Below, in pieces: positions 1 to 64,000 of a stretch of DNA of 64,000 nt. Positions within the stretch are counted from its first letter, which is position 1, and each line of letters starts with the position of its first letter. A model generated the notes under the pieces. That model was not told the DNA's origin, did not search any database, and worked only from the letters and a program-made list of their open reading frames with translations. The position numbers and the translations under genes are program-made. The stretch lies in the NCBI RefSeq assembly GCF_900095135.1, contig NZ_LT605205.1, positions 2,356,001-2,420,000 on the forward strand, read 5' to 3'. Source of the stretch: Proteiniphilum saccharofermentans (GTDB lineage Bacteria > Bacteroidota > Bacteroidia > Bacteroidales > Dysgonomonadaceae).

Positions 1-825
1 TCCTCCGTAAAACATAGGGATACCGAAACGCTGGCTGCTTCCGAAAGCAATGTCGGCCCCCCATTCACCCGGAGGGGTGAGTATTGCCAATGCCATCAGA
101 TCGGTAGCCACAGCCACTTTGCATTCAGCCTTATGCGCCCTTTCAGTGAAGTCGGTATAATCCTCCACATTCCCGTTACCATTGGGATATTGGATGATTG
201 CTCCAAAGAATGGCTTATCGAAAGTAACAGTTTTATAATCACCGACAACAACCTCTATTCCTGCATAATACATTCTCGTCTTAAGCACTGCCAATGTTTG
301 GGGAAAGGTATTCTCATCCACAAACAGCGTTTCAACTCCGTTTTTCACTTGTTCACGGCTACGAAGACCATACATCATGGTGGCCGCCTCAGCAGCGGCG
401 GTAGCCTCGTCCAACAGGGAACTGTTGGCCAGCGGCAGTGCGGTAAGTTCGCTCACCACCGTTTGGAAGTTTAGCAATGCCTCCAGACGTCCCTGTGAAA
501 TCTCAGCCTGATAAGGGGTATAAGAAGTGTACCATACCGGATTTTCAAAGACATTACGGTAGATCACTGCGGGAGTAACGGTATCATACCACCCCATTCC
601 GATATAGGAAGTATAGATATCATTCAGAGATGCAATATGGGCTATCTCTTCGGCATATTCCTGCTCCGACAATGCTTTCGGCAAAGAAAGAGGCTCCTTC
701 AAACGGATATCTGACGGAATTGTCTGGTCGATCAGCTCATCCATGGAAGAAAGATCGATTGCTTCGAGCATTTTCTGTTTATCGGCCTCGGCAATACCGA
801 TATGTCGGTTTTTAAATTGTTCCAT
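1..825 (-). CDS. gcvP: Glycine dehydrogenase (decarboxylating), P-protein, N-terminal part
   Basis: The minus-strand frame stays open from the ATG at 825 to the window edge, so only about 275 N-terminal residues are visible and the C-terminal half, including the PLP lysine, lies outside. The protein starts MEQFKNRHIG and contains the conserved segments SYIGMGWYDT, PYQAEISQGR and ATAAAEAATM, typical of the P-protein, which decarboxylates glycine and transfers the aminomethyl group to lipoyl H-protein. An in-frame ATG nine bases upstream (834) is an alternative start. No gcvT or gcvH is seen in this window. The family assignment is firm; whether the gene is one long chain or split into two subunits cannot be seen here. 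Confidence 0.93.
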   Translation of the reverse strand, partial: MEQFKNRHIGIAEADKQKMLEAIDLSSMDELIDQTIPSDIRLKEPLSLPKALSEQEYAEEIAHIASLNDIYTSYIGMGWYDTVTPAVIYRNVFENPVWYTSYTPYQAEISQGRLEALLNFQTVVSELTALPLANSSLLDEATAAAEAATMMYGLRSREQVKNGVETLFVDENTFPQTLAVLKTRMYYAGIEVVVGDYKTVTFDKPFFGAIIQYPNGNGNVEDYTDFTERAHKAECKVAVATDLMALAILTPPGEWGADIAFGSSQRFGIPMFYGG

Positions 826-947
826 TTTTATCATAACACGCGCTATGGGTAAATTACTTATTATTAATCTTTTTTTCTCTTCGGGAGATGTGGAAAAACT
901 CCACATACAAACTCAACCGGGAATCCATCGTACGAACCGGCTATAAT

Positions 948-1595
948 TTATTGCCCGACGAAGGGATTATTCTTTTTCTCAAATCCAATGGTAGTGGCAG
1001 GGCCGTGTCCAGAATAAACCACTGTATTGTTGGGGAGAGTAAACATCTTGGTTTCTATGCTGTTTACCAAATCCTCATAGCTTCCCCTCGGTAGGTCTGT
1101 CCTCCCTACACCGGAATAAAAGAGCAAATCCCCACCGAATACACAACCCTCTGTTTCATGATAGAATGCCACACTGCCGGGCGAATGTCCCGGGGTATGA
1201 AATACCCTAAGCGATTGATTTCCGAAAGCAACTATATCCCCTTCATTCAGATAATTACCGATCTCCGGCTTAAAATCTGCATTGCTACCGGGCAGCCCGA
1301 AAACTTGCATTTGGCCGGCTATATCTTCCAACAGGAAGAGATCGTCGGGATGGCATTGCACCCTAACATCGAATTGAGAGGCGAGCAGATTAACCCCAAA
1401 GATATGGTCAAAATGCAGGTGCGTGTTCAGTATATGCCTCACTTTAAGATTATTACTTCTAAGGTAACTGAGTAAGAGTTCCTTTTCTTCAGAATAAAAA
1501 GGAGCCGGATCGATTACCACACACTCCCTGGTCTCGTCGGATAATACATAAGTATTCACTCCCAACGGATTAAATTCAAATGTTTTTATATTCAT
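948..1595 (-). CDS. MBL-fold metallo-hydrolase (glyoxalase II-like)
   Basis: A 215-residue metallo-beta-lactamase-fold hydrolase. The zinc-binding signature is THLHFDH (H59, H61, D63, H64), followed by HTPGHSPGS and a GGDLLF segment that supply further metal ligands. Length and motifs match the short bacterial glyoxalase II-like proteins that cleave thioesters such as acyl-glutathione or related low-molecular-weight thiols; the substrate cannot be inferred here. I chose the ATG at 1595 (MNIKTFEF), because the 20 residues of in-frame extension upstream are not typical of the family. A hairpin lies beyond the stop at 888-906 (ATGTGGA, loop, TCCACAT) but lacks a U-tract on the transcript side. 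Cytoplasmic, with no signal peptide. Confidence 0.85.
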   Translation of the reverse strand: MNIKTFEFNPLGVNTYVLSDETRECVVIDPAPFYSEEKELLLSYLRSNNLKVRHILNTHLHFDHIFGVNLLASQFDVRVQCHPDDLFLLEDIAGQMQVFGLPGSNADFKPEIGNYLNEGDIVAFGNQSLRVFHTPGHSPGSVAFYHETEGCVFGGDLLFYSGVGRTDLPRGSYEDLVNSIETKMFTLPNNTVVYSGHGPATTIGFEKKNNPFVGQ

Positions 1596-1654
1596 GCTTA
1601 TATGTTCTTTGCTGGGAAAGTCAGCGCCCCTTCCCGTGATAATTTCATTTAGCA

Positions 1655-1685
1655 CAAAAATAACGCTTTCTTTTGGATTAACAGA
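1655..1685 (-). promoter_or_regulatory. Candidate promoter of the MBL-fold gene
   Basis: Read on the minus strand, TCTG (1682-1685), a 19-base spacer and TATTTTTG (1655-1662) fit the Bacteroidetes -33/-7 consensus with one mismatch in the -33 box. It lies about 60 bases before the chosen start codon. This is pattern matching only. Confidence 0.5.
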
Positions 1686-1720
1686 AAATTACAGACCTAT
1701 AAAGTTGCCCGAAATTACCC

Positions 1721-2344
1721 TTAACTTAACGGCAGATAGACCAGCTTTTTTGTCTGAAAAAAAGGTTCGGAGAAGTAATCTGAAAGAGATACCAGCTCAG
1801 CGGCCTTCCGGTAAGGATGCAACTCAGCCGAAAGATCCCCCCCCTTCAGGCAAATAATTCCATTGGGTAAAGCGTTGATCTGTTCCCGTGAGATATTTTT
1901 ACGGGAAATCCTGACCAGTTCGGGCAGAGGCATTACCGCCCTGCTCACAATAAAATGGTATTTCCTTTTTTCCTCTTCGACCCGGGCATGCACTGTTTCT
2001 ACGTTCTTCAATCCTATTGTTTCGGATATCTCTTTCGCAACCTTCACTTTCTTTCCGATACTGTCAAGCAGTACAAACTGCACTTCGGGAAAGAAAATAG
2101 CCAACGGAATACCGGGAAAGCCTCCACCCGTGCCTACATCCATAATGGTAGATCCCGGGGTAAAACGGATATACCGGGCAATAGCCAACGAGTGCAGTAC
2201 GTGATGCGGATAGAGATTATGGATATCCTTGCGGGAAATTACATTGATTTTGGCATTCCAGTCGGAATAAAGATCAGGCAGTGCTTCAAACTGCTGTTTC
2301 TGCTTCTCAGTAAGCGACGGAAAATAGGTTTCGAGACTTTTCAC
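1721..2344 (-). CDS. rsmG: 16S rRNA (guanine527-N7)-methyltransferase RsmG
   Basis: A 207-residue class I SAM-dependent methyltransferase of the GidB/RsmG family, which methylates N7 of G527 in 16S rRNA. The SAM-binding motif VGTGGGFPGIPLAI and the following FVLLDS segment are typical, as is the N-terminal region ending LYPHHVLHSLAIARY. The start codon is GTG at 2344; it overlaps the TGA of the upstream lipoprotein gene in a four-base GTGA, implying translational coupling. The length is normal for the family. Loss of RsmG is known to give low-level streptomycin resistance in other bacteria; this copy looks intact. Confidence 0.95.
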   Translation of the reverse strand: MKSLETYFPSLTEKQKQQFEALPDLYSDWNAKINVISRKDIHNLYPHHVLHSLAIARYIRFTPGSTIMDVGTGGGFPGIPLAIFFPEVQFVLLDSIGKKVKVAKEISETIGLKNVETVHARVEEEKRKYHFIVSRAVMPLPELVRISRKNISREQINALPNGIICLKGGDLSAELHPYRKAAELVSLSDYFSEPFFQTKKLVYLPLS

Positions 2345-3249
2345 TTTAAATCGGCTAATTTAGCTGCAACGCTGTTTTCCCTCAACAGGGGGAATATCAT
2401 TTCATACGGGATAAATACCTGGGGAGCATCCAATTGATATGCCGAATATTCACCCTTGTTATATGTATAAATGATTCCTTTGTCGTCCAGCAGGAAATTC
2501 TGGTTAGGCACAATCTCCCTTACACCGAAAAAACCAAGATCCTCCAGTTCCTCCACGCTCCCGGCATTAGCCTGTTCCAATAAAGACGTGATAATCAGCC
2601 GCTGAAGGGCCGTATCATAGCCGGCGTTGAAAATATCATTCTCGGTAACCTGCCTGCCTGTATTCAGATTTAAAACATAATTACGGTAGGAGTCGTAAGA
2701 AGCCGCCCCACCCTTGTTATTGGATTGTTTCACCTGAAATGAAAGAACTTCATGATAATTGTAGACAATAGAATCAGAAATGCTCTCATAATAGGAATAG
2801 AAGAAATCTTCGGTGTAATGTTCGCTGTCGGAAACATCGATGCCGGAGATAAGGCTGTTCAGTTCACGGATTTCATCTGCGCTCTCCCGATATGTCCCTG
2901 CATCGGCGGTATAGTTCTCTATATAATTTCTTATATACGCCTGCACAGCGTCCGGAGGGGACAAAGTATCATACGGTGCACCAAAAGTATTCCTGATAAA
3001 GAACTGTTGTAACATATCCAGGTTCATTTTACCACTGCTGACAGGATAAATAAAATCCACTTCTATATTACAATAAGGATTTGCCGTATCCCCGTCGAGA
3101 TGGTGCCGGGCAACCAGACTGACCGTATCGAACTCAACGTTATTCTCCGCCCTGAACATACTACGTCCACTCTGCTGGTTGCAGGAAATGAAAAACGACA
3201 GCGTTAGCATGAACAGCAAGACAACCGACATTCTATGATGTATCCCCAT
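2341..3249 (-). CDS. DUF3298/RsiV-like lipoprotein
   Basis: A 302-residue protein with a lipoprotein signal peptide: hydrophobic segment at about residues 8-22 and lipobox FISC with Cys23. The C-terminal part (about 200-290), with the sequence FFGVREIVPNQNFLLDDKG and a closing FIPYEMIFPLL, matches the DUF3298 fold found in the extracytoplasmic domain of RsiV-type proteins; the middle (about 75-190) is a probable DUF4163-like region. Several members bind lysozyme, but binding is not shown for this branch. It overlaps rsmG by four bases, so the two are co-transcribed, although no functional link is obvious. Likely anchored in the cell envelope. Confidence 0.75.
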   Translation of the reverse strand: MGIHHRMSVVLLFMLTLSFFISCNQQSGRSMFRAENNVEFDTVSLVARHHLDGDTANPYCNIEVDFIYPVSSGKMNLDMLQQFFIRNTFGAPYDTLSPPDAVQAYIRNYIENYTADAGTYRESADEIRELNSLISGIDVSDSEHYTEDFFYSYYESISDSIVYNYHEVLSFQVKQSNNKGGAASYDSYRNYVLNLNTGRQVTENDIFNAGYDTALQRLIITSLLEQANAGSVEELEDLGFFGVREIVPNQNFLLDDKGIIYTYNKGEYSAYQLDAPQVFIPYEMIFPLLRENSVAAKLADLK

Positions 3250-3397
3250 AACGAAAGACTTTACAATTATCGGTACAAAAATACATATTTTATCGGGAAT
3301 CCTCCGCGTAGATCCCCACTTTTTAAAATAAATGAGGATACGTGCGATCCCGTACCCTCATCTATACAACGAAAATTATCTATCGAAAATTTCACTA

Positions 3398-4552
3398 TCA
3401 GTAAGCATGTCCGTCGGATTCCAGGTCATCCAGGCTCAGTTTCTTTTTCTCCAACGCCCTCCAGGCATAGAATATATAGGCAATCACGAACGGCACGAGA
3501 AGTGAAACTACCGCCATAGCCGAAAGCGTAAAATAGCTCGAAGAAGAGTTTTGCAGGGTAAGTGAACTCTGCAGATCAACCGATGAGGGATAATAGGCAG
3601 TATTGTTATAACCGGCCACCAGCAGAAGCATAGTCACAGTCACGATAGCACCTGCACCGGCGAACCAGACTCCTTTCTTAAACCCTTTATTGAAAACCGT
3701 ATTGAAAATACCATACAGGACAGACAATACTCCCAGCACAAAGAGTACCAATACGATCGGCATCTCGATGAAATTATGAAGGTATTTCATCTTCTCCATA
3801 TATATCACTTTTGTTTCTGGATTGACAGCATAACCTTCAGCGACCAGCGTCCAGATCAAAAAGACAAGGAAGAAAACCACAAAAGGTACCCCATTATACA
3901 AAGTAAATTTGCGCGATCTCGCTTCGAGTACTTCATGGTCGAGCCGGTTTACAAAAAAGAGGCTTGCCATGGTACGGGCAAGGAAGAGTACCGCCAACCC
4001 GAGACTCAGATTTCTTACATCTGCCAACAGCTCAAGCCCGTGAAGCGGGTTCTGCCACTGGCTGATGGTAAAGCCTGAGGCACCCAGCCCGGCAATATTG
4101 CCTTTACCCACGGTAAACTCTGACCCGGTGAAGAAAGAGGAGACCACCACACCTAACAAAAATGTGCCCAACACACCATTCAGGAACAGGAATGCGCGAT
4201 AGGTCTTCGGGCCAAAGATATTCCCCGGCTTGGACTGGTATTCATAGGATATAGCCTGCAATACGAAGCAGAAAAGTAGAATCATCCATGCCCAATAGGC
4301 ACCTCCGAAGCTGGTCGAATAGAAGAGTGGAAACGATGCAAAAAAGGCACCCCCGAAAGTGACCAGCGTGGTAAAGGTATATTCCCATTTGCGTCCGAGT
4401 GCGTTGATCAGAAGCTTCTTCTCATCCTCTTTCTTCGAAAGGGAGTTCAACATGGACTGGCCTCCCTGCACAAACATCAGGAACACCAGTAATCCGCCAA
4501 GAAGCGACATTACAAACCACCAGTATTTTTGTAGAAAGTCGTATGTTATCAT
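3398..4552 (-). CDS. cydB: Cytochrome bd ubiquinol oxidase subunit II
   Basis: A 384-residue integral membrane protein with about eight or nine hydrophobic segments, beginning MITYDFLQKYWWFVM. The segments GGQSMLN and SYEYQSK and the repeated helices match CydB, the subunit that stabilises the haems held by CydA. It follows cydA with a 38-base gap, forming a cydAB operon. The C-terminus is a charged cytoplasmic tail. No cydX-like small ORF could be supported next to it. Cytochrome bd reduces O2 to water at high affinity, so it gives microaerobic respiration or oxygen protection in an otherwise fermentative cell. Confidence 0.95.
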   Translation of the reverse strand: MITYDFLQKYWWFVMSLLGGLLVFLMFVQGGQSMLNSLSKKEDEKKLLINALGRKWEYTFTTLVTFGGAFFASFPLFYSTSFGGAYWAWMILLFCFVLQAISYEYQSKPGNIFGPKTYRAFLFLNGVLGTFLLGVVVSSFFTGSEFTVGKGNIAGLGASGFTISQWQNPLHGLELLADVRNLSLGLAVLFLARTMASLFFVNRLDHEVLEARSRKFTLYNGVPFVVFFLVFLIWTLVAEGYAVNPETKVIYMEKMKYLHNFIEMPIVLVLFVLGVLSVLYGIFNTVFNKGFKKGVWFAGAGAIVTVTMLLLVAGYNNTAYYPSSVDLQSSLTLQNSSSSYFTLSAMAVVSLLVPFVIAYIFYAWRALEKKKLSLDDLESDGHAY

Positions 4553-4590
4553 TGTTTTTATCTTTTAGTCTGTTTAACCATGTAACGGGA

Positions 4591-6153
4591 TCAGGCCTCT
4601 TCCCCGGGAAGGGGATCCGGGCCTTTTTTGATCTGTTTTACCATAATAGCCGCTTCTGCGATTAACATTCCCGTAAACAATACCGTAAAAATGATAAAGG
4701 TAGTAATAATATTGCCCGGGGATACTGCGGACGCAGCCAGTTGTACCGGAAGAATATCCTGGATAGTCCATGGCTGGCGGCCCACTTCTGCCACTATCCA
4801 TCCTGCCTGGCCGGCGATAAAGGGCAGAGGTATACTCCACAATGCCACATATAGCAACCATTTTGTGTCACGCAAATCTTTCTTGTAGATAAAATAGAGA
4901 AGGATCGCGAAGAACAGGATAGAATAAAGTCCTATGACCACCATCAAGTGGAAAGTATAGAATGTAAGAGGTACATCGGGTACCAGATCTTTCCCTGTTT
5001 CGAGGTAACCGTAACCGAAATGCGCATAATTCTCCCTGAGAATAATCTCATGATTGGCTGCATCGGCATCACGTCCTTCCGCTATGGCGGTCTGATAATC
5101 GGCCAGTGCCTGGATAGCTTTTTCTCCCCGGGCTTTTCTCTCTTCAAAAGAGAGGGCGGTAGTTCCGTCCTGAAGGGTATAGCCTCCATCTACAATATCT
5201 TTGATCCCGGGTACGAAAGCGTTCAGGTTCCTGTATCCAAGGAACGATAACAGTTTAGGTATCTCCAACTTAAAAATATAAGAATCCACTCCATCGTCAT
5301 ACGATTGTTTGGCTGGATTCAACATTCCTATTGCCACCAAACCGGCACCCTCTTTCCCTTCATAAAGACCCTCCATGGCGGCCAGCTTCATCGGCTGCTT
5401 CTGTGACACTTCATAGGCGGAGCCGTCACCGGTAACTGCCAGCATCACAAAAGCGACCACCCCTACTATGCCTCCTACCTTTGCACTTTTCAGGGCAAAA
5501 TCTATATGCCGTTTTTTCAACAGGTACCACGCAGAGACGCCTGCCACAAAACCGGCTCCGATTGCCCATCCGGAGAAGATGGCATGCAGGAATTTATTAT
5601 ATGCTACCGGCGAAAGGACTACAGCCCAGAAATCAACCATTTCATTCCGTACTGTCTCGGGATTAAACTCCATTCCGACAGGATATTGCATCCAGGCATT
5701 GGCCACCAGAATCCAGAATGCCGACAACGTAGCCCCGGCAAACACTAACCAAGTGGAGGCAAGATGCATTTTCTTGCTTACCCTGTTCCATCCAAAGAAC
5801 ATGACAGAGATAAATGTGGCTTCCATAAAGAAAGCAACGATCCCTTCAATGGCAAGGGGAGCTCCAAAGATATCCCCCACGAACCAACTGTAATTCGACC
5901 AGTTGGTACCGAACTGGAACTCCAGGATAATACCTGTAGCCACTCCAATCGCAAAGTTGATACCGAAGATTTTTTGCCAGAACTTGGTAACTTGTTTCCA
6001 TTTTTCATCTCCCGTCCTCACATACATGGTTTCCATGAGGGCCATAATAAGTGCCAACCCAATAGTGAGCGGGACAAATATCCAGTGATAGCCGGCAGTA
6101 AGAGCGAATTGAGCTCTCGACCAATTGACTGTAGACACACTTAATAGATCCAT
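4591..6153 (-). CDS. cydA: Cytochrome bd ubiquinol oxidase subunit I
   Basis: A 520-residue membrane protein. The N-terminus SRAQFALTAGYHWIF contains the conserved haem-ligand histidine (H23). FGINFAIGVATG, EFQFGTNW and GDIFGAPLAIEG are diagnostic, and GRQPW near the C-terminus is the conserved quinol-oxidase signature. The quinol-binding Q-loop, after KQPMKLAAMEG, is longer than the minimal short form and carries an insertion (about residues 265-380) with many charged residues. First gene of cydAB, transcribed leftwards. The DUF3467 gene 160 bases upstream is on the same strand; the spacer holds no further gene that I can see. Confidence 0.96.
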   Translation of the reverse strand: MDLLSVSTVNWSRAQFALTAGYHWIFVPLTIGLALIMALMETMYVRTGDEKWKQVTKFWQKIFGINFAIGVATGIILEFQFGTNWSNYSWFVGDIFGAPLAIEGIVAFFMEATFISVMFFGWNRVSKKMHLASTWLVFAGATLSAFWILVANAWMQYPVGMEFNPETVRNEMVDFWAVVLSPVAYNKFLHAIFSGWAIGAGFVAGVSAWYLLKKRHIDFALKSAKVGGIVGVVAFVMLAVTGDGSAYEVSQKQPMKLAAMEGLYEGKEGAGLVAIGMLNPAKQSYDDGVDSYIFKLEIPKLLSFLGYRNLNAFVPGIKDIVDGGYTLQDGTTALSFEERKARGEKAIQALADYQTAIAEGRDADAANHEIILRENYAHFGYGYLETGKDLVPDVPLTFYTFHLMVVIGLYSILFFAILLYFIYKKDLRDTKWLLYVALWSIPLPFIAGQAGWIVAEVGRQPWTIQDILPVQLAASAVSPGNIITTFIIFTVLFTGMLIAEAAIMVKQIKKGPDPLPGEEA

Positions 6154-6313
6154 AAATTTTGAATATTTAATCTTAATTATTCCATTGACAGCGTCTTTCC
6201 ATAGCGTTTACCACGCATTATTTACAACGCCTTTTGTGATTTTTAAATAAATTTCCCCTATTTCCTTTTTTCATGCGGTGGGATATACCAAGACCGCCAG
6301 GCAATATGTGAAC

Positions 6314-6622
6314 CTAAGCCTGCCCTATCCCACCTATGGGCGGCAAGAAACCAGGATCGCCCTGAATCCTGATCGACCCGTTCTGCTGCTCAAATTTATC
6401 GATATTATCTTTCAATGCCATCAGTAACCTCTTCGCATGTTCAGGCGTGAGTATGATTCTCGATTTGACTTTCGCTTTAGGCACACCCGGGACAATACGG
6501 ACAAAATCAACAACAAATTCCGACGAGGAATGCGATATAATTGCCAGATTGGAGTAAATCCCCTGTGCAATTTCATCACTTAATTCAATCTGTATTTCGT
6601 TGTTCTTATTGAAATTTTCCAT
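6314..6622 (-). CDS. DUF3467 family protein
   Basis: A 102-residue cytoplasmic protein of the DUF3467 family: IQIELSDEIAQGIYSNLAII, then SSSEFVVDFVRIVPG and RIILTPEHAKRLLMAL are the conserved blocks. Function unknown; small members of this family occur widely in Bacteroidetes and archaea. It precedes cydA on the same strand with a 160-base gap, which may reflect co-transcription or chance. The tail FLPPIGGIGQA is Gly/Pro-rich and probably flexible. The start codon ATG at 6622 follows an AT-rich leader containing two hairpins. Confidence 0.8.
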   Translation of the reverse strand: MENFNKNNEIQIELSDEIAQGIYSNLAIISHSSSEFVVDFVRIVPGVPKAKVKSRIILTPEHAKRLLMALKDNIDKFEQQNGSIRIQGDPGFLPPIGGIGQA

Positions 6623-6724
6623 TATTTGACTGTGAATTTAATAACTCTGGCACATAATATGACCGTTTGGATACGTAGAAATGCAGTGTATGCCTGATTA
6701 TCAAACAAACAGTGCTTTTCTTTG

Positions 6725-6807
6725 AACTATTAAAATAGTTTAAACAAAGAAACTTAATTTTCTCCAATCTACAAAAGAAAAGGAGAAAATTCTTTCCTTT
6801 TGTAGAT
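6725..6807 (-). other. Two inverted repeats in the ald-DUF3467 spacer
   Basis: A 16-base inverted repeat (AACTATT, AA, AATAGTT; 6725-6740) is followed by a larger hairpin with an 11-base perfect stem (ATCTACAAAAG / CTTTTGTAGAT; 6767-6807) and further A/T pairing inside the loop. They lie between the end of ald (6898) and the DUF3467 start. No U-tract follows on the minus strand, so this need not be a terminator; a leader structure or protein-binding site is possible. Confidence 0.5.
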
Positions 6808-6897
6808 CTATTCATCAACTACAGATTAGCTAAATACCATATTGAGGAATTATCGGAATAATTTCCTATTTTCAGGACAGAAGATATTCTGTATTCC

Positions 6898-8007
6898 TTA
6901 TAATTCCAATGGCGTGTAAGGCAAATCCAGCGAGTCGGCCACATTTTTAAACACCACATCCCCTTTTATTATATTCAATCCGTAGCGTAAATCCTGATAT
7001 TGCCTGCAAGCTCCTTCCCATCCCATCTCAACAAGCTTTATCACATAAGGCAGCGTGGCATTGGTAAGTGCGCGTGTAGATGTAATGGGAACGGCTCCGG
7101 GCATATTGGCAACACAATAGTGAACGATGCCATCCACATCAAAAACTGGATCGGCATGTGTGGTAGGATGTGTAGTTTCGAAACATCCGCCCTGATCTAC
7201 GGAAACATCTACCATTACCGTGCCTGGCTCCATTTCTTTGAGCATTTCCCGCTTTACCAGGTGCGGAGCCCTGGCACCCACCAATAAGGTAGCACCGATC
7301 ACCAAGTCGGCGGTTTTGATCGACTCCGCAATCGACATCTCTGTGGAGTAAAGGGTATCTACGTTTGGAGGAAGGATTTCCGACAAATACCGAAGACGGT
7401 TCAGGTTAATATCGAGTAGTTTTATATTTGCTCCCAATCCGGCAGCCATCAGGGCGGCATTATGTCCGACCACTCCACCACCGATGATCACTACTTCGGC
7501 CGGTTTCACGCCAGGTACGCCCCCTAGCAAAATACCCTTGCCACCCTGCGGCTTTTCCAGATATTTGGCACCCTCCTGGACAGATAAACGGCCGGCCACC
7601 TCGCTCATGGGTGTAAGCAACGGCAGTGACCCGTCTTTGTCATTCATTACCGTTTCATAGGCAATGCAGACAGCTCCGCTCGAAATCATGGCTTCAGTGA
7701 GTTTTTTGTCGGATGCAAAGTGAAAATAGGTAAATACCACCTGATCCCTTTTTATCAGATGATATTCGCTTTCTATCGGTTCTTTCACTTTCACGATCAC
7801 ATCCGCAATCCCATACACATCTTCAATACGGTCAAGGATGACAGCTCCGGCTTTTACATAGCTCTCATCCGACAGGTTACTTTTGATGCCGGCGCCTTTC
7901 TGCACGTAAACTTTGTGTCCTCGACCGGTAAGTTCCAAAACACCATCAGGCGTCATGGCTATTCTTCCTTCTTTGACTTTAATTTCTTTGGGTATTCCTA
8001 CGATCAT
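6898..8007 (-). CDS. ald: Alanine dehydrogenase
   Basis: A 369-residue NAD-dependent L-alanine dehydrogenase, which interconverts alanine with pyruvate, ammonium and NADH. The substrate and catalytic residues can be placed as R15, K75 (VKVKEP), H96 (FTYFHFASD) and an Asp at about 271 (DVSVDQGG). The nucleotide-binding loop is GGGVVG at 176-181. The start [10 protein letters not shown] is canonical and the length is normal. It is divergent from fba across a 456-base spacer. In an amino-acid fermenter it would link alanine turnover to pyruvate and redox balance; that role is inferred. Confidence 0.96.
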
Positions 8008-8113
8008 AATAATAAAATTATAAAAATTATAAGTTGTTGTAAAATAATATTAGAATCAGGTGATAAATAATTGCAACGGTATTAATTCTGAGTGATCTGT
8101 TATAATATGATAG

Positions 8114-8158
8114 TTTCATATGACTAAAATTATTTATTTTCAATGGTGTCATATGACA
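8114..8158. promoter_or_regulatory. Repeated CATATG palindromes between ald and fba
   Basis: A perfect 12-base palindrome TGTCATATGACA lies at 8147-8158, and a second, partly matching TTTCATATGACT begins at 8114, 33 bases earlier. A third TTTCATATG occurs near 8255. Spacing and symmetry are those of a dimeric regulator site, but no regulator is identified. The rest of the 456-base spacer is AT-rich and holds no gene that I can see. Confidence 0.4.
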
Positions 8159-8377
8159 ATTGAGCGAAGCGAAATCGCCGACTTCCATTAAAAATCTTAA
8201 CTGTAGGCAACTCGCTTTTAATCATGATCTTTGGTGAAATCATTTTCATGCTCGTTTCATATGCAAAAATAAAAAGAAAAAATAAATCTACAATCTATTC
8301 AAACGGATTTATGAATGGATCGATTTGTCTTTTTTCACGGTTGAATAATCATTTTTAATGACTCTTTCGCATAAAAA

Positions 8378-8409
8378 TTTCTTTCATTACGGATTATATC
8401 GTATTTTTG
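8378..8409 (+). promoter_or_regulatory. Candidate fba promoter
   Basis: TTTC (8378-8381), a 20-base spacer and TATTTTTG (8402-8409) match the Bacteroidetes promoter with one mismatch. It ends 54 bases before the fba start codon, a normal leader length. Confidence 0.6.
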
Positions 8410-8463
8410 TGACAATATTTCAGATTTTTCAATCTATAATAAATAAAATAAATAATTAGAACA

Positions 8464-9456
8464 ATGGTAAGTTATAAAGAATTGGGTCTTGTAAACTCAA
8501 GAGAGCTGTTTAAGAAAGCAGTAGACGGCGGCTATGCTATTCCTGCTTTCAATTTCAACAACATGGAACAACTTCAGGCTATTATTTCGGCCTGTGTTGA
8601 AACAAAGTCTCCTGTAATCCTGCAGGTATCGAGCGGCGCACGTAAATACGCCAATCAGACATTATTGCGTTACATGGCTCAGGGGGCCGTACAATATGCA
8701 AAAGAACTGGGATATGAAATTCCTATCGTGCTCCATCTCGACCATGGCGACAGCTTTGAGCTTTGCAAGGATTGTATAGAGAGTGGTTTCTCTTCTGTGA
8801 TGATCGACGGATCACATCTTCCTTATGAAGAAAACATCGCCCTGACAAAGAAAGTGGTTGAGTATGCCCACCAACACGATGTAACCGTGGAAGGAGAACT
8901 CGGCGTATTGGCAGGTATTGAAGACGATGTACAGGCAGAACACCATACTTATACCGAACCCGATGAAGTAGTGGATTTTGTGACACGTACCGGTGTTGAC
9001 TCTTTGGCCATCTCCATAGGTACTTCACACGGTGCTTTCAAGTTCACTCCTGAACAATGCACCCGCAACGAACATGGTGTACTGGTTCCGCCCCCATTGC
9101 GTTTCGATATCCTCGAAGAAATTGAAAAACGGATCCCCGGATTCCCCATCGTTCTCCACGGATCTTCTTCCGTTCCCCAGCAATATGTGGAAACTATCAA
9201 CAAATACGGAGGAAAACTGGACGATTCAATCGGTATCCCGGAAGAACAATTGCGCAAAGCTGCCAAATCGGCTGTTTGCAAGATCAATATCGACTCCGAC
9301 GGACGTCTGGCCATGACTGCAGCCGTACGTGAAGTGTTTGCTACCAAACCGGCTGAATTTGACCCGCGTAAATACCTCGGCCCGGCACGTGAAGAGTTGA
9401 AGAAACTCTATATGCACAAGACTGAAAGTGTATTGGGAAGCGCCGGAAAAGCGTGA
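8464..9456 (+). CDS. fba: Fructose-bisphosphate aldolase, class II
   Basis: A 330-residue zinc-dependent class II aldolase, cleaving fructose 1,6-bisphosphate into dihydroxyacetone phosphate and glyceraldehyde 3-phosphate. VLHLDHGDS holds the catalytic Asp and a metal histidine; VEGELG, SIGTSHGAFKF and VLHGSSSVP complete the metal and phosphate sites. The Asp-rich insertion near KYGGKLDDSIG places it in the longer class IIB-like group. It has its own promoter, and a strong terminator follows the stop. Cytoplasmic glycolysis/gluconeogenesis enzyme. Confidence 0.96.
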   Translation: MVSYKELGLVNSRELFKKAVDGGYAIPAFNFNNMEQLQAIISACVETKSPVILQVSSGARKYANQTLLRYMAQGAVQYAKELGYEIPIVLHLDHGDSFELCKDCIESGFSSVMIDGSHLPYEENIALTKKVVEYAHQHDVTVEGELGVLAGIEDDVQAEHHTYTEPDEVVDFVTRTGVDSLAISIGTSHGAFKFTPEQCTRNEHGVLVPPPLRFDILEEIEKRIPGFPIVLHGSSSVPQQYVETINKYGGKLDDSIGIPEEQLRKAAKSAVCKINIDSDGRLAMTAAVREVFATKPAEFDPRKYLGPAREELKKLYMHKTESVLGSAGKA

Positions 9457-9481
9457 CCATACAGAGATAACATAATTTGAA

Positions 9482-9519
9482 AAGAGGGTAAATCCACACC
9501 GTGGATTCTACCCTCTTTC
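9482..9519. terminator. Bidirectional terminator between fba and malQ
   Basis: A 17-base-pair stem with one bulge (arms AAAGAGGGTA and TACCCTCTTT, then AATCCAC / GTGGATT) and a three-base ACC loop. It lies between the convergent stop codons of fba (9456) and malQ (9586) and can serve both. Confidence 0.75.
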
Positions 9520-9585
9520 ACTTTACCACTTAACACCATCCGGGCATCTACCCACTCAGGTACTTTATCACCTTCCCACCTCCAA

Positions 9586-12255
9586 TTACCGACCGGAAAG
9601 CGCTGCCACTTTCTCGTTAAAGGCAGTTTCTTTAAGCAGGTCATCCAGGGAGATATGCATCCTGTAACGCCAGTAGTGCTCCGGATTTGCTGGTATATTG
9701 ATCCGCTCGGTGGCAATATCGGGATTACGCAGTTTTTCATCGATAGACAGCCAGTCCTGCAACGGCAGGATTACCCACATGGCCGACGAACGGAGATGAC
9801 GTTCAATGATCTGCCGGCAGATAGTAATATTACACTCAGCCGGAGCAACTCCTTCATGATGCAATACTTCGTTGTAATAGCGCTGGGTAAGTTCCCGGTT
9901 TTCAGTCCACCACAGACGAAGGGGCGACATGTCATGCGTGGAAGTAGTACATACCGACAGATAAGGCAACCGCTGTAGATCGGTGAAAGTGGCGAATGGG
10001 TCTTTTGGCATCCGCTCGATCTCCAAACTCAACATCTGCAATTCATGCATCACCGACGGTACACAGTCGGGAACCATACCTAAATCCTCTCCACAGGCCA
10101 TCATCCTGGTGGATGAGATAAGTACCGGTAATTTCTTCATTGCCTCTTCACGCCAGAAATAGTTATGCCGGTGATAATAAAATTCGTCATACAGGCGATT
10201 GAACGCCTCCTTTACGTGGGTGTCAAGATAGCGATATGAATGAGTATATTGCACCGTAATACGCGGATGATACCGGTGATGATCCTGCGGATCACGCACG
10301 AAGAGCACTTCTGCGCACAAAGACATAAGCCCGTCGCATATCCTCCTGCTCTTTTCATCCTTTTTATTATCAAACAGTTGTTTAACTTTTCTTTGGGTAT
10401 TGCAGTGTGATTTCAATTTAAACCGCTGCCACCCTGTTATTTCAAGGTATTCCCTCTTCACTTCTTCGGTATGCTCCCCAAAAATATCCGCCAGAAAGTG
10501 TTCATGAATAAACGGTTGTACCATCCGTTCCTCATCAAAGGGGATTCCCGCACGATTGATCTCTTCTATCCAAAAAGGCAGGGCAGGCCTAAAGTGCCCA
10601 AGCGACCCCTGCACGGCGTCGAGCGGTATTTCCCAGATACGGAAAAAACCCAGGATATGGTCTATCCTGTAGGCATCGAAATAATCTGCCATCTTGCGGA
10701 AGCGGTTTACCCACCAGGCATAACCGTCCTTTTCCATCATCTGCCAGTTATATGTGGGGAAACCCCAGTTCTGGCCGAAGAATGAGAAATCATCGGGTGG
10801 AGCACCGCTTTGGGTATCCATATGATAGAGGTCAGGGGCTACCCATGCGTCTATGCTGTTACGGCTGATACCGATGGGGATATCTCCTTTTAGTGCCACT
10901 CCCCTTTCATTGGCGTATACTTTCACGCCGGAGAATTGCTGATGAAGCAGGTATTGCAGGAAAGCCCAGAATTGTGTCTCCACTCTGGCTTCGGCATCGG
11001 TATCGACCATCTCCTTCAATGCCGTACCATTGTAAGAGGCATAGTCCCCCCACTCCCTGAAATCGGCACAGCCATACTTATCACGCAGGAAGCAATAACA
11101 CATATAGGGGAAAAGCCATGATTCATTCTTTTTATAAAAAGCAATATAACCTTCCGATACGAGAACCTCCTCCCCCTCTTGCTGAAAGAGTTCCCGGCTA
11201 TAGCGGGTCTTTAGCGACAATACTTTTTCGTAATCCAGGTCGGGCAAGCTGTTCAACTCTTTTGCCTCTTTCAGGAAAGCATTCTGTTTTTTCTTCACTT
11301 TCAACGGGTAATCACTGCAGCCAAGATATATGGGATGGAGGGCATAGGCTGAAATAGCACTATAAGGATATGAGTCTCGCCAGGTTTTAGTGGCTGTGGT
11401 ATCATTCACGGGTAACAACTGGATCAGCTGCTGCCGGGTGAGTGCTGCCCAGTCGACCATCTTGCGCAGATCGGCGAAGTCACCTACACCAAAGCTGTCG
11501 CCAGTCCTCAGGGAGAAGACAGGAATAGCCGTACCTGTACCCCGATAAGTAAATCCCTGATAATGAAAGAGCAACCCCATTTCCACCTGTACAGTGTTTC
11601 CCCGATGTGCTGCCGTTGCTGTTAACAGGCGATTTATACCATCTTCCCAGTGTACCGCCTCACCGCTTTTTTTATCTACGATTACAAATTTATATTCACT
11701 CTTTGCAGGCAGTTTTTTTGCATCAAGCATTATTTGCCACTCCCCTTCATCGATATAAGAGAGCGGTTTCGCCAACTTCAAATCCCATACACCCAGTTCC
11801 TGGCATTCACCTGTGATCATCAATGACTGATCGCCGGAGACATAAGGACAGATCACATTCAACAAGAGAGTATGAGGATAATATTTTGAAGGGAGTGGCT
11901 TTCTTTCATGCCTGAAAACAGTATCTGTAAAAACTGTGGAATAAAGATAGGAATGATATGATTTATTCTTCCAAAGATCATTGATAATGAATTCTCTCCG
12001 CCCCTTTGTAATATGGATCTTGCGGTTATTCCCCCATTCACGGCGAATGGTATATCCTCCTTTTCTGATGAAATAGTAGTAGCCAATATCTGTTGCCTCT
12101 TCAATATCCACTGCAGCAGACCAGTTGCCTCCATCAGCATCAAGCGTGATCGCCCGGTCTTCATTTAAATCCCCAAGTTCCGGAGTATTCCCGCAAAGAC
12201 AAACCTGTTCACCCCATGCGGTATGATAATTCATTGTAAATATAAGGTGTGCCAT
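9586..12255 (-). CDS. malQ: 4-alpha-glucanotransferase with two N-terminal CBM20 domains
   Basis: An 889-residue amylomaltase of the long bacterial/plant DPE2-like form. Residues about 1-110 and 125-225 are two starch-binding CBM20-type domains (CGNTPELGDL and GECQELGVWDL are matching segments). The GH77 catalytic domain follows, with IPVFSLRTGDSFGVGDFADL, the nucleophile Asp532 in RIDHILGFF and the acid/base Glu723 in MACGEDLGMVPD. It transfers maltosyl or longer alpha-1,4-glucan units between chains. No signal peptide, so cytoplasmic. Together with the branching enzyme at 53.6 kb it points to storage or uptake of alpha-glucan. The ATG at 12255 gives MAHLIFTMNYHTAWG, a normal CBM20 start. 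Confidence 0.95.
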   Translation of the reverse strand: MAHLIFTMNYHTAWGEQVCLCGNTPELGDLNEDRAITLDADGGNWSAAVDIEEATDIGYYYFIRKGGYTIRREWGNNRKIHITKGRREFIINDLWKNKSYHSYLYSTVFTDTVFRHERKPLPSKYYPHTLLLNVICPYVSGDQSLMITGECQELGVWDLKLAKPLSYIDEGEWQIMLDAKKLPAKSEYKFVIVDKKSGEAVHWEDGINRLLTATAAHRGNTVQVEMGLLFHYQGFTYRGTGTAIPVFSLRTGDSFGVGDFADLRKMVDWAALTRQQLIQLLPVNDTTATKTWRDSYPYSAISAYALHPIYLGCSDYPLKVKKKQNAFLKEAKELNSLPDLDYEKVLSLKTRYSRELFQQEGEEVLVSEGYIAFYKKNESWLFPYMCYCFLRDKYGCADFREWGDYASYNGTALKEMVDTDAEARVETQFWAFLQYLLHQQFSGVKVYANERGVALKGDIPIGISRNSIDAWVAPDLYHMDTQSGAPPDDFSFFGQNWGFPTYNWQMMEKDGYAWWVNRFRKMADYFDAYRIDHILGFFRIWEIPLDAVQGSLGHFRPALPFWIEEINRAGIPFDEERMVQPFIHEHFLADIFGEHTEEVKREYLEITGWQRFKLKSHCNTQRKVKQLFDNKKDEKSRRICDGLMSLCAEVLFVRDPQDHHRYHPRITVQYTHSYRYLDTHVKEAFNRLYDEFYYHRHNYFWREEAMKKLPVLISSTRMMACGEDLGMVPDCVPSVMHELQMLSLEIERMPKDPFATFTDLQRLPYLSVCTTSTHDMSPLRLWWTENRELTQRYYNEVLHHEGVAPAECNITICRQIIERHLRSSAMWVILPLQDWLSIDEKLRNPDIATERINIPANPEHYWRYRMHISLDDLLKETAFNEKVAALSGR

Positions 12256-12316
12256 TAGCCAATATCTGTTAACTATTTATGGTTGACAAGCAAAGCTACA
12301 ATGTTTCATGAAGGAG

Positions 12317-12345
12317 CCGGATAAAAGCCTGCGCTTTTTATCCGG
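12317..12345 (-). terminator. Hairpin downstream of the YidE-type transporter gene
   Basis: An inverted repeat CCGGATAAAA ... TTTTATCCGG with a GC-rich centre lies 37 bases beyond the transporter stop codon. A second short repeat (AATCGTTT / AAACGATT) sits nearer the stop. The U-tract is weak, so termination is likely but not certain. Confidence 0.5.
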
Positions 12346-12381
12346 ATTCCCATGCAATCGTTTGCGGGACGGTAAAACGAT

Positions 12382-14052
12382 TCAGAGGAAGAGAAGGATC
12401 AGCAATTGAGCCGTGATCACCCTGAGGAACATCGTAAGCGGATAGACAGTTGCATAACTCACCGCAGGCATATCATTCCCTGCTGTGGCATTTGCATAGG
12501 ACAATGCAGGAGGATCAGTCATACTACCTGCAATTAATCCCATCAAGGTGAAATAGTTCAGTTTATAGACCTTTCGGCCGATGGTACCGATGACCAGCAA
12601 GGGTACCACGGTAATAATAACCCCATAACCAACCCATTTATACCCTCCATTCACGACTGTTTCGACAAAATTCTCACCGGCACCGAGCCCTACACAGGCA
12701 AGGAACAGCGCAATGCCTATCTCCCTCAGCATCAGGTTGGCACTCATGGTTGTGTATGTGATGAGTTTGTACTTCGGCCCGAATTTACTAATCAATATAG
12801 CCACAATAAGCGGCCCGCCTGCCAGTCCCAGTTTTACCGGCTGGGGAATACCCGGGATCATAAATGGAATACTTCCCAGGAGTACTCCCAATGCAATACC
12901 TATAAAAATAGAGATGAGATTGGGCTCCCTGAGGCGTTTCAATGAATTACCAAGGAATTTCTCCACATTGGCGATAGATTCTTCCGAGCCCACGACTGTC
13001 ACGCGGTCGCCCAGTTGCAATTGAAGACGGGAGTCGGCAATCAGGTCAACCCCGGCACGGTTCACCCGGGTGATATTGATGCCGAACAGATTCCGCAATT
13101 TCAGGCTGCCTATGGAACGTCCGTTGATCGCAGGTTTAGTAATCGATATTCTGCGTGAAACCAGTTGTGAATCCAGTTTATTCCACTCACTTCTGTCCAT
13201 GTCGATACGTTGTCCGATAAACGCTTCAATCACATCGATATTCTTCAGGTTGGAAACAACCAGTATTTTGTCGTTCTCTTCGAGTATGGTCTTTGTTTGA
13301 GGGACATCCAACACGCCGGTTTTTGCATATAATACCCTTGATATGACAAATTCCTTGTCAATTAACCGTTTCACTTCACGGATATTTTTTCCGAAGATAG
13401 AGGGATTCATCACCTGCAGGGAGTACATATGCGCTTCCGTCATCTTGGAAGCATCATTGCCATCTAAAGTACTGTTCTCTTTGGCAAAATTCACCTTGAA
13501 GATATATCTGAAAAGAACGATACTCAAAATGATCCCCACCACTCCTAACGGATAAGCAACCGCATAGGCTGTAGCGATAGTAGGATCGGTAGTTCCCATT
13601 ACATCGGTATAGGTCTGCTGTGCTGCCCCGAGTCCCGGTGTATTGGTAACAGCTCCCGACAATATGCCTACCATGGTAGCAATAGGCAATCCGGTTACCA
13701 GATGTATGATATAGGTGACCAATACGCCCAGCAGCACTACGCCGGATGCCAGTATATTAAGAGTGATGCCTCCCTGTTTGAATGAGGAAAAGAAGCTGGG
13801 GCCGACCTGCATCCCGATAGAATATATAAACAGGATCAATCCGAATTCTTTCAGGAAATGGAGTATATTTTCATCGACCTGCAGGCCTATATGCCCGAGA
13901 AAGATACCGAAAAAGAGTATCCAGGTCGTTCCGAGAGAAATTCCAAAAATCTTTACCTTACCCAATAGCAATCCTATCGAGATTACCAAAGCCATCACAA
14001 GTATTGAATGTGCTATACTCGTTCCGGTAATTAATTCTATCAACCACTCCAT
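12382..14052 (-). CDS. Putative transporter, AspT/YidE/YbjL family, with two RCK_C domains
   Basis: A 556-residue membrane protein with the duplicated arrangement of the aspartate:alanine-exchanger family: about five helices (res. 10-185), two cytosolic TrkA_C/RCK_C domains (about 205-285 and 290-372), then about six more helices (380-556). The signature [15 protein letters not shown] and the second-half equivalent [14 protein letters not shown] are clearly visible. AspT exchanges aspartate for alanine, but YidE/YbjL paralogues have no established substrate, so none is claimed. The promoter lies inside the 3' end of prmA. Confidence 0.88.
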
Positions 14053-14116
14053 ATCTTAATAACCCAATCTAATAACCTAAAACAGATAAATTTATCGGTT
14101 CTTCTGAAAATCGGCA

Positions 14117-14147
14117 CAAAGGTAGTGCTTATTTTATTGATAACAAA
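14117..14147 (-). promoter_or_regulatory. Promoter of the YidE-type gene inside prmA
   Basis: On the minus strand TTTG (14144-14147), exactly 19 bases, then TACCTTTG (14117-14124): a full match to the Bacteroidetes consensus. It overlaps the last codons and stop of prmA and lies 65 bases before the transporter start. Confidence 0.7.
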
Positions 14148-14973
14148 ATGCAACAGCCACCCATTGATCTATTTCGGAAAAGTGTCCGTAAGTTAATCCC
14201 TGGCCTTCGGCAGCAGCACGTATGGCAGGAATATCTTCCTTATAAAAACCGCTCATCACAAGCATTCCGTTTCTATTCAAAACCTGCCTGTATGCCGCTA
14301 TATCCTGCAGGAGAATATTCCGGTTAATATTGGCCAGTATCACATCATATGTTTCATCGCCGAGCAATTCCGCCCCGCCCTGAAACAAGCGGATATTGTC
14401 GATACCATTCAGCCGCGTGTTCTCCATCGCATTATGATATGCCCATTCATCTATATCGATGGCGGTTATAGGGGAAGCGCCCCTCATGGATGCCAGGATA
14501 GCCAGGACAGCGGTACCGCACCCCATATCGAGAAGGGACTTGCCTTGCAGTTCCATTTCCAACAACTCCCTCATCATCAATTCCGTGGTCTGGTGATGCC
14601 CTGTGCCGAACGACATTTTGGGATCAATCAATATACTGTATTTGAACTCACCGCCTATCTTATGAAATGAACTGTGTATACACAGCATATCATCAATAAC
14701 CACCGGCTGGAAGTAGTTTTTCTCCCACTCTTCGTTCCAGTTCTTATCTTCCATTTCAAGGCAGGAATAAGTGATCTCCGCTTCCAGCGGAAATTCAGAA
14801 AGAAGTAGGTCCACTTTACCAAGCGATAAACCGGATAAAGGAATATATGCATCCAACCCCGTTTCTGTCCGGACAAACGATTCGAACCCTATTTCTCCCA
14901 ACTGGGCCGAGAGGACATCTGTTAACACCTCCGTATTGGGCTCACAACTGAATTGTACCTGTATATACTGCAT
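14134..14973 (-). CDS. prmA: Ribosomal protein L11 methyltransferase
   Basis: A 279-residue SAM-dependent enzyme that methylates ribosomal protein L11. The central SDPKMSFGTGHHQTT-type segment (IDPKMSFGTGHHQTT), the SAM loop MGCGTAVLAI and ILANINRNIL are diagnostic for PrmA. I chose the ATG at 14973 (MQYIQVQF); a longer in-frame start at 14997 would add eight hydrophobic residues and would coincide with the -7 box. Length is normal. Monocistronic by context. Confidence 0.94.
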   Translation of the reverse strand: MQYIQVQFSCEPNTEVLTDVLSAQLGEIGFESFVRTETGLDAYIPLSGLSLGKVDLLLSEFPLEAEITYSCLEMEDKNWNEEWEKNYFQPVVIDDMLCIHSSFHKIGGEFKYSILIDPKMSFGTGHHQTTELMMRELLEMELQGKSLLDMGCGTAVLAILASMRGASPITAIDIDEWAYHNAMENTRLNGIDNIRLFQGGAELLGDETYDVILANINRNILLQDIAAYRQVLNRNGMLVMSGFYKEDIPAIRAAAEGQGLTYGHFSEIDQWVAVAFCYQ

Positions 14974-14994
14974 GATGATTATTAAAATAAGGAA

Positions 14995-15026
14995 CAAAGG
15001 TAATTCAAGTTTGTGTTGAGACCAAA
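14995..15026 (-). promoter_or_regulatory. prmA promoter
   Basis: TTTG (15023-15026), a 20-base spacer and TACCTTTG (14995-15002) on the minus strand. The predicted transcript would have a leader of only about 15 bases before the ATG at 14973, which supports the shorter start. Confidence 0.6.
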
Positions 15027-15241
15027 AAATGTAAAAATCATTTTATTTTAGAGAGCCATTTGTTTATTTGTGTTACAAATGAAGTGGATTTTGCCAATAA
15101 GAACCGGAACTTATCTTTTTTTGTCCTATTTTTATCCACGCAAAAAATTTAGTCGTTCTTTCGTGATAACATAATCCGGACATACCCGTCTTCTATAATA
15201 TCGCTTAGTGGGAACGATTATTAAACTTAGACTACACGATA

Positions 15242-16327
15242 ATGAAAAGAACTATATTATTGATTACTATATTGATTGCCGCCGCCCCGTTGTTTCTTTC
15301 ATACGGGCAGAATGCCAAAGCGGAGGAGTTGATCCAGGAAGGCGTTGAACTGCATGATGAAGGTAAATTCAAAGAAGCTATCGATAAATATAATGAGGCG
15401 CTTACGCTCGATCCCAAATCAGTACAGGCAATTTACGAGTTATCACTATCCTATCTGGCATTACAGGATTATCAAAATGCATCAAAATATAGTACCCAGG
15501 TAGTCAATTCCGGCAACAAACAATTATCTCCGGGTGCCTATGCGGTAAAAAGCGAGGCGCTGGCAGGAATGAATAAGGTAGATGAAGCCATAGCACTACT
15601 TCAGGAAGGCCTGATAAAAAATGGGGATGGATTCGTGTTGCATTATAACTTAGCGCTCAATTATTATAAAAAAGGAGATAACGACAAAACATTGGAACAT
15701 GTAAAAAGAGCTATCGACCTGGATAAATCTCATAGCGGTGCTTTTTTATTGAATGCTTATGCACTTAACGATAGCGGATTATGGGTGCAAAGTATCCTAT
15801 CGTTCCAGATGTTCCTTCTCCTGGAGCCCGACAGCAAACGGTCGAAGGGCGCCTTCGAGGAAATGTTGGCCATCATGCGTATCAAAACAAATGAAGCGCC
15901 TGTACAAAGATCATTCATCCAGCAACAGATGATGCGCAACAAACCCGATACCATACCACAGGCCGATAAAATTCCGCCTTTAAGCATTGAAGAAGGGTTG
16001 AATCGCAATTTCGTATACCATGCTATTACCTCTACACTCGATTCCCTGAAAAACTCATCAGAAGAAAAAGATGACTTCATCCTTTTCAAAACTGTCAACA
16101 AAGAGATTATGAATGTACTCACCCGGGAGAGCAAAGGTGCTAAAGAAGGCGTTTTCTGGACTTTTTATACTCCCTTCTTCTCTCATATTGCAGACTCTGA
16201 ATATTACGACACTTTCTGCCGTTATATCAGTGTATCCTATTTTCCTGAATCTTTGGAATGGTGGCAACAAAATCCCGGGGAAGCGATCGATTTTGTAATA
16301 TGGTTTGAAAAAGGAGATGAGGAGTAA
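15242..16327 (+). CDS. Secreted/periplasmic TPR protein
   Basis: A 361-residue protein with a cleavable signal peptide (residues 1-20, ending LFLSYGQ). Residues about 25-190 are tandem tetratricopeptide repeats (for example ELIQEGVELHDEGKFKEAID and SYLALQDYQNASKYSTQVV). The C-terminal 150 residues have no motif I recognise. TPRs mediate protein-protein contacts; the partner is unknown. It is 55 bases upstream of the ECF sigma factor gene on the same strand and could be read into it. The 244-base spacer before it is AT-rich with no other gene visible. Confidence 0.8.
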   Translation: MKRTILLITILIAAAPLFLSYGQNAKAEELIQEGVELHDEGKFKEAIDKYNEALTLDPKSVQAIYELSLSYLALQDYQNASKYSTQVVNSGNKQLSPGAYAVKSEALAGMNKVDEAIALLQEGLIKNGDGFVLHYNLALNYYKKGDNDKTLEHVKRAIDLDKSHSGAFLLNAYALNDSGLWVQSILSFQMFLLLEPDSKRSKGAFEEMLAIMRIKTNEAPVQRSFIQQQMMRNKPDTIPQADKIPPLSIEEGLNRNFVYHAITSTLDSLKNSSEEKDDFILFKTVNKEIMNVLTRESKGAKEGVFWTFYTPFFSHIADSEYYDTFCRYISVSYFPESLEWWQQNPGEAIDFVIWFEKGDEE

Positions 16328-16382
16328 TGGAAAAGTTAATAAAAATCGTTTACCTTTGCATTGAATTCCATATAAAAAGGAA

Positions 16383-16928
16383 ATGAATAACGAGGAACAG
16401 TTACTGGAAGAATTACGAGATCCACGAACAAGTCGAAAAGGATTTGCCAGGCTTGTATCCGAATACAGTGAAAGACTCTATTGGCAGGTACGGAAAATGG
16501 TGATTTCACATGATGATGCCAACGACATTTTACAGGATGTATTCGTCAAAGCCTGGATGAATCTCGAAAACTTCAGGGGTGAAGCCAAGCTCACTACCTG
16601 GCTCTACCGTATTGCCATCAACGAAAGCATCACCTTCCTCAACAAGAAACGTAGTCAAAACCATATCGCTTTGGATGACGACAATTCATTCCTGCTCAAC
16701 ACATTGGAAAGCGATCCCTATTTCGACGGTGACGAAGCACAAAAACTTCTTCAGAAAGCCATTCTTACCCTTCCGGAAAAGCAGCGTCTCGTCTTTCATA
16801 TGAAATACTCCGAAGAGATGAAATATGAAGATATTTCTGATATATTGGGAACGTCGGTGGGAGCGCTCAAAGCCTCTTACCATCATGCGGTAAAAAAAAT
16901 TGAAAAATTTTTAAGTGAACCCCATTAA
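16383..16928 (+). CDS. ECF-type RNA polymerase sigma factor
   Basis: A 181-residue sigma-70 family member with region 2 (YSERLYWQVRKMVISHDDANDILQDVFVKAW is the core, about residues 27-60) and region 4 (LPEKQRLVFHMKYSEEMKYEDISDILGTSVGALKASYHHAVKKIEKFL, about 125-178, an HTH). This is the size of an ECF sigma factor. The next two genes encode a single-pass membrane protein and a Spy-like periplasmic protein on the same strand, a common Bacteroidetes arrangement in which the membrane protein is the likely anti-sigma factor. Confidence 0.92.
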   Translation: MNNEEQLLEELRDPRTSRKGFARLVSEYSERLYWQVRKMVISHDDANDILQDVFVKAWMNLENFRGEAKLTTWLYRIAINESITFLNKKRSQNHIALDDDNSFLLNTLESDPYFDGDEAQKLLQKAILTLPEKQRLVFHMKYSEEMKYEDISDILGTSVGALKASYHHAVKKIEKFLSEPH

Positions 16929-16981
16929 ACTTTTATCGATTCATTAAGTCTATTCAACAGAGCAGCGCAAAAATAAGAGGT

Positions 16982-17398
16982 ATGGATACAAAAATTAACA
17001 AATTAAAAGAAATAGACAAGACTAAAAATCCTTTTAAAGTTCCCGAAAATTATTTCGCGCAATTCAATGAAGAAATAATGAATCGCCTGCCGGAAAAGGA
17101 GATTATAGTTCCAGAGCCGGTTTCAATGTGGGACAGAGCCAAGCCATGGGTCTATCTGGCTGCCATGTTCGTCGGGCTTTACATCACCATTAATTTTTTG
17201 GTAAAAACTCCCGGAAACGGCAGTACAACCGGGGATCAGCTTGCTAATCAACAGATGCTCTCCACCTCATCCGGTAATGCGGAAAGCTATTGGTCTACCG
17301 TACAGATAACCGAAGAGGAATTCTATCAATATCTCGAAGAGCAGTTGATTGATGACAGCTATTTCGATTACATGTATCATCAGTATTATTTGAACTGA
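16982..17398 (+). CDS. Single-pass membrane protein, putative anti-sigma factor
   Basis: A 138-residue protein: cytosolic N-terminus of about 55 residues with the sequence NPFKVPENYFAQFNEEIMNRLPE, one membrane segment at about 57-76 (WVYLAAMFVGLYITINFLV), and an extracytoplasmic tail rich in Glu, Tyr and Ser. The position just after an ECF sigma gene and the single-pass topology suggest an anti-sigma factor. I see no classical zinc-binding HxxxCxxC motif, so the function is inferred from context. Confidence 0.6.
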   Translation: MDTKINKLKEIDKTKNPFKVPENYFAQFNEEIMNRLPEKEIIVPEPVSMWDRAKPWVYLAAMFVGLYITINFLVKTPGNGSTTGDQLANQQMLSTSSGNAESYWSTVQITEEEFYQYLEEQLIDDSYFDYMYHQYYLN

Positions 17399-17431
17399 AC
17401 TATCATACATCATTTAAAAACAAATTTTGTA

Positions 17432-17902
17432 ATGAGAAGAAGTATTTTTTTGCTTTTGTGTGCAATTATACTGCCTGCCAACTTTTTAATTCTCTCTGCC
17501 CAGACTTCACAGGACAGGAAAATGAATATGGCAGATTATGAGAAAAGGAAAAAGGAGTATGTGACGAAAGAGGCAGGTCTTACGCAGGAGGAAGCGGGTA
17601 AATATTTTCCCCTTAGTAATGAATTGACGCAAAAGAAGTTTAGGCTGCACAGAAACCATCGTGATAAGGTACAGCGGATCAAGGATAACAGTAATATATC
17701 CGATGAAGAGTACAAAAGAATGCTCGAAGACGATGTAGATGTCAAACTCAAAGAGGCGGAACTCGACAAGGAGTACTCTGTCAAATTCGAGAAAGTGCTC
17801 TCACCCGAGAAGTTATACAAAGCCCAGCAAGCAGAAAGAGATTTTATCCAGCGTGAAGTAACGAATTTCAGGAATGAGGGAGGAAGCAACCGGAGACGGT
17901 AA
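17432..17902 (+). CDS. Spy/CpxP-like periplasmic protein
   Basis: A 156-residue protein with a signal peptide (about 1-24, ending ILSAQ) and a highly charged, almost wholly helical mature part. EAGLTQEEAGKYFPL and VLSPEKLYKAQQAE resemble the paired LTxxQ-type motifs of Spy/CpxP chaperones. It is the third gene of the sigma cassette and is followed by a strong terminator, so it probably ends the operon. Envelope-stress chaperone activity is inferred from family and context only. Confidence 0.6.
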   Translation: MRRSIFLLLCAIILPANFLILSAQTSQDRKMNMADYEKRKKEYVTKEAGLTQEEAGKYFPLSNELTQKKFRLHRNHRDKVQRIKDNSNISDEEYKRMLEDDVDVKLKEAELDKEYSVKFEKVLSPEKLYKAQQAERDFIQREVTNFRNEGGSNRRR

Positions 17903-17969
17903 AACAACCAAACCTGTGAACGTTCCGCTCTACCCTGCCGATAAACAGTAATATACAATATTATTTGAA

Positions 17970-18000
17970 AGTAAACCCCGAAAAATTTTCGGGGTTTACT
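17970..18000 (+). terminator. Intrinsic terminator after the sigma cassette
   Basis: A long near-perfect stem: AGTAAACCCCGAAAA pairs with TTTTCGGGGTTTACT. It is 67 bases after the stop of the Spy-like gene, and the transcript ends in a U-rich stretch. Confidence 0.8.
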
Positions 18001-18197
18001 CTTATGTACAGTCCGGCATCAGTATTTGGCTAATAACAATTAAAAAATCTTCATGTATTACGGAAATCTTATTACAGGACAAAATCCATTCAGCTCAAAA
18101 GAAATAGCGAAAGCAGTAATGCAACAACTGAAAAAATAGAGAAGCTGCACATAGAGCGGTTTTACGTCATACAACAGCAACCGTCATTCCTTTTATT

Positions 18198-18332
18198 ATG
18201 ATATCCAATTCTTTAAAGTATTCACTACCGGAAGAGAATAAAACTATCATGGCCAGTAAATACCAGCTTTATCTACCCACAGAGAAACAATTATTGACAG
18301 AATTAAAACGGGAGATAAATGAGTTAGAATAA
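18198..18332 (+). pseudogene. C-terminal remnant of a DUF1016/PDDEXK nuclease-type gene
   Basis: A 44-residue open frame reads LKYSLPEENKTIMASKYQL followed by YLPTEKQLLTELKREINELE. From memory this matches the extreme C-terminus of DUF1016 (YhcG-like, PDDEXK nuclease domain) proteins, where a conserved LP..NKT..AS.Y.LYLP segment closes the protein. The remaining 300 or so residues are absent. A second small frame at 18053-18139 (MYYGNLITGQNPFSSKEIAK...) may be another fragment, unidentified. Together they look like a decayed locus between the sigma cassette and tmRNA. Confidence 0.55.
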
Positions 18333-18430
18333 AAAAATTGGAAGTAATGCCCTCGGCTTGTACGAGTCAAATGGAGTATCCCCCATATGAAAGTATAGAT
18401 AGGGATTTTAGTATTTGATAAAAACAAAAT

Positions 18431-18464
18431 ACCCAACTCTACATTACTGGGTGTAGAATTGGGT
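18431..18464 (-). terminator. Terminator of tmRNA
   Basis: A hairpin with ACCCAA / TTGGGT and TCTACA / TGTAGA arms separated by one unpaired base on each side. On the minus strand it is followed by ATTTTGTTTTTATC, a U-rich tail. It lies 38 bases past the tmRNA 3' end. Confidence 0.65.
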
Positions 18465-18501
18465 GTAAATAAAATAACCTATTAATTACCAGTGGTATTT
18501 G

Positions 18502-18899
18502 TGGAGCTGGAGGGAGTCGAACCCTCGTCCAAACGAGGAAGCAATCTGCTTTCTACATGCTTAGCTTCATTTTGATTGTCGGGAAGGAGCGCGACTGAAG
18601 CCACCATACTCCATCCTTATCTTCTTAATTTCGGAAAGGCGCCGAAGCCTCGCCTATCCTATCTCCGATTTACCTGCACCACCTGGTCGGAACGCTTCGA
18701 AGCCACAGCTTCCGGGTGATGTCTTGTTCTGCCACCTGGTGGCGGAATTAAGCGATTGATCTACTATACTTCGATCACGCAGCAAGAGCGTAATTGTTAT
18801 TGCCAGTTAATTGTTTGACGTTTGAGATTAAAGTGCAAACCGACAACGCACTGCATGCTTACAAACCTCTTCTACCCGCTGTCAAAACCGGTCAACCCC
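18502..18899 (-). ncRNA. ssrA: Transfer-messenger RNA (tmRNA)
   Basis: About 398 bases on the minus strand. The 5' GGGGTTG pairs with the 3' CAGCTCC to form the alanyl acceptor stem, with the T-arm GAGGGTTCGACTCCCTC near the 3' end; CCA is not encoded. The tag reading frame runs from 18804 to 18775 and encodes GNNNYALAA followed by TGA. Several GC-rich inverted repeats in between fit pseudoknots. It rescues stalled ribosomes by trans-translation. Confidence 0.95.
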
Positions 18900-19011
18900 A
18901 TATTTCACGTATCACATTGATACTTAAAAAGAAACGGGATATCATTGAACAGATGAATAACACATCAGTAACAAAAATATTTTTCAACAATATTTTTTCG
19001 CTTCTTTGGTA

Positions 19012-19019
19012 CAAAGATA
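19012..19019 (-). promoter_or_regulatory. Probable -7 element of ssrA
   Basis: TATCTTTG on the minus strand, about 113 bases before the mature tmRNA 5' end. The -33 position would fall at about 19039-19042, inside the end of the neighbouring insertion sequence, where the base run is TATA rather than TTTG. Confidence 0.5.
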
Positions 19020-19063
19020 GCAATTTTCAATGAGGTTCTATAAGTTTTAGTATGACTTAACAT

Positions 19064-19930
19064 TTATGGATACATATCAAGATTTCCATGGAAAAACAAA
19101 ATTGCTACTCTAAAATTATCATCATTTCTATATCCTCTGGCAATTGTTTTTATCTCTTGTATTGAACTGTTTAACCTTTCTGCTCTTGCATTTGAGGCAC
19201 CTGTTTCTATTGCGTTTACAATGCCGTTTTGATGTCTGTCAAACATCTCGACTACCTCATTCATTTCTTTAATATTCGCCCTTTGGGCATCCAGCCGCCA
19301 AAAGGAATATATGGCAAGGGCATCCAGCCGGTTTTGGCGAAATGCGATGTCTCTAAAATTTTCCTTTACTCTCCAAGCTCTCGAAACCTCATAATTGGCA
19401 TTTGATATAGCCTCGAAAGCAATATACTGTTTATTGGTAAAGTTCATTTTATCCTTCAAAAACAGATACTTGCTCTTCTTTAAGGCATCGTTTGTTTTAA
19501 CTTCTCTCTTGCGAACTTTATCTACCGCTTTATTCAAATAGCCCACCAAATGGAAGTTGTCATGACAGAGTTTAGCTTCCTTAAAATACTTATTTGCGCC
19601 ATAGATATAAGCATCCCACATATCCGTGCATACGGTCTTGACGGATTTGCGCTGCTTTTGAGAAAGTTTTACGCATAAATCATCTACGCTTTTTTTGGTT
19701 CGTCCCGATACAACCTCAATAACTACTCCGGCGCGCTCATCGGATAAGATGCTTAAATAGTGATGTCCTTTTTTGGTTGCTTTCTCGTCAATGCTCAGGT
19801 GTGGATAAATGTCGCTTTTGTCTCGACGTTCCAGCCCTCGAGATACGCTGCGGTGCATTATCCGGCTTACTTGTGAGTGGCTCAATGACAAAAGTTTAGC
19901 TGTGCGGCTTTGACTTTTTGTCAGAGACAA
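19064..19930 (-). CDS. ISL3-family transposase, C-terminal DDE part
   Basis: 288 residues holding the helix-turn-helix (LLSLSHSQVSRIMHRSV) and the DDE domain: Asp in LSIDEKATKKGHHYL, Asp in VCTDMWDAYI and Glu in AERLNSSIQEIKTIARG. It lacks the normal N-terminal domain, which is encoded by the upstream frame; no good start precedes it. It is most likely made as a fusion after a -1 shift at the A8 run 19942-19949, or else is inactive. Confidence 0.88.
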   Translation of the reverse strand: MSLTKSQSRTAKLLSLSHSQVSRIMHRSVSRGLERRDKSDIYPHLSIDEKATKKGHHYLSILSDERAGVVIEVVSGRTKKSVDDLCVKLSQKQRKSVKTVCTDMWDAYIYGANKYFKEAKLCHDNFHLVGYLNKAVDKVRKREVKTNDALKKSKYLFLKDKMNFTNKQYIAFEAISNANYEVSRAWRVKENFRDIAFRQNRLDALAIYSFWRLDAQRANIKEMNEVVEMFDRHQNGIVNAIETGASNARAERLNSSIQEIKTIARGYRNDDNFRVAILFFHGNLDMYP

Positions 19931-19935
19931 AGTTT

Positions 19936-20262
19936 CTATCGTTTTTTTTCAAGTAAAGTCGTCAGACGTTCACCTGTATCTGCCCAGCTAACGTCAACGG
20001 AACGGATTTCACCGCCTATTTTATAGCGCGGAATACGTGCAGTTAAATAGGTCTTGTATTGCCATAAATCCAAATGACGCCAATTACGCTCATGACGATA
20101 ATCGTAAATGGGGTAATCTCTTCCGTCAATTTCTACAAAATCAAACTTATATGATAGGTGAACATAAACAGATTTTTCTTCTTCATTTATTTGAACATTG
20201 TCTACACACCATAAATCATTGATAGGCAGTAAGATTCTTTCTAATATATCGCTTGTTGTCAT
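19936..20262 (-). CDS. ISL3-family transposase, N-terminal part
   Basis: About 108 residues matching the N-terminal region of ISL3 transposases (PIYDYRHERNWRHLDLWQYKTYLTARIPR is recognisable). The zinc-ribbon cysteines seen in many ISL3 members are absent here. The frame runs to TAG at 19936 just after a run of eight A residues on the coding strand. A one-base backward slip there joins LLEKK directly to TIETLSLTKSQSRTAK of the next frame, restoring an approximately 400-residue transposase. The ATG at 20262 is the best start. Confidence 0.8.
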   Translation of the reverse strand: MTTSDILERILLPINDLWCVDNVQINEEEKSVYVHLSYKFDFVEIDGRDYPIYDYRHERNWRHLDLWQYKTYLTARIPRYKIGGEIRSVDVSWADTGERLTTLLEKKR

Positions 20263-20349
20263 ACGATACAAAGGTAAAATTTATTTTGTTAAGTCATATT
20301 AAAACGGGAAGAACCTTCAATGAAATAAACAGGAATACTGCCTCTCGAA

Positions 20350-20379
20350 TCTTGAATTTGAATTGAAAATCGACGTAGT
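20350..20379 (+). repeat. Inverted copy 1 of a 30-base intergenic repeat
   Basis: This 30-base stretch, whose core is GAATTGAAAATCGACGTAGT, recurs in inverted orientation at 24257-24286 with one mismatch. It lies in the spacer next to the DUF3472 gene, within AT-rich sequence of approximate 7-base periodicity. Confidence 0.7.
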
Positions 20380-20416
20380 AAATTGAAAATCAGTGCAACT
20401 AAATTTGAAATCTTCT

Positions 20417-21700
20417 TCACGGAAGCCCGTCAAAATCTATTTCCGGCGGTTGATTACCAGCCGTTTTATGGAATCTGGATTGAAATTCGGTAGAGTCATG
20501 GAAAAATCCACAGTTTTTCAGGAAAAACCGGTTCGATTGTGGATCATACCCTCCCTGATAATCGATACGGGCACCTGCTTTCGCAGTCGCATCGTAGGTG
20601 AATGATGCTTTCTTTCCCGGGATCCATTCCCCGGATTTGGCACGAAACCACTGATTCCCGAAATAAACCATTCGCGTCAGATACCCCTGCCCGGGAATAA
20701 AATTCTCAAGGAAAGAATGCGCCCGCTTATAATATGTGTCGGTTTTCGGACGAAGGAACGACGCGATAAGTCGCCATTGGTTCTCTTCGGGAGCGAAAAA
20801 CCACGAGGTATACACTGTGTTCCCTTTATTATCGGGCGCCACACGGGTAAGAAAACGATAAGTGTTCGCAATCTTCCACGGATAACGCAAGAAACTCTGG
20901 CCACCCGACCCTTCATTGCCAAATTCCCCGGTATACACGTCCTTTCCTTTTTTGAGCATCACAATTTTCATACTGTCGGGAATCAGTTTCGGATCTTCCG
21001 TTTCAAACGGGCTCCACACAGAAAAGAGGACTCTTCGTTCGTTCTCCGAATTGCATTGTATCCCGAAATATCCTTCCCCAAAACCGTTTGCCATATAGTA
21101 ACTCCCGATTACATCATTGTGCTGCGGTACCATTATTTCATTATAAAACCATTCAATGGTATCTTCCGGCATGGTGTAAGAAAGATGTACAGAGGGCCCT
21201 CTCCGCCCCCAATAGTCGGCAAAATCATCCACATAAACCATCCTGTCATCATCATTCTCAATGGTTAGCGATCCAATTACCCCAAAATCCCCTCCCGTTT
21301 TAGAGATACCCTGTAACGTTATTGTGACATACCCCGGTTCGACGATACGGAAAGGCTTCAACTCTACGCTAAACTCTCCGGCATTTAGTTGAATGTTTTG
21401 GTTTTTTTGATGAACGCCCTGATGTTCTATCCCCACTTTTATCCGTGATTTTCCTTCGTCGAGGGTACCATTAAGAGTTACCCGTACAGTCTGCGGTCTG
21501 GAGAAATAGACATATGTTTTCACCTCACTTTTCGGATCCGTCCATTTTTCCAACCCGTGACGGCCGATTTTTGCACCGGCACCATGTGCCGTGACATACG
21601 CATTTCCACTCAGTCGTACTTCTTTTTTACTTACGCTTTGTGCCGATAATTGAGATACAAATATCAGAATGCAAAGTAAAAAGGGTAATTTGGTTTTCAT
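20417..21700 (-). CDS. Secreted DUF3472 domain protein
   Basis: A 427-residue protein with an N-terminal signal peptide (about 1-20, LLCILIFVSQLSAQ). Residues about 35-160 form a beta-rich DUF5077-like domain (NAYVTAHGAGAKIGRHGLEKW). The rest is DUF3472 (VHLSYTMPEDTIEWFYNE and SGGQSFLRYPWKIANTYRFL are conserved blocks). DUF3472 proteins are often near polysaccharide genes in Bacteroidetes, but no reaction is established. It has no companion genes here; IS-disrupted spacer follows it and nfnA diverges from it. Confidence 0.82.
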   Translation of the reverse strand: MKTKLPFLLCILIFVSQLSAQSVSKKEVRLSGNAYVTAHGAGAKIGRHGLEKWTDPKSEVKTYVYFSRPQTVRVTLNGTLDEGKSRIKVGIEHQGVHQKNQNIQLNAGEFSVELKPFRIVEPGYVTITLQGISKTGGDFGVIGSLTIENDDDRMVYVDDFADYWGRRGPSVHLSYTMPEDTIEWFYNEIMVPQHNDVIGSYYMANGFGEGYFGIQCNSENERRVLFSVWSPFETEDPKLIPDSMKIVMLKKGKDVYTGEFGNEGSGGQSFLRYPWKIANTYRFLTRVAPDNKGNTVYTSWFFAPEENQWRLIASFLRPKTDTYYKRAHSFLENFIPGQGYLTRMVYFGNQWFRAKSGEWIPGKKASFTYDATAKAGARIDYQGGYDPQSNRFFLKNCGFFHDSTEFQSRFHKTAGNQPPEIDFDGLP

Positions 21701-21799
21701 TTTTATATGTTAATTGGGCAATTAGCTTTTAAAATTTCCATTCTTGACGGAAATCAGCAACAAAGCGTATTAAAACTCCCACAAAAATACATTAATTAC

Positions 21800-21830
21800 T
21801 TTTAGAAACCCTCAAAATAACCTACTTTTG
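21800..21830 (+). promoter_or_regulatory. Candidate nfnA promoter
   Basis: TTTT (21800-21803), 19 bases, then TACTTTTG (21823-21830), 28 bases before the start codon. One mismatch in the -33 box. Confidence 0.55.
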
Positions 21831-21858
21831 TATTCCGATTTATTGAATCCAACACAAC

Positions 21859-22644
21859 ATGAACAAAATCGTTTCGAAAGAGTATTTATCCGACAGAGTG
21901 GTAAAGTTTGAGGTGGAAGCTCCACTTATCGCCAAAAGCCGCAGAGCAGGGCACTTCGTAATCGTACGCGTGGGAAAGAAAGGGGAACGTGTGCCTTACA
22001 CCATTGCTGATGCTGATTTGAAAAAAGGGACAATCACCTTGGTCATTCAAAAGGTAGGGAAATCATCACAAAAAGTATGTGAACTCAACACAGGAGATTA
22101 TATCACCGATATAGTAGGCCCATTGGGAAAGGCTACCCACATAGAGAACTTCGGAACGGTCGTATGTGCGGGAGGAGGTGTGGGTATCGCACCGATGCTG
22201 CCCATCATGAAAGCCATGAAAGAAACGGGAAACAAAGTGATTTCGGTACTCGGGGCGAGGACAAAGGAACTAATCATCCTCGAAGAGCAGGTACGAGAGC
22301 ATTCCGACGAAGTGATAATCATGACCGACGACGGGTCTTATGGCGAGAAGGGATTGATTACCAACGGCGTGGAGAAAGTAATACTGCGAGAGAAAGTAGA
22401 TATGTGCGTCACCATTGGCCCTGCTATCATGATGAAATTTGTGTCAGAATTGACAAAAAAGTATGATGTACCTACCGTAGCATCACTTAATACTATTATG
22501 GTTGACGGTACCGGGATGTGTGGAGCATGTCGTGTCACAGTGGGCGGACAGACCCGGTTTGTGTGTGTGGACGGGCCTGAATTCGATGCCCATCAGGTGG
22601 ATTTCAACGAAATGCTGATGCGGTTAAAGGCGTATGACAGGTGA
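21859..22644 (+). CDS. FAD/NAD-binding reductase subunit, NfnA/SudB-like
   Basis: A 261-residue flavoprotein of the ferredoxin-NADP reductase superfamily. An N-terminal FAD-binding beta-barrel (about 1-95) is followed by an NAD(P)-binding domain beginning VVCAGGGVGIAPMLPIM, then a [2Fe-2S] cluster region GMCGACRVTVGG ... FVCVDGPEFDAH. This is the small subunit of NADH-dependent ferredoxin:NADP oxidoreductase (Nfn) or sulfide dehydrogenase (Sud). The following gene encodes the large subunit, so the pair forms the complex. Electron bifurcation is the role known for NfnAB; whether this pair bifurcates is inferred. Confidence 0.88.
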   Translation: MNKIVSKEYLSDRVVKFEVEAPLIAKSRRAGHFVIVRVGKKGERVPYTIADADLKKGTITLVIQKVGKSSQKVCELNTGDYITDIVGPLGKATHIENFGTVVCAGGGVGIAPMLPIMKAMKETGNKVISVLGARTKELIILEEQVREHSDEVIIMTDDGSYGEKGLITNGVEKVILREKVDMCVTIGPAIMMKFVSELTKKYDVPTVASLNTIMVDGTGMCGACRVTVGGQTRFVCVDGPEFDAHQVDFNEMLMRLKAYDR

Positions 22645-22747
22645 AAAGTTAAAAGTGGAGAGTGGAGAAGATTGATTTTTTGATGTACAGATTTGATGAT
22701 TCAACGATTTTGAATTTTGAATCTTGAATCTTGAATTTTTGAATAAC
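22641..22747 (+). repeat. Heptad-periodic spacer between nfnA and nfnB
   Basis: From the nfnA stop codon the sequence advances in 7-base units that stay in register: GTGAAAA, GTTAAAA, GTGGAGA, GTGGAGA, and further on AATTTTG, AATCTTG, AATCTTG, AATTTTT (22692-22747). Adjacent units differ by one or two bases. No ORF or obvious structure explains it. Confidence 0.75.
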
Positions 22748-22754
22748 AAAATAT

Positions 22755-24233
22755 ATGAGTGAATATCTGAAAGCCGAACGGGCACAGGAGTGGCGGGAGG
22801 CATTGCGCAAATCGATAAAAAACAAAGATCGTATTGCCATACCACGGGTAAAGATGCCTGAAGTAGATCCTGCCGTGCGTAGTCGTACATACGACGAAGT
22901 AAACCTCGGGTTGACGCCAGAGTTGGCCGCCAATGAATCACATCGTTGCCTCGACTGCGTGGATCCTACCTGCATCACCGGTTGTCCCGTAGAGATCAAT
23001 ATCCCCAAGTTCATCAAGAATATCGAGCGGGGTGAATTCTTAGAGGCAGCCAAAACATTGAAGGAAACCAGTGCCCTGCCGGCAGTCTGTGGCCGTGTAT
23101 GCCCACAGGAGCGGCAGTGCGAAAGCCAGTGTTTCTATACGTTGAAGCTGAAGAAAGAACCCGTAGCCATAGGCCATCTGGAACGATTTGCAGCCGATTA
23201 CGAACGTATGAGCGGTAATATCTCCATACCGGAGACTGCTCCAACTAACGGCATCAAGATCGCCGTAGTGGGATCCGGCCCTGCAGGATTAGCTTTTGCA
23301 GGTGACATGGTGAAGCTGGGATACGACGTCACCGTATTTGAAGCCCTCCATGAGCTAGGAGGTGTACTTCGTTACGGCATTCCCGAGTTTCGTCTGCCTA
23401 ATGAGATAGTGGATATCGAAATCGATGGCCTGAAAAAGATGGGGGTGAAGTTCGTAACCAACTGTATTGTAGGCAAAACTATCTCGCAAGAAGATCTCAA
23501 AGCCGAAGGGTTCAAAGGTATTTTCGTAGGTAGCGGTGCCGGGTTGCCCAACTTTATGAATATTCCCGGTGAAAACCTGATTGGTATTATGTCCTGCAAT
23601 GAGTATCTTACCCGTGTAAATCTTATGCAGGCAGCCGATCCCGATAGCGATACCCCGGTATATAAGGGAAAAAAAGTAGCAGTAGTCGGTGGCGGCAATA
23701 CCGCCATGGATGCCGTCCGTACTGCACGACGACTTGGAGCTGAGAGAGCAATGATTGTCTATCGTCGCTCCGAAGAAGAGATGCCTGCCCGTGTGGAAGA
23801 GATCAAGCATGCCAAAGAGGAAGGAATTGAATTCTATACATTACATAACCCTATTCGTTACGAGGGGGATGAACAGGGACACGTACAGAGGATGTTGTTA
23901 CAACGGATGGAATTAGGTGCGCCCGACCAGTCCGGACGCCGCCGTCCCGTAGCGATTGAAGGTGACACCACCTGGCTGGAAGTTGATGAGGTGATTGTGA
24001 GTGTGGGGGTTTCTCCCAATCCTTTGATCCCGCAAAGCTTCGATGGGATGGAAGTCACTTCCTGGGGCACCATCGTTGTCAACAGCGACACAATGCAGAC
24101 TGCCGACGAGATGATCTTTGCCGGCGGTGACATCGTGCGCGGAGGAGCGACTGTTATTCTCGCCATGGGTGACGGGAGAAAGGCTGCCAAGGCAATGCAT
24201 CAATACTTGAAAGGTGACCAGGTGGAAAAGTGA
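22755..24233 (+). CDS. NADPH-dependent oxidoreductase large subunit, NfnB/GltA-type
   Basis: A 492-residue iron-sulfur flavoprotein homologous to the glutamate synthase small subunit. N-terminal cysteines C65, C68, C73 and C77 (CLDCVDPTCITGC) and VCGRVCPQERQCESQC bind [4Fe-4S] clusters. An FAD site (VVGSGPAGLAFAGDM) and an NADPH site (VVGGGNTAMDAVRTARRLGA) follow. No glutamate synthase large subunit lies nearby, and the gene is paired with the NfnA-like subunit, so NfnB/SudA is more likely than GltD. Probable use: exchange of reducing power between ferredoxin, NADH and NADPH during fermentation. Confidence 0.9.
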   Translation: MSEYLKAERAQEWREALRKSIKNKDRIAIPRVKMPEVDPAVRSRTYDEVNLGLTPELAANESHRCLDCVDPTCITGCPVEINIPKFIKNIERGEFLEAAKTLKETSALPAVCGRVCPQERQCESQCFYTLKLKKEPVAIGHLERFAADYERMSGNISIPETAPTNGIKIAVVGSGPAGLAFAGDMVKLGYDVTVFEALHELGGVLRYGIPEFRLPNEIVDIEIDGLKKMGVKFVTNCIVGKTISQEDLKAEGFKGIFVGSGAGLPNFMNIPGENLIGIMSCNEYLTRVNLMQAADPDSDTPVYKGKKVAVVGGGNTAMDAVRTARRLGAERAMIVYRRSEEEMPARVEEIKHAKEEGIEFYTLHNPIRYEGDEQGHVQRMLLQRMELGAPDQSGRRRPVAIEGDTTWLEVDEVIVSVGVSPNPLIPQSFDGMEVTSWGTIVVNSDTMQTADEMIFAGGDIVRGGATVILAMGDGRKAAKAMHQYLKGDQVEK

Positions 24234-24327
24234 TTAGTTAATTCTGTCTGGATTTGACTACGTCGATTTTCAATTCAGATTCAAGAGTCAAAATTCTCCA
24301 CTTTTAGTTTTTAGTTATTAGTTATGA
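24230..24327 (+). repeat. Heptad-periodic spacer between nfnB and pdxB, including inverted repeat copy 2
   Basis: The whole spacer can be divided into 14 in-register 7-base units, clearest at the end: ACTTTTA, GTTTTTA, GTTATTA, GTTATGA, the last overlapping the pdxB start. Bases 24257-24286 are the inverted copy of 20350-20379 (29 of 30 identical). Confidence 0.7.
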
Positions 24328-25436
24328 AAATACTTGCGGATGCACATATACCCTACTTGAAAGGGGTTGCCGAACAGTTCGGCGAAGTGGAATACCTTCC
24401 GGGAAATCAATTCACCCGGGAGGCTATAAAGGAAAAAGATGCGCTTATTGTGCGTACTGTCACCCATTTCGGAGAAGAGATCCTTACGGGAACCAATGTA
24501 AAGCTGATCTGTTCTGCCACTATCGGCTTTGACCATATCGACACGGCATGGTGTGACGCCCACGGAGTTGCCTGGCGTACCGCACCCGGCTGTAACGCTG
24601 CTTCGGTTGAGCAATATGTGACCGCTTCCCTGTTATATCTGGCCGATAAATATCAATTGGATCTGACAAAAAAAACTATTGGAATAGTAGGTGTAGGGAA
24701 TGTAGGAAGCAAGGTCGATGCTGCCTGCAATAAACTCGGGATGCGGGTGTTGCTGAACGACCCACCACGTGAAGAGAATGAAGGTCCGGGGCTTTTCACG
24801 GATATAGAAACCATCCAACGGGAAGCAGATTTCATTACCTTCCACACGCCATTGACAAAGACCGGAAAACATAAAACCTTTCATTTGGCAGATGACCGTT
24901 TCCTGTCATCAGCCACAAAAAGACCTTTTATTATCAATGCAGCCCGGGGAGGGGTAGCAGATAATCAGGCCCTAAAGAGAGCAATTCATAATGGAAATAT
25001 TGCCGGAGTGGTAATCGACTGTTGGGAAAATGAGCCGGAGATAGACAGGGAATTACTTCAACTGGCAGATATCGCTACACCTCATATTGCAGGTTATAGT
25101 GCCGACGGCAAGTGGACAGCCACAAAGATGAGCCTTGAAAATCTCAATAAATTCTTCAACTTAAGCGCAGAAAATATACACTATCAGGAGATACCATCTC
25201 CCTTAAACCCTATCATCAACCTGCAGGGCATTGATTCAGGGCATCAGCTCCAACATGCGGTTTGGCATACTTATAATCCGATGAAAGAAACAACCGCACT
25301 GAAATCCTCTCCCGAGAAATTTTACTGGTTTCGCTCCAATTATCCTTTACGGAGGGAATATCGAGCATACACGGTTTTTCATGCAGATGATAAGATTTTA
25401 CAAATTCTACTCAGTCTGGGATTCAACGAGAAGTAA
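24324..25436 (+). CDS. pdxB: 4-phosphoerythronate dehydrogenase
   Basis: A 370-residue D-2-hydroxyacid dehydrogenase-family enzyme of the PdxB group. It oxidises 4-phosphoerythronate in the DXP-dependent pathway to pyridoxal phosphate. Visible features: NAD-binding IGIVGVGNVGSKV, the catalytic INAARGGVADNQAL with Arg, and a C-terminal dimerisation region beyond the usual 2-hydroxyacid dehydrogenase length. The start MKILADAHIPYLKGV is typical of PdxB. It follows nfnB by 90 bases of repetitive spacer and ends at a bidirectional terminator. Confidence 0.92.
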   Translation: MKILADAHIPYLKGVAEQFGEVEYLPGNQFTREAIKEKDALIVRTVTHFGEEILTGTNVKLICSATIGFDHIDTAWCDAHGVAWRTAPGCNAASVEQYVTASLLYLADKYQLDLTKKTIGIVGVGNVGSKVDAACNKLGMRVLLNDPPREENEGPGLFTDIETIQREADFITFHTPLTKTGKHKTFHLADDRFLSSATKRPFIINAARGGVADNQALKRAIHNGNIAGVVIDCWENEPEIDRELLQLADIATPHIAGYSADGKWTATKMSLENLNKFFNLSAENIHYQEIPSPLNPIINLQGIDSGHQLQHAVWHTYNPMKETTALKSSPEKFYWFRSNYPLRREYRAYTVFHADDKILQILLSLGFNEK

Positions 25437-25518
25437 ATATGAAGCGGATTTTTGCTTAGACCGACAATCCGATGACTAACAGAATATGGAGGGTAAAGGA
25501 CGGTTTACTCAAAAAAAA

Positions 25519-25540
25519 ACCTGATGCAAATGCACCAGGT
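25519..25540. terminator. Bidirectional terminator between pdxB and rpsP
   Basis: A hairpin ACCTG..TGCA / TGCA..CAGGT with one mismatch, flanked by A9 on the left and CTTTTT on the right, so it has a U-tract for both convergent genes. Confidence 0.8.
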
Positions 25541-25565
25541 CTTTTTCCCTTAATGTATGTTTAAT

Positions 25566-26309
25566 TTATTCAGGTTTTTCCTCTGCAACTTCTTCAGAAG
25601 CTTCGGCTTTCGGTTCTTCCTTTACTTCAGCAACTGCTTCCTCTTTAGCAGGAGTTTCTTCGGTTGCGGCGGGAGTTTCAGCAGGAACTTCTTCCTTCAC
25701 AGGCGCTTCCTCCACTTCTGCAGGGACTTCTTCAACCTTTGCCTCAACAATTTCTTCAACTGCTGATTCAGCCGGTTCTGCAACTTCAACTGTTTCTTCA
25801 GCAGCAGGAACTTCCTCTTCTACGGGAGCAGGAGCGTTAGCAGCTTCTTCTTCGGCTTTTTTCTTAGCCAAAACTTCCGCCCTGGTCTTGTTAACCTCTT
25901 TTTCGGCATCCAGACGAGCTTTTTCTTCAGCACGCTTTTGCTCATCATCTTTATCTTTGATCTTCTGAGTGAGTTGCGATTTCGAATTTTTCCATGCTTC
26001 GAATCTTTTTTCAGCTTCCGCCTCATCAAAAGCGCCCTTTTTCACACCTCCAAGAAGATGTTTTTTCAATAATACACCCTCTTCCGATAAGATATTACGT
26101 ACCGTGTCGGTGGGTTGTGCCCCAGTCTGCAGCCAATACAAAGCTCTTTCGAAATCTAAAGTGATCGTAGCAGGATGTGTGTTCGGATTGTATGAACCTA
26201 TCCTCTCAATGTACTTTCCATCTCGTGGTGCTCTGCTATCTGCAACAATAATCTGATAGAAGGGATAATTTTTACGTCCTCTTCTCTGTAAACGAAGTTT
26301 TGTTGCCAT
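25566..26309 (-). CDS. rpsP: 30S ribosomal protein S16 with long acidic C-terminal extension
   Basis: A 247-residue protein. Residues about 1-85 are a normal bS16 domain ([59 protein letters not shown]). A charged helical linker rich in Lys and Glu follows (about 100-155), then roughly 90 residues composed almost wholly of Glu, Ala, Pro, Val and Thr. Extended S16 is common in Bacteroidetes; this extension is long and highly acidic, and probably disordered. A full-consensus promoter and a terminator frame it as a single-gene unit. Confidence 0.94.
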
Positions 26310-26351
26310 TTAGTAGTTTCTTTTAAAATTGATTTTTTGCATTTGCGGGTG

Positions 26352-26382
26352 CAAAGATAACGATTAATTTCTTATCCTCAAA
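26352..26382 (-). promoter_or_regulatory. rpsP promoter
   Basis: TTTG (26379-26382), exactly 19 bases and TATCTTTG (26352-26359) on the minus strand: a full match to the Bacteroidetes consensus. It lies 43 bases before the start. Confidence 0.8.
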
Positions 26383-26551
26383 ATAGATTTCCTCCTGTTT
26401 CGCACAGAGATATAAAAAAACAATAATTACATTAAATTACACAAAACAACATCTACATTAAAGCTTATTTCAAATAATATTTTAGAAATTTTAAATATTA
26501 ATATATTTATTTTCTCACTAATTTAATTATTATGAAAATAAGAATTATTTA

Positions 26552-26583
26552 TTTGGAACTTTTTACAAAATTTCCTATATTTG
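26552..26583 (+). promoter_or_regulatory. Promoter of the first AraC/TPR regulator
   Basis: TTTG (26552-26555), 20 bases, TATATTTG (26576-26583), 67 bases before the start codon. The surrounding 26310-26650 spacer is strongly AT-rich and contains only this and the rpsP promoter. Confidence 0.65.
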
Positions 26584-26650
26584 ACAGCATATATGTATGT
26601 TGTGTATTTGTTTGACAAGACCAAAAAACAATTAACTAAACAACCAAAAT

Positions 26651-28408
26651 ATGTCTGTCACCTGCTATATAAAAGCAATAGGAATTCCTCTTCTGTGGTT
26701 CTTTTTGTTGTTTTTTTTCCAGTCTTGTCTCCGGCAATCAAAGACCCAATACCCGGTTCGATTGGAAAAGATGATAGACCTTTTTTTCATCGAGAATCAG
26801 AATGACAGCCTGTTACACTTAGAAGACCAGGATCTGGAATACCTGTCGGAAAATATCCGGCATGTGAGCGATATTTTCAAAGCTGGAGCACTCAGTGAAT
26901 CCGGAAGAGCCGACAGCGCCGAAATTATATTGCAGGGTATCCGCCCTGAAGAGTTACAGGGCCGTGACCTCTACTACTATAATGGTATCATGGCATTAAC
27001 CCAATTCCGCCTGAATCAGCTTCAGGAATCTTTTCAGACAGCCTCTGCATTTGTGGGAAGTAAAGTGTACGATATAAGATGCCATGCCCTGATTGAACGT
27101 GTGATGGCAAGGATCATGTACTATTACGAAAATTATGAGCATGCCATCGGTTTACTTCACCAATCGGAAGAACATTACCGTGAGGCCGGATTAGAGAAGA
27201 GTGCGGCTGTGAACCAAAAGTTCCTGGCAAGCTTTTATGCAGAATTGGGCTCATTCGATGAAGCCACAAAAAAAATCAAAGAGGCAGAAACAACGTTGAA
27301 GAAGTACGATGATAACGAAGAGCTCTACTACCTCTATATTGTGGGGATTAAAACCTATCTGAATCTACAGCAGACAGACAGTGCGCAATACTACGCAAAA
27401 CTGGCCATGGAGACCGCAGACTTTACCCATGACCAGCAAAAGCAGGCCTCCATCTATAATTATTTGGGAACGATTGAGAGTTTGCAGGAAAATTATCTTA
27501 TGGCCATCAGATCATTTGAAAAAGTGATCCGGATAGATGATAATTTCTTCGGATCCGAAAGACAAAAATCGATAGCCCTCATTGGCCTGGCTTCTGTTTA
27601 CAATAAGCTCAACAGGTACGAAGAAGCAAAAAAATATGCCATGCAGGCAATTGAGACCATCAAAGATGACAGATGGGAAAATTTACAGCATGATGCCTAC
27701 AGCGAATTATCGACTGCTTTTCTGCCAACCGATCAGGTGAAAGCGCAGGTTTTTCTTGATTCAGCCCAAGTCAGCGGGAATAAATACCACCAATTATCGG
27801 CAAAAGGAATTGTAGACTTCACGGAAAAACAAATAGAACTGGACAAGGCCGCCCGTGAAATAAATCAACTGCAGAGGGTCAAAAGAAAAAACCGGATCAT
27901 ATTTCATACTGCTCTTGTCTTCCTGATAGTAGTCAATATCACATTTATCCTGATCAGCAATATGAGAAAAAGGGTAAAAAACAAAAAACCGCACTACTCC
28001 CTCGAATCAAAAGAGTCTTTCCTCTTCAATGATTTTAAAGCCTGGTTAGAAGACGGTAAAAGATATCTGCAACCCGATCTCGATTTAAGCAGGGTTGCTT
28101 CGGAGATGGGTACGAACCGCAGCTATCTCTCTAAAGCTATCAACTCACAAGGTTTAAGATTCACGGAAATTATCAACAAGTATCGGATTCAAGAAGCAAT
28201 AAGTATTTTCGAAAATAAAAATGACCATAGGAATAATCATCCCATAAACGAATTAGCGCTCTCAGTTGGTTTTAATACTAAATCCGTATTTTTTAATTCC
28301 TTTCGGAAGGAAACAGGAATGACACCCCGTCAATTCAAAGAAAAAATCCAGCACACAAAGATCCCCGATAATGAAAATATCCAAAAAGATGAATCAGAGA
28401 CGACATAA
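26651..28408 (+). CDS. Membrane-anchored TPR / AraC-type transcriptional regulator
   Basis: A 585-residue one-component sensor. An N-terminal hydrophobic segment ends in a lipobox-like FFFQSC (Cys26). Tetratricopeptide repeats fill about residues 70-370, presumably outside the membrane. A transmembrane helix lies at about 415-437 (IIFHTALVFLIVVNITFIL). The C-terminal AraC HTH pair spans about 480-575 (LDLSRVASEMGTNRSYLSKAIN and INELALSVGFNTKSVFFNSFRKETGMTPRQFK). There are no kinase or receiver domains, so signal passes directly from the TPR part to the DNA-binding part. First of three such regulators in tandem. Target genes are not evident. Confidence 0.85.
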   Translation: MSVTCYIKAIGIPLLWFFLLFFFQSCLRQSKTQYPVRLEKMIDLFFIENQNDSLLHLEDQDLEYLSENIRHVSDIFKAGALSESGRADSAEIILQGIRPEELQGRDLYYYNGIMALTQFRLNQLQESFQTASAFVGSKVYDIRCHALIERVMARIMYYYENYEHAIGLLHQSEEHYREAGLEKSAAVNQKFLASFYAELGSFDEATKKIKEAETTLKKYDDNEELYYLYIVGIKTYLNLQQTDSAQYYAKLAMETADFTHDQQKQASIYNYLGTIESLQENYLMAIRSFEKVIRIDDNFFGSERQKSIALIGLASVYNKLNRYEEAKKYAMQAIETIKDDRWENLQHDAYSELSTAFLPTDQVKAQVFLDSAQVSGNKYHQLSAKGIVDFTEKQIELDKAAREINQLQRVKRKNRIIFHTALVFLIVVNITFILISNMRKRVKNKKPHYSLESKESFLFNDFKAWLEDGKRYLQPDLDLSRVASEMGTNRSYLSKAINSQGLRFTEIINKYRIQEAISIFENKNDHRNNHPINELALSVGFNTKSVFFNSFRKETGMTPRQFKEKIQHTKIPDNENIQKDESETT

Positions 28409-28451
28409 ATATCATGCCAGCGAATTTTGAATACTTTAAACTTGCAAGACT

Positions 28452-29534
28452 ATGATCGATAATTTTCACATTTTCTTCGCTACCGGGGGTTTTTGGACCA
28501 CACTAGTACTCTCTTTGGTATTTACCTTCAGCGCAACGCCACATAGCAAGTTCTTGCATAATTACAACAAAGCTAGATATATTATGGCTTTTATCTATTT
28601 ACTATTCACGGCTTTCAGCTTGTTTATAATAACCGGTAAATTACAAAAGCTGGATCTTCTTTCTCTCAAGATATTCGTCCTCATTTTTTTCTCTTTCCAA
28701 CTGTTTCTCTTCACACATGTAAGTCTAACCCTGATCAATTATAGGTATTTATCATTCAAATTATTGATGTACCAGCTGATTCCGGTATTTATCCTGGGTC
28801 TCCTCAGTATATTATCGAATCTTTTAAATTGGGAAGAAAAAATTGTCAATATAATCTTTTACAGTCTGTTATTATTCTTTGTAATTTCCCTCCTCATCAT
28901 TACTCAATTATTCTTTAACCACTACGGGAAATACCGGAAAAGAGTGGACAATTATTTTACCGGAATTGGAACCGACAGCCTGAAATGGATACAAACCTCC
29001 CATCTGTTCATACTAATTTCCGGCATAACTGTTATAATTGCCATCTTTACCACACTGAAAATTATAATACCGTTTTACATATTTGCCATTCTCTTTTATA
29101 TTGGTTATGCCGTTCACTTTCTCAATTACAAAAATATTTTTAATATTATGGTACCAGTACTGAGGGAAGAGGAGGAAAAACCGATAAAGTCATCTGAGAT
29201 CACATTCTCCCAGATAGGAAAAGCAGTAGGAAAATGGGAACAACAAAAGCTATTCACAAATCCGAAAATTACCATTACTAAGGTAGCGGCACAGGTCTCC
29301 ACCAACAGGTCATATCTGTCGCAATACATCAACAGGTCAAAACAAAAAACTTTCAATGAATGGATCAACGAGTTACGTATTGAGGAGGCAAAAAAATTGA
29401 TGGCAAACAATAAAAATATGACTATTGAAGAGGTAAGCGAAAAGGTGGGGTATACTGACAAAAGTTATTTTAGTAAATGCTTTGCAAGATATATAGGAAT
29501 AACAGCTTCACAATGGAAAGAAAAACACCTGTGA
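28452..29534 (+). CDS. Multi-spanning membrane AraC-type regulator
   Basis: A 360-residue protein with about six or seven hydrophobic helices in the first 230 residues, for example FWTTLVLSLVFTF, IFVLIFFSFQLFLFTHVSL and FLGLLSIL-type segments, followed by a cytosolic AraC-type HTH (about 255-358; ITKVAAQVSTNRSYLSQYIN, TIEEVSEKVGYTDKSYFSKCFARYIGITASQWK). It is 43 bases downstream of the TPR/AraC gene and probably co-transcribed. Such fusions of a 7TM-like membrane part with AraC occur in Bacteroidetes; the ligand is unknown. Confidence 0.85.
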   Translation: MIDNFHIFFATGGFWTTLVLSLVFTFSATPHSKFLHNYNKARYIMAFIYLLFTAFSLFIITGKLQKLDLLSLKIFVLIFFSFQLFLFTHVSLTLINYRYLSFKLLMYQLIPVFILGLLSILSNLLNWEEKIVNIIFYSLLLFFVISLLIITQLFFNHYGKYRKRVDNYFTGIGTDSLKWIQTSHLFILISGITVIIAIFTTLKIIIPFYIFAILFYIGYAVHFLNYKNIFNIMVPVLREEEEKPIKSSEITFSQIGKAVGKWEQQKLFTNPKITITKVAAQVSTNRSYLSQYINRSKQKTFNEWINELRIEEAKKLMANNKNMTIEEVSEKVGYTDKSYFSKCFARYIGITASQWKEKHL

Positions 29535-29829
29535 TTAACCCGATTATCTAAATGAAGGGCGATTGTCTGTTTTTATCAAAAAAAATAGGAAATCGTCTAT
29601 TTTTTAATTGTGGTAAAATCAGCAATAAAGTTTTGCTGTCTTTACCACCTATTAAGAGCTCTCTTTTTTTACTTTAGCAGACAATTTTATTGCGTATTTC
29701 AGATAGACATTAAAATATATAATTGTCTATATATTTTTTTGCCATATATGTCTGTTTTATATAAGAATGCTGTCTTTTTTTAAATATATGGTATTGAAAA
29801 ATATTAAATAACCGAAGAACTCTTCACAT
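29535..29829 (+). promoter_or_regulatory. AT-rich control region upstream of the hybrid regulator
   Basis: A 295-base spacer. It contains a strong imperfect hairpin (29610-29648; GTGGTAAA / TTTACCAC and CAGCAA / TTGCTG) and, on both strands, repeated GTCT/AGAC words, including the inverted pair ATAGACA ... TGTCTAT at about 29702-29730. No ORF is supportable. It could hold the terminator for the preceding gene and operators for the next. Confidence 0.45.
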
Positions 29830-32253
29830 ATGCTTATGCAACAGAAAAAACAGATCATGGATTTGAACTCACAAAAATGGTTTATTTTTGTGTCCTGTCT
29901 TATTTTACTTGCATGTAGCCCGGGAAATAAGAACAATATGGGATCAACCCCAGATAACTCTTTCGTAGATAAAAATCATAATTCGATAGACTCATTACTA
30001 AACAGGATTTCAAACGATACCATTGCCCTTTTTAATTACCTTTCGTTAGCACAGTCCTCCCGGGACTGTTATGCCGAGATGAAAACCTATCGTCAACTGG
30101 GCTTATATTATCTGAATAGCTATACTTATTTAAAAGCGATACAATACCATATATATTACTTGAACACGGCAGAAGAGTACAGCGACCCAATCCGGGAAAT
30201 AGAGGCGCTAAACACACTGGCTTATGATTATAAAGCTATTTGCATGTTGGGTGAATCGTCTGAATATTATTTTAAGGCGCTATCGCTACTAAATAAATTA
30301 CCAAAAAACAACAATAAAGAAATTCTATCGGAAAAAGCAAAAACACTAAACGGATTGGGAAATATTTATTTAAGAATCAATCAACCGGATGATGCCTTAT
30401 TGTTTTTACAAAAATCGCTACAAATAGAGAGACAAAACAATAGCATTTTGGGACAAGCAAAGAATCTGGCAGACATCGGCTCATCTTTCGAAAGCTGGAT
30501 GGAGTATGATTCAGCATACCAATATTTCGACCGGGCGCTGAAACTGTATATTGAAACCAATTCCGTATCGGGGATGTCTTCCTGCTTTGAACGTATCGGT
30601 AACCTGTATATGCTGCAAGGTAAATACGAAAGTGCTTCGGTATATATCGAAAGCGCATATAATTCTCTCCGACACACATCGGACAAATTAAACTGGCTGA
30701 ACAGTTGCATTTCATTCGGAAATATTTGCATCCGAAAAGGAGACTACCTGAAAGCCGAAACCTTTCTACATAAAGGATTAAAAATATCGGATGAACTTAA
30801 ATTACCTAATTATCTGGAAAAAGCCTCCATGCTCCTATCAGAATTATACAAGCAACAGGGTAATAACGCTGCAGCCCTCGAAGCTTACGAGAAGGGCGTT
30901 TCCTATGCAAAAGCATTCCGAAGTGGACGGGACATCAACCGGATCATGACACACAGACTGGCTTATGAAAAAAAATCAAATGAGACAGAGGAAATATTAT
31001 TGGCAACACAACTTGAAAATATTGGGAGAAATAAAACAAAAGCTACACACCGTACTCTATCGATTTTTATTGCTTTAACCGGTTTCATCATCATTCTAGT
31101 CCAATTGTTCCAAATAAAGAAACAAAAGGTTGAGGCTTATCCTTGCCAGGAAAAGATAAAATCGGATTTTTACGCTAATATTGCACACAAGTTAAAAACA
31201 CCTGTCACCATTATTACCGGATTAACCCAGAGACTTATAAATAATCTGGATACAAATGATCTTCACAAAAATTCAATAAACCTGGATATACTCGTCCGTC
31301 AGTCACAGGATCTCCTTTCATTGATAGACAGCATGTTACCTGAAACAAACATGCAGAAACGGATAAAATCCGACATAACAACATGCGAAAACGGATATTC
31401 TCTAACCACACACAATACCATTACTTACAGTAAGGAACCCGAAAATAATATTGAAAAGTGCTGCATTTCAAAAGAAAACCCGACGGTACTCATAGTGGAA
31501 AATGACAAAGATATGACTTCTTACCTCTTTTCTATCCTGCAGGAAAACTACTGTATCGTTACAGTAGACAACGGAAGGGGAGCCGCTCAAAAAGCAGCTG
31601 AAACCATGCCCAATATTATTATTTCAAACATCACGATGCCCGGTATGAACGGCTATGATTTATGTAGAGAGATTAAAAATTCGGATACCATCGCACACAT
31701 ACCGGTTATCCTACTCTCTGCTTGCGATTCTAAAGAAGATCGTATAAAAGGATTCCGGTGCGGAGCTGATGCATTTCTGTCCAAGCCGGTCTTTGAAGAG
31801 GAGTTGTTGGCGGTGATCAATCAACTACTGGATGCACGGAAGTTGATGTGGAGTAAATACGCGCTCACCGCGATAAACACAGGAAAAGGCATAGAACACA
31901 ACATCGTAAAAAAGAATACTGCTGTAGAGTTCCTCAAACAAATTACCAACTTGATCTATAAAGAAATTGACAATACGCAAAATATCATTGAAATAATATC
32001 CGATAAAATCTGCCTGAGCTCTTCTCAATTGAACCGTAAGATAAAAGCGGCTACCGGGATGACAACCTCCAACTACATTTTGAAAGTAAGATTGAATAAA
32101 GCCGCACAACTCCTCTCCAGATCCCAGAAACCAATTGGTGAAATTGCCATGAACTGCGGTTTTAATGATTTCGCTTACTTCTCCCGATCGTTCAAAAAAG
32201 AGTTTGGAATGACGCCCACCTCTTTCCAACGTCTTCCCCACTCTATAAATTAG
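29830..32253 (+). CDS. Degenerate hybrid two-component-like regulator (TPR, H-box, pseudo-receiver, AraC)
   Basis: An 807-residue membrane protein. A lipobox-like LLAC ends the N-terminal hydrophobic segment; a second ATG at 29857 (MDLNSQKWF) may be the true start. TPRs fill about 75-370, and a TM helix lies at about 408-430. A HisKA-like helix keeps the histidine (H453 in NIAHKLKTP), but no HATPase_c domain follows. The sequence passes directly to a receiver domain (about 551-665) whose phospho-acceptor position is Asn600 (IISNITMPGMNG) rather than Asp and whose acidic pocket reads E557-N558. An AraC HTH (about 705-805) ends the protein. By homology it is a hybrid two-component system that has lost phosphotransfer; regulation probably passes by conformation alone. 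Confidence 0.88.
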   Translation: MLMQQKKQIMDLNSQKWFIFVSCLILLACSPGNKNNMGSTPDNSFVDKNHNSIDSLLNRISNDTIALFNYLSLAQSSRDCYAEMKTYRQLGLYYLNSYTYLKAIQYHIYYLNTAEEYSDPIREIEALNTLAYDYKAICMLGESSEYYFKALSLLNKLPKNNNKEILSEKAKTLNGLGNIYLRINQPDDALLFLQKSLQIERQNNSILGQAKNLADIGSSFESWMEYDSAYQYFDRALKLYIETNSVSGMSSCFERIGNLYMLQGKYESASVYIESAYNSLRHTSDKLNWLNSCISFGNICIRKGDYLKAETFLHKGLKISDELKLPNYLEKASMLLSELYKQQGNNAAALEAYEKGVSYAKAFRSGRDINRIMTHRLAYEKKSNETEEILLATQLENIGRNKTKATHRTLSIFIALTGFIIILVQLFQIKKQKVEAYPCQEKIKSDFYANIAHKLKTPVTIITGLTQRLINNLDTNDLHKNSINLDILVRQSQDLLSLIDSMLPETNMQKRIKSDITTCENGYSLTTHNTITYSKEPENNIEKCCISKENPTVLIVENDKDMTSYLFSILQENYCIVTVDNGRGAAQKAAETMPNIIISNITMPGMNGYDLCREIKNSDTIAHIPVILLSACDSKEDRIKGFRCGADAFLSKPVFEEELLAVINQLLDARKLMWSKYALTAINTGKGIEHNIVKKNTAVEFLKQITNLIYKEIDNTQNIIEIISDKICLSSSQLNRKIKAATGMTTSNYILKVRLNKAAQLLSRSQKPIGEIAMNCGFNDFAYFSRSFKKEFGMTPTSFQRLPHSIN

Positions 32254-32492
32254 TCCGGAAATGTCTATGTCACAAGGAAATACTTTATAGTGACCACGAC
32301 AGTCCTATCTCCTTTTTTCCACTATCAGAATTGACCTAATAGTTAATTAATAATCAATAACATAACAGTGATGTATTGCATTTTGAGTTATAATTTAACT
32401 AATGTTAAAGCTTACTGAATTATAAATATTGCATTTTAAAGACAAACAAATATCGAAAATATGCCATTATTTTGCTGAAAATAAAAAACAAT

Positions 32493-32701
32493 ATGAAGAA
32501 ATTCTTTCAACCCGAACTTCACTACTGGACGTGTGAATCGTTCAACGGCCACTTCTTCGGACTTCATGCGTTAGCAGGTGAATACAACATCGACTGAGTC
32601 TTGGGGCGGGTTATGCCTACCTCACTGATGATAAATACCCATGTATAAAAGGATCTTTCCGATTTTTTTCAGAAAAAACGGAAAGTATCCTGAAAAAATA
32701 A
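32493..32701 (+). pseudogene. Decayed DUF3575 gene
   Basis: One frame reads QPELHYWTCESFNGHFFGLH and stops at 32597; a frame shifted by one base then reads LGAGYAYLTDDKYPCIKG to 32701. Both match the DUF3575 family of Bacteroidetes outer-membrane/fimbria-locus proteins (..RYW.CE.FNGHF.GVH.. and ..GAGYAYL.YDKY.C..), but the sequence between them is missing and both ends are lost. It lies just after the third AraC regulator, where DUF3575 operons are often found. Confidence 0.65.
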
Positions 32702-32754
32702 AAATAAATAAAGAAGAGTTTGATCTTTCTAAACATTTGTTAATCACAGCAATT

Positions 32755-32790
32755 GGCGTCGATATTACTATCGGCGCCTTTTTCTTTTTT
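32755..32790 (+). terminator. Terminator downstream of the DUF3575 remnant
   Basis: GGCGTCGATA / TATCGGCGCC with a TTAC loop (one G-T pair), followed by TTTTTCTTTTTT. The rest of 32254-32984 (730 bases) contains the remnant, this terminator and AT-rich sequence without another supportable gene. Confidence 0.8.
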
Positions 32791-32984
32791 ATCTTGTCCA
32801 AATCAAAATATTTTTATTATATTGCAGTCGCAATGCAACGTGATTGGCCTGCACAATACCTGCATAAGATGTGCCGGCGGTTAGATAACAGAACCTACCA
32901 GTGTAGGGTACGGATCGTCTCTTCCTAATGTCTGTAACGATCTGCAAGAGGCGAAGTGAAATTAAATAATCATACTGAAAAATC

Positions 32985-33605
32985 ATGAACACAAGCAAAC
33001 CTTCAACCGGAACGGGACACTATATCCACCTGTTCCCCATTGTAATGATCCTGCCCAGTATGATCGCCTGTTTTGCTTATGCCAATATATCGCAGAGCTA
33101 CTGGGATCTCTTTGGGTTACTGATTATCATTGCTTTTGCTTCCATGTTGCTAGGCGGGTTGTTGGGTTTTCTGTTTGCCATTCCAAAACTGAACAAAAAC
33201 TACAACCCTCACGAAGATTATGACAGAAGTACAAAGTACATGCCGAATACCAACCTGGAAGATGTGTCGGACTGGCTCACCAAGATAATTATCGGGGTTA
33301 CCCTTACGCAATTGGGCAGGATACCCGGGTACCTGCAAAGTATGGCCGATTATCTTATTGACAACAGTAACTTGATGTTACAGGTGGATTCAGCCAGACC
33401 GCTTCTGATTGCACTGATCATCTACTCTTTCGTTGCCGGATTTATTATCGGTTATTCCTACACAAGAATTTACCTCCCGAATCTATTCTCTATCATGGAG
33501 GAGAACAGGAAACAAAAGGCTGAGATCGCTCTATGGAAGGAAGAGGTCCGGAAAAAAGAAGAACAATTATGCAACCACCCAAACTCGGAAGACAAACCTT
33601 CCTGA
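32985..33605 (+). CDS. Three-helix membrane protein with coiled-coil tail, of the S8-protease module
   Basis: 206 residues. Hydrophobic helices at about 16-34, 41-66 and 139-163; between the last two is a conserved-looking cytosolic loop with LGFLFAIPKLNKNY and NTNLEDVSDWLTKIIIGVTLTQLG. The C-terminal 35 residues are strongly charged and helical (NRKQKAEIALWKEEVRKKEE), probably a short coiled coil. The FLF.IP ... NTNLE..SDWLTKI block recalls, from memory, the membrane anchor of predicted conflict-system proteins (pYEATS-type), which is unverified. Its last 37 bases overlap the protease gene, so the two are translationally coupled. Likely role: membrane tether or sensor for the protease. Confidence 0.6.
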   Translation: MNTSKPSTGTGHYIHLFPIVMILPSMIACFAYANISQSYWDLFGLLIIIAFASMLLGGLLGFLFAIPKLNKNYNPHEDYDRSTKYMPNTNLEDVSDWLTKIIIGVTLTQLGRIPGYLQSMADYLIDNSNLMLQVDSARPLLIALIIYSFVAGFIIGYSYTRIYLPNLFSIMEENRKQKAEIALWKEEVRKKEEQLCNHPNSEDKPS

Positions 33606-34795
33606 AAGACAATATTGCCCCGGCCGCGTCCAATACCCCCCGTTATACCGGCCGCTATTTCCTGATCCTCGATAAAAACAGTAATGAGGTACTGGAAACC
33701 ATTCGTCTGCTTGAAAAAAGATGGGGATTATCCGTAGCCACCACTGCCGATTTTATTACCATGCCGCCGAATGAAAATCTATTAAAAGATGCCGATGCCC
33801 TCGTATTCAATGAGCTGGGCATTGCGCTGGTCGGTGTGGAAGAAGATAAGGTAGTCCAGATGAAATTATCGGGAAGTGGTTTTATGGTTGTACCAGAGAA
33901 AGTGGTATATATTCCGGATGAAGTATCTGCAGATAACGATATCAATAACGGGGCAACCTGGGGAATAGACATTACCAAAGTGCTCCATTCGCCATACACA
34001 GGCGCAGCAGTCAAGGTAGCGGTATTGGATACCGGATTCGACACCACTCATCCCGATTTTAAAGAACGGGAGATCACAACCACTTCGTTTGTTCCCGATG
34101 AGCCGGTCGATGATCTCCACGGACATGGTACCCATTGCATCGGTACGGCATGCGGATCGGTCAATGAACAAGGAACACGTTACGGAGTGGCGAGCGATGC
34201 ACATATCTATGTGGGAAAAGTTCTAAGCAACCAGGGGAGCGGCGCCCAGTCGTGGATACTGAACGGCATGGCCTGGGCAGCCAATAATGGTTGCAAGGTA
34301 TTATCCATGTCCCTCGGCTCCCCCGTATCGGAAGGCGAGAGTTACGATATAGCCTATGAACGGGCTGCCCAGTTCGCTCTATCTAAAGGAGCGCTCATTA
34401 TGGCTGCAGCGGGTAACGACAGTCAACGGTCAAAAGGTCTATTCAGTCCAGTGTCAAGCCCTGCCGATTGTCCGTCTATCCTTGCCGTAGCCGCAGTAGA
34501 CTCGGAACTCCAGGTCGGTGATTTCTCAAATCGCGCTATTAACCCTTCGGGGTTGGTCGATATTGCTGCACCGGGAGTCAATGTCTACTCTTCCTGGTCC
34601 ATGCCTGCAAGATATCGTACCATCTCAGGCACCAGTATGGCTACTCCTTATGTAGCCGGAATTGCAGCCCTCTTCTTCGAGAAATATCCGGATGCAACTC
34701 CTGCGATGATTGAAGAAGAATTGAGGAAAAATGCCCGAGCACTCCCTTTACCGCCCGAAGATGTGGGTGTAGGACTCTCCATAGCCCCTAAATAA
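33569..34795 (+). CDS. Cytosolic subtilisin-like (S8) serine protease
   Basis: About 408 residues from the ATG at 33569, which follows an AGAAGAA-type ribosome site; a longer start at 33533 is less likely. The catalytic triad is present: Asp in VAVLDTGFDTTHPD, His in HGHGTHCIGTACG and Ser in SGTSMATPYVAG, with the oxyanion Asn in AAAGNDSQ. There is no signal peptide or membrane segment, which is unusual for a subtilase; the N-terminal 120 residues form an alpha/beta region (RYFLILDKNSNEVLETIRLLE) ahead of the catalytic domain. It overlaps the membrane-protein gene and is followed at six bases by the I9-like gene, so all three are one operon. Confidence 0.85.
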   Translation: MQPPKLGRQTFLKDNIAPAASNTPRYTGRYFLILDKNSNEVLETIRLLEKRWGLSVATTADFITMPPNENLLKDADALVFNELGIALVGVEEDKVVQMKLSGSGFMVVPEKVVYIPDEVSADNDINNGATWGIDITKVLHSPYTGAAVKVAVLDTGFDTTHPDFKEREITTTSFVPDEPVDDLHGHGTHCIGTACGSVNEQGTRYGVASDAHIYVGKVLSNQGSGAQSWILNGMAWAANNGCKVLSMSLGSPVSEGESYDIAYERAAQFALSKGALIMAAAGNDSQRSKGLFSPVSSPADCPSILAVAAVDSELQVGDFSNRAINPSGLVDIAAPGVNVYSSWSMPARYRTISGTSMATPYVAGIAALFFEKYPDATPAMIEEELRKNARALPLPPEDVGVGLSIAPK

Positions 34796-34801
34796 AAGAA
34801 T

Positions 34802-35032
34802 ATGCGACAGATCATAATTACCATATCTGAGATCTACTTAGACAAGCTGACCATTGTAGCGGAACAACTTCATAGGGAAGGGTTAATCATAACCCATCTC
34901 TATGAGTTCGGGGTAATCATTGGTGCAGCAGAGGAGGAAGTCATCCCTAAAATACGCAATTACAAAGAAGTGACATCTCTGGTAGAAGACAAACAAATAA
35001 GCATTCCTCCCCCCGATTCGGAGATCCAATAA
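34802..35032 (+). CDS. Small I9/propeptide-like protein, putative inhibitor of the adjacent protease
   Basis: A 76-residue protein: ITISEIYLDKLTIVAEQLHREGL then GVIIGAAEEEVIPKIRNYKEVTSLVEDKQIS. The beta-alpha-beta-beta-alpha-beta pattern, with a terminal hydrophobic strand VTSLVEDKQI, is that of subtilisin propeptide/inhibitor I9 domains, which place their C-terminal tail in the protease active site. Here it is a separate gene, six bases after the S8 protease, whose own N-terminus does not obviously contain an I9 domain. Inhibitor or folding-chaperone activity is inferred from fold pattern and context. Followed by a terminator. Confidence 0.55.
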   Translation: MRQIIITISEIYLDKLTIVAEQLHREGLIITHLYEFGVIIGAAEEEVIPKIRNYKEVTSLVEDKQISIPPPDSEIQ

Positions 35033-35086
35033 TGAATATAAAATGCTCCCGTAATTACACAACTTGAATGGTTTAAAAAGAAAAAA

Positions 35087-35102
35087 CCCGCTAAATAGCG
35101 GG
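35087..35102. terminator. Bidirectional terminator between the protease module and tRNA-Lys
   Basis: CCCGCTA / TAGCGGG with an A6 run on the left and CTTTTCCTTTT on the right. It serves the plus-strand operon and the minus-strand tRNA. Confidence 0.75.
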
Positions 35103-35118
35103 CTTTTCCTTTTGGTTG

Positions 35119-35191
35119 TGATCCGCCTGGGGCTCGAACCCAGGACCCCATCCTTAAAAGGGATGTGCTCTACCTGCTGAGCTAGCGAATC
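35119..35191 (-). tRNA. tRNA-Lys (anticodon UUU)
   Basis: 73 bases on the minus strand. The acceptor stem GATTCGC pairs with GCGGATC; the D-arm TAGCTCAGCAGGTAGAGC, the anticodon stem-loop CATCC-CTTTTAA-GGATG and a normal T-arm GGGTTCGAGCCC are all present. CCA is not encoded. Confidence 0.95.
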
Positions 35192-35220
35192 GACCTAGTG
35201 CTTTCTTGCAAAAGCGAGTG

Positions 35221-35252
35221 CAAAGATAAAATCTTTATTTTAATTATGCAAC
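35221..35252 (-). promoter_or_regulatory. tRNA-Lys promoter
   Basis: GTTG (35249-35252), 20 bases and TATCTTTG (35221-35228) on the minus strand, 30 bases before the tRNA 5' end. Confidence 0.6.
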
Positions 35253-35365
35253 CCTAAAAGCCATAAAAAACCGGATTTTTTCTCCTGTTTCAGCTAAATC
35301 ACTAGGATCGAAACGGTTTCTTAGCAAAGTTTTTTTATTTTCACGTTCGATCCGGAGGTAGTATT

Positions 35366-35421
35366 TGGAAATTGGGAAATCACCTTCCCACTTTCCCACT
35401 TTCCCACTTTCCCACTTTTCA
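35366..35421. repeat. Octad-periodic repeat at the ahcY 3' end
   Basis: Seven 8-base units in register, including three identical ACTTTCCC units and variants ACCTTCCC, GGGAAATC. It ends at the ahcY stop codon. Confidence 0.75.
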
Positions 35422-36837
35422 ATACCGATAGTGTTCCGGTTTAAACGGCCCTTCTACCGGCACACCGATATAATCAGCCTGTTTCTGCGTAAGGGTCGTC
35501 AGTTTGACACCAATCCTATCAAGATGCAGCCTGGCCACTTCTTCATCCAGATGTTTTGGTAAACGGTAGACACCTACCTCATAATTATTCTTCCAGAGGT
35601 CGATCTGCGCCAGCGTTTGATTAGTGAACGAATTACTCATCACGAATGAGGGGTGACCGGTAGCACAGCCCAGATTCACCAGACGGCCTTCAGCCAGCAA
35701 AAATATCGAATTACCTCCAGGGAAAGTGTACTTATCTACCTGCGGCTTGATATTCAGGTGCTCAATTCCGGGGAAATTCACCAGGCGGTCAACCTGTATT
35801 TCATTGTCGAAATGGCCGATATTGCACACGATCGCCTGGTCTTTCATCTGTTGCATATGTTCGATGGTGACCACATCACGGTTTCCGGTAGTCGTTACAA
35901 AGATATTGCCTTCTTTTACTGCTTCCTCCATTGTGGTAACCTCAAATCCTTCCATGGCTGCCTGTAACGCACAAATAGGATCGATCTCGGTAACGATCAC
36001 TCGTGCTCCGTAACTACGCATCGAATGGGCACAACCCTTACCAACATCACCATATCCCAATACGACTACCACCTTGCCAGCAATCATCACGTCAGTAGCA
36101 CGTTTAATACCGTCTGCCAATGATTCCCGACAACCATAGAGGTTATCAAACTTCGATTTGGTTACCGAGTCGTTCACGTTGATAGCAGGCACCAATAATT
36201 CGCCTCTCTCCATCATCTGATACAAACGATGCACACCTGTGGTAGTCTCTTCAGAGATTCCTTTCATCCCGGCGATTGTTTTATGCCAACGCTGGCCGTC
36301 TTCTTTCAATATACGGTGCAATGTATCAAGGATAGCCTGTTCTTCACGATTAGCCCCCTTTCTGTCGATAACAGACGAATCGTTTTCAGCCTGATATCCC
36401 ATATGTACCAGTAACGATGCATCACCACCATCATCGACGATCAGATTGGGACCTCTCCCTTCGGGAAAACGCAAGGCCATCTCGGTACACCACCAGTACT
36501 CTTCCAACGTCTCTCCTTTCCATGCAAATACGGGAATACCTGCAGCAGCAATGGCCGCAGCAGCATGATCCTGTGTGGAAAAAATATTACAACTGGCCCA
36601 ACGTACATCTGCACCTAGTTCCACCAGCGTCTCTATCAATACGGCCGTCTGGATGGTCATATGCAACGACCCCATTACACGTGCACCTTTCAATGGTTTC
36701 TCGGAAGCATATTTCTTCCGTATCGCCATTAAACCGGGCATTTCATGCTCGGCTATCTCTATTTCTTTCCTTCCAAAATCGGCCAGCGAAATATCTGCTA
36801 CCTTATATGGAAGATCCGGTGAGAAATTCATATCCAT
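35419..36837 (-). CDS. ahcY: Adenosylhomocysteinase
   Basis: A 472-residue NAD-dependent S-adenosylhomocysteine hydrolase, splitting SAH into adenosine and homocysteine in the methyl cycle. Conserved segments: [29 protein letters not shown], the active-site [13 protein letters not shown], the nucleotide loop [16 protein letters not shown] and the C-terminal [10 protein letters not shown] with the Lys/Tyr that close the NAD site. Length is normal. A TAACTTTG -7-like box lies upstream at 36875-36882 without a clear -33. No SAH riboswitch was recognised. Confidence 0.97.
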
Positions 36838-36992
36838 TTTGTATTCTATTTTGATTTATCGATTTTTAAGTCTGCAAAGTTACGAAATTTATGAAATGTT
36901 TCTACCTTTGGGAGAATGAAAGGATGAGAATTGATCCCGATCTCTCGGGAAATAGTGATAATTATCGATTTTCTTTAATTTGAAATGAATGC

Positions 36993-37319
36993 ATGAAGGT
37001 TATCTATTCCAACTTCTTACCGGTAAAGGGATTCAGGGCGATCAACCTTTTCGGGGTTGTCTTTGCGAGAAAAGAAGAACCGGGATTGGATGAGTGCATT
37101 CTCACGCATGAATCCGTACATACCCGGCAGATGGTAGAACTGCTGGTGATCGGATTTTATATCTGGTATGTAATGGAATGGATCCTCAGATGGATTCGCT
37201 ATAAAGACAGATACACAGCATACAGGAATATCTGTTTCGAGCGTGAAGCATATGATAATGACACCGACCCACTCTACCTGAAACAAAGGAGGCGGTATGC
37301 TTTTATAAAATATCTTTAA
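36993..37319 (+). CDS. Small HExxH-motif protein
   Basis: A 108-residue protein containing HESVHTRQM at about residues 39-47, a zinc-protease-like HExxH motif, a hydrophobic segment (about 50-66, ELLVIGFYIWYVMEWIL) and a downstream FEREAYDNDTD that could supply a third ligand. From memory, similar small proteins are conserved in Bacteroidales but uncharacterised. It is 23 bases upstream of the msrBA lipoprotein gene and may share its transcript. Peptidase activity is a guess from the motif. Confidence 0.5.
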   Translation: MKVIYSNFLPVKGFRAINLFGVVFARKEEPGLDECILTHESVHTRQMVELLVIGFYIWYVMEWILRWIRYKDRYTAYRNICFEREAYDNDTDPLYLKQRRRYAFIKYL

Positions 37320-37342
37320 AAAATCAAGGAGTAATTAGAACA

Positions 37343-38296
37343 ATGAGGAGAACATACCTGCTGTTTCTGTTTACCCTCATTCTTGTCACTGCATGCGGAC
37401 AGGGTAAACAAAAAGAATCGGCTATTACAAAAAACAAAAATGAGATTATGGACTATAATACACTGACTCACGAAGAAGAGAGAGTGATCATCCACAAGGG
37501 TACGGAACGTCCTTTTACGGGTGAATATTTGAATAATAAAGTGGCAGGGACATATTATTGTAAGCGATGTGACGCCCCACTCTACCATTCGGAAGATAAA
37601 TTCGAGTCGGATTGCGGATGGCCTTCTTTCGATGATGAGATAGAGGGTGCTGTAAAACGTATACGCGATGCCGACGGACGCCGCACAGAGATTATCTGTA
37701 ACAGTTGTGGAGCACACCTGGGACACGTCTTCCTGGGTGAAGGATTCACTCCCAGGCAGACACGCCACTGTGTGAACTCCATCTCGCTGAAATTTGTCCC
37801 TGCGCAAAAGGAAGGCCTCACTACTGCTTATTTCGCCTCGGGATGCTTCTGGGGAACGGAATATTTTTTTATGAAAGCGGCGGGAGTGAAGCAGACGGCT
37901 GTAGGATTTATGGGTGGTCATGTGGAAAACCCCACTTATCAGCAGGTGTGTCAGAAGAATACCGGGCATCTGGAGACGACTGAAGTGATTTTCGATCCTG
38001 CTGAGACGTCCTATGAAGAGATGGTGAAGCTCTTTTTTGAAACACATGACTTCACGCAGACCAACGGACAGGGACCGGACATAGGACCACAATATCTCTC
38101 ATGCATTTTCTATTCAGATCCCGGCGAAAAAGAGATCGCGCAAAAGTATATTGATATATTGACAGAGAAGGGATACCGGGTGGCCACCATGCTGAAACCG
38201 GCTTCCACTTTCTGGAGAGCCGAGGACTACCATCAACAGTATTACGAATACAAAGGTACCCTGCCCTACTGTCATAAGTATACTAAAATCTTCTGA
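37343..38296 (+). CDS. msrBA: Secreted lipoprotein MsrB-MsrA fusion, peptide methionine sulfoxide reductase
   Basis: 317 residues. A lipoprotein signal peptide ends VTACG (Cys at about 17). The MsrB domain (about 35-152) has the zinc-type CKRCD and CNSCG pairs and the catalytic Cys in RHCVNS. The MsrA domain (about 155-310) has the active-site GCFWGTE and a C-terminal part with HQQYYE. MsrB reduces the R- and MsrA the S-epimer of methionine sulfoxide. Domain order is B then A, the reverse of the usual MsrAB fusion. The protein is exported and anchored, so it repairs envelope proteins. Confidence 0.94.
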   Translation: MRRTYLLFLFTLILVTACGQGKQKESAITKNKNEIMDYNTLTHEEERVIIHKGTERPFTGEYLNNKVAGTYYCKRCDAPLYHSEDKFESDCGWPSFDDEIEGAVKRIRDADGRRTEIICNSCGAHLGHVFLGEGFTPRQTRHCVNSISLKFVPAQKEGLTTAYFASGCFWGTEYFFMKAAGVKQTAVGFMGGHVENPTYQQVCQKNTGHLETTEVIFDPAETSYEEMVKLFFETHDFTQTNGQGPDIGPQYLSCIFYSDPGEKEIAQKYIDILTEKGYRVATMLKPASTFWRAEDYHQQYYEYKGTLPYCHKYTKIF

Positions 38297-38411
38297 CAAA
38301 AACGGATGCTTTTCTAACGATAAAAAACCGGAAGATTTGAAAACAATCCAAACTTTCATACGTTTTATTATTGTCGTTTAAATAGAAATGTCTAATTAAA
38401 AAAGAAAAATT

Positions 38412-38897
38412 ATGAAAGCATTACGTTTATTATCCGTAGTGACACTCATCCTTGCACTTGGAGTGGGTGTAACATCATGTAATCAGGTAAAGGATGCGGA
38501 CATTCAATCCGCAGCACAAGAGTTGCTCGATGCAAATCCCGAACTGGCAGGTGTCACGGTAACAGTGCAAAATAAAGTTGCCACGCTGACCGGAACTGTG
38601 AGCGATGACGCGGCCAAAGCTTATGCCGAAAGTGTGGTAGCAGGTGCACAGAACGTGACGTCGGTTGTCAATCAATTGGAAGTAGTTCCGCCGGCACCTG
38701 ATTATAGTGAACTTGATGCCGCTATCAATGCAGCGCTCCCCGATGCGCTTAAAGACCATGGCACTGTAACTGCTACCGTACAAGACGGTGTCATTACGCT
38801 AAACGGTGAAATCAGGGAAAGCGATCTGCAGGTGCTGATAGAAAAGGTGAATGCACTGAGCCCGGTACAGGTAGTAAATAACTTAACCGTTAAATAG
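38412..38897 (+). CDS. Lipoprotein with two BON domains
   Basis: 161 residues. Signal peptide with lipobox TSC at about residue 23, then two BON domains (about 27-90 and 100-160), shown by AQELLDANPELAGVTVTVQNKVATLTG and VTATVQDGVITLNGEI. BON domains bind membranes or lipids; OsmY-type roles in envelope stress are known for relatives. The next gene starts nine bases after the stop, so the two are co-transcribed. Confidence 0.85.
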   Translation: MKALRLLSVVTLILALGVGVTSCNQVKDADIQSAAQELLDANPELAGVTVTVQNKVATLTGTVSDDAAKAYAESVVAGAQNVTSVVNQLEVVPPAPDYSELDAAINAALPDALKDHGTVTATVQDGVITLNGEIRESDLQVLIEKVNALSPVQVVNNLTVK

Positions 38898-38905
38898 TGT
38901 ACACA

Positions 38906-39316
38906 ATGGCTTTAACAGACAAGTACAAAGAGTTGGTTGATCTGGCCAGATCGAATAATCTTTTGGTTAGCGAATCGGGAAATGTGCTGAAAGTGGAAGG
39001 TACTGTCCCCAGCGCCGATGTGAAAGACAAATTGTGGGAAATCTATAAACGGATCGACCCCCACTTCAAGAGTAACGATCTGGTATTGAATGTAAAGACT
39101 GCCATTAGTGACGGCGGCAAAGTAAGGGTCATAACCCAGGAGAGCCGTCTGAACATCCGCAAAGGACCCGGAACGGATCAGCCTATCGTGGGAAAAGCCG
39201 AAAAGGGAGCTATTATCACACTTATCAGTAAAGCGAACGACCAATGGTGGTTGGTGCGTGATAACGACGGTGAAGAGGGTTATTGCTACTCGCAATACCT
39301 TGAGCCGGTACAGTAA
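38906..39316 (+). CDS. BON-like / bacterial SH3 domain protein
   Basis: About 136 residues from the ATG at 38906 (MALTDKYKEL); a GTG at 38897 would overlap the preceding stop. Residues 5-65 resemble a BON or LysM-adjacent domain (VSESGNVLKVEGTVPSADVKDKL). Residues about 72-136 are an SH3_3 domain (SRLNIRKGPGTDQPIVGKAEKG ... WWLVRDNDGEEGYCYSQYL). There is no signal peptide, so location is uncertain. Ends at a strong terminator. Confidence 0.78.
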   Translation: MALTDKYKELVDLARSNNLLVSESGNVLKVEGTVPSADVKDKLWEIYKRIDPHFKSNDLVLNVKTAISDGGKVRVITQESRLNIRKGPGTDQPIVGKAEKGAIITLISKANDQWWLVRDNDGEEGYCYSQYLEPVQ

Positions 39317-39334
39317 TGATAAAGACAAAAACCG

Positions 39335-39382
39335 GAGGCCGTCTCAAATTGAAGTTAACTTCAGAGAGACGGCCTCTTTTTT
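39335..39382 (+). terminator. Intrinsic terminator after the BON/SH3 operon
   Basis: GAGGCCGTCTC (39335-39345) pairs with GAGACGGCCTC (39366-39376), followed by T6. A shorter inner pair (GAAGTTAACTTC) strengthens the loop. Confidence 0.9.
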
Positions 39383-39538
39383 GACCGGTTTTGGGTGAAT
39401 ATCCCTAAAGGAAAGAGTCTTGTTGGCACCACTTATTCTTACCCCACTGGTTAGCATTTGAGAAATCACTCAAACAAAATGTAAGTTGTCTCCTCCGGAG
39501 AACTACCTGCTATATAAACAGATGGACAGAATTTTTAT

Positions 39539-40642
39539 TTAGTTATTAGTGACATTCAACGTTATAACACTATAATCTCCCACTCCACAGTTATTGGTAG
39601 CTCTGCATACAAGTTGGTATGTTCCGGCATCATAAAAAGCAATATATACAAAACGACCTGAAGGATAAACCGAATTCCGACCCTGGGGATTGAGTATCCA
39701 CTCGTAGTTTGTCGGGATTGGTGCTCCATGAGGAAGAATAGCTTCATATCCTGCTTCCTGTCCATTCGGAGGGCTTTGCGGCCCTGCAATCCATTGTATT
39801 GCTGGTGCCCCAAAATATACATTCAAGGGGTTTAAATTAATAGTGCGGTTGCTGTACACGATTTTGCATTCAATCATATCCGCTCCGTTCCTTACTTTTC
39901 TATAGACAGCGATATCAGTACCCTGACCCGAAACCAATGTCAGATTACTGTTATTTGTACCCCACTGCACCGTAAATCCCGACGGAAGCCTATTAAAATT
40001 TCCAATAGTATAAGAACCTTCATTACAGGGTGCCGGGGGACCGGAGATAGGGAGATTGACTTTAAAATATCTCCTGCTGCTTAAATTGTATGGACATTTA
40101 TCGCGTGGGTGTATATACCGGCCCCACGGTCCCCATTTCGACTCATATAAGCCGGAAGGTAACCTAATGGCAGAATGGTCACATTGATTTACCCATTTTT
40201 TAAGAGTATGGCTCCATGTCCAACAAGAGCCAAACCATACCTTCGTAGCCTGATATTCCGGAACTTCTATATAACTCCCATCTGTCCAGTATCTGGTTAT
40301 ATTGGTGGGGCCGGGAAGGGTTGTATTTGGATCTTTTTCATTAAAGATGAGTCCGTCAAGTATCGTGAACATATTTATCCACATAGTATTGCCTCCTTCC
40401 GACATGTTCCATGCAAAGGAATGACAATTATATGTTGCCGTAGCGTTTCCTGTCTTTATCACTTGTCCATTGCCATGGGCGTTCACCCATGCATCTGCTT
40501 CATGTTCCCAAAGCGCTAAATCAGAACTGCTCCCTTCCCCTCTATAGAACCCATCAATCGGAGTCCCGAATGGTGTATAGGTTTGAGCAAACACACCTAT
40601 GCTAATCAGGTGTATTATAATTATGTAAATAAGTCTTCTCAT
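39539..40642 (-). CDS. Secreted papain-fold-like protein with C-terminal Ig/PKD-like domain
   Basis: A 367-residue protein with a signal peptide (about 1-19, ending GVFAQ). Residues about 60-190 contain NCHSFAWN, a later CDHSAIRLPSG and SKWGPWGRYIHPRD: a Cys, then His, then a Trp-Gly segment, as in NlpC/P60/CHAP-like thiol hydrolases. The C-terminal 170 residues are beta-rich and end in the PKD-like segment FVYIAFYDAGTYQLVCRATNNCG. The active-site assignment is by motif only. It is the last gene of an operon with two lipoproteins just upstream. Confidence 0.55.
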   Translation of the reverse strand: MRRLIYIIIIHLISIGVFAQTYTPFGTPIDGFYRGEGSSSDLALWEHEADAWVNAHGNGQVIKTGNATATYNCHSFAWNMSEGGNTMWINMFTILDGLIFNEKDPNTTLPGPTNITRYWTDGSYIEVPEYQATKVWFGSCWTWSHTLKKWVNQCDHSAIRLPSGLYESKWGPWGRYIHPRDKCPYNLSSRRYFKVNLPISGPPAPCNEGSYTIGNFNRLPSGFTVQWGTNNSNLTLVSGQGTDIAVYRKVRNGADMIECKIVYSNRTINLNPLNVYFGAPAIQWIAGPQSPPNGQEAGYEAILPHGAPIPTNYEWILNPQGRNSVYPSGRFVYIAFYDAGTYQLVCRATNNCGVGDYSVITLNVTNN

Positions 40643-40652
40643 ATTATTCTCT

Positions 40653-41279
40653 TTATTTCGATAAATAGCTTGATACTTCCTTTATAAGGAATTGATTGAA
40701 TTCTTCATTATGAGTTAATTCGAAGGGATCAATCAAATTATATTTGGTGCAATAACCGCATATTCTATCCAGCACTTCAGATGCATTTTCATATTGCAGG
40801 ATGGATAAGATCAATACTATGCCTGATTTTCGGGCATTTACAGGAGCAGTATATTCCTGACCAAATTTTTTCCTGTGCTTACCAACTGCCATAGACAGCA
40901 AGTCCCTTCGCAAACGGGAGTCCATCTTATCCAACTCCGAATGCAAGGAAAAGACATATTCGATTGCGCTAATTTCTTCATCGGTATAATCCGGATATGA
41001 CATATAACTGGGTTGATAGCCTCCATTGCCTATCGGTTCATAGTAAGCTATTTTTTCTTCCAACTCCAGTTTGATAAAATCATCCCGGTAACATCGTTGC
41101 GTTAAAGGAATATTCTCGCACATAAAAGAGAAATGATCATCTAAATAAGTTGACAATTCAGTCGTAAAATCAAACAGCAACTGATCGTTATGGCAAGTCG
41201 GCAGATCCTCCGAGTCCATTTCACAACCTACAAAAAGGAACATAAAAATAACTGTGTAAATGTAATGTAACTTCTTCAT
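40653..41279 (-). CDS. Lipoprotein of unknown function
   Basis: A 208-residue protein with a lipobox LFVGC (Cys at about 19). The mature part is mostly helical and polar; I do not recognise a family. It begins inside the last four bases of the lipoprotein gene upstream (41276-41279) and ends 10 bases before the secreted papain-like gene, so the three are one operon. An inhibitor or immunity role for the papain-like protein is possible but unsupported by sequence. Confidence 0.6.
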   Translation of the reverse strand: MKKLHYIYTVIFMFLFVGCEMDSEDLPTCHNDQLLFDFTTELSTYLDDHFSFMCENIPLTQRCYRDDFIKLELEEKIAYYEPIGNGGYQPSYMSYPDYTDEEISAIEYVFSLHSELDKMDSRLRRDLLSMAVGKHRKKFGQEYTAPVNARKSGIVLILSILQYENASEVLDRICGYCTKYNLIDPFELTHNEEFNQFLIKEVSSYLSK

Positions 41280-42067
41280 TGTTTCAAAAAGTTTTCAGAT
41301 TCAACAATAATTTCATCCAGCACTGATTTATCATGATATAAGGCTCTTCTTTTTAGACTTCTCCGGCCAATATCTTCTGAAACTCTACCATCACTTTCTA
41401 AAATGGATAGGCATAAATGAGCTACAGGTGATAAAGACCATAAAGAATAGACATCGGGAAACTGTTCCTTGCTTCTATATTTTGTAATGCCTTCCCGCAG
41501 CAAAAGACGCTCGTCTTCATCACCCAATAAAGAGACAATAGGATTCGTCGCCATCAACATCTCGATACGGGTAAATTGAAAACTGAATAACCCCTTGTCT
41601 AAATCTGTACTTAGCCGGCTAACGTCAAGAGGATTCATCTCCAAATATACCTTTATCAACTCTTTCGCCGCATCTTTTCTTGAAAAGAGCTCTTCAAAAC
41701 CATTAAAGAGATCCAATACATGGGCAAACCCGGTTTGAGGATCATTAAAGGCATAAATCAATCCCCACTCCGGATAATCCAAGCATATTTTAACCAGATC
41801 ATCAGTGGAAATTTCTTTTATCAAACTTTCCGGAATATTATATGCCTCGTATTGTTGCTCAATCGTCTCAAGACTCTTCCATTCTTCAGTTCCCGGTTTC
41901 ACGGGAAAATCCCAAATCGCTGCTCCGGCCTGTCGAGTCGTCACCTGTTGACTCGGCTGCTCTTCTGAAGGAAGCTTCAATTTGGCATCTTCGCATCCAA
42001 TCCCTACTATCAACATGAATAAGGAGATCATGAAAAGAAATAAAATTATTTTTGTTCGTAAATTCAA
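41276..42067 (-). CDS. Lipoprotein whose 5' end is replaced by IS30 sequence
   Basis: A 263-residue frame with a signal peptide and lipobox VGIGC. The only upstream start codon now is TTG at 42067, inside the IS30 end, giving MNLRTKIILF. Removing the IS and one copy of the 3-base duplication restores ATG AAA ACA AAA ATA, i.e. MKTKIILF, with the ATG now at 43163-43165 on the far side of the element. So the original start was separated from the gene, though a nearly equal signal peptide could still be made from TTG. The mature part is helical, family unknown. First gene of the three-gene operon. Confidence 0.65.
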   Translation of the reverse strand: MNLRTKIILFLFMISLFMLIVGIGCEDAKLKLPSEEQPSQQVTTRQAGAAIWDFPVKPGTEEWKSLETIEQQYEAYNIPESLIKEISTDDLVKICLDYPEWGLIYAFNDPQTGFAHVLDLFNGFEELFSRKDAAKELIKVYLEMNPLDVSRLSTDLDKGLFSFQFTRIEMLMATNPIVSLLGDEDERLLLREGITKYRSKEQFPDVYSLWSLSPVAHLCLSILESDGRVSEDIGRRSLKRRALYHDKSVLDEIIVESENFLKQ

Positions 42068-42110
42068 TTAGTAAATGCAACTAAATATCATTTATTAATG
42101 GTCAAAAAGA

Positions 42111-42138
42111 TTCCCAAGGGAACGCGTTCCCTTGGGAA
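42111..42138. repeat. 28-base perfect palindrome in the IS30 leader
   Basis: TTCCCAAGGGAACG followed by its exact reverse complement, with no loop. It lies between the IS end and the transposase ATG (42170). It could block read-through transcription from outside, limit ribosome access or bind protein. Confidence 0.85.
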
Positions 42139-42169
42139 AGTTGGCCAAAATGTTTATAATAGTTGTATT

Positions 42170-43150
42170 ATGAAAAAATTTAAACAATTGACCGTAGAGC
42201 GAAGATACCAAATATCAGCTCTACTTCAAAGGGGAAGTACACAAAAACAGATTGCAGGGATTGTAGGAGTATCGGAATCAACCATAAGTCGGGAGTTGTC
42301 CCGCAATAAAGCCAAGCGTGGGAAGTATTCTGCGGCTCGCGCTCAAATGCTTGCCGATGAACGCAAGGAACGCTTCAAGCGCAAGCGTAGCTTCAGTTCA
42401 TCCATGCAGCGGTTCATTGACAAAAAACTACGGGAAGAACAGTGGTCTCCCGAACAGATTAACGGCTATTGCAAAGTCAACGGCATTGAGATGGTAAGCG
42501 TGGAAAGGATTTATCAGCACATTCGCAAAGACAAGGCGCAAGGAGGAGATTTATACACTTTCTTACGCCACAAGCTCAAGCACAGAAGACGCCCGGTATC
42601 GGATACCCGGGTACACATTAAAGACAGGGTGGGGATTGAACACCGACCGGCAATCGTAGACCAGAAAAAACGATTTGGAGATTTGGAAATCGATACCGTA
42701 ATCGGCAAAGACGGCAAGGGTGCCATCTTAACCATCGTGGAGCGAACCAAGGCGTTTGTGCTAATGGAAAAATTGGAAAAGGGGAAGAATGCCGAGGCAG
42801 TAAAGGAGACTGTCATCCGTCTGTTAATGCCTTATAAAGGAAAGATTCACACCATAACATCCGATAACGGCAAGGAGTTTGCAGAACACAAAGCCATTGC
42901 AAGCGCTTTGGATATTGATTTTTACTTTGCCAATCCATACAGTTCCTGGGAAAGAGGATTGAACGAATACACCAATAAACTCGTACGCCAATACATCCCG
43001 AAAGGAACTGACTTTAATGATGTTAATAGTGAAAAAGTGAAGGAGATACAATACAAATTAAACCGAAGACCAAGAAAAAAATTGAACTATAAAACACCGG
43101 CTCAATTATTTTTTGCATCTTTGGAAAATAAAATTGCATTTGCGAGTTGA
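42170..43150 (+). CDS. IS30-family transposase
   Basis: About 326 residues from the ATG at 42170 (MKKFKQLTVERRYQI); the longer upstream frame runs through the palindrome and is unlikely. HTH at about 15-50 (STQKQIAGIVGVSESTISREL); DDE residues are visible as Asp in GDLEIDTVIG, Asp in TSDNGKEFAEH and Glu in WERGLNEYTNKLVRQY. Length and motifs are intact, so it may be active. Confidence 0.93.
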   Translation: MKKFKQLTVERRYQISALLQRGSTQKQIAGIVGVSESTISRELSRNKAKRGKYSAARAQMLADERKERFKRKRSFSSSMQRFIDKKLREEQWSPEQINGYCKVNGIEMVSVERIYQHIRKDKAQGGDLYTFLRHKLKHRRRPVSDTRVHIKDRVGIEHRPAIVDQKKRFGDLEIDTVIGKDGKGAILTIVERTKAFVLMEKLEKGKNAEAVKETVIRLLMPYKGKIHTITSDNGKEFAEHKAIASALDIDFYFANPYSSWERGLNEYTNKLVRQYIPKGTDFNDVNSEKVKEIQYKLNRRPRKKLNYKTPAQLFFASLENKIAFAS

Positions 43151-43290
43151 ATCTACGGTTTTCATTTGTTTGATTTTAAGTTAATGATAATTCAAAAAAC
43201 TCTTTACCGCCTGCAAAGCATGCTTACAAGCGGCATCTACAGCCTGGCGGAATATCTGGTTTCATTTTCGGTTAATTTTACAGTAAAGGT

Positions 43291-44607
43291 CATTAGTGTC
43301 CCATTAAAATTGGGACGTTATTAAAAATCAAATAAACTTGGCCCATTGAGGTCACATCGTTCTTTGTCATATTGAAAAATAGTTTTGTTAAAGAGGTCTT
43401 TTAGATGAGTTCTATCCGTCAGTGAAATGCTTAAAATTTGGAGAACTTCATATGTGCTTCTATCAAGTTGCATATCATGTTGAACAATCGCAACTAAACA
43501 ATAAGTACACATGGCGGCATAGATTTGTATTCTTACCGCATTCTCTGTTGTTCCCCAAAACTTTTTGATTTTGAGGTGTTGCTTTAACCATTTGAAGAAA
43601 AGTTCCACTTGCCAACGATTCCTGTAAAGTTCGGCGACTTGAAGAGCCGAAATATGCATTGCATTGGTTAAGAATACAAATTCACGTTCTTGCTCTTCAT
43701 CCCAATATCTGACCAGGCGAAGTTGCCTGGGATAATATTGCTTGGGATAAAAGCCGGTCAATTCGATAATCGTATCCGAAAGGACATTCTCAGGCAACCT
43801 GCGTTTCCATCTAATGGATTTGTATTGAAGATTCTTCTTTGCCCTGACAACAAAGTATGCTTCTATTTGATGAATCCTATACAACATCTTAAAATTGTTG
43901 TATGCGCGGTCAAATATGTAATAGGAGCCAGGTTCATAAGGAATCTCTTTCATTGCCTTTGAGTCGTGTACGGAAGCTTCGGTAATATGGAAGAATGTTG
44001 GTATCTGTGTTTCCACATCATATAGCGTATGTATCTTGATGCCCCCTTTCTTCTTACGAAATTTTGCCCACCAGAAGACTGCAAGGCATAAATCGATCGT
44101 TGTTGAATCGAAAGCATAGATATTTCCGCCAAGTTTGAAGATGTCTGATTTTCGTTTTTGTCGGGCTTCACTTACCAGGAAGTAGGCATACTCTTCAAAA
44201 ATGTGATAATCCCTATCTTGATTGGCTCTTGCCAAAGATGATTTTGACACATTCTTGCCCATTCCTAGGTGATAGCATTTGGAGTGATGCGCATCAAGGG
44301 CAACTATCAAATCTCTCAGGCTTTCACGATTAGCGAGTTGGCCAAACATCAAAGCAAGCAGTTGATTCCAGCAGGTGAAATGCTTTACATAGCGGTTCCC
44401 CTGATACTTGCTAACTATACGCCTAAACTTATCTTCATTCAAAAATGAAATTAATTGAGCAAACACATATTTCTCTTTATTCATCGCAGCCTGTTGTTAT
44501 TAACTGCAAAGTTATAAATTGAAATCGTCGCGCTCGAAAAATATGCCTAACTAACTATATTTCAAATATTTCAAAGAGCAATTTGTGATTTTAATGGGAC
44601 AGCAATG
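43291..44607 (-). mobile_element. IS4-family insertion sequence
   Basis: A 1317-base element. Both ends read CATT, two variable bases, then TGTCCCATTAAAAT as an inverted repeat, and are flanked by an exact 9-base duplication AGTAAAGGT (43282-43290, 44608-44616). It lies 133 bases from the IS30 element, in the former upstream region of the lipoprotein operon. Confidence 0.9.
43321..44484 (-). CDS. IS4-family transposase
   Basis: A 387-residue DDE transposase with an N-terminal DUF4372-type domain (LISFLNEDKFRRIVSKYQG). Catalytic residues: Asp in IYAFDSTTIDL, Asp in YIFDRAYNNF and Glu in the YRNRWQVELFFKWLKQHL segment (Y-2-R-3-E-6-K type). Full length, no frameshift, so probably active. Confidence 0.93.
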   Translation of the reverse strand: MNKEKYVFAQLISFLNEDKFRRIVSKYQGNRYVKHFTCWNQLLALMFGQLANRESLRDLIVALDAHHSKCYHLGMGKNVSKSSLARANQDRDYHIFEEYAYFLVSEARQKRKSDIFKLGGNIYAFDSTTIDLCLAVFWWAKFRKKKGGIKIHTLYDVETQIPTFFHITEASVHDSKAMKEIPYEPGSYYIFDRAYNNFKMLYRIHQIEAYFVVRAKKNLQYKSIRWKRRLPENVLSDTIIELTGFYPKQYYPRQLRLVRYWDEEQEREFVFLTNAMHISALQVAELYRNRWQVELFFKWLKQHLKIKKFWGTTENAVRIQIYAAMCTYCLVAIVQHDMQLDRSTYEVLQILSISLTDRTHLKDLFNKTIFQYDKERCDLNGPSLFDF

Positions 44608-44711
44608 AGTAAAGGTAATAAATAATCACCTGTCAATCAAGACAAACAATAAAAAACACACCTCTTTATTTATAAGATGCAAAAAAACTAAAAACGTTGC
44701 ACGGGGTATGG

Positions 44712-44850
44712 TTAAATTTTTTCGATTTCTTCCGGCCACATCTGTCCTACCCAAAGAAGGGAATGCAAATAATTTGCCGTATCGTTCAGCCCATTTTCCC
44801 TTAGACGGTCCAGGATTTCATAATATGGCAAGGGAGCGCACGGTTGGCAC
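44712..44850 (-). pseudogene. Short protein-like fragment before the rRNA terminator
   Basis: A minus-strand frame without a good start reads PYYEILDRLRENGLNDTANY then LHSLLWVGQMWPEEIEKI and stops at 44712. It looks like the C-terminal end of a helical protein, family unrecognised. It may be a remnant left by IS activity, or chance. The rest of 44617-44857 shows nothing else. Confidence 0.25.
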
Positions 44851-44857
44851 AAGGGTA

Positions 44858-44892
44858 TAAAAAAAGCCCCCGAAGCATCAACTCCGGGGGCT
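44858..44892 (-). terminator. rRNA operon terminator
   Basis: AGCCCCCG / CGGGGGCT hairpin followed on the minus strand by T7, just past the 5S gene. Confidence 0.9.
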
Positions 44893-44900
44893 CATGTGTA

Positions 44901-45014
<114 letters not shown>

Positions 45015-45020
45015 ATATTG

Positions 45021-45076
45021 TAAGTTAATAATGAATAGTGAATAATGAAATTCTTCACCCTTAACCCTTAATTCAT
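45021..45076. repeat. Heptad-periodic spacer between 5S and 23S
   Basis: Eight 7-base units in register, including ATAATGA, ATAGTGA, ATAATGA and then CACCCTT, AACCCTT. Same periodicity as other spacers but different sequence. Confidence 0.75.
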
Positions 45077-45189
45077 AAAATTGACATGACGAAAAACAAG
45101 AGCAATTATCCAAAAATATCCAAGATCACCTTCAAATCCTTCCGGACGCTCCAAATGCTATTTATCAAACCCTGCAGGGACCTGACAAA

Positions 45190-48090
<2,901 letters not shown>

Positions 48091-48366
48091 CGTCCGGTGT
48101 GCACCATCTTGCGATGATACAGCCGGGTATGATAAATATACTTTAGCGTCTTTGATTTTTTATGGATTACCTTTTTGCCATCGGGGGCAAATTTGCACTT
48201 GCCTTGGCGGTAATGCCACATTTCAATGAACTCTTTTCATTTTGTTTTTTGCTCTTGTTTTATTTCACCATGTCAAAGATCTCTTTTTCAATTGTTCCCC
48301 CCTTCGCTCCTCGCGGATACCCGGGCAATCGATAGTTGTCTGACGCGGGGTCGAACCGCCCTTTTT

Positions 48367-48450
48367 GAATTAATAATTAATAATTAAGAATTAATAGTTA
48401 AGAATTAATAGTCAAGAATGCAATTCTTCATTATTCATTATTAACTTATC
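48367..48450. repeat. Heptad-periodic repeat in the 23S-tRNA-Ala spacer
   Basis: Twelve 7-base units in register, such as GAATTAA, TAATTAA, TAGTTAA, then ATTATTC, ATTATTA. It is the longest such tract in the window. The remainder of 48091-48581 is spacer without a recognisable gene and should contain the processing stem for 23S. Confidence 0.8.
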
Positions 48451-48581
48451 CGTGTCCCCTTCCGGACTGTCAAACTTCAATATTTCTGCCGTTTCTCGCT
48501 TCCGGCTCGCCTGCCCTCCGCTTTCTTATCACCCACTGCCTTTCTCAAACCGTCCCCCGGCTCTTTTTCAAACCGGACCGG

Positions 48582-48655
48582 TGGAGAATAACGGATTCGA
48601 ACCGTTGACCCTCTGCGTGCAAGGCAGATGCTCTAGCCAGCTGAGCTAATTCCCC
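48582..48655 (-). tRNA. tRNA-Ala (anticodon UGC)
   Basis: 74 bases. Acceptor GGGGAAT pairs with ATTCTCC, including the G3-U70 alanine identity pair. Anticodon stem-loop CTGC-CTTGCAC-GCAG gives UGC, and the T-arm is CGGTTCGAATCCG. Confidence 0.95.
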
Positions 48656-48668
48656 CTTTTCATTGTAT

Positions 48669-48741
48669 CGGGGTATTACGGTTGCCCCGTTGGCCCTTCC
48701 GACCAAAGTCGGAATGCTCTAGCCAGCTGGGCTAATTCCCC
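48669..48741 (-). pseudogene. tRNA-Ala-like pseudogene in the rRNA spacer
   Basis: 73 bases that copy the first 28 bases of the adjacent tRNA-Ala with one change (D-stem T12 to C). The anticodon arm is replaced by TTCCGAC-TTTG-GTCGGAA, and the T-arm is AACGG, a five-base GGCAA loop, CCGTA without TTC. The acceptor can still form (GGGGAAT with ATACCCC, one mismatch). It cannot be a normal elongator tRNA: the anticodon loop is 8 (or 4) bases and U33 is lacking. Confidence 0.65.
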
Positions 48742-48750
48742 GTTTTTTTA

Positions 48751-48820
48751 ATTACTAATTACTAATTTCCAATTACTAATTATTGGTAATTGGCCATTGG
48801 TAATTGGTAATTCCAATTCG
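48751..48820. repeat. Heptad-periodic spacer next to tRNA-Ile
   Basis: Ten 7-base units in register (ATTACTA twice, then ATTTCCA, ATTACTA, ATTATTG, GTAATTG, GCCATTG, GTAATTG). The tract ends exactly at the 3' base of tRNA-Ile. Confidence 0.8.
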
Positions 48821-48894
48821 TAGTCCCAGGCAGAGTTGAACTGCCGACCTCTACATTATCAGTGTAGCGCTCTAACCAACTGAGCTATAGGACT
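48821..48894 (-). tRNA. tRNA-Ile (anticodon GAU)
   Basis: 74 bases. Acceptor AGTCCTA pairs with TGGGACT; anticodon stem-loop CTACA-CTGATAA-TGTAG gives GAU; T-arm GGCAGTTCAACTCTGCC. Confidence 0.95.
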
Positions 48895-49169
48895 GGCTGG
48901 TTTCGTGTCGGCATCCCTCTTCTCTATTGCCTCGTTACATACGTTCTTATCGTCTACAACGGGGGGATGTCTTCCCTTATAGTGGATTATGTCATGTTTT
49001 ATTTAGCACATACGTTTCTATTGCAAAGCTCATGTATCCATTTTATTGGTACCCTGTATCATTCCTTTTTTTTCAGAAAAAAATAACCGTGAACCGGAAG
49101 CTCCGGGCAATGCGAAGCTTTTCTTTGCCGGTTGTCTTGACCGTTTAGCCTTACAAGGGCCATCTCTCC

Positions 49170-50702
<1,533 letters not shown>

Positions 50703-51080
50703 ATATTTGTTTTTTTGGTTTTTCCTTGAAATCACCCCGCTTTACGGCATAACCGCAAAACAGCTAAACAAACAACCTTTGCTTTGAACGAAAAGTCCTC
50801 GTTTTTCCCTTGACCCCCGAATTCACGATTTATTTTTCAGTTTCCTAGTAGAATGGGGCCGGTGCATCTTCTCCCGATGACAACGGACCCCTTTATTGAA
50901 CGGGTACCAATTTGACCCCGGCATGCCCATTCCCCTCAAGCCCCCACCTGGGAGGCTCCCGGGAAACATACCGCGATCCCTTGTATACTCTGCTTTGTCT
51001 TCTTTTAAACGTATATGTAAATAACCTAAAGATCGCTTTTCCTTGCTTTCGACTCAGGACTTATTTCCTGAAAGCGGGTG

Positions 51081-51111
51081 CAAAGATAGAGACTTATTTT
51101 TAATCTCCAAA
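51081..51111 (-). promoter_or_regulatory. rRNA operon promoter P1
   Basis: TTTG (51108-51111), exactly 19 bases and TATCTTTG (51081-51088) on the minus strand. A full consensus match about 380 bases before 16S. The 16S leader between here and 50703 contains no gene that I can support. Confidence 0.85.
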
Positions 51112-51248
51112 ACTTTTGAGAAAGTTTTTTCAATATTTTTTTTGCATCCGAAACAAAGGAACTGATTTCCAATCGTTACACTTACTTTATTTCAATCTGC
51201 TTGTTTCATTATCTCTATAATGACCCCGCTTTTTGAGCGAAAGGGCTA

Positions 51249-51281
51249 CAAAGATAGTAATTCCTAAGAATAACTTCCAAA
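51249..51281 (-). promoter_or_regulatory. rRNA operon promoter P2 (upstream)
   Basis: TTTG (51278-51281), 21 bases and TATCTTTG (51249-51256), 168 bases upstream of P1. Tandem promoters are usual for rRNA operons. Confidence 0.65.
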
Positions 51282-51462
51282 TATTTCCTCACTTATTTTG
51301 AATATTTTTTCACCCTGCATCACTTTAGATTTGGGAGCAAAAAAACAATCAACTAAGGAACAATCCATTATAAGGGTTCTGCTATACTGATGGCATTTCA
51401 GATTCAAAAGATCAGATTAGAAGTTTTGAACAGTTCAACAATTCAACAAATCCAACACTGCA

Positions 51463-51526
51463 CTTAACCACCCGGCCACCTAACCACTCATATCCCCAAA
51501 CACCTAGGCACCTTTCCACCTATTAA
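51463..51526. repeat. Octad-periodic repeat at the end of the PDZ gene
   Basis: Eight 8-base units in register, such as CTTAACCA, CCCGGCCA, CCTAACCA, CCTAGGCA, CCTTTCCA. The last overlaps the stop codon of the PDZ gene. The unit family is the reverse complement of the tract at 56673-56712. Confidence 0.7.
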
Positions 51527-52965
51527 TACGCCAGGATATGCGAGCTGATAGTAATCTGAGGAGTTACTGCAAAGTTCATCTCATTACCGTCCCTCAATAC
51601 TATTATATTAATGGATACAGGTGTACTCCAATCTATATACTGATTAAAGTTGAACAGGTATGAAAATGCCGACTTATAACGACGGTTATTGGCAATAGCT
51701 GCAGATACGGCATTATATTGGGCAACATCCCAAAACATACAATCTTTAAAACCATTGGAATCAGTATAACGACTATTCTTGTCTCTTAGAGACATCGTCT
51801 CTGCTATAAAACGGCGATACCCCTCTGTAAGCATTTGAGAAGAGGTATGATCAAAATTCTGTCCCTGAATATTAACCACTACATCGCCCGGTAAAACACC
51901 CGCTTTTGCAGCCGGAGAGCCCGGATCTACCGATACGACCGTTTTCAGGTCATTCATATTATATCCAATACCGGTATAGTTGTACTTCAGATAACTCACA
52001 TGGTAAGTACCAAACGATTTATTGCCTGGATTCGGAAACTTCTGCAATAACAACGGAAGATTCATCTCCAGATAATCAATCAGATCATAATGACTACTCA
52101 AACGTTCCCGGACTTCACTCTCCCAGATCAACATCAGATCTCCTGCCTCCAGAAATTTTCTGTCATAGAAGCGGTATCCAAATTCAAGATTGTAGGCAAT
52201 ATCATCTACCCGAACTGCTTCAGAGGGGTTATACAGAGGTAATTTTACCATCCTGTTACTCCTTGTATCGAATCGCCACACAGGCTGATAACTCCCATAA
52301 GTAGGTGAATCGGGCTTATACATCGGATTACTCTCATAACTATAATATGTCTGAATAATAAAATCGGGATCACTCGGATCATATCGTAATCCCACATCGC
52401 CCAAAGCACGAATAAAAATAGCATTGATCCGCTCATCGAGATGCCTTGTATTCTCATCGGAGGGAGAAAAGGCAAATGTACGGTAGTTATGAAAGAGTGC
52501 ATTTTCGTTGACAGTCGTCTTTACCGGTATCAGAAAACGCCTGTCCTGCACATCCTCAAGGCTGTAAAAGGAAAATACCGGAGCCAATTGCGCTTCACTG
52601 ATCGCATTGGCATGGCGGCAATCTTTTTCAATTGTAATTTCTTTAAAAGCATGTCTGAAATTACGGATACCAAGATGCATCGTATGCGGATCCTGATTGA
52701 ACCACGACATGATAGTCTGATACGATTTAAGATAAGTCCCGTTCTGATTTACTGAAAGAATGATATCATTCAGCTTTAGTCCTGCTTTCTCGGCCGGGGA
52801 ACCGGGAGTTATATCAACAATGACCGGTTCTTTGTATCCCCAACTTTTGTCATCGCTTATTTCAAATGTAAAGCCGAGGCTACAAGTAATATCTGAATTT
52901 TGCGCAAATAATCGTCCCGTAAAAACAGAAATGATCAAGAAGATAACCGGAATAATTCGTTTCAT
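51523..52965 (-). CDS. Secreted protein with two PDZ domains flanking a DUF4136-like region
   Basis: About 480 residues from the ATG at 52965 (MKRIIPVIFLIISV, a signal peptide ending LFAQ). The first PDZ domain (about 25-110) has VDITPGSPAEKAGLKLNDIILSV; the second (about 310-395) has VSVDPGSPAAKAGVLPGDVVVNI. The middle (about 165-290) resembles DUF4136 (ERINAIFIRALGDVGLRYDPSDPDFIIQTYYSY). No protease domain is attached, so it probably binds peptides or partner proteins at the envelope. A TATCTTTG box at 52997-53004 is the likely -7. Divergent from the DUF386 gene. Confidence 0.8.
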   Translation of the reverse strand: MKRIIPVIFLIISVFTGRLFAQNSDITCSLGFTFEISDDKSWGYKEPVIVDITPGSPAEKAGLKLNDIILSVNQNGTYLKSYQTIMSWFNQDPHTMHLGIRNFRHAFKEITIEKDCRHANAISEAQLAPVFSFYSLEDVQDRRFLIPVKTTVNENALFHNYRTFAFSPSDENTRHLDERINAIFIRALGDVGLRYDPSDPDFIIQTYYSYESNPMYKPDSPTYGSYQPVWRFDTRSNRMVKLPLYNPSEAVRVDDIAYNLEFGYRFYDRKFLEAGDLMLIWESEVRERLSSHYDLIDYLEMNLPLLLQKFPNPGNKSFGTYHVSYLKYNYTGIGYNMNDLKTVVSVDPGSPAAKAGVLPGDVVVNIQGQNFDHTSSQMLTEGYRRFIAETMSLRDKNSRYTDSNGFKDCMFWDVAQYNAVSAAIANNRRYKSAFSYLFNFNQYIDWSTPVSINIIVLRDGNEMNFAVTPQITISSHILAY

Positions 52966-53118
52966 TATGAAATTACTGTTTGTTAAACTTAAGTCACAAA
53001 GATATGGCATTTTTCTCAATTTTATTTTGTATACGCTTTTTTACTGTCAAAAATGGAGGAAAATATTTACAATTTCTTATCTTTGCCCTATTGGAATCAT
53101 AACTAAATAAAAGAAACG

Positions 53119-53568
53119 ATGATTGTTGACAACCTCGCGAATGCAGCCAACTATTACAATTTGCATCCGCTTTTTAAGAAAGCTTTCGAATTTATTGGGA
53201 ATTTGGACATTAATAATGTGGAGACAGGAACCACCGAAATCGATGGAGACCTGTTGAAGGTTACTATCGCTGAGGCAAAGTTGAAACCGGCTGGGGAAGC
53301 CAAACTTGAAACACATAAAAAGTTTATCGATATACAGATACCGGTTACAAAACCTGAAATATTCGGATGGAAATCCCTATCATCCCTGTCACAACCGAAA
53401 GAAGGATACGATCCCGTCAATGACATTGGATTTTTCGACGATGAACCTTCGACATTTGTCACCATTATACCTGGTGAATTTATTATCTTTTCGCCGGAAG
53501 ATGGGCATGCTCCTCTGATTGGCGAAGGGGAAACCAAGAAAATTATCATAAAGGTAGCGGTGGTTTAG
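53119..53568 (+). CDS. YhcH/YjgK/YiaL (DUF386) family protein
   Basis: A 149-residue cupin-like protein of the DUF386 family: EIDGDLLKVTIAEAKLKPAGEAKLETHKKFIDIQIPV, and the closing FIIFSPEDGHAPLIGEGETKKIIIKV with the His of the conserved metal site. Relatives act in sialic-acid or other sugar metabolism. It is 27 bases before glgB and is probably co-transcribed. A TATCTTTG -7 box lies at 53078-53085 without a clear -33. Confidence 0.88.
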   Translation: MIVDNLANAANYYNLHPLFKKAFEFIGNLDINNVETGTTEIDGDLLKVTIAEAKLKPAGEAKLETHKKFIDIQIPVTKPEIFGWKSLSSLSQPKEGYDPVNDIGFFDDEPSTFVTIIPGEFIIFSPEDGHAPLIGEGETKKIIIKVAVV

Positions 53569-53595
53569 CTGTTCCCTTTTAATCTGATACGAACA

Positions 53596-55605
53596 ATGCT
53601 TAACATCATAAAAAATGATCCATGGCTCAATCCCTATGCGAATGCAATTGAAGGACGCCATAATTTTTATTTGAAACGCCTATCCGACCTTACACAGGCA
53701 GGGCGCATCACCTTGTCTGATTTTGCGAGCGGTTATCTCTATTTCGGGCTACACAAAACCGAAGATGGATGGATATTTCGCGAATGGGCGCCAAATGCTA
53801 CCGAAATTTTCCTTGTGGGAACCTTCAACGATTGGCAAAAACAGGAATCATTCCGTTTGAAACGAATAGATAATGGCATCTGGGAGGTAAAGATACCGTC
53901 CGGGCGTATCCACCACGAAGATCTGTATAAGCTGCATGTAAGTTGGGAAGGCGGTTCCGGAGAACGAATCCCGGCATGGAGCAGGCGTGTAGTGCAGGAT
54001 CAGCAGACACTGATTTTCAGTGCACAGGTATGGGAACCCGAAAACCGGTATAACTTTAAATATACCGGTTTTAAACCGGACTGCTCTCCCCTTCTGATCT
54101 ATGAAACTCATATAGGTATGTCTACGGCAGAAAAGAAAGTGGGAAGCTATAACGAGTTCAGGGAAAATATATTACCAAGGATAAAAGAGAACGGATACAA
54201 CGCCATCCAGATCATGGCTATCCAGGAACATCCTTATTATGGATCATTCGGGTACCACGTATCCAGTTTTTTCGCACCTTCTTCCCGGAACGGTACGCCC
54301 GATGAACTACGCCAACTAATCGATACTGCCCACGAAATGGGTATTGCCGTCATCATGGATATCGTCCATTCACACGCGGTAAAAAACGAAATAGAAGGTA
54401 TCGGACGAATGGATGGAAGTTATGACCTCTATTTCCCTAATGATCCTAACAGGCGGATTCATCAGGCATGGGATTCTCTTTGTTTTGATTATGGAAAAGA
54501 TGAAGTGTTACACTTTCTCCTCTCTAACTGTAAATATTGGCTGGAAGAGTTCCGGTTCGACGGTTTTCGGTTCGATGGCGTCACGTCAATGCTCTATTAC
54601 AGCCACGGGCTGGAGGAAAGCTTCAGTTCATATGGTGACTACTATAACGGTCATCAGGATCCCGATGCAATCTGTTATCTCACACTAGCCAACCAGCTTA
54701 TACACGAAGTAAATCCCCATGCCATCACTATTGCAGAGGAAGTAAGCGGTATGCCCGGCCTGGCGTTGGACATAGAGTCGGGCGGATATGGGTTCGACTA
54801 CCGTATGGCGATGAATATTCCAGATTTCTGGATCAAGACGATCAAGGAGAAAAAAGACGAGGAGTGGCATCCCAGTGCGATCTGGTGGGAAACGACCAAC
54901 CGCCGTGCCGATGAGAAGACCATCTCATACGTCGAGAGTCATGATCAAGCGTTGGTAGGAGACAAGACCATTATATTCAGGCTGATCGATGCCGATATGT
55001 ATTGGTTTATGTCGAAGCTGATGAGCAGTTCTTATACTGTAGATCGTGGTATTGCATTACATAAGATGATCCGTCTGGTAACGGCAACCACTATCAATGG
55101 CGGTTACCTCAACTTTATGGGAAATGAGTTCGGACATCCCGAATGGATCGACTTTCCACGGGAAGGGAATCAATGGTCCTACAAGTACGCCCGCCGGCAA
55201 TGGAATCTGGCTGATGATCATAATCTGAAGTATCATTATCTGGGTGATTTCGATAAAGAGATGATAAGGCTCATCAAGTCCATCCCCGATTTCCAGGCAC
55301 TTCCGCTGGTAAAGATATGGGATAAAGACGATGACAATATACTGGCATATATGCGGAAAGAGCTGCTATTTGTCTATAATTTCAATCCACAGAAATCATA
55401 CAGCGATTATGGCATCCTGGTTCCGGCAGGTGAATATGAGATTGTACTCGATACTGATAACCAACAGTTCGGGGGTTTCGGGCTGAACGACGATACTATT
55501 CATCATTTTACAATGTATGATCCACTCTATGCGAAAGATAATAAAGGGTGGCTTCGTCTATACCTGCCTGCCCGGACTGCCATAGTGATGAGACGGATTT
55601 CCTAA
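53596..55605 (+). CDS. glgB: 1,4-alpha-glucan branching enzyme, GH13_8 type
   Basis: A 669-residue branching enzyme. An N-terminal CBM48 (GWIFREWAPNATEIFLVGTFNDW, about 55-80) is followed by the GH13 barrel. The nucleophile Asp is in FRFDGVTSMLYY, the acid/base Glu in TIAEEVSGMPG and the transition-state Asp in VESHDQALVGDK. ASYVGFD-type motifs are replaced by those of the eukaryote-like GH13_8 branch (MDIVHSHAVKNEIEG). It adds alpha-1,6 branches to glycogen-like glucan; with the malQ at 9.6 kb it supports alpha-glucan storage. Confidence 0.94.
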   Translation: MLNIIKNDPWLNPYANAIEGRHNFYLKRLSDLTQAGRITLSDFASGYLYFGLHKTEDGWIFREWAPNATEIFLVGTFNDWQKQESFRLKRIDNGIWEVKIPSGRIHHEDLYKLHVSWEGGSGERIPAWSRRVVQDQQTLIFSAQVWEPENRYNFKYTGFKPDCSPLLIYETHIGMSTAEKKVGSYNEFRENILPRIKENGYNAIQIMAIQEHPYYGSFGYHVSSFFAPSSRNGTPDELRQLIDTAHEMGIAVIMDIVHSHAVKNEIEGIGRMDGSYDLYFPNDPNRRIHQAWDSLCFDYGKDEVLHFLLSNCKYWLEEFRFDGFRFDGVTSMLYYSHGLEESFSSYGDYYNGHQDPDAICYLTLANQLIHEVNPHAITIAEEVSGMPGLALDIESGGYGFDYRMAMNIPDFWIKTIKEKKDEEWHPSAIWWETTNRRADEKTISYVESHDQALVGDKTIIFRLIDADMYWFMSKLMSSSYTVDRGIALHKMIRLVTATTINGGYLNFMGNEFGHPEWIDFPREGNQWSYKYARRQWNLADDHNLKYHYLGDFDKEMIRLIKSIPDFQALPLVKIWDKDDDNILAYMRKELLFVYNFNPQKSYSDYGILVPAGEYEIVLDTDNQQFGGFGLNDDTIHHFTMYDPLYAKDNKGWLRLYLPARTAIVMRRIS

Positions 55606-55649
55606 TATAACGATTTAACAATCAATAATTCAACAATTTAACAATCAAT

Positions 55650-56672
55650 ATGTCTAATAATAACAACATAACAGGGAATACTACTATTGAAGAGGGTACA
55701 CTCTATCCATTTAAATTCGAACCGATCCTAAAACCGGTTATTTGGGGTGGCTCAGATATCTGTCGCTTTAAAAACATAGAACCTATTCAGGAAGGTATCG
55801 GCGAGAGTTGGGAAATTTCAGGCGTACGCGGTAATATTTCCCGTATTTCCAACGGCTATTTAGCCGGCACATTGCTGGAAGAACTATTGCACAGCCGAGG
55901 AGAGGAACTGGTCGGAAAAGAAGTATATCAAAAATTCGGAAATACCTTTCCCCTGCTCATTAAATTCATAGATGCCCGTGACGACCTCTCCATCCAGGTT
56001 CATCCTGATGATGAATTGGGAAAGAAACGTCATAACTCCTTTGGAAAAACCGAGATGTGGTATGTTGTCAAAGCGGCGCCGGGAGCATATCTCTACTCCG
56101 GATTTAAAGAGAGCATTACCCCCGAAGAGTATCCCGAGACTGTAAAGAATAACACCTTCACCGATAAACTCATGAAGTATGATGTGAAAGCCGGTGATGT
56201 GTTCTATCTTCCTGCAGGACGTGTGCACGCCATTGGTACCGGATGCTTTATTGCAGAAATACAGCAGACTTCCGACATCACCTACCGTATTTATGACTAT
56301 AACCGTAAAGATGCTGCTGGAAACAGCCGTGAACTCCATACCGAATTGGCAAAAGATGCGATCGATTTCAAAGTATACGATTCATATAAGACAGAATACG
56401 AAAAGAATATAAATCATCCTGTAAAATTAGTTATATCACCCTATTTCACTACTCATCTTCTGGAAATGGATAGCCAAATGAATCGGGATTATACCGCTCT
56501 CGATTCTTTCGTGATTTATATCTGCATGGCCGGCCATTGTACCGTAAAAGATGATAAGGGGAACAGCGAAACTCTTCGTCAGGGCGAATCGATGCTTATT
56601 CCCGCAAATACGAAGTCGGTGATGATTATACCCGATGAGTTTTCCAAACTGCTGGAGACCTATGTAGGGTAA
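55650..56672 (+). CDS. manA: Mannose-6-phosphate isomerase, class I
   Basis: A 340-residue zinc-dependent isomerase interconverting mannose 6-phosphate and fructose 6-phosphate. PFKFEPILKPVIWGG, LSIQVHPDDELG (zinc Gln and His), KTEMWYVVKAAPGA (zinc Glu) and FYLPAGRVHAIGTG (zinc His and catalytic Arg) are present. It is 44 bases after glgB, likely same transcript. An 8-base periodic tract follows its stop. Confidence 0.93.
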   Translation: MSNNNNITGNTTIEEGTLYPFKFEPILKPVIWGGSDICRFKNIEPIQEGIGESWEISGVRGNISRISNGYLAGTLLEELLHSRGEELVGKEVYQKFGNTFPLLIKFIDARDDLSIQVHPDDELGKKRHNSFGKTEMWYVVKAAPGAYLYSGFKESITPEEYPETVKNNTFTDKLMKYDVKAGDVFYLPAGRVHAIGTGCFIAEIQQTSDITYRIYDYNRKDAAGNSRELHTELAKDAIDFKVYDSYKTEYEKNINHPVKLVISPYFTTHLLEMDSQMNRDYTALDSFVIYICMAGHCTVKDDKGNSETLRQGESMLIPANTKSVMIIPDEFSKLLETYVG

Positions 56673-56712
56673 GATAAGGTGGGAAGGTGCCTAAGTGATT
56701 AGGTGCCTGAGA
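56673..56712. repeat. Octad-periodic repeat after manA
   Basis: Five 8-base units in register (GATAAGGT, GGGAAGGT, GCCTAAGT, GATTAGGT, GCCTGAGA), starting at the manA stop codon. The units resemble the inverted tract at 51463-51526. Confidence 0.65.
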
Positions 56713-56756
56713 AGAATTCAAGTGGAATGTAGAATAGATAAAACCGGAAACGGAAA

Positions 56757-57722
56757 ATGAGAGGTATACTGTTAATTAATGTAGGGACACCTGCGAGTAC
56801 AAATCCAAACGATGTAAAGGAATTTATTGCAGCAATGCTTTCGGATCCGCTTTTGACGGGAAAACCGGAATGGTGGTCAAAATTCCTTGCGAAAAATATA
56901 ATCGCGCCAAGTAGCGGATCGCGGGTCTCTGAGAAATACAAATTAATCTGGCATAACGAAGAGACACCGGTCTCCCCTCTGATTTATCATATGCGAAAAC
57001 TGGCGGAAAAACTGGAAGAGCAGAAAGGCGTCCCTGTGGAGATTGCCATGCGGTACGGGAAACCGGATGTGGCATCTGCTTTCCGGGAATTAGAAAGGAA
57101 ATGCCCGCTTCTACATGAAGTGATTGTTTTTCCATTATATCCTCATTATGCGCAATCGACCACCCAGACATCCAAGGACATGATAGGAAATATCTTCTAC
57201 AGGCATCCCCACTCTTTCAGACTGAAGTTTGCCGAGCCCTATTACAATCATCCGGCTTATATCCATGCCCTCACATCTTATGCGAAAAACTATCTGGACG
57301 ATATTGACAAACTTATATTTTCCTATCACAGTCTTCCCCTGACCCAGGTGGAAGCAGGATGGAAAAAAGGAAAGGAATACGACTATGTCTATCAACTGAA
57401 AGAGACCAACAGGCTATTTTGTGAAAAGTTGGATATTGATCCGCATGATACATTCCTTTTCTATTCTTCACAAAGGGGTAAAAAATGGTTGAATCCCTTT
57501 CTTGACACAGATATCCGTGATCTACCCAAATTAGGATGGAAAAAAGTGGCGGTAGTGGCTCCGGGCTTTCCGGTCGATAATTTGGAAACGCTTTACGATG
57601 TGGGTATCGAAGCTCGCAAACTATTTATGGAGGCGGGTGGTGAAAAATTCACCTTTATTCCTGCGCTGAATAGTAATGACATATGGGTGGAAGCTATCTG
57701 GAAAATTTTAGAGAGAACCTGA
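56757..57722 (+). CDS. hemH: Ferrochelatase
   Basis: A 321-residue enzyme inserting Fe(II) into protoporphyrin IX. GILLINVGTPASTNPNDVKEF is the canonical start, FSYHSLPLTQ holds the metal-site His and the closing region has PALNSNDIWVEAI. PLYPHYAQSTTQTS is conserved. Haem made here would supply the cytochrome bd oxidase; no other haem genes lie in the window. Confidence 0.94.
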   Translation: MRGILLINVGTPASTNPNDVKEFIAAMLSDPLLTGKPEWWSKFLAKNIIAPSSGSRVSEKYKLIWHNEETPVSPLIYHMRKLAEKLEEQKGVPVEIAMRYGKPDVASAFRELERKCPLLHEVIVFPLYPHYAQSTTQTSKDMIGNIFYRHPHSFRLKFAEPYYNHPAYIHALTSYAKNYLDDIDKLIFSYHSLPLTQVEAGWKKGKEYDYVYQLKETNRLFCEKLDIDPHDTFLFYSSQRGKKWLNPFLDTDIRDLPKLGWKKVAVVAPGFPVDNLETLYDVGIEARKLFMEAGGEKFTFIPALNSNDIWVEAIWKILERT

Positions 57723-57766
57723 TATTTTGGATTTGGGAACTAAAAAATAACTTAAAAATCATAGAG

Positions 57767-58696
57767 ATGAAGACGTTTCTCCTCCACACATTTATTTTCT
57801 TCACATTCCTGATTACGGCTGAAATAACAGCCCAGAACACCCCTATCAGTAGTGAACTTGTGTTGTTGGATGTAGAGACCGGAAAAGAGAAAATCATCCT
57901 GCATGAACAGCGGCATTTTGAAGCGCCCAACTGGTCGAGGGATGGAAAACATTTGATTATCAATACCAAAGGAAAACTGGAGAAAATATCGGTAAAAGGC
58001 AAGCACTTGGGAATAATTGATACCGGTTTTGCCGATAACTGTAATAATGATCACGGATTATCGTTTGACGGGAAATGGCTTATCATCAGTCACAATGATC
58101 CGCGTGTATCCTCTTCGGGAGGTAATTCCCGTATCTTCATCCTTGCGGCCAATGGTGGCATACCCCGTCTTATCACCAGCAATTATCCCAGTTACTGGCA
58201 CGGGATAAGTCCCGACAATCAATGGGTGACCTATTGCGCCATGCGTGACGGTCAATGGGACGTGTATAAGGCTCATGTCATTACCGGTGAAGAGATCAGG
58301 TTGACAGACGCCGATGGATTGGATGACGGCCCCGAATATAGTTACGACGGTGAATGGATCTATTTCAACAGCCATCGGACCGGACGTATGCATATTTACC
58401 GGATGAGGCCTGATGGAAGTGAACAGACACAACTCACGTTCGACGATTACGACAACTGGTTTCCACATCCGGGACCCGATAACAAGAGTGTCGCTTACAT
58501 TGCATATATAGAAGATCAGAAGGGAGCACACCCTTTCGGAAAAGATGTAAAACTGAGATTACTGGACGTAGAGACCGGAGAAAGCCGTGATCTGACACCT
58601 ATTTTCTATGGCGGGCAAGGAACCCTGAATGTCCACAGTTGGTCGCCTGACGGCAAACAGATTGCTTTTGTGAGATATAATAGCAAGGCAGAGTAA
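57767..58696 (+). CDS. Secreted TolB-like WD40/beta-propeller protein
   Basis: About 309 residues from the ATG at 57767 (MKTFLLHTFIFFTFL, a signal peptide ending TAQ). At least six repeats of the TolB/PD40 type follow, for example APNWSRDGKHLIINT, GISPDNQWVTYCAMRDG, GPEYSYDGEWIYFNSHRTG and HSWSPDGKQIAFVRYN. A six-bladed propeller is expected. Function unknown; relatives include TolB components and oligogalacturonide-lyase-like proteins. It is 44 bases after hemH. Confidence 0.85.
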   Translation: MKTFLLHTFIFFTFLITAEITAQNTPISSELVLLDVETGKEKIILHEQRHFEAPNWSRDGKHLIINTKGKLEKISVKGKHLGIIDTGFADNCNNDHGLSFDGKWLIISHNDPRVSSSGGNSRIFILAANGGIPRLITSNYPSYWHGISPDNQWVTYCAMRDGQWDVYKAHVITGEEIRLTDADGLDDGPEYSYDGEWIYFNSHRTGRMHIYRMRPDGSEQTQLTFDDYDNWFPHPGPDNKSVAYIAYIEDQKGAHPFGKDVKLRLLDVETGESRDLTPIFYGGQGTLNVHSWSPDGKQIAFVRYNSKAE

Positions 58697-58770
58697 CCGA
58701 CTCTACTTGAAAAAACATATATAATCCTTGAAAAACTGAGCTGTTACCAAAAAATACCACAATTGTGCTA

Positions 58771-58801
58771 TTTCATACCCCTGCAATACCTGCTATTTTT
58801 G
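58771..58801 (+). promoter_or_regulatory. cysK promoter
   Basis: TTTC (58771-58774), exactly 19 bases and TATTTTTG (58794-58801), 24 bases before the chosen ATG. The short leader supports the start at 58826. Confidence 0.65.
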
Positions 58802-58825
58802 TCAAAAATTTTAATATACAGAATT

Positions 58826-59773
58826 ATGGGAAAGATAGCAGAGAAGTTAACAGATCTAGTGGGTAACACCCCTTTAGTGAAACTCAATCAATTCAAGGAG
58901 GCCGAAGAAGTCAAAGCCAATCTTATAGCCAAGTTAGAGAGCTTTAATCCTCTGGGAAGCGTGAAAGACCGTATTGCACTATCTATGGTAGAAGATGCAG
59001 AAAAGAAGGGTTTACTAAAAGCCGGTTCGGTAATCATTGAACCGACAAGTGGCAATACAGGTATCGGGTTGGCATTTGTCGCCTCCATCAAAAAATACAG
59101 GCTGATCCTCACCATGCCTGAGACGATGAGTCTCGAAAGAAGGAATCTGTTGAAAGCGCTGGGTGCCGAATTGGTGCTGACACCTGGTACCGAAGGAATG
59201 AAAGGAGCTATTGCAAAAGCATCACAACTCCAGACTGAATTGCCTGATGCCATTATCCTGCAACAGTTCGAAAATCCGGCCAATCCTTCAATCCATTACC
59301 ACACTACCGGTGAAGAGATATGGCGGGATACGGACGGAAAAGTGGATATCCTGGTAAGCGGTGTCGGCACCGGCGGGACGGTGAGCGGTGCAGGAAAACG
59401 ACTGAAAGAACTGAATCCCAATATCAAAGTGGTCGCTGTAGAGCCGGCTGATTCACCCGTGCTCTCAGGCGGAGCACCCGGGCCTCACAAAATTCAGGGA
59501 ATCGGCGCCGGTTTTGTCCCCGGCACATACAATGCTGCAGTAGTGGATCAGGTAATTCCGGTGAGCAATGACGACGCTATTCGTACCAGCCGGAAACTGG
59601 CCGCATCAGAAGGATTATTAGTGGGCATCTCATCGGGAGCAGCCGCTTATGCCGCCCTCCAGCTTGCCCAAAAACCTGAAAATGAAGGAAAGAATATTGT
59701 AGTAGTATTGCCCGACACAGGGGAACGTTATCTCTCCACCCTGCTTTACGCCTTCGACGAATATCCATTATAA
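58826..59773 (+). CDS. cysK: Cysteine synthase A (O-acetylserine sulfhydrylase)
   Basis: A 315-residue PLP enzyme making cysteine from O-acetylserine and sulfide. Lys in [11 protein letters not shown] binds [13 protein letters not shown] and [12 protein letters not shown] bind substrate and phosphate. ATG at 58826 ([16 protein letters not shown]) is preferred over a start 63 bases upstream, which would precede the -7 box. Convergent with the O-acetylhomoserine sulfhydrylase gene. Confidence 0.95.
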
Positions 59774-59814
59774 AGAATTATAAATTAAATAGATTGCAAG
59801 GTTATCATAATTAA

Positions 59815-59856
59815 AATGCCCCCTAAAGTTTTGTTTCACTCTCCGGGGGCATTTTT
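59815..59856. terminator. Terminator between cysK and metY
   Basis: AATGCCCCC / GGGGGCATT with a loop of about 21 bases and T6 on the right; an AAAA run on the left gives a U-tract in the other direction too. Confidence 0.8.
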
Positions 59857-59912
59857 TATATCAAAGCATCTGTACAAGAGCTAAATAGTTTCTGACAGAT
59901 GACTATTCCCGA

Positions 59913-61142
59913 TTATGCCAGCGCCTGGCAGATATCTTCAAAAAGACTAGCCACACTCTCCAATCCTACCGATAACCGGATCGTAGTTTCTTTCACATCC
60001 ATTGACTCGCGTTGTACTGCGGTAAATGAACCGAAAATGGTACTGGCCGGATGGATGATCAGAGAACGGTTATCAAACAAATTGGTAGCACGACGTATCA
60101 GTTTAAGCCTATTCATAAACCGGTAACACTCTTCTCTCGATTCGAGATCGAAGGTAAGCATTGCACCGGGATAGTTTCCGAATTGTTTTTTACTTATCCC
60201 ATAGAAAGGATTATCCCTTAAACCGGTATAATTGACAGTCTTTACTTGCGGTAATGCCTGCAACTTTCCGGCCAATTCCTTACACGCGGTAGCCTGTCTC
60301 TCAAAACGCAACTGCAATGTCTCAAGACCCAGTGACTGCTGATAAGCTACTTCGGGAGTCATATAAGCCCCCAGGTTCCTGTGCACCTCCTTACGTAACC
60401 TGGTGTGGAACGGTGATTGTGAGGTTCCCTTGAGAGCTTGTAACAATGGCGTACGATATTGATTGAACCGTCCGTAATCGATGATCAGCCCACCCAGGGT
60501 TGTCGCACCACCGGAGATGTATTTAGTACTTGCTACCACCTCTATATCTACCCCAAAATCAATGGCTCGAAAGATTGGGAAAGGAATAATCGTGGTATCT
60601 GCAATCAGTGGGACTCCTCTGTCATGAGCAATCTTACTCAATGCTGCCAAATCGGCCACCTCCATTTGCGGGTTGGTGATTATTTCCAGAAACAGGCCAC
60701 AAGTTTGCTCATCCATTGCTTCCGCGACTTCTTTCGGATTGGTCAGGTCACAAAACCGTACCTTCATGCCCAATGCATTCAATGTATTTACGAAAAAGGA
60801 ATAGGTATTGCCAAAGAGATGGCGCGAAGTGATAAGATTACAGCCGCTCCAAGCTAATGTAATCAGTGTATTACTGATTGCAGCCATACCTGAATTGAGT
60901 GCGGTGACACCATATGCGCCGGTCACATTCTTCACCCGCTCCTCGAGATGTTGTACTGTAGGATTGGTTATGCGGGAATAAGTATGCTCGTCTGTCCGTC
61001 CGCAAAAAGCAGCTTCCATCTCTTCTGCTGTCTCAAATTCATATGCAAGGGCATGGTAAACGGGCATCGATAATGCGCCATAAGGATCTTGTTTTGGGTA
61101 AGGCGTACTCAGTAGTTGAGCTTCATATTCTTTTTCGTTCAT
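59913..61142 (-). CDS. O-acetylhomoserine sulfhydrylase-type PLP enzyme
   Basis: A 409-residue Cys/Met-metabolism PLP enzyme. The PLP lysine is in EVVASTKYISGG; HTYSRITNPTVQHLEER and ALNSGMAAISNT are conserved. It most resembles MetY-like O-acetylhomoserine aminocarboxypropyltransferases, which make homocysteine from O-acetylhomoserine and sulfide, but related gamma-lyases cannot be excluded. The ATG at 61142 follows a GGAAAAGAA ribosome site; the upstream ATG at 61163 is less likely. Sits next to cysK, so sulfide assimilation is a shared theme. Confidence 0.88.
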   Translation of the reverse strand: MNEKEYEAQLLSTPYPKQDPYGALSMPVYHALAYEFETAEEMEAAFCGRTDEHTYSRITNPTVQHLEERVKNVTGAYGVTALNSGMAAISNTLITLAWSGCNLITSRHLFGNTYSFFVNTLNALGMKVRFCDLTNPKEVAEAMDEQTCGLFLEIITNPQMEVADLAALSKIAHDRGVPLIADTTIIPFPIFRAIDFGVDIEVVASTKYISGGATTLGGLIIDYGRFNQYRTPLLQALKGTSQSPFHTRLRKEVHRNLGAYMTPEVAYQQSLGLETLQLRFERQATACKELAGKLQALPQVKTVNYTGLRDNPFYGISKKQFGNYPGAMLTFDLESREECYRFMNRLKLIRRATNLFDNRSLIIHPASTIFGSFTAVQRESMDVKETTIRLSVGLESVASLFEDICQALA

Positions 61143-61159
61143 TTCTTTTCCAGAGTTTG

Positions 61160-61239
61160 GCAAAGTTCACACTTTGCTCATATTGCTTATCAAAATAGTT
61201 TATTAAAAATAGACTATCCCTTACCATGGCATAGTCTAT
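61160..61239 (-). promoter_or_regulatory. Leader hairpins upstream of metY-like gene
   Basis: Two hairpins on the transcript: GCAAAGT / ACTTTGC with a four-base loop (61160-61177), just before the ribosome site, and ATAGACTAT / ATAGTCTAT (61209-61239). A TACCTTTG -7-like box at 61295-61302 would start transcription upstream of both. No known riboswitch consensus was recognised. The rest of 61303-61499 shows nothing else. Confidence 0.4.
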
Positions 61240-61499
61240 GAAAACTTGACTCTGCTCATTTGGCTTAATGAAATAGTGCATCAAAATGTGCCCCCAAAGG
61301 TACAACAGAAGATTGGGAAAAGAGTCCGGATTGAATGTTAAAATGGAGTAGAAAGATTCCGGCAGAAGTTAGAAAATTAAAAATCCGGAAAACGGAACCT
61401 GTCGAAAGGGGATGTCAGCGTCTTTCTATATCTGTAGAGCTGATATGCCCAATAAAGGACAAAGCCGGTGATAATATTACATTTCAAAGACATAGCTAA

Positions 61500-62471
61500 T
61501 TATCTTTTTAAAATCCAGGCATCATTATGCCCGGGAAATTTCTTATGGACTTCTTTTAAATAGACTTTTGCAGCAGATTCATCGGTAAATGATGCCGCAT
61601 ATACATCAATACGGTCGGGTCGCTCCAGCCACCCTGTCTGATGAAAACCCTCATCAAGCAACAATTCTGTGGTTTTTTGAGCCGACTCGACTCCTTTATA
61701 TACCCCCATTACGATATAATACCTGGGTAAATCGTCCGTTACGTTCTGTTCAACAGCATCCATTGCAGCAGGTACATTCATTCCGTTTGGGGTAGTTGAA
61801 TATTCTCCTGCTTTTTCCGTTTCATTTACTACCAATTCATCCGTCATAGCAATACGGTTTACCGGTTGTGATGCTTTGGACTGTAACCACCCGGTTTCAG
61901 AAAGCATCCGGGCAGATTGCCGGACAATAGTGTTATCACTTACCGGAAGGATAAACATCAACAGGGCCACGGCAGCCACGCTGACAGCAGTAATTGCAGC
62001 ATTACGTCCCCATTTCTGCCTGTTTTCACTTTTCTGTACCGGTACAACCGGCTGCATTTGTATGAGTGGTTTCAATGTAGCCCTGGTCAATCCAAAAAGT
62101 GAAGGGCGGATAAATGCTCCGGGGGTATACACAAAACGCTTATCATCATGCATATTAAATGAACCTAACTTCCCCATGTCCACATGGCGCTGTTCACGCA
62201 ATTGCCGTTTCAACACCTGCACATCATATTCCACTTTTTGCATGGCCGATTCGAACGTCATATTGCCATTCTTCATATAAGACTGGGCCAGCAACCCATC
62301 ATTATGGGTGAGGTCGCGGTTAAACAGCAGTTCACAGACGGGCGCATCAAAAGCCGCTATCCCATCCCTCTGCGGGGGAATGGCATTTACCACAAAACCT
62401 CCGAAATCGGGAATAATCACACAATTGTGATCATGCAGTAAAAATTCAATATGGGATATTAGTTGATTCAT
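61500..62471 (-). CDS. HU-like / SPOR domain membrane protein
   Basis: A 323-residue protein. The N-terminal 125 residues resemble the CCDC81-type HU-related domain of Bacteroidetes (LISHIEFLLHDHNCVIIPDFGGFV, VDMGKLGSFNM). One TM helix lies at about 165-183 (ITAVSVAAVALLMFILPV) and a C-terminal SPOR domain at about 248-320 (YYIVMGVYKGVESAQKTTELLLDEGF). SPOR domains bind denuded peptidoglycan at division sites, so this may link the nucleoid or cytosol to the septum. That role is inferred. Confidence 0.82.
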   Translation of the reverse strand: MNQLISHIEFLLHDHNCVIIPDFGGFVVNAIPPQRDGIAAFDAPVCELLFNRDLTHNDGLLAQSYMKNGNMTFESAMQKVEYDVQVLKRQLREQRHVDMGKLGSFNMHDDKRFVYTPGAFIRPSLFGLTRATLKPLIQMQPVVPVQKSENRQKWGRNAAITAVSVAAVALLMFILPVSDNTIVRQSARMLSETGWLQSKASQPVNRIAMTDELVVNETEKAGEYSTTPNGMNVPAAMDAVEQNVTDDLPRYYIVMGVYKGVESAQKTTELLLDEGFHQTGWLERPDRIDVYAASFTDESAAKVYLKEVHKKFPGHNDAWILKR

Positions 62472-62569
62472 AAGGCAAAGATAAAAAAAATTGTAATTAA
62501 TTCCTCACAAAATGATTTTTTTCACTCAAGTCCGCCATTTTTCGCTTCACGTAATCCACTCCCGGTCGG

Positions 62570-62690
62570 CAAACACAAACAAGTTTATGTTTGTCCTCGC
62601 TTACCATAGATTTTACTTCACACAATCTGCTTCCACTCGACAAAGATAAACCCGTTTATCTTTGTTCTCGCTTACCCGCAGATTTCACCT
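62570..62690. repeat. Duplicated palindrome-plus-tail element at the ruvC 3' end
   Basis: Two copies about 70 bases apart, each a hairpin followed by a shared tail. Copy 1: CAAACACAAAC / GTTTATGTTTG (62570-62593), tail TCCTCGCTTACC. Copy 2: ACAAAGATAAAC / GTTTATCTTTGT (62640-62665, 12-base perfect stem), tail TTCTCGCTTACC. The ruvC stop codon lies inside the stem of copy 2. Confidence 0.7.
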
Positions 62691-63243
62691 TCTCCGGATT
62701 ATGATTCGCATAATCTTTCCAGCTCTTGTATTTTTTCTCACTCATGGTAATATTCGATTGATAGAAGTGACACAACGCTGCAGCAAGGCCATCCGATGCA
62801 TCCAGTTGCGGAAGCATATTCTCATCCGGAATATGGAGCAGTTTCTGTAGCATATAAGCCACCTGTTCTTTGGCAGCCCGACCATTCCCGGTAATAGCCA
62901 TCTTTATCTTCAGGGGTGCATATTCAAAAATGGGAATATCCCTTGATATGGCAGCAGCCATAGCTACTCCCTGGGCACGTCCCAGTTTGAGCATACTCTG
63001 CACGTTCTTGCCAAAGAAAGGTGCTTCGATGGCCAGCTCATCCGGAAGATACTCCTCGATAAGGCCTATGACCCGTGCATAGATCTTTGCCAGCTTCAGG
63101 TAATGATCGTCGTATTTTCCCAACTGCATTACCCCCATCGCCTCCAGGTAAGGTTTATTGTCGAGCACCCGGAGGATACCATATCCCATCACCTGCGTAC
63201 CGGGGTCAATCCCCATTATAATCCGCTCTTTCTGCATCATCAA
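62656..63243 (-). CDS. ruvC: Holliday junction resolvase RuvC
   Basis: A 195-residue RNase H-fold resolvase. Catalytic acids are visible at D13 (MGIDPGT), E73 ([11 protein letters not shown]), D148 and D151 ([13 protein letters not shown]). It cuts Holliday junctions with RuvAB. The start overlaps the end of the DUF4286 gene by four bases, so the two are co-transcribed. The C-terminal 30 residues, rich in Lys, include the part encoded by the repeat element. Confidence 0.95.
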
Positions 63244-63545
63244 CTAATGGTTTGCATCACGGTGGAAAATCCAACCATCTTTTCTTTGAATTTCTCTAAC
63301 AACGGAACGTAGACTACCCCACTCTCTTCTCTATTCCACCGCTCCAATGCAGCCAGATCGGTTACATGGAATTCCATCGCAAAAGAGTGACCTGCTTCCA
63401 CCTCTCTACCAAACACACGCGATAAACGGGGCGATGTGAGCAAGCCGCTTTTTGTAGACATAGGAATAAAATGCTGCAACATATATTCTACAAATTCTTC
63501 ATGGATCTCTTCCTCCACATGGAAAGTGGTATTAAAAACAATCAT
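63240..63545 (-). CDS. DUF4286 family protein
   Basis: About 101 residues from the ATG at 63545 ([15 protein letters not shown]). The DUF4286 family is small, cytoplasmic and ferredoxin-like; [19 protein letters not shown] is a conserved block. Function unknown. Translationally coupled to ruvC by a four-base overlap, an arrangement I believe is common in Bacteroidales. Confidence 0.85.
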
Positions 63546-63757
63546 ATATTGTGATCTTTTAATTTTCTGAATTATTTTACAAAAATACAAATTCTTTATT
63601 CGAAATTGAAGCTGTTTTACTACCCTCTATGCCGGATAAGCGAAAGTAGATACATTGATGAATAGGTAGATCAAATTTACAGCTATTTTGTAAGAAAAAC
63701 AAATCATCCTAAAACAAAGAAATCACAAGATAGAATATATTATTTCAGAATAATTAT

Positions 63758-63765
63758 TATCTTTG
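63758..63765 (+). promoter_or_regulatory. -7 element of tRNA-Ala(GGC)
   Basis: TATCTTTG, 39 bases before the tRNA 5' end. The -33 position has ATAT rather than TTTG. Confidence 0.5.
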
Positions 63766-63804
63766 CACCGTCTAAAACGGTAGGCAGTTTTTATAATAAA
63801 TAAC

Positions 63805-63878
63805 GGGGGTTTAGCTCATCTGGCTAGAGCGCAACACTGGCAGTGTTGAGGTGACCGGTTCGAGTCCGGTAATCTCCA
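63805..63878 (+). tRNA. tRNA-Ala (anticodon GGC)
   Basis: 74 bases. Acceptor GGGGGTT pairs with AATCTCC, with G3-U70 present. Anticodon stem-loop CAACA-CTGGCAG-TGTTG gives GGC; T-arm CCGGTTCGAGTCCGG. CCA not encoded. Confidence 0.95.
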
Positions 63879-63883
63879 CCTCT

Positions 63884-63921
63884 TGGGACAAGTTTACAAA
63901 AGATAGATTTGTCCCATTTTT
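63884..63921 (+). terminator. Terminator after tRNA-Ala(GGC)
   Basis: TGGGACAA / TTGTCCCA hairpin followed by T8. The last 79 bases of the window show no further gene. Confidence 0.85.
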
Positions 63922-64000
63922 TTTGTAATTTTGCTAATACACACCAAGGATTTTTATTGCATCACCACATTAAAAGGAAAGTTTTCCAGCAAAGTAAAAA

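What the first reader, a model, noticed from the sequence alone, without database searches (positions are those of the whole stretch)
32985..35032. Three-gene module: membrane protein, cytosolic subtilisin, free-standing I9-like protein
The S8 protease has a full Asp/His/Ser triad but no signal peptide. Its gene overlaps a three-helix membrane-protein gene by 37 bases and is followed six bases later by a 76-residue protein with the strand/helix pattern of a subtilisin propeptide inhibitor. A terminator closes the unit. A protease held at the inner face of the membrane with a separate inhibitor is what a regulated-proteolysis or abortive-infection switch would need. The membrane-protein loop (FLFAIP ... 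NTNLEDVSDWLTKI) resembles, from memory, anchors of predicted conflict systems. I know of no described system with exactly this composition.
Basis: partly seen in the sequence, partly recalled or inferred. Interest (0 to 1): 0.75.

Follow-up and report, generated by a model that had tools for sequence, protein, structure and literature searches.

The report
Cytosolic subtilisin with propeptide-like partner gene
A bacterial protein-cutting enzyme that appears to stay inside the cell is encoded right beside a tiny protein that looks like a detached safety cap for it, and the same pair of genes turns up in widely separated kinds of bacteria, which suggests an unstudied on/off control of protein cutting.

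Summary
The three genes are real and in the stated order: membrane protein (TM, 32985-33605), subtilase without signal peptide (S8, 33569-34795) and a 76-residue protein (SM, 34802-35032). The conserved unit is the pair S8+SM. TM was found beside 13 of the 80 nearest S8 loci, all 13 in the window's own genus group.

SM is predicted to have the fold of subtilisin propeptides (I9-like); such propeptides, and the free-standing inhibitor POIA1, are among its best PDB matches, though no E-value is below 0.001. An SM-type ORF follows S8 in 69 of the 80 nearest S8 loci (50 of 61 outside the window's group), in five phyla, and in eight of eight opened plasmid loci, adding Pseudomonadota and Deinococcota.

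Most SM end in a tail with PP and, five places on, Q. A fused model suggests that the tail enters the substrate cleft; proline at P1' would then resist cutting. I infer a lasting inhibitor in trans.

In the genus the cassette is patchy and sits at different sites. I found no defence island. Inhibition, trigger and biological role are untested; abortive infection is neither shown nor excluded.

The parts
32985..33605 (+). TM: 206-residue membrane protein with three hydrophobic segments and the motif NTNLEDVSDWLTKII; accessory of the cassette in this genus group
   Evidence: ORF, hydropathy, homologues aligned; in 19 of 37 genus genomes, all SM-positive
33569..34795 (+). S8: 408-residue subtilase without signal peptide
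   Evidence: PF00082 E=3.7e-55; Asp/His/Asn/Ser present; nearest PDB relatives are subtilisins
33644..33922 (+). N-terminal domain of S8 (about residues 26-118), probably its own prodomain
   Evidence: conserved TGR[YH] ... EKVVYIPD region; weak profile similarity to SM (hhalign P=6.8e-4); no Pfam match at the level expected for I9
34802..35032 (+). SM: 76-residue free-standing I9-like protein
   Evidence: predicted fold and PDB matches; 24 of 37 genus genomes; SM-type ORF after S8 in 69 of 80 nearest loci
34988..35029 (+). SM tail (residues 63-76, DKQISIPPPDSEIQ region), predicted to enter the substrate cleft of S8
   Evidence: motif counts; disordered alone, block pLDDT 64 and 57; strand in the fused homologous model
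35087..35102 (+). hairpin that may end transcription
   Evidence: scan, not above shuffled expectation (3 found, 3.3 expected)

Best explanation
The core is a two-gene cassette: a cytosolic subtilase and a detached, propeptide-like inhibitor that acts in trans. Shown by computation: S8 has an intact subtilisin active site and no signal peptide; SM is encoded directly downstream, co-occurs with S8, and is predicted to have the I9 fold. Supported, not proven: SM docks on S8 like a propeptide and its tail enters the substrate cleft. Inferred: the PP pair of the tail falls at P1'-P2', where proline is cut poorly, so SM is a lasting lock and not a propeptide that is consumed; S8 matures with its own N-terminal domain and SM then keeps the mature enzyme shut until SM is lost or displaced. 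In Proteiniphilum and its close kin TM probably places the enzyme at the inner membrane or passes a membrane signal. The cassette is an accessory that comes, goes and moves.
For: S8. Pairing: SM-type ORF after S8 in 69 of 80 nearest loci, 50 of 61 outside the window's group, same strand, gap at most 250 bases in 67 of 69; first profile round, seeded with 8 genus and 2 other sequences, already found 65. Evenly drawn phylum sample: 7 of 345 genomes have a close S8, and all 7 have a small ORF of this type after it, 4 by profile and 3 (one genus) by reading only. Plasmids: 8 of 8 opened of 10. Genus: close S8 in 23 of 37 genomes, all 23 SM-positive. Fold; PDB matches 3cnq_P TM 0.70/0.75, 2z56_B 0.67/0.77, 1spb_P 0.61/0.65, POIA1 0.56/0.56. 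Docking: in a fused homologue (L106) SM core pLDDT 97-98, pTM 0.82, a strand appears in the tail just before LAPP, and the protease segment SGS at 101-103 is assigned strand. Decay: G011 lacks the close S8 and keeps only an SM remnant. Distances of S8 and SM correlate, r=0.85 over 68 pairs, uncorrected for species relatedness.
Against: No experiment. Sequence-level I9 membership is weak: the window SM has no Pfam match, PF05922 matches 9 of 50 relatives with best E 0.0059, and unrelated proteins outrank Tk-subtilisin propeptides in the PDB profile search. No Foldseek E-value is below 0.001 and other ferredoxin-like folds are listed too. Neither coordinates nor PAE of the fused model were seen, and parts of its S8 are at pLDDT 52-60. 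No covariation of SM tail type with the S1 pocket. 15 of 69 SM lack the PP...Q tail, and 11 of 80 S8 loci lack SM.
Confidence: 0.7

Rival explanations
1. SM is mainly a folding helper in trans for S8 (as subtilisin propeptides are) and is then degraded; inhibition is a by-product.
For: I9-like fold; subtilisin propeptides help folding (established for subtilisins; stated in the abstract passage of PMC6993865).
Against: S8 keeps an N-terminal domain of its own; the conserved tail with PP looks made to resist cutting (inference).
Confidence: 0.12
2. Same molecular pair, but the role is ordinary intracellular protein turnover, like Bacillus intracellular subtilisin, with SM as a safety catch.
For: No signal peptide; a Bacillus intracellular serine protease is among the PDB relatives (7y6m, E=2.9e-35); many of the genus copies lie beside housekeeping genes.
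Against: Patchy: close S8 in 7 of 345 genomes of the phylum and SM absent from 13 of 37 genus genomes; PDB secreted subtilisins score better than the intracellular one.
Confidence: 0.35
3. Defence or abortive-infection switch: a signal removes SM and S8 kills or stalls the cell.
For: Accessory, patchy, at different sites with empty sites; also on plasmids, one beside a DndB-annotated and a cytosine-methyltransferase gene; S8 matches the PADLOC 'subtilase' profile at 1e-27 and IetS at 4.9e-14; TM kin to a protein with a weak pYEATS match.
Against: Ten window neighbours gave only generic PADLOC matches; the PADLOC matches of S8 cover the general protease domain; no relative of SM in viral contigs and only 3 phage records with partial S8 matches.
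Confidence: 0.2
4. SM is not an inhibitor but an adaptor, substrate or tag that S8 trims after the conserved Gln.
For: In 11 of 69 SM residues follow the conserved Q.
Against: I9-like fold and predicted docking; 43 of 69 SM end at the Q, with nothing to trim.
Confidence: 0.1

Closest known systems
Free-standing subtilisin-propeptide-like inhibitors of family I9: Pleurotus POIA1, yeast peptidase B inhibitor, Arabidopsis SPI-1, Toxoplasma TgMIC5, Plasmodium SUB1-ProM (named in passages of PMC6993865)
   Same: Small separate gene product with predicted propeptide fold (POIA1 TM 0.56/0.56); SUB1-ProM also lies beside subtilase genes.
   Different: Bacterial, cytosolic, in an apparent operon with one subtilase; a tail with PP and Q, which I did not compare residue by residue with those proteins; no inhibition data.
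Subtilisin propeptides (Pfam PF05922, e.g. 1spb_P, 3cnq_P, Tk-subtilisin 2z56_B)
   Same: Predicted order of strands and helices and TM-scores up to 0.70/0.75.
   Different: Separate gene; most relatives carry a longer tail with PP; below Pfam's cut-off in sequence.
Bacillus intracellular subtilisins (e.g. 7y6m)
   Same: Subtilase without secretion signal; sequence similarity E=2.9e-35.
   Different: From recall those have a short N-terminal extension; here S8 has an N-terminal region of about 130 residues and a paired SM gene.
pYEATS-type membrane anchors (PF20305-bearing TM proteins)
   Same: TM shares the membrane segment with the SDW[LI]TKII motif with L056, whose C-terminus matches PF20305 weakly.
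   Different: The window TM ends in a short charged tail and has no pYEATS match; nine of 14 aligned genus TMs have instead a C-terminal domain of about 80 residues.
IetAS anti-phage system (IetS subtilase)
   Same: S8 domain matches IetS profiles (E=4.9e-14).
   Different: IetS profiles are 749-795 positions long and the match covers about 130 of them; no IetA match among ten neighbours.

Membership tests
Peptidase family S8 (PF00082) | Profile match above the curated cut-off | tested here: met
   187.7 bits against 21.8
Peptidase family S8 (PF00082) | Asp/His/Ser triad and oxyanion Asn | tested here: met
   81 of 81 aligned sequences
Peptidase family S8 (PF00082) | Proteolytic activity | not testable with these tools
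   needs an enzyme assay
Inhibitor family I9 (PF05922) | Profile match above the curated cut-off | tested here: not met
   no match for the window SM; L054 relative 13.8 bits against 21.2; 9 of 50 relatives match at E<=1, best 0.0059
Inhibitor family I9 (PF05922) | Propeptide fold (strand-helix-strand-strand-helix-strand) | tested here: met
   predicted model; subtilisin propeptides among the best PDB matches, highest listed query TM-score 0.70 with 3cnq_P, no E below 0.001
Inhibitor family I9 (PF05922) | C-terminal tail in the protease active-site cleft | tested here: inconclusive
   strand assignments and confidence in a fused homologous model fit it; coordinates and PAE not seen
Inhibitor family I9 (PF05922) | Inhibition of a subtilase | not testable with these tools
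   needs a Ki measurement
pYEATS-type anchor protein | pYEATS domain (PF20305) | tested here: not met
   no match in window TM; weak match only in the homologue L056
IetAS anti-phage system | Adjacent IetA ATPase | tested here: not met
   no IetA match among TM and SM and ten neighbours
T7SS mycosin (TIGR03921) | Score above the curated cut-off | tested here: not met
   143.9 bits against 278.75

The most novel reading that the evidence does not exclude
A broad bacterial class of protease/antiprotease cassettes that work like toxin-antitoxin pairs: a cytosolic subtilase held by a detached propeptide that a proline-proline tail across the active site has turned into a lasting lock. A membrane or infection signal (through TM in Proteiniphilum) would release the lock and start controlled self-digestion.
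Probability: 0.22. Interest if true: 0.8.

Novelty: new variant of a known kind. Interest (0 to 1): 0.6.

Why it matters
In the paper whose passages I read (PMC6993865) the named free-standing propeptide-like inhibitors come from fungi, a plant and protists, and protein peptidase inhibitors are called relatively sparse in prokaryotes. A bacterial enzyme/inhibitor operon found in seven phyla, whose small gene is labelled 'hypothetical protein' in each of the eight plasmid records that I opened, would give these proteins a function, make a group of cytosolic subtilases testable, and show how a propeptide that is normally consumed can become a lasting inhibitor. The tail hypothesis predicts simple assays.

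Tried and rejected
Trio as the unit: rejected. TM was not found in 67 of the 80 nearest S8 loci, including all 61 outside the window's group (some of the 67 are cut by a contig end shortly upstream), nor in 5 of 24 SM-positive genus genomes.

SM restricted to the genus: my first impression (1 of 393 genomes of the order with the genus profile). It was a limit of sensitivity, overturned by following S8.

Covariation of the SM tail with the S1 pocket: tested, none seen.

'Invariant C-terminal Q76': alignment A1 suggested it, but I had cut rows to the matched 76 residues. In full ORFs 43 of 69 end in Q, 11 of 69 continue after it and 15 of 69 are of other kinds.

SM as a relative of the S8 N-terminal domain: hhalign P 0.0065, 0.081 and 6.8e-4 (probability 27%) with different alignments; a hint only.

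Other recurrent neighbours: among 581 neighbouring ORFs of at least 80 residues the family with most loci outside the genus group was SM itself (17); the others were reversed frames of S8, families of related actinomycetes, or generic enzymes and regulators.

Virus and defence links: viral contigs, none confirmed of 91 pattern matches; phages, 3 records with partial S8 matches; PADLOC on ten neighbours, generic matches only; PHROGs, S8 matches a phage 'protease' family, SM and TM none.

C-terminal domain of TM in nine relatives: weak MarR-type PDB match (E=0.026), left unassigned.

Literature: the ten searches listed no paper that by title or abstract start treats a bacterial free-standing propeptide-like partner of a subtilase; the library is open-licence PMC only, and I read passages of three papers, no whole paper.

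Full report
What is there. The nearest named S8 locus outside the window is Proteiniphilum acetatigenes DSM 18083 (84% identity), so the window is from Proteiniphilum or very near it; it lies in a 4.41 Mb single-contig genome. Three same-strand genes are present as described. TM 32985-33605 has three hydrophobic segments. S8 33569-34795 overlaps it by 37 bases, matches PF00082 at E=3.7e-55, and has Asp154, His186, Asn283 and Ser356, as do the 80 homologues aligned with it. SM 34802-35032 encodes 76 residues without a Pfam match. A hairpin at 35087-35102 may end the unit, but shuffles give as many.

Conservation within the genus. SM was found in 24 of 37 same-genus genomes (window included) and in none of 24 other genomes of the order, and with the genus profile in 1 of 393 genomes of the order, the window's own. 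The close S8 (E below 1e-160) is in 23 of the same 37, all SM-positive. The 24th, G011, has only a more distant S8 (2e-96) on another contig; its SM is a remnant in front of rimP. TM is in 19 of the 37, all SM-positive, and in none of the 13 SM-negative (hypergeometric p=2.4e-6, uncorrected for relatedness). Of the 20 genus loci first fetched, four (L031, L032, L034, L042) have S8+SM without TM upstream and two (L029, L041) are cut by contig ends.

Site. Of 22 genus loci with the cassette compared, 13 have it between one conserved gene and rimP, and two more (L029, L041), cut by contig ends, have rimP on their side. The five loci of the window's own clade (L023-L027) show neither neighbour, nor does L060; L061 has the first gene about 2.7 kb upstream and no rimP in the stretch. 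A 23rd locus, L059, holds the remnant at the rimP site. In five genomes without the cassette, and in G000 and G021 where it lies elsewhere, the same stretch leaves about 0.2-0.4 kb between the two matches, with no room for it. The cassette is accessory and has occupied different places; gain, loss and movement cannot be told apart in detail.

Beyond the genus. I searched 7,786 stop-to-stop frames of these loci with an SM profile. The first round, seeded with ten sequences (eight of the genus, L053 and L054), gave 65 frames at E<1e-4; the last gave one SM-type ORF in each of 69 loci, on the same strand and downstream of S8 (E-values up to 4e-4). The gap is at most 250 bases in 67 of 69, the others 298 and 719. 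Without the 19 loci of the window's group it is 50 of 61. The 69 include Bacteroidota, Cyanobacteriota, Actinomycetota, Acidobacteriota (L118) and Bacillota (L122). Without SM: L099, L100, L102, L108, L109, L112, L114, L126, L131, L138, L142. In a less biased sample, 345 genomes drawn evenly from the phylum, 7 (window included) have an S8 at E<=1e-60. All 7 have a small ORF of this type after S8: four by profile (E<1e-15), three of one genus by reading only, since the profile gave 0.28 for one and nothing up to 0.5 for the other two. One of the seven, G709, has a second S8 copy after the SM that lacks the catalytic residues. Ten plasmid records hold a close S8; I opened eight, and in each a gene for 74-87 residues, annotated 'hypothetical protein', follows. 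Seven of the eight match the SM profile at E<1e-5 and the Vibrio one at 0.0015, in a search of these eight only.

What SM is. With 45 aligned sequences the model is confident over residues 1-60 (block means 92-94) with the order strand-helix-strand-strand-helix-strand, and poor over the last 16 (64 and 57). Foldseek lists subtilisin-family propeptides prominently: 3cnq_P (TM 0.70/0.75, rmsd 2.0), 2z56_B (0.67/0.77), 1spb_P (0.61/0.65), and POIA1 (1itp, 0.56/0.56). No E-value is under 0.001 (best 0.013), and other ferredoxin-like proteins such as MORF9 and NapD are listed too. By sequence the I9 link is weak: PF05922 is the commonest Pfam match but for 9 of 50 relatives only (best E 0.0059), and in the PDB sequence search Tk-subtilisin propeptides (E=0.11) come behind unrelated proteins. 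SM also resembles the N-terminal domain of S8 (hhalign P=6.8e-4 over 39 columns, probability 27%; other alignments 0.0065 and 0.081): a hint that SM is a detached copy of the prodomain.

The tail. In 53 of 69 SM a PP pair lies near the end; two places before the last PP stands I or L in 40 of 53, one place before P or A in 37 of 53, and five places after it Q in 46 of 53. SM ends with Q in 43 of 69, runs on after the Q in 11, and 15 are of other kinds. To ask where the tail goes I used a homologous locus (L106) where S8 and SM are in one frame, reading the stops as glycine, with 38 aligned rows. In that model the SM core has pLDDT 97-98, pTM is 0.82, the three residues TIR before LAPP are a strand, and the protease segment SGS at 101-103 is a strand. 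I recall this region as the one that pairs with P2-P4 of substrates in subtilisin. The simplest reading is that the tail lies in the cleft with A or P at P1 and P at P1'. I saw neither coordinates nor PAE, parts of the protease are at pLDDT 52-60, the last four residues are at 46, and the comparison with the SM-only model is between different sequences; so this is support, not proof. The protease part matches subtilisins (target TM up to 0.85).

Mechanism. S8 has no signal peptide and probably works in the cytosol. It keeps an N-terminal domain that looks like a prodomain. A separate inhibitor from the same operon would hold the mature enzyme; proline at P1' would make this lasting (inference). 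The remnant SM in G011 fits an inhibitor without use once its enzyme is gone, but it is a single case. What releases the enzyme is unknown. TM, in the genus found only with the cassette, may place it at the membrane; a TM homologue with a weak pYEATS match is the only lead to signalling.

Comparison and novelty. The passages of PMC6993865 that I read name Pleurotus, yeast, Arabidopsis, Toxoplasma and Plasmodium examples of free-standing propeptide-like inhibitors and call protein inhibitors relatively sparse in prokaryotes. Passages of two conflict-system papers (PMC8195603, PMC7159879) mention trypsin-like or subtilisin peptidases in other arrangements, not this pair. My ten literature searches listed no bacterial case; the library is open-licence PMC only. 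I rate this a new variant of a known kind: known folds and a known principle, in an apparent bacterial cytosolic operon with a distinctive tail and wide spread. Abortive infection is neither supported nor excluded.

Noticed in passing
L054:8127-9527: Second S8 copy next to an S8+SM pair (genome G709) in which the catalytic Asp and Ser motifs are changed (LANG for LDTG, SGIASATA for SGTSMATP): a likely pseudo-protease.
   Followed up: partly
L028:1877-2119 and eight other genus TM genes: Nine of 14 aligned TM proteins have an extra C-terminal domain of about 80 residues, perhaps winged-helix (weak MarR match, E=0.026), absent in the window's clade.
   Followed up: partly
L152:2069-3552: On a Vibrio alfacsensis plasmid the S8/small-gene pair lies between a gene annotated DndB and a DNA cytosine methyltransferase gene.
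   Followed up: no
L151:3748-6149: On a Streptomyces plasmid the pair is followed by a large protein annotated as serine protease.
   Followed up: no
G007:C206:58200-59405 and G011:C19:6848-8050: A second, more distant class of S8 (E about 1e-97) in two genus genomes.
   Followed up: no
L057:3371-7445: TM homologue in a run of genes with a small unknown protein and an M15-type peptidase, which looks like a gene neighbourhood of its own.
   Followed up: no
window 42098-43150 and 43321-44484: Two ORFs that look by eye like transposases, 7-9 kb downstream of the cassette; no family search made for that.
   Followed up: no
L156:2032-3343: Streptomyces avidinii plasmid: S8 is annotated without its N-terminal domain and overlaps an upstream 462-base gene, perhaps a split gene.
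   Followed up: no
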